Assembly: GCA_002714165.1 (NCBI GenBank)
Contig: PAWT01000048.1
Location: forward strand, 1 to 14,802
Length of the DNA: 14,802 bases
Source of the DNA: Acidobacteriota bacterium
GTDB lineage: Bacteria > Acidobacteriota > Vicinamibacteria > Vicinamibacterales > UBA823
Direction: 5' to 3'
Both the position numbers and the translations under genes were made by a program. Numbering within the stretch: position 1 is the first letter of the stretch; each line of letters begins with the position of its first letter. Positions 1-14,802 of this stretch are shown piece by piece. The notes beneath the pieces are model-generated. The model did not search any database. It worked only from the letters and a program-made list of their open reading frames with translations, and had not been told where the DNA came from.

Positions 1-50
1 GTTGACTTAACGGCACGAACACGGCGGCGGACGTCAAGAAGGGAAGGCAT
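1..50 (-). CDS. atpG: ATP synthase gamma subunit, N-terminal fragment (cut by window edge)
   Basis: Only the first 16 codons are present: an ATG at 48-50 followed by MPSLLDVRRRVRAVKS. This matches the conserved start of F1 gamma subunits, typically MPSL(L/R)DIRRRI.S.K. Gamma is the central rotor shaft that couples proton flow in Fo to catalysis in F1. The start lies three bases beyond the atpA stop, and the order delta-alpha-gamma is the standard F1 order, which supports the call despite the short length. The rest of the gene lies off the left edge. Confidence 0.85.
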   Translation of the reverse strand, partial: MPSLLDVRRRVRAVKS

Positions 51-53
51 CGA

Positions 54-1583
54 TCAAGCTGCCTCAGTTTTCCTATTGGCCACAAAGTCGGCTGTAAACT
101 CTTTGATGGCGGCGGTCAGATCAGTCTTGAGCTGTTCGTCTAACTGTGACTTCTCTCGAATTGCTGCGCAAATAGCACTATGTCGTGTTTCGACAAACCG
201 ATAGAGTTCTCGTTCGAACTTTTGAACATCGGTCACAGCTATATCATCGAGCAACCCAGTGGTGCCAGCAAAGATAATCATTATCTGCTGCTCGACAGCC
301 AGTGGCTCATACTGCGGTTGCTTGAGAAGTTCGACTAGTCGCTGCCCCCGCGAGAGCTGGGTCTGAGTCGCTTTGTCTAGCTCGCTACCAAACTGTGCAA
401 AGGCCGCCAGTTCTCGATACTGCGCGAGGTCGAGCCGAAGAGTGCCGGCCACTTGGCGCATTGCTTTGACTTGCGCCGACCCACCGACTCGCGAAACAGA
501 GTTGCCAACATTGATCGCCGGCCGCACGCCTTGGTGAAACAGATCGCTCTCAAGAAAGATCTGGCCGTCGGTGATTGAGATAACGTTGGTTGGAATATAG
601 GCCGAAAGATCGCCGGCTTGGGTCTCAATGATAGGCAGGGCAGTCAAAGAACCGCCGCCCTGTGTGTCACTCATCTTGGCCGCCCTCTCAAGTAACCGGG
701 AGTGCAGATAGAAAACATCACCCGGGTAGGCTTCACGGCCAGGCGGTCGACGCAGAAGCAACGAGATCTCGCGGTAGGCCTGCGCGTGCTTTGATAAATC
801 ATCATAGATACAGAGGGCGTGTCGTCCGGAATCTCGGAAGTGCTCGCCGATTGAGCATGCTGCGTACGGACTAACAAAAAGCAACGGTGCCGGGTCCGAA
901 GCAGCTGCAGCGACAACGATTGTGTAGGTCATCGCACCCGCGTCTTCAAGGGTCTTAACGACTTGGGCGATTGTGGACTGTTTCTGCCCAATAGCGTTAT
1001 AGATGCAAATAACGCCGGTGTCCTTCTGATTAATGATTGTGTCAACGGCTACAGCAGTTTTACCAGTCTGGCGGTCACCAATAATCAATTCTCGCTGGCC
1101 TCTGCCGATCGGAATCATGGCGTCGATCGCCTTTAGACCAGTTTGCAGTGGCTCACGAACCGGTTGGCGATCGACCACGCCAGGGGCGATTTGTTCGATA
1201 GGCCGGTACTGATTGCTCGTAATCGGCCCTTTGCCATCAATTGGCTGGCCCAGAGCGTTGATAACACGGCCCAACATCTCATCACCTACCGGCACCGAAA
1301 TAATCCGCCCGGTGCGTTTCACGGTGTCGCCCTCGCGGATCTCGGTGTAGTCGCCGAGCAATACAGCACCAACGCTTGATTCTTCGAGGTTAAGCGCGAT
1401 GCCAAAAACTCCGTGAGAAAACTCCAACATTTCACCAGCCATGACGCTTTCAACACCGTGCAGCCTTGCAATGCCGTCGCCGATGGCAATTACGGTGCCG
1501 ACCTCACTCACGTCGACGTTGACCGCGTAGTTCCCTATTTGATCGCGTATTATTTTAGAAATTTCTTCAGCTTTGATATCCAT
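54..1583 (-). CDS. atpA: F1 ATP synthase alpha subunit
   Basis: The 509-residue product has normal length for the alpha subunit, the non-catalytic nucleotide-binding subunit of the F1 hexamer on the cytoplasmic face of the membrane. The Walker A motif GDRQTGKT is at residues 169-176. The alpha/beta signature [10 protein letters not shown] is at 355-364, followed by SRVGG, whose Arg365 aligns with the alpha arginine finger that reaches into the catalytic beta site. The N-terminal barrel (residues about 25-95) and the C-terminal helical domain are complete. The ATG shares one base with the atpH stop (TGATG), which fixes the start and suggests translational coupling. GTGGAA lies a few bases upstream as a weak ribosome-binding site. 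No odd residues were seen. Confidence 0.98.
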
Positions 1584-2137
1584 CAGGTTCCACTCTCTAG
1601 TTGCTCTCTCAGCCGTTCAAGCTGGGTTGCAACACTACCGTCGTAAACGGTACTACTGACCTTTGCCACGACGCCACCGATGATTGATGGGTCGACCCGT
1701 GCATCAATCAACACCTGTTTTCCGGTCACCTCCCCAAGCCGTTGGGCAATCGCGTCGCGCCGATCGGCTGATAGTTTCACCGCTGTCGTGACCTCAGCGC
1801 GTACGATCTGCAACCGGTCTTGCACACGGGCTCGAAAAGCCGAGAGGATTTCCTGGACCAAGTTCATCCGGTCACGTGCAGCCAGTAGATCTAGCAATCT
1901 TGTGACCGCGGCTGACACATTCTTGTTATGCCTTAGAACCGCGGTCACAGCAGCCTGCTTGTGCGAAGACGGCACGGATGGGTTTATGAGCGCCTCCTGC
2001 AACGAGGGGTGGACTTCCAGCAAGGTGACAAACTCCTCTAAATCGTGCTCAGCGGTCGAGGGCTCCTCGTCCTTGTCTCTAACCGTCACCTCAAACAACG
2101 CGCGTGCATAACGTCCTGCGATAACCCGTTCAGTCAT
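1583..2137 (-). CDS. atpH: F1 ATP synthase delta subunit
   Basis: The 184-residue product is a typical OSCP/delta protein, which joins the top of the alpha3beta3 hexamer to the peripheral b stalk. The start [17 protein letters not shown] is the usual N-terminal helix of the six-helix bundle. The C-terminal part holds the family segment with [18 protein letters not shown] and ends QLERLREQL. It lies between the b-subunit genes and atpA, as in standard atp operons, and overlaps atpA by one base. The 42-base gap from the upstream b gene can form two hairpins (separate entry). Delta sequences vary widely, but position and both ends make the call firm. Confidence 0.95.
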
Positions 2138-2155
2138 TTTCTTTCAACAACCTTC

Positions 2156-2189
2156 GGTGCTGGTTTTAGCACCCGGTTATCAACCGGGT
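2156..2189 (-). promoter_or_regulatory. two overlapping hairpins at the atpF-atpH junction
   Basis: In the minus-strand transcript, ACCCGGTT-GAT-AACCGGGT (2189 to 2171) is a perfect 8-bp stem with a 3-base loop that contains the atpF stop codon. Directly after it, GGTGCT-AAAACC-AGCACC (2173 to 2156) is a perfect 6-bp stem. They share bases 2171-2173, so they cannot both form fully. Neither is followed by a U-run, so a terminator is unlikely. A role in mRNA processing or in setting b versus delta expression is inference only. Confidence 0.5.
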
Positions 2190-2911
2190 CGTACTTGGTC
2201 AACGTACCGGTCAACAAGTCTCAGCTGGTCTGCCGCTGACAGATTATCTTGAATCCGCTGCGCCGCCACTCGCGTGGCTAACGCGGCCGCGTGCTGCGTC
2301 AGCTGCTGCTTCGCGACCCGTAACTGGAGGGCCAACTCTCTACGACTTTCCTCGATCAGCCTCTGACGAGCCGCCTCGGTCGACTCTCGCAGCCGTTTCT
2401 CCTCAGCAACAACCTCCTCCTGGCCGCGCACCCGAAGCGTCTCCAGCTCATCAGGAAGGGTTAGTAGCCTCTCCTTAATCGCTTCCAATTGCTGGGCTGC
2501 TTCGGCACTAGTCGCCCGCGCTTGGGCGAGACCCGCACGCACCTGGTCGCTTCGATCACTCAGATAAATGCTGAGAGGTCTCCGAAGTAATACAAATAGG
2601 ATACCCACGAGCACAGCGAAATTAGTAAGCCGTGCGATTGTTTCCAGTAGAGGCGTGTCGTGCTCTTCCTCAGCATGTACTGAGTCGGTTTGTGTTGGTT
2701 GGGAAGCCGCGGCTAAGACGCCGCTACCGCCAGCCCATTGAATCGCCGGCAGAACCACGGCGAAGCTGAGGCAAATGAAGAGAACGGACGACCGACTAAA
2801 ACTCGACCATTCAGAGCTACGAGTGGAGGCAGTGGCAAGCGAATGGCGGATGCGGGTCAACGATCTCCAACTTAACGGGACGCCCGGTGCACCTTCCGCG
2901 CCAGTAGTCAA
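2180..2911 (-). CDS. atpF: F0 ATP synthase b subunit with N-terminal signal-like extension
   Basis: This is the second of two adjacent b-type genes. The 243-residue form is longer than a normal b subunit (about 150-180). Residues 41-59 form a hydrophobic stretch (SSVLFICLSFAVV) followed by a small-residue region (GVLAAASQ) that resembles a signal peptide and cleavage site. A second membrane helix lies at about 93-109 (ARLTNFAVLVGILFVLLR), then a long charged coiled coil rich in A, E, Q and R to the end, as expected for the peripheral stalk. No ATG exists at the N-terminus. The first option is TTG at 2911, overlapping the upstream stop as TTGA. A second TTG at codon 18 follows a GGAG and may be the true start. 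Both starts keep the signal-like segment. Confidence 0.85.
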   Translation of the reverse strand: MTTGAEGAPGVPLSWRSLTRIRHSLATASTRSSEWSSFSRSSVLFICLSFAVVLPAIQWAGGSGVLAAASQPTQTDSVHAEEEHDTPLLETIARLTNFAVLVGILFVLLRRPLSIYLSDRSDQVRAGLAQARATSAEAAQQLEAIKERLLTLPDELETLRVRGQEEVVAEEKRLRESTEAARQRLIEESRRELALQLRVAKQQLTQHAAALATRVAAQRIQDNLSAADQLRLVDRYVDQVRPG

Positions 2912-3339
2912 TTTGACGAAATCTTCCGGCCTAGCACCTGCTCGGCGGCGGCGAGGCCGAGCGCCTCCGCATCGCGCTCGAGTTGGGCGCGAGCTTCAGC
3001 GGTCTGCGTCTTCAGGCTTTCGGTCGCATCAGCGAGGTTCGACTCGGCATCCCGTTGCGTTTCATCGAGGATTTCAGCGCGACGAGCCAGTAACTCTCGG
3101 CGGTTCTCCTCCATCTGTTGGTAAATCTCTGCACGCGCAGCCGCTGTCTTCGTTTCGAACTCTGCTGTCGCTTCAGCGGCTTTTCTTGCCGCTGACTCGG
3201 CCAGCTCAAGCGCTGACCGAATGGCACGCTCACGCGTTTCCATCACCTCGGTAAGTGGTGCAATTAAAAAACGCTTGAGGGTCCATGCCAGTAACAACAC
3301 CAACCCAATTACCCAGAGGACCGTCAGGTCTGGAATCAA
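2908..3339 (-). CDS. F0 ATP synthase b/b' subunit, first gene of the atp cluster
   Basis: The 143-residue product begins MIPDLTVLWVIGLVLLLAW, a single membrane helix (about residues 5-22) followed by RFLIAPLTEVMETRE and a long charged coiled coil. This is the plain b/b' layout of the peripheral stalk that holds F1 against rotation. The start is TTG at 3337-3339, preceded by GGGAG six bases upstream, the clearest ribosome-binding site in the atp cluster, and there is no ATG alternative near the N-terminus. It overlaps the next b gene by four bases. Two different b genes usually mean a b-b' heterodimer, as in cyanobacteria and several other phyla. Which of the two to call b' is uncertain, so no symbol is given. 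Confidence 0.9.
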   Translation of the reverse strand: MIPDLTVLWVIGLVLLLAWTLKRFLIAPLTEVMETRERAIRSALELAESAARKAAEATAEFETKTAAARAEIYQQMEENRRELLARRAEILDETQRDAESNLADATESLKTQTAEARAQLERDAEALGLAAAEQVLGRKISSN

Positions 3340-3402
3340 AGAGAACTCCCGCTTGGTAGAGCGACGACCCAGAAGGGTTTCGAACGCCCGTGCAGAACAC
3401 CG

Positions 3403-3431
3403 ATTTTAGCATCTGCACTGCACGACGACAA
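3403..3431 (-). promoter_or_regulatory. predicted sigma70-type promoter of the atp cluster
   Basis: Minus strand: TTGTCG (-35, 3426-3431), a 17-base spacer, then TAAAAT (-10, 3403-3408) with an extended TG one base before it (TGCTAAAAT). It lies just after the selD stop and 63 bases before the TTG start of the first b gene. Spacing and extended -10 are good. This is a sequence match only. Confidence 0.55.
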
Positions 3432-3464
3432 GAGCGGCCAGGCTAAAACTTGTGTTCGTAAAGC

Positions 3465-4520
3465 CTACCCCACGTAAACCCTAGAGCCAGATTCCACGAA
3501 CGACTCAACTGTGCCAATCTTGACTGCCTGGCTACCAGCTGCCGCTAATGCACTCATCGCTCGGTCCACCGCAGTGGCCGCCACTGCGACCAGCAACCCT
3601 CCAGATGTTTGGGGATCGTAGAGCAAGGTTGCAATCTCTCCAACTAGCCCCGCTTCGAACCTCGTCCGCTGGCCGAAGTGCTCCGCGTTGGTGTCGCCCC
3701 CGCCAGTTCGATTCTGTCGCACCAGAGCAGATGCCCCCTCAAGTAATGGAACCGCTGCTGATTCAATCCGAAAGGCAACGCTTGAAGCCGAGGCCATCTC
3801 ACAGGCATGACCCACTAGACCGAAACCAGTAACGTCGGTGCAGGCATGGACTTCATCCCGGCCCAAGGTGCATAGCGCATCAGCGGAGGCGCGGTTGAGT
3901 GTCGTCATCGACTCGATAGCCGCCGTTTCGATATTCTCTGCGGCACGCCTTTTCTTGATCGCGGTTGCAATAATCCCGGTGCCTATCGGCTTGGTTAGCA
4001 ACAACTTGTCTCCAACCTGTGCCCCCGCGTTTGACAGCACCCGGCCTGGGTCTACACGGCCGGTTACGGCATACCCGAATTTGACCTCGGCATCCTGCAC
4101 TGTGTGTCCCCCGATAAGGGCTACTCCGGCTTCGCTCAGTTTGCTCAATCCTCCCTCGAAGATCGCCTTCACCACAGTTAGGTCGAACCCCTGGCTCGGA
4201 AAACCCGCAATAGCCATTGCTGTGAGTGGTTTCCCGCCCATAGCGTAAATATCGCTCAAGGAGTTCGCTGCAGCGATTTGTCCATAGGCGAAAGGGTCGT
4301 CCACGATTGGCGTGAGGAAATCAACGGATTGGACTAGCGCTGAACTGGTATCCCACAGGTAGACACCCGCGTCGTCGGAAGTGCGGAAATCGACCAGCAC
4401 CCGTTCGTTTTCCAACGAAGGTAAATCGCCCAGGACCTGAGCGAGCTCGCCGGCGGCGAGCTTACTCGCTCAACCCGCGCAACTGGAGTAGTCGGTCAGT
4501 CGTCGTTTGGTCCAACGCAT
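3465..4520 (-). CDS. selD: selenide, water dikinase SelD, selenocysteine-containing (UGA at 4470-4472 = Sec17)
   Basis: SelD makes selenophosphate from selenide and ATP, the selenium donor for selenocysteine and 2-selenouridine. A simple ORF reading starts at 4415 and lacks the catalytic N-terminus. Reading the in-frame UGA as Sec gives 351 residues from ATG 4518-4520. The N-terminal part RLTDYSSCAGUASKL aligns gap-free with E. coli RLTQYSHGAGCGCKI, placing Sec17 and Lys20 on Cys17 and Lys20. Further motifs: DDAGVY at 49-54, GGHTVQDAEVKFGY from 137, TKPIGTG at 176-182, TDVTGFGLVGH at 228-238 and DPQTSGGLL at 302-310. Cys14 and Sec17 form a CxxU pair. A GTG at 4574, overlapping the parB stop as GTGA, would add 18 residues and is a possible alternative start; neither start has a clear ribosome-binding site. 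The gene follows parB directly. Confidence 0.92.
4438..4472 (-). promoter_or_regulatory. predicted bacterial SECIS element in selD
   Basis: The UGA opens the hairpin. The outer stem TGAGCGAG/CTCGCTCA is a perfect 8 bp. A 4-base bulge UAAG lies on the 5' side only, then the inner stem CTCGCC/GGCGAG is a perfect 6 bp with loop GCC. The apical loop starts 15 bases after the UGA, with a G at its first position, matching the general bacterial SECIS pattern (SelB-binding hairpin just 3' of UGA, G near the start of the loop). The same bases encode Sec17 to Gln28 of SelD. Confidence 0.8.
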
Positions 4521-4570
4521 GTCTAGTTCACTGATACTACAGCCCTCTTCCACGGTGACCCAGAATTCGT

Positions 4571-5419
4571 TCACCGCACTGTCAATTGCTCGTAGATTCG
4601 TTGTAGCTCTTCCTCCGAACTGAAGTCGATCTCAATCCGCCCTCCCTTCCGTTTTCGGATGACACGTACCCGTGTACCTAGGGCGAATCGGAGCTGCTCC
4701 TCGGCCGCACGGATATGTACGTCGGCCGCCTCCGGCCTACCTGCTTTGATCCCTTGTCCTGTGAGCTTACGGATGAACGCCTCGGTTTCTCGAACCGACA
4801 GTCGCCGCCTCATTACCTCACGGGCCGCTCGCCGTTGAGCCGACTCGCCTGGCACGCCCAACAGCGCACGGGCATGGCCAACGGTCAGACCACCAGACAT
4901 AAGGTTGGCCTTAATTTCCTCTGGCAACTTCAATAGACGTAGAGCATTTGCGATGGTCGAACGATCTTTCCCAATCGCACTAGCAATCGCGTCGTGTGTC
5001 AGCTGATGCTGTTCTACCAGACGCTGGTAAGCAACGGCTTCCTCAATAGGATTCAGGTCTTCACGCTGTAAATTCTCGATGAGTGCGAGTGGCAATAATT
5101 GGTCGTTTGTTACCTCGCGGACAACGATAGGCACACGCAACAAACCCGCCCGTTGCGCGGCACGCCACCGCCGCTCCCCCGCGACGATTTCGTACCTATC
5201 CTCAACTTTTCGCACGACGAGCGGTTGAATAACACCGTTGGCTCGGATCGACTGTGCCAGCTCATCCAGTTTCGCCCCGTCTACCTCCGTCCGTGGTTGG
5301 TCGGGGTTCGGAACGAGTTGATCGATGTCAATTTCGTTGAGCGCAACTTTGGGAGTTGGCAACGCGTCAGGAATAAGTGCGCTCAGTCCCCGGCCGAGCG
5401 CTGGGCGCTTTTCAGTCAT
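4571..5419 (-). CDS. parB: chromosome-partitioning protein ParB (Spo0J-like CTPase)
   Basis: The 282-residue protein binds parS, loads as a CTP-dependent clamp and spreads around the origin. The N-terminal RPALGRGLSALIP is the usual ParA-contact region. The CTP-binding motif GERRWR is at 81-86 and the second box ENLQREDLNPIEEA at 115-128. A helix-turn-helix lies at about 139-165 (LTHDAIASAIGKDRSTIANAL), and a C-terminal dimerisation domain ends at LTVR. Length is normal for the family. The ATG overlaps the end of parA by eight bases, so the two are probably co-translated. Its targets, two perfect parS sites, lie just upstream of parA. The gene is followed at once by selD. Confidence 0.97.
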   Translation of the reverse strand: MTEKRPALGRGLSALIPDALPTPKVALNEIDIDQLVPNPDQPRTEVDGAKLDELAQSIRANGVIQPLVVRKVEDRYEIVAGERRWRAAQRAGLLRVPIVVREVTNDQLLPLALIENLQREDLNPIEEAVAYQRLVEQHQLTHDAIASAIGKDRSTIANALRLLKLPEEIKANLMSGGLTVGHARALLGVPGESAQRRAAREVMRRRLSVRETEAFIRKLTGQGIKAGRPEAADVHIRAAEEQLRFALGTRVRVIRKRKGGRIEIDFSSEEELQRIYEQLTVR

Positions 5420-6212
5420 ACTTCTCTCTCAGAATAATCGAGTCCTTGTTGAGAATTTCTTTGGCAAGGGAAACATAAGCCTTCGCGCCGCGTGATTTCT
5501 TGTCGTAGAGAATAGCCGGTAGTCCGTGGCTTGGCGCCTCACCCAACCGTACGTTCCTGGGTATAACCGTATCGAACACTTTCGCTTTAAAGAATTCCCT
5601 GATTTCACGTGAGACCTGTTGTGAGAGATTGGTGCGACCGTCGTGCATCGTCAGTAAGACGCCTTCGATATCAAGACCAGGGTTGAGCGAAGCACGGACA
5701 CGCTGCAGGGTCGAGACCAACTCGGCTAAGCCCTCCAAGGCGAAGTACTCGCTGAGCATAGGAATTAAAACGGTGTCCGCAGCAACAAGACCGTTGAGGG
5801 TTAGAAGGCCCAGGGACGGCGGGGTGTCGATAAAAACGTAATCGTACTGACCGACGAGTTGTTTTACCAGCGAGCGGAGTCGCTTTTCGCGATTTTCGAG
5901 CGAGACCATTTCGAGCTCTGCCCCGGTCAGGTTGCGCTCTGCCGGCACCACAGATAGGCCGCGCACGGTGGTCTGCAGCACAAATCCCGAAAAGTCAGGA
6001 ATCGTTTTGGCTGTGAGAGCTTCGTAAACAGTGCCTTGACTACTGGACTGTCCTTTGAGCCCAATCCCGCTTGTTAAATTAGCTTGAGGATCGACGTCGA
6101 CAGCTAACACGCGGCGCTCCGCAAGCGCCAAAGAGGCAGCCAGATTGATTGCGGTTGTGGTCTTGCCAACCCCGCCCTTCTGATTAGCAACAGCAATGAC
6201 CCTAGCAGCCAT
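5412..6212 (-). CDS. parA: chromosome-partitioning ATPase ParA (Soj-like)
   Basis: The 266-residue protein is the small ParA type without an N-terminal DNA-binding domain, as in chromosomal Soj systems. The deviant Walker A motif KGGVGKTT, with its signature lysine Lys12, is at 12-19. The A' box DVDPQANLTSG starts at 39 and the Walker B segment YVFIDTPPSLG lies near 125-135. ParA binds DNA nonspecifically as an ATP dimer, and ParB stimulates hydrolysis to move the origin. The ATG at 6210-6212 has a reasonable promoter upstream and no better start nearby. The gene forms an operon with parB. Confidence 0.97.
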   Translation of the reverse strand: MAARVIAVANQKGGVGKTTTAINLAASLALAERRVLAVDVDPQANLTSGIGLKGQSSSQGTVYEALTAKTIPDFSGFVLQTTVRGLSVVPAERNLTGAELEMVSLENREKRLRSLVKQLVGQYDYVFIDTPPSLGLLTLNGLVAADTVLIPMLSEYFALEGLAELVSTLQRVRASLNPGLDIEGVLLTMHDGRTNLSQQVSREIREFFKAKVFDTVIPRNVRLGEAPSHGLPAILYDKKSRGAKAYVSLAKEILNKDSIILREKYD

Positions 6213-6271
6213 GAAACTTAACCGTTGGTATAAATTATGTTAAATGACCTATAATATAAAACTTCTAGGTT

Positions 6272-6300
6272 AGGATACGTCCAGAGTCTTGCTTGGTCAA
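6272..6300 (-). promoter_or_regulatory. predicted promoter of parAB
   Basis: Minus strand: TTGACC (6295-6300), 17-base spacer, TATCCT (6272-6277). The -35 lies two bases from the parS site at 6303-6318, so ParB bound there would meet RNA polymerase and could repress its own operon (inference). The leader to the parA ATG is AT-rich (6213-6265) and contains TATATTAT, a possible second -10. Confidence 0.5.
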
Positions 6301-6302
6301 GC

Positions 6303-6318
6303 TGTTTCACGTGAAACA
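6303..6318. promoter_or_regulatory. parS site 1 (ParB-binding centromere)
   Basis: TGTTTCACGTGAAACA is a perfect 16-bp palindrome identical to the canonical bacterial parS consensus. It lies in the rsmG-parA intergenic region, two bases upstream of the predicted parA -35. Confidence 0.95.
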
Positions 6319-6350
6319 ATCGTCTTTAAGACTTCTACTTTCACTAACCA

Positions 6351-6366
6351 TGTTTCACGTGAAACA
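6351..6366. promoter_or_regulatory. parS site 2 (ParB-binding centromere)
   Basis: This is a second identical copy of TGTTTCACGTGAAACA, 48 bp from the first start to start, between site 1 and the rsmG stop. The flanking GC/AT bases of the two copies are arranged as mirror images (GC before site 1, GC after site 2). Confidence 0.95.
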
Positions 6367-6388
6367 GCTTGCGCTGGATATTCGTCAG

Positions 6389-7051
6389 CTATCTTGAAAC
6401 TTTTTCCTTCTGAAGCACAACTAATCGACTTCCAAGTGATTCAACGAGTTGAACAGTTTCCATCAAAACAAGTGGAGGGCTGAGCGACCTTGACTCTTTC
6501 GTTTTGCCGCTGCTTTCAAACAGAAGCATCTTTCCCTCATATTGCAAGAAACTCTGAAGCCTGTTAAGTGAGGCGCTGTCTACACTGACAGCCCTTACGC
6601 TCACAAAGGCCATCGATTCGAGTAAGTCGTTACGAAGTAGTAAATCCTCCCAACGAGCCGTTTCAACCGTTGAATCCTGTAGGTCAAGGGTCCTCAAGGC
6701 CTCCCGAAGAAAGGCTGATTTCCTTGTTTTTGATTCAACCATTGTAAGGTGGAGATTTGGCCTAAATAGCTTGATTGGGATGGCTGGGGAACCGTTACCT
6801 GAACCTATATCGAGGAGGCTCAGCTCGCCACCTGGGATTACTTTCGCCGCAATTAAAGGCTCGATGATCAATCTTTTCAGCAACGAGTCAGTGTCGACGC
6901 TGGAGGTTAGGTTGACCGTTGAGTTCCAGCGGGCTAAGAGAGCCAGGTAGGCCCTCAGATTTTCAGCCTGTTCACCGTTGAGCTGAAGCCCTGATTGAGC
7001 GGCGAGGCGCTCGAGCCTTAGGATCGTGTCCTTTGCGCTCATGGCCAGCAT
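6389..7051 (-). CDS. rsmG: 16S rRNA (guanine-N7) methyltransferase RsmG/GidB
   Basis: RsmG methylates N7 of G527 in 16S rRNA with S-adenosylmethionine. The 220-residue length is usual. The SAM-binding loop is [17 protein letters not shown] at 79-95, followed by [14 protein letters not shown] from about 105, both family landmarks. The glycine loop is somewhat divergent (usually GSGAGFPGIP). The ATG at 7051 gives MLAMSAKD and a second in-frame ATG lies at 7042; neither has a clear ribosome-binding site. Either start overlaps the end of mnmG by 70-80 bases, which suggests coupling to mnmG translation. The mnmG-rsmG-parA order is the classic one near bacterial origins. Confidence 0.94.
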
Positions 7052-8918
7052 GCATGATATCGCGGTTTTGTTTATCTTTCCCCAAAGTTCTCTTGCTACC
7101 CCTCAAAAGTAGGCTACCAAGAATCGCGATCGCGGCTGGTGTCATGCCAGGAATTCGACGGGCCTGACCGAGTGTTGTTGGCAAAGTCTGTGTAAGCCTT
7201 TCAACAACTTCTGCCGACAAACCTGGGATCTGCGCGTAAATGAACCCTTGGGGAATTTTGCATTCTGCTTGTTGTTGCTCTCGCTCCACAGCAGCCATCT
7301 GACGCTTGAGATAACCCTCATACTTGAGTTCAGTCTCTACAGTCGCCAGATCAAGTATCTTCGTTTTTTCTTCGCTTTTAAGTTCTATCTCGCCACTGTC
7401 AATCAATGATTTGAGTCTGAGTTGTGGACGACGAATGGCCTCAGAGGCACGAACACGGCAGCCGTCTGGCAACGTAACCGTTGTCTTTCTCAAGGTCTTA
7501 AGATTCTGCTCAAAACGTCGCCTGCGATCGACGAATCGTTCCCAGCGTTCTTTGGTAACGAGACCGATGTTCCACCCGTGTGAGGTAAGCCGCAGGTCCG
7601 CGTTGTCGATTCGAAGAAGCAACCGATGTTCGGCCCGTGAGGTAAATAGGCGGTAAGGCTCGAGGCAACCCTGTGTAGTGAGGTCATCAATCATCACGGC
7701 CAAATATGCCTCATCACGACGGAGCACCAGGGGCTCATCACCTGCGATTGTGCGCGCGGCGTTGATGCCGGCTATTAATCCTTGACCCGCCGCTTCTTCA
7801 TACCCCGAGGTCCCGTTTACCTGTCCCGCAAGGTAAAGATTCTTGAGTCGTTTGGTCTCTAGAGTCGGCCGAAGCTCAGTTGGCTGGATGAAGTCGTACT
7901 CGACAGCATAGCCAGGTCGCAGCAACGTAGCAGCCTCGAGGCCCGGCAGGTTCCTGATGATCGCCCTTTGGACCTCACGCGGCAGACACATCGACATCCC
8001 GTTTACATAAATCTGTTCGACATCAATCCCTTCGGGTTCAAGAAAGACTTGATGGCGTTCTCGGCCGGGAAACCTCACAACCTTGTCCTCAAGTGACGGG
8101 CAGTAACGCGGTCCGATTCCCTTGATTTGGCCGTTAAATAAAGGGGAGTCGTCAAGATGTGTGCGGACCAAAGCGTGAACTTTTTCGTTGGTGTGTACGA
8201 GGTGACAGTTGATTTGGGGATTCCTAATCCGATCAGTCATGAATGAAAACGGAGTCGGCTGATCATCCCCTCGCGCCACTTCCAACCGATCCCATTCGAT
8301 CGTGTCACGATGTAAGCGGGGCGGCGTACCAGTTTTGAGCCGCCCCCAGCGAAACTCCAACCGCTTCAACGATTCGGCAAGGGCGGTCGACGGCGGTTCG
8401 CCGTACCGCCCAGCCGGACGTTGCTCCCGGCCGATATGAATTAGACCATTGAGAAATGTGCCAGCTGTGACCACCAGTGCCTGACAGTTCAGTAATCGAC
8501 CATCTGCCATCCGTAGTCCTCGAACAGCATTGTCGCGAACCACGATTTCGGCAGCCACACCAAAGATCCACTCAATTCGTGGTTCGCGCTCAAGGGACGC
8601 TAGAATCCAACGAGAGTACCTTTGCTTGTCAGCCTGGGCGCGAGGCGACCAGACAGCTGGTCCACGACTTCGATTTAGTAATTTGAACTGAATTCCGGTT
8701 GCGTCAATTGCTTCTCCCATGAGACCACCAAGGGCATCAATCTCGCGCACCAAATGACCTTTTGCAGTGCCGCCGATCGCCGGGTTGCAGGGCATCGTCG
8801 CCACTGTTTCGCGCGAGAGTGTGCATAAGCCCACCCGCCGCCCCATGCGCGCTGCCGCTCGCGCCGCTTCACATCCTGCGTGTCCTGCGCCAATGATGAC
8901 TAGGTCGTAGTGCGACAT
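6972..8918 (-). CDS. mnmG: tRNA uridine-5-carboxymethylaminomethyl modification enzyme MnmG/GidA
   Basis: MnmG works with MnmE to build the cmnm5 group on U34 of certain tRNAs, using FAD and a folate one-carbon donor. The FAD-binding [10 protein letters not shown] starts at residue 10. The highly conserved [23 protein letters not shown] starts at 43, and Cys273 in RYCPSLEDK matches a conserved family cysteine. The protein is 648 residues, a little longer than usual. The normal ending [17 protein letters not shown] is followed by about 41 basic residues that run into rsmG in another frame. The ATG at 8916-8918 starts exactly at the conserved N-terminus. It sits 117 bases after mnmE. Confidence 0.97.
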
Positions 8919-8961
8919 CGAAATTTAGAGATGACGAGTTTCCAGAAACATCATCGGCTTA

Positions 8962-8986
8962 AGTCTCTAGCATTGAGATAGAGACT
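8962..8986. repeat. inverted repeat in the mnmE-mnmG gap
   Basis: AGTCTCTA (8962-8969) and TAGAGACT (8979-8986) form a perfect 8-bp stem around a 9-base loop. On the transcribed minus strand it is followed by TAAGCC rather than a U-run, so it does not look like an intrinsic terminator. It may be an RNA-processing or stability hairpin, or an operator. No other feature was recognised in the 117-base gap. Confidence 0.5.
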
Positions 8987-9035
8987 GTTGAAATGAACGA
9001 CGGCAACTGTATCACTGTGACAAAGACTACAGAAT

Positions 9036-10409
9036 CTACTTGCCGATGCAGAACCGCGAGAAGATGTGCTGCAGGAGGTCTTCGGTGGTACGTTGGCCAG
9101 TGATCTCTTCTAGGATCGCGCGTGCTCGCTGTAGATCAGCGAGCACGAATTCTTCCGATATCTCTGTGGAAACAGCCTGTGCGGCTCGGTCGAGTTCACC
9201 GCGTGCTCGCTCCAGCAGGTCAAGATGCCGAGTGTTTGTTATCGCTGGTGAGTCGCGGCGCGGTTCCTCAGCAACCAGCTCGGCCGTTAGCGCCTCCCGA
9301 AGAGCTTCAAGGCCGGCTTCTGTCGTGGCCGTAGCCTTCACGATACGACTGGACACCGCGGTGAATGGGTCTGACGACCATGCCAACGGCAGATCGCCTT
9401 TATTGGCAACGATTAATCGCCGGTACGACGAAGTTTCCTCGAGCAACTGAAGGTCACTGTTGTCAAATGGACGGGATTGGTCGAAGACCAGGAGGGAAAG
9501 GTCGGCCACCGCCATTACTGAGCGCGCACGGAGCACGCCTTCGACTTCAACCGCATTGTCTGTGTCTCGTATCCCGGCAGTGTCTACCAATCGAACTGGG
9601 ACACCACACACATCAATTGTTTCGGTGACAAGATCGCGCGTCGTGCCGGCCACGTCGGTGACAATTGCCCGACCGGCACCCACAAGACCATTAAAAATGC
9701 TGGATTTTCCTGTGTTTGGGCTCCCAATAATTGCGACTTGCCGGCCCTCGCGAATCACCCGACCGCGACGCCCACCTGCGAGCAATCCGCTTATTCGGGC
9801 ACTAATGTCGACGATCGCCGTAACCGTTTTCCGTCGGTCGATAAAATGGTAGCCCTCCTCGGGAAAGTCGAGCGAGGCTTCGAGGCCAGCGATCAAGTCG
9901 AAGAGGGTCGTGTCGATCGCTCTTATTTCGGTACTAAGTGTGCCCTCTAGTTGATCGTAAGCTAGTCGGGCCTGCAGTGGTGTAACGGAGTCAACCAAGT
10001 CGGCAACTGCCTCAGCCTGTACGAGGTCTATACGCCCGTTGAGGAAACCGCGAAGCGTAAACTCCCCTGGTTCGGCTAACCGAGCACCGGAACGCATTGC
10101 GGCTTTAACGATCGCTTCGAGCACCACTGGGCTCCCATGCGCGCTTAATTCGACAACGTCGTCACCGGTGTACGACGCTGGGCCCGGGAAAGAGGTTACT
10201 AGAACCTGATCGATCCGTTCCGTGTCGTTATCACTAGCAATCTCCTCGAGCGTCGCGAGTGTCGCCGTGCGTGGTTTAAGCTGCGCGCGGTTCCCCAGTA
10301 GTGCCCCAGCAATCGACTGCGCGTTTGGGCCACTCAGGCGGACAACACCAATGCCACCACGCCCCGGCGGGGTTGCAATGGCGACAATTGTGTCGTCGGT
10401 GTTAAACAC
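9036..10409 (-). CDS. mnmE: tRNA modification GTPase MnmE/TrmE
   Basis: The 457-residue protein partners MnmG in U34 modification. The N-terminal formyl-tetrahydrofolate-binding domain (about 1-120) starts NTDDTIVAIATPPGRGGIGV. A helical domain surrounds an inserted G domain: G1 GSPNTGKS at 229-236, G2 AGTTRD at 254-259, G3 DTAG at 276-279 and G4 NKGD at 336-339. The C-terminus is CIGK, the conserved end with the catalytic cysteine (Cys454). The start is GTG at 10407-10409, with GGGGG about 12 bases upstream; starting there gives the standard N-terminus. A 51-base gap separates it from jag. Confidence 0.97.
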   Translation of the reverse strand: MFNTDDTIVAIATPPGRGGIGVVRLSGPNAQSIAGALLGNRAQLKPRTATLATLEEIASDNDTERIDQVLVTSFPGPASYTGDDVVELSAHGSPVVLEAIVKAAMRSGARLAEPGEFTLRGFLNGRIDLVQAEAVADLVDSVTPLQARLAYDQLEGTLSTEIRAIDTTLFDLIAGLEASLDFPEEGYHFIDRRKTVTAIVDISARISGLLAGGRRGRVIREGRQVAIIGSPNTGKSSIFNGLVGAGRAIVTDVAGTTRDLVTETIDVCGVPVRLVDTAGIRDTDNAVEVEGVLRARSVMAVADLSLLVFDQSRPFDNSDLQLLEETSSYRRLIVANKGDLPLAWSSDPFTAVSSRIVKATATTEAGLEALREALTAELVAEEPRRDSPAITNTRHLDLLERARGELDRAAQAVSTEISEEFVLADLQRARAILEEITGQRTTEDLLQHIFSRFCIGK

Positions 10410-10460
10410 GGGATGGGCACGCCCCCTAGTGGGCGAATCGTGGCGGGGGGGAGCCCGGCG

Positions 10461-10928
10461 TTAACCACTCCCCTTGACTGTAATACTGATCGTCTTGAGC
10501 AAAGCGTCGCCAATGCTCTCAGTGTCCACGTCCGGATCCTCAGCAATGGCTAAGTGCACGATACGCCGTGCGTAGGCATTCAATGGTCCAAGTTCCTGCG
10601 TCTCACCCGTTTGCTTGGCACGGTCAGCGAGCACCCGAGCCGTTTGCCGCAACTCCTCGTCTTGGCCCAGCCTAAAATCACGATAGTCGACAACAATGCG
10701 GTGGCGGTCAGGAAGCTCGTGACGAAAAACAGAGTTCATGACAATTTGTAACGCGTCAAGTGCAGCAGCGCGTTTTTCCAACAACACCTCGCCCCCGTCA
10801 CCATCGAGTCGTATGCGCAGGCAATCGTCGCGCTCTTCAACCACCGGTTCTAGCGGGAGAGCAAGGGTTAACAAAACTTCTTTGACCAGATCTTGCACTC
10901 GGGTCTTCAGTTCCATATCTGCGTTCAT
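10461..10928 (-). CDS. khpB: Jag/KhpB-like KH-R3H RNA-binding protein (divergent KH loop)
   Basis: This 155-residue protein sits between yidC and mnmE, the usual place of jag (khpB, SpoIIIJ-associated), an RNA-binding protein linked to cell division and elongation in Gram-positives. The KH-like part is about 17-85 and the R3H part about 90-150, with LNAYARRIVH (116-125) as the recognisable R3H core. The separate Jag-N domain of the Bacillus form is absent. In the KH part the usual GxxG loop before LDALQ is replaced by E51-K-R-A54, so both glycines are lost. The C-terminus ends ISITVKGSG without the usual arginine-rich tail. The ATG at 10928 lies three bases after the yidC stop; Met5 is an alternative start. 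Confidence 0.88.
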   Translation of the reverse strand: MNADMELKTRVQDLVKEVLLTLALPLEPVVEERDDCLRIRLDGDGGEVLLEKRAAALDALQIVMNSVFRHELPDRHRIVVDYRDFRLGQDEELRQTARVLADRAKQTGETQELGPLNAYARRIVHLAIAEDPDVDTESIGDALLKTISITVKGSG

Positions 10929-10931
10929 CGT

Positions 10932-12692
10932 CTAGCCGCCCCCGTGCTCACGTGAGCCCTTCTTTTTCACCTTCGCTTTTTTGGTTCGACGTTCTGCGGG
11001 AGGCCTGACCGTGTGCACCTTCGGCGGGCCGATAATCCGATTGGTCACCACTTGTTGTCCCACGCCCCACAGATTACTTACGAACCAGTACAGGACCAAT
11101 CCGCTCGGTGCCCCCAAGAACATAAACGTGAAGACGACCGGCATCACCATCATTACCTTCTGCTGAGTCGCATCTGCCGTTGATGGTGTCATTCGTTGCT
11201 GCGCCATCATCGTCACGCCCATCAGTAAAGGAGTGACATACAACGGATCAGGCTTCGCAAGGTCTTGAATCCAAAACACAAACGGAGCGTCTCGGATTTC
11301 GATAGCGACTGATAGTAATGAATAAAACGCAAATAAAACCGGCATCGTCGCCAACATCGGTAAACAGCCGCTTGCAGGGTTTACTCCGCGGTCGCGATAC
11401 AAACCCATTAGCTCCTGATTCATTTTCTGTTTAGCCGGGTCGGTGGCCTTTAGACCTTTGTAGCGTTCCTGAATGGATTTAATTTCAGGCTGCAACTCTT
11501 GCATCTTACGCATCGACACGACGCTTTTGTGACGCAAGGGGAACATGGCGGCATTGATCATGATGGTAAGAATGATGATCGACCACCCGTAGTTCCCAAC
11601 ATAGCCATACACCCACTTGAGCGAACGATGCAGTGGTACGACCAACCACGAAAAAAAGCCAAAGTGCACGGCTTGCACAAGTTCGCCATCGATCATGCCG
11701 AGAATGTCAAAATCCTTCGGCCCCATATAGAAACGGGTTTCGGTGGGCGGTTCGGCAAACTGCAGGGAGTAGTCTATTAGCACAAGCTGGTCGTCGCCGG
11801 AACCCAGCGTTACTGGCCGATAATTAACTTCTGCTGAGTTGGTATCAGGCAACGCCGCCGACAGAAAATAGTGGTCGTCAACACCGACAAACCCGAAAGT
11901 GCCTTCGTAGGCAGGCGTCTCTTCCAGGTCGGAGCGGTCCAGTCGAGAGACGTCTTCCTCTCGATAAAAGATCGCCTGCGACGGCTGGCTATAAGTGAAG
12001 CCGAACCCGCCAGCAGTGCTGCTGCCCAGCCCGGGACCCCATCGCACTACCGGATTTACTACGCCTCTAGAAGTCCTCACGCTGGCACTGAAGCGAACCA
12101 CGAACGGCTCGTTTTGGGGATCGAAGCGGTACTCCTTACGAACTCGTAGGCCACCGCTGTCTTCGTACTCAAAGACTAATGACCGTGGCTCTGTTCCCAC
12201 CTGTAACGACCCAGCATTTGGCCGAAACAATGCCTCGCGCAACTGAACGTTCAGCTGTTCGTCAGCAACCTCGAGGGTAAACGGAAGCGGTGCTTCTTGG
12301 TCGCCTAGGACCGGTACTAGCTCATTTGGCTCACCGGAGTCCTCTAAATACTCTTTCAGCTGCCAACTTTTCAGTACTCCGCCCCTGTTTGAGAAAGTTG
12401 CTATCACTTGGTCGGTTTCAACAACGATATCTCGCGGAGTCTCATCAGCGATAACAGCAGACACCCCTACTGCACCCGATGCATCAGTCGTTTGTAGTGG
12501 TTCTGTGGAGGGCGGCGTTTCAATAACCGGCGCCTGGGTCTCAACAGGTGAAAGGTCGCGTAAACCAGTCGACCTTGTCTCTGTGGACACAGTCTCATCA
12601 TCCGGTAATTGAGCGGGGGGTACTATCAGGCTCTGGTAAACGAATAACACCAGGAATGAGAGGAAAACGGCGAGTAAGACTCTTTTTTCCAT
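10932..12692 (-). CDS. yidC: membrane protein insertase YidC, long Gram-negative type
   Basis: The 586-residue protein inserts and folds inner-membrane proteins, with or without SecYEG. Residues 4-24 (RVLLAVFLSFLVLFVYQSLIV) form the first membrane helix. A large periplasmic domain follows to about 335, and then five C-terminal membrane helices (about 345-545) make the conserved insertase core, with GCLPMLATMPVLFAFY at about 442-457. The tail after 555 is strongly basic and may contact ribosomes. At the position of the E. coli groove arginine (Arg366 in the IVRGIMYPL segment) this protein has Asn380, with an arginine seven residues later (PLRHKS). The start ATG is ten bases after the yidD stop, and the family N-terminus begins right there. 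Confidence 0.97.
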   Translation of the reverse strand: MEKRVLLAVFLSFLVLFVYQSLIVPPAQLPDDETVSTETRSTGLRDLSPVETQAPVIETPPSTEPLQTTDASGAVGVSAVIADETPRDIVVETDQVIATFSNRGGVLKSWQLKEYLEDSGEPNELVPVLGDQEAPLPFTLEVADEQLNVQLREALFRPNAGSLQVGTEPRSLVFEYEDSGGLRVRKEYRFDPQNEPFVVRFSASVRTSRGVVNPVVRWGPGLGSSTAGGFGFTYSQPSQAIFYREEDVSRLDRSDLEETPAYEGTFGFVGVDDHYFLSAALPDTNSAEVNYRPVTLGSGDDQLVLIDYSLQFAEPPTETRFYMGPKDFDILGMIDGELVQAVHFGFFSWLVVPLHRSLKWVYGYVGNYGWSIIILTIMINAAMFPLRHKSVVSMRKMQELQPEIKSIQERYKGLKATDPAKQKMNQELMGLYRDRGVNPASGCLPMLATMPVLFAFYSLLSVAIEIRDAPFVFWIQDLAKPDPLYVTPLLMGVTMMAQQRMTPSTADATQQKVMMVMPVVFTFMFLGAPSGLVLYWFVSNLWGVGQQVVTNRIIGPPKVHTVRPPAERRTKKAKVKKKGSREHGGG

Positions 12693-12702
12693 CGATAGTT
12701 AA

Positions 12703-12954
12703 TCAGGACTCGACCCGTCGTGAACGCTTCGCCGGAATAGGGTCGTATCCACCCGGGGTGAGTGGTTGACAACGAACCAACCTCCAGCCTGCAAGCAGAA
12801 GTCCTCGCCACGGACCATGGCGCGTTACGGCTTCGGCCGCATAGGTCGAGCATGACGGTGTAAACCTGCAGGTGCCCGTGAAAAGTGGTGAGAATGTCAC
12901 CTTGTATACGCGGAGCAGCCCAATTAGTAGTGCCGTGATTAACCGGTTCACCAT
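12703..12954 (-). CDS. yidD: YidD, membrane-protein insertion efficiency factor
   Basis: The 83-residue protein has the YidD pattern: an N-terminal amphipathic or hydrophobic segment (VNRLITALLIGLLRVYKVTFSP), then CRFTPSCSTYAAEAV with two of the conserved cysteines, then GWRLVRCQPLTPGGYDPIP with the third. It is a small peripheral inner-membrane protein thought to help YidC-dependent insertion. It lies between rnpA and yidC with gaps of four and ten bases, as in most bacteria, so it is almost certainly co-transcribed with them. Confidence 0.96.
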   Translation of the reverse strand: MVNRLITALLIGLLRVYKVTFSPLFTGTCRFTPSCSTYAAEAVTRHGPWRGLLLAGWRLVRCQPLTPGGYDPIPAKRSRRVES

Positions 12955-12958
12955 ATCG

Positions 12959-13303
12959 TCATCTTTGGCGACGTTCGTGTCGAGCTAAGGTCGAGCGATA
13001 GTCTGACTCCAGGCTTGCAAAATCAGTGTTCAAGAACTCACGTCGCGGTAGGACGACAACATCCAGTCCAATGTTTGCTTTTCTCCTTCGAAAGAGCTCT
13101 CGTGCAAGACGTTTTGTGCGGTTCCGTAACACCGCGCCGCCAAGACGTCTCGACGCTGTGATTCCAAGCCGGCTCCTCGACAAGTGGTTAGGCAAAATAA
13201 GAAGGGTTAGATACCGGCCCTGTGTCCGAATCCCGTTCTTCTGGATCCGCTGGTATTCCGGTCGGCGTCTGATTCGCTCGTTACGTTTGAGCGTCTGTGG
13301 CAC
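12959..13303 (-). CDS. rnpA: ribonuclease P protein component
   Basis: The 114-residue basic protein is the cofactor of RNase P RNA in tRNA 5' maturation. The N-terminal LKRNERIRRRPEYQRIQKNG and central LGITASRRLGGAVLRNRTKRLARELFRR carry the RNR signature (residues 60-73) that binds the catalytic RNA. The start is GTG at 13301-13303, and the protein begins right at the family N-terminus. It follows rpmH by 88 bases, and that gap shows no clear terminator, in keeping with the widespread rpmH-rnpA operon. Confidence 0.96.
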   Translation of the reverse strand: MPQTLKRNERIRRRPEYQRIQKNGIRTQGRYLTLLILPNHLSRSRLGITASRRLGGAVLRNRTKRLARELFRRRKANIGLDVVVLPRREFLNTDFASLESDYRSTLARHERRQR

Positions 13304-13391
13304 TGGTTGGACTCTGGCGCCGCGGGTAGGCTAAGAGTGATGACCCTTCAGGGCAACCTGTGATTCGATCGGAATTACGGAATCGCGATTG

Positions 13392-13529
13392 TCAGAAAGC
13401 TGCAAGGCGCTTCCGACCCTTGGCACGACGACGTTTCAAAATCCGGCGCCCGGCTTTCGTGGCCATCCGCACGAGAAATCCGTGAGTTCGTCGACGGTGT
13501 CGACGGTTTGGCTGGAACGTTCGCTTCAC
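13392..13529 (-). CDS. rpmH: large-subunit ribosomal protein L34
   Basis: This short gene encodes 45 residues: [19 protein letters not shown], then [19 protein letters not shown] and RKRLAAF. It is an unmistakable L34, normally 44-47 residues. The start is GTG at 13527-13529, preceded by GGGGAG and AAGGG within about 15 bases. It is the first gene of the leftward block from the origin, with its own promoter at 13577-13606. L34 is a late-assembling 50S protein, and its gene lies next to dnaA/oriC in many bacteria. Confidence 0.97.
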
Positions 13530-13576
13530 TAACCCTTACTCCCCGGTTGCGCCTCATGAACAGCTGAGAAACGTTA

Positions 13577-13606
13577 ATGGTAGTGGAGGCGCTTAATCAG
13601 TGTCAA
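13577..13606 (-). promoter_or_regulatory. predicted promoter of the rpmH-rnpA operon
   Basis: Minus strand: TTGACA (consensus -35, 13601-13606), 18-base spacer, TACCAT (13577-13582). It lies 48 bases before the rpmH start and faces away from dnaA. A perfect -35 and acceptable spacing make it the best promoter match in the origin region. Confidence 0.6.
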
Positions 13607-13771
13607 TGCAGCCAACTCGTTTTTGAAGGGTTCCCGTAACAATCGCCGGAGGAGGGGCGATCTGCCTTGGCTTGGCTAGTCTTGTGAAATTATTCACTAG
13701 GGATGCTAAAACGTGCAGAAGTTGGAAAAAATCCGATGGATTTTGTTGAGAGTACTCAACATTCTAGACGT

Positions 13772-13800
13772 TTGGCTAGGTGGCATCCATGTGCTAAAGT
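13772..13800 (+). promoter_or_regulatory. candidate dnaA promoter
   Basis: Plus strand: TTGGCT (13772-13777), 17-base spacer, TAAAGT (13795-13800), preceded by TG for an extended -10 (TGCTAAAGT). The very similar TGCTAAAAT is used in the predicted atp promoter. The leader of roughly 180 bases would contain the DnaA-box cluster, allowing autoregulation. TTGACA at 13831-13836 has no good -10 partner. Confidence 0.35.
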
Positions 13801-13840
13801 CCTCGTTTTCAATTATTTGCGTGGTTAATTTGACACGAAT

Positions 13841-13858
13841 TTCCACAGCTGTGGAAAA
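13841..13858. repeat. 18-bp perfect palindrome of two DnaA-like boxes
   Basis: TTTCCACAGCTGTGGAAA is a perfect palindrome made of two inverted TGTGGAAA half-sites that meet at a central GC. A third direct box, TGTGGAAGA, starts 12 bases after the second. Head-to-head boxes this close suggest paired DnaA binding at the origin core. Confidence 0.6.
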
Positions 13859-13984
13859 AAATGTGGAAGAAATTGTTCTTTTACCTAGGTTTTTTAGGAA
13901 TTGGCCTAATAAGAGTGTCCTCAATCTATCAAATGTGGCCAGTCATAAAATGCCACCCCAGGCAACTTGGATTGGAATTTGCTG

Positions 13985-14802
13985 ATGAGTGACAGTGTTT
14001 GGGACCAGGTATTGGGACGGATAGAAACCAAGATAAACCAACATAGTTTCTACACTTGGTTTAAGCCGACTACTTTCGTAGACGACTCTGGAGAGGTAAT
14101 ACAAGTAAAGGTTAGAAACAAGCTGGTCATAGACTGGCTAACAAAACACTACAAAGGTGTTATTTCTGAAGCGCTAGACGAGGTCAATCGGTCCTCCACT
14201 ACAATCTCGTTTGTGACTGATTGGGGAAAGGGTCAAGCAAGCGGGCCTGCTCTTCAGGACGCACCGCCTCAGCCAACTACAGACACGAGAAACAGTCCTT
14301 CAGCAGCTGGCTTAAACCCCCGTTATTCTTTCGATACTTTTATTGTTGGTCCATCAAATCAATTTGCCCACGCTGCATGTCGGGCTGTCGCTGAAGCACC
14401 TTCCCGATCATATAACCCCCTTTATATATACGGTGGTGTAGGGCTCGGTAAGACGCACCTAATGCATGCGATTGGCCAATTTGTACTTGAACACAACCCG
14501 CGACTGAAGCTCACTTACATCTCATCAGAACGATTTATGAATGAAATGATCAATGCTGTGCGCTTTGATAGCATCCTTGAGTTCCGAGAACGCTATCGTA
14601 GCGTTGACGTTCTTCTTGTTGATGATGTCCAGTTTATGGCTGGCAAGGAGGGTACGCAAACTGAGTTTTTTCATACATTTAACTCACTTTATGACCTCCA
14701 AAAGCAGATTGTTATAAGTAGTGACTTCCCTCCCCACCAAATCCCCTCGCTAGAAGAAAGATTGAGGTCGCGCTTCGAGTGGGGGCTTATTGTTGATATC
14801 CA
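13985..14802 (+). CDS. dnaA: chromosomal replication initiator DnaA, N-terminal 272 codons (cut by window edge)
   Basis: The only rightward gene. The ATG at 13985-13987 starts [22 protein letters not shown], matching the family's helicase-loading domain I (about 1-80). A variable linker rich in Pro, Ser and Thr runs to about 112. The AAA+ domain then begins [19 protein letters not shown]. Walker A is GGVGLGKT at 150-157, Walker B LLVDDVQF at 210-217 and sensor I at SSD (245-247). The arginine-finger region [10 protein letters not shown] lies at 259-268. The frame stays open to the last base, and the C-terminal DNA-binding domain lies outside the window. No strong ribosome-binding site is seen. 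Confidence 0.97.

Follow-up and report, generated by a model that had tools for sequence, protein, structure and literature searches.

The question raised by this locus is how the UGA at codon 17 of selD is read, as a stop, as an error of the record or as selenocysteine (Sec). The window, that is, the whole stretch of 14,802 nucleotides that was analysed, represents the entire contig C48 of a 2.04-Mb MAG (85.85% complete, 4.04% contamination). According to these data the selD of the window is almost certainly a selenoprotein gene, in which UGA17 would be read as Sec at the enzyme's own active site. Sec-containing SelD is a long-known selenoprotein family (PMC1794560, PMC13188914); in 2006 SelD was counted as one of 25 bacterial selenoprotein families, represented by 38 sequences (PMC1794560), and among 223 prokaryotic reference genomes Sec is encoded by 19% of the SelD genes, at one invariable position (PMC4561486). 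The sequence-only reading of this DNA also spoke of Sec-SelD as known from other bacteria, and the biology of an enzyme that is required for making itself is thus not new. Among the papers listed in the literature searches none has a title on Sec-SelD in the class Vicinamibacteria, a title-level result that does not prove absence.

The selD frame runs from an ATG (4520-4518) through a TGA at codon 17 (4470-4472) and an internal TTG (4415) to the stop at 3465-3467, and the product has 351 aa when the TGA is read through versus 316 aa when it is counted from TTG 4415. Thus the proposal that the same frame continues upstream of the TTG, through one UGA, to ATG 4520 was confirmed, and the 316-aa ORF is, by its sequence, a truncated remnant of selD. 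The start at ATG 4520 is backed by the block MRWTKRRLT, which begins at the same Met in UBA823 and UBA2161. An alternative start is offered in the window sequence by an in-frame GTG at 4553, 11 codons upstream of this ATG, while in UBA823 the frame is interrupted by a TGA seven residues ahead of the Met, which counts against a start of this type. The gene order mnmG-rsmG-parA-parB-selD-atp, in which the names of the selD neighbours were read from translations, is common to the window, UBA823 (L009) and UBA2161 (L010). The features are collected in the Table.

Table. Features of the selD locus in the window
Feature	Position	Strand	Description	Basis
selD	3465..4520	minus	351 aa, predicted Sec at residue 17, ATG start, TAG stop	frame, profile and structure alignment
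Putative Sec17 codon	4470..4472	minus	in-frame UGA (TGA)	on the Cys column of solved SelD
Truncated standard-code ORF	3465..4415	minus	316 aa, internal TTG start	ORF list
parB	4571..5419	minus	adjoins selD upstream	named from its translation
ATP synthase b-type subunit gene	2908..3339	minus	adjoins selD downstream	named from its translation
H1 hairpin	4445..4461	minus	between UGA and H2, 3-nt loop at 4452-4454	pair counts
H2, proposed SECIS hairpin	4426..4444	minus	8 pairs, apical loop GUC at 4434-4436	covariation

The membership of the product in the SelD family follows from a profile match over the cut-off along the whole protein and from the position of UGA on the catalytic Cys17 column with Lys20 kept. 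With the NCBIfam selD profile TIGR00476 (cut-off 125) the 351-aa form scored 350.8 bits over profile positions 1-309 of 311, while the 316-aa form scored 320.5 bits and entered the profile at position 35; with PRK00943 the score rose from 288.0 bits for the 316-aa form to 312.1 bits for the 351-aa form, crossing the cut-off of 299. In the alignment to the solved SelD 3u0o_A, which we take to be the SelD-Cys protein of E. coli, residues 6-31 are gap-free, residue 17 falls on the first Cys of the GCGCK motif and Lys20 falls on its Lys, so that the earlier placement of Sec17 on the catalytic column, with a gap-free N-terminus and Lys20, is borne out by both profile scores and structure alignment. 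The two proteins share the family, the catalytic position 17 and Lys20; they differ in that 3u0o has Cys17 and Cys19 in its GCGCK motif, whereas the window SelD has Sec17, Ser19 and Cys14. An alignment with Cys- or Sec-carrying homologues likewise agreed with the expectation of the sequence-only reading: the column is Cys or Sec in relatives, with 53 Sec and 55 Cys loci among the 108 of 109 that were parsed (L088 being unparsed, and L009 and L010 being counted twice as the same records as L105 and L107). Outside the class, U or C stands at the same column in relatives from several phyla, as seen in the 34 loci displayed out of 80. A real stop at UGA17, with the gene decayed or only the 316-aa form made from TTG 4415, would agree with the open 316-aa frame that the standard code leaves and with the fact that UGA ends most genes; but the 316-aa form is devoid of residue 17 and Lys20, conservation across the class covers the UGA itself, the codons that precede it and the hairpin that follows, and the MAG carries the Sec machinery, which makes this reading very improbable.

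The sequence-only reading had named a sequence error at 4470-4472 as a refutation of the Sec assignment. For a sequencing or assembly error no supporting point was found, while a second selD copy at the end of contig C21 of the same MAG has the same TGA, and the same codon occurs in 95 other same-class genomes. The alignment of window positions 1-6478 with positions 1311-7788 of L130, the end of C21, is gap-free with 97.5% identity. Because the TGA recurs in this contig end and in these genomes, an error is next to impossible. Two copies were also seen of a formate dehydrogenase-like gene (C27 and C38), and this doubling together with that of the window region indicates two strains in one bin. 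Since the MAG holds two strains, the sel genes described below need not come from the same cell as contig C48.

The Sec machinery that the sequence-only reading required in the organism, namely selA, selB and selC, is found in the same MAG with all three genes over their cut-offs: tRNA-Sec (selC) scored 62.1 bits and was given the anticodon TCA (UCA) by ARAGORN, selB scored 335.3 bits in an open frame of 659 aa, and selA scored 547.8 bits in a 476-aa frame. Each of them lies on a contig other than C48, and the Rfam and ARAGORN scans of the window itself gave no matches. The selU/mnmH gene was not found by search of the MAG, which is 85.85% complete. Further, the search for other genes with Sec UGA codons, also proposed from the sequence, covered the Fdh-alpha and AhpC-TSA families, so the list is partial, and yielded four more genes whose family match contains one TGA. 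Two are formate dehydrogenase-like genes with 599.7 bits (C45) and 184.8 bits (C27), neither of which reaches the Fdh-alpha cut-off (666.25). The other two are AhpC-TSA genes on C38 with 92.1 and 89 bits over a cut-off of 26, one for a peroxiredoxin with the motif TGGU and the other for a peroxiredoxin-like protein with the motif UPWC. By motif reading the TGA codons of these four genes presumably occupy the Sec/Cys (active) sites of their families. A general reassignment of UGA, by which codon 17 would be read as something other than Sec, is hardly credible, since the other TGAs seen are at apparent Sec/Cys sites, the remaining own-genome matches in the selB, selA, Fdh-alpha and AhpC-TSA searches have no internal stops, relatives have either Cys or Sec at the SelD column, and the MAG carries tRNA-Sec, selA and selB. 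Although the MAG is a mixture of two strains, both Sec-SelD and tRNA-Sec occur in each of the four other genomes of the genus. In one genome of this genus a second SelD with Cys (L215, G153:C10) was observed, 42% identical and with the GCGCK motif, which is possibly contamination or a transferred gene.

Across the class Vicinamibacteria a match to the SelD query, in some cases weak, was obtained in 179 of 193 genomes, and at least 96 of the 193 have a match with a single in-frame TGA. In 97 of 97 sequences (96 genomes and the second own copy) this TGA occupies the Sec position of the SelD motif, a count which shows the place of the TGA and not its frequency, because the sequences were chosen for having one TGA. 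Of these 96 genomes 81 have a tRNA-Sec gene over the cut-off, versus 56 of the 97 others (odds ratio 4.0, p = 6e-5), and the co-occurrence of Sec-SelD and tRNA-Sec across the class is only moderate. The 56 tRNA-Sec genomes outside the 96 include seven with Cys-SelD and three (G048, G081 and G164) with tRNA-Sec over the cut-off and no SelD match, which are probably incomplete assemblies or carry a divergent SelD. The reverse case is formed by 15 genomes with a one-TGA SelD and no tRNA-Sec in the strict scan. On re-check selB was over the cut-off in 13 of these 15, the exceptions being G118 and G156, and a finer scan placed tRNA-Sec over the cut-off in 6 of 15, with the best at 51.8 bits and some of them perhaps other tRNAs. 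According to these counts a retention of Sec-SelD by genomes devoid of the Sec machinery was rejected, and the missing tRNA-Sec in the 15 genomes is taken as incompleteness or filter loss.

The recoding signal is newly proposed here, as the sequence-only reading named none. The folding energy of the isolated segment was tried as evidence for a SECIS and is not significant (z = -1.60; 14 of 200 shuffles fold as well); because it was unremarkable, covariation and synonymous variation were examined. In the analysis below positions are counted from the first base of UGA17, and the pair counts exclude L202, whose register is lost through a gap downstream of UGA. Among 1128 column pairs (columns 4-54; 84 distinct 54-mers from 96 sequences) covariation is strongest for 33-43, with U-A in 52, C-G in 22, G-C in 7, U-G in 2 and a mismatch in 1, so that 83 of 84 retain the pairing. 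Base 33 stands at the third position of codon 27 and is silent in the 78 of 84 sequences where this codon is Ala; base 43 stands at the first position of codon 31, which codes mostly for Ser or Gly. No protein-level cause of the covariation was seen in these codons. The pair types differ within 9 of 14 families, and because in 8 of 14 they differ on both sides, with U-A and U-G held within the single family f1, the change probably arose repeatedly, unless gene transfer was involved.

This pair belongs to the hairpin H2, which lies 26-44 nt after UGA, with its arms at 29-36 and 40-47 and its loop 33 nt from UGA. The number of sequences that form each of its eight pairs ranges from 68 of 83 up to 84 of 84, and the loop starts with GU in 94 of 96. 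At least 6 of the 7 inner pairs are found in 78 of 84 distinct Sec sequences versus 0 of 10 same-class SelD sequences with Cys, which served as controls; when all eight pairs are counted, the best Cys sequence reaches 6. In the set of 80 related loci, with L009 and L010 left out, at least 6 of 7 H2 pairs occur at the same positions in 8 of 23 Sec loci versus 3 of 55 Cys loci, and the 15 remaining Sec loci may have their hairpin elsewhere. Synonymous entropy, calculated for 26 same-class genes with the near-identical L101, L102, L103 and L130 and the unparsed L123 left out, is 0.55 bits at codons 18-29 (12 columns) versus 1.21 bits after codon 34 (143 columns; Mann-Whitney p = 1e-4); synonymous variation is lowest at about codons 14-30, and the nine 12-codon windows with the lowest values begin, without exception, at codons 14-24. 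The bSECIS model has a loop of 3-9 nt, an upper stem of 4-16 bp, a G in the first two loop positions and a spacing of 16-37 nt (PMC13188914). With the energy term left aside, H2 falls within this model in loop, G position, stem and spacing, as it has a 3-nt apical loop (GUC) starting with G and then U, 8 pairs and 33 nt. The window differs from the consensus in a second conserved hairpin, H1, which is located between UGA and the proposed SECIS and abuts the latter.

H1 occupies positions 12-28, where the six inner pairs are each formed in 69-83 of 84 sequences and the outermost pair 12-28 in 38 of 84. Its pair 17-23 is C-G in 64 and G-C in 17 of 84, a switch which may represent few events, because it is tied to a change of the protein block (AAGE to GPAE and the like). 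A different architecture would be a single long hairpin instead of H1 and H2, which sequesters the UGA by pairing UGAGCGA with UCGCUCA. For the isolated 52-nt window RNA this form has the lowest predicted energy (-24.1 kcal/mol), and in the 54-nt segment the UGA-sequestering form is nearly as stable as the H1 + H2 tandem (-22.6 versus -23.5 kcal/mol); but 30 of 84 distinct sequences lack its outer pair 3-33, while 83 of 84 retain pair 33-43 of H2, which competes with it, and once the first 6 nt of the segment are removed, as if they lay inside a ribosome, the tandem is predicted. As a conserved element the long hairpin is thus unsupported by the pair counts, and as the recoding signal it is quite unlikely. 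Since the outer stem 3-33 is broken in these 30 sequences, H2 is taken as the putative SECIS for UGA17, and H1 is regarded as its probable helper. The 5' arm of the SECIS is able to pair onto the last base of UGA (3-33) in 54 of 84 distinct sequences. A speculative combination of the two folds, which we consider unlikely, is that the selD signal of the class is a tandem of abutting hairpins, in which the fold that sequesters UGA would be opened by a ribosome reaching this codon, so that the SECIS is set free. If such a switch is true, display of the SECIS would be coupled to the ribosome, and SelD would perhaps tune its own synthesis to selenium supply.

In the proposed mechanism the ribosome at UGA17 would be met by SelB carrying Sec-tRNA-Sec and recruited through binding to the hairpin with the GU loop 33 nt downstream of UGA17. 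Sec would be inserted at the catalytic position, where it may act in catalysis, and translation would run on to the 351-aa SelD. This enzyme is expected to make the selenophosphate used by SelA to make Sec-tRNA-Sec, and therefore SelD would be needed for its own synthesis.

The sequence-only reading also described Cys14 and Sec17 as a redox-like CxxU pair replacing the E. coli motif. Cys14 and the UGA codon are both there; a tie of the pair to Sec did not hold, since the Cys at -3 is also present in 7 of 10 same-class Cys-SelD sequences. It occurs in 35 of the 53 Sec loci parsed, and 17 of 53 have neither this Cys nor one at +2. As a Sec-specific redox pair CxxU is thus unsupported, and it looks like a trait of the clade rather than of Sec. 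A second Cys at +2 was observed in 51 of 55 Cys-SelD versus 1 of 53 Sec-SelD loci, a difference confounded by taxonomy. In comparison with prokaryotic Sec-SelD/SPS2, the window SelD belongs to the same family (TIGR00476) with Sec at the one known position, and it differs in clade-level residues only, namely the Cys at -3 and no Cys at +2.

Misannotation is described as the usual fate of selenoprotein genes (PMC4561486). The window selD provides a clean case of a truncated gene model, which recurs among the database relatives listed, all shorter than the full protein: the earlier suggestion that this gene would be annotated in truncated form is supported by 120 of 7610 database relatives listed, which are 297-327 aa long versus 351. 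The well-supported covarying SECIS proposed here could be used by annotation tools.

In one genus of the class six genomes (G100-G104 and G106; L206-L211) have a Cys-SelD that is 52-54% identical and keep tRNA-Sec, which can be due to either gene replacement or a Sec-to-Cys change. In G102 of this genus an extra SelD match containing TGA (L205) lies beside the Cys-SelD, and in G100 two tRNA-Sec matches are over the cut-off, with 63.7 and 52.9 bits. Fusions of NADH-dehydrogenase-like proteins with SelD are reported as SelD-Cys (PMC4561486). Families f14, f18 and f19 contain long open frames (about 750-1770 aa) with a SelD-like match, and tRNA-Sec is found in many of these genomes. These long frames fit the expectation for such fusions, and, unlike the window selD, they have no TGA in the match.
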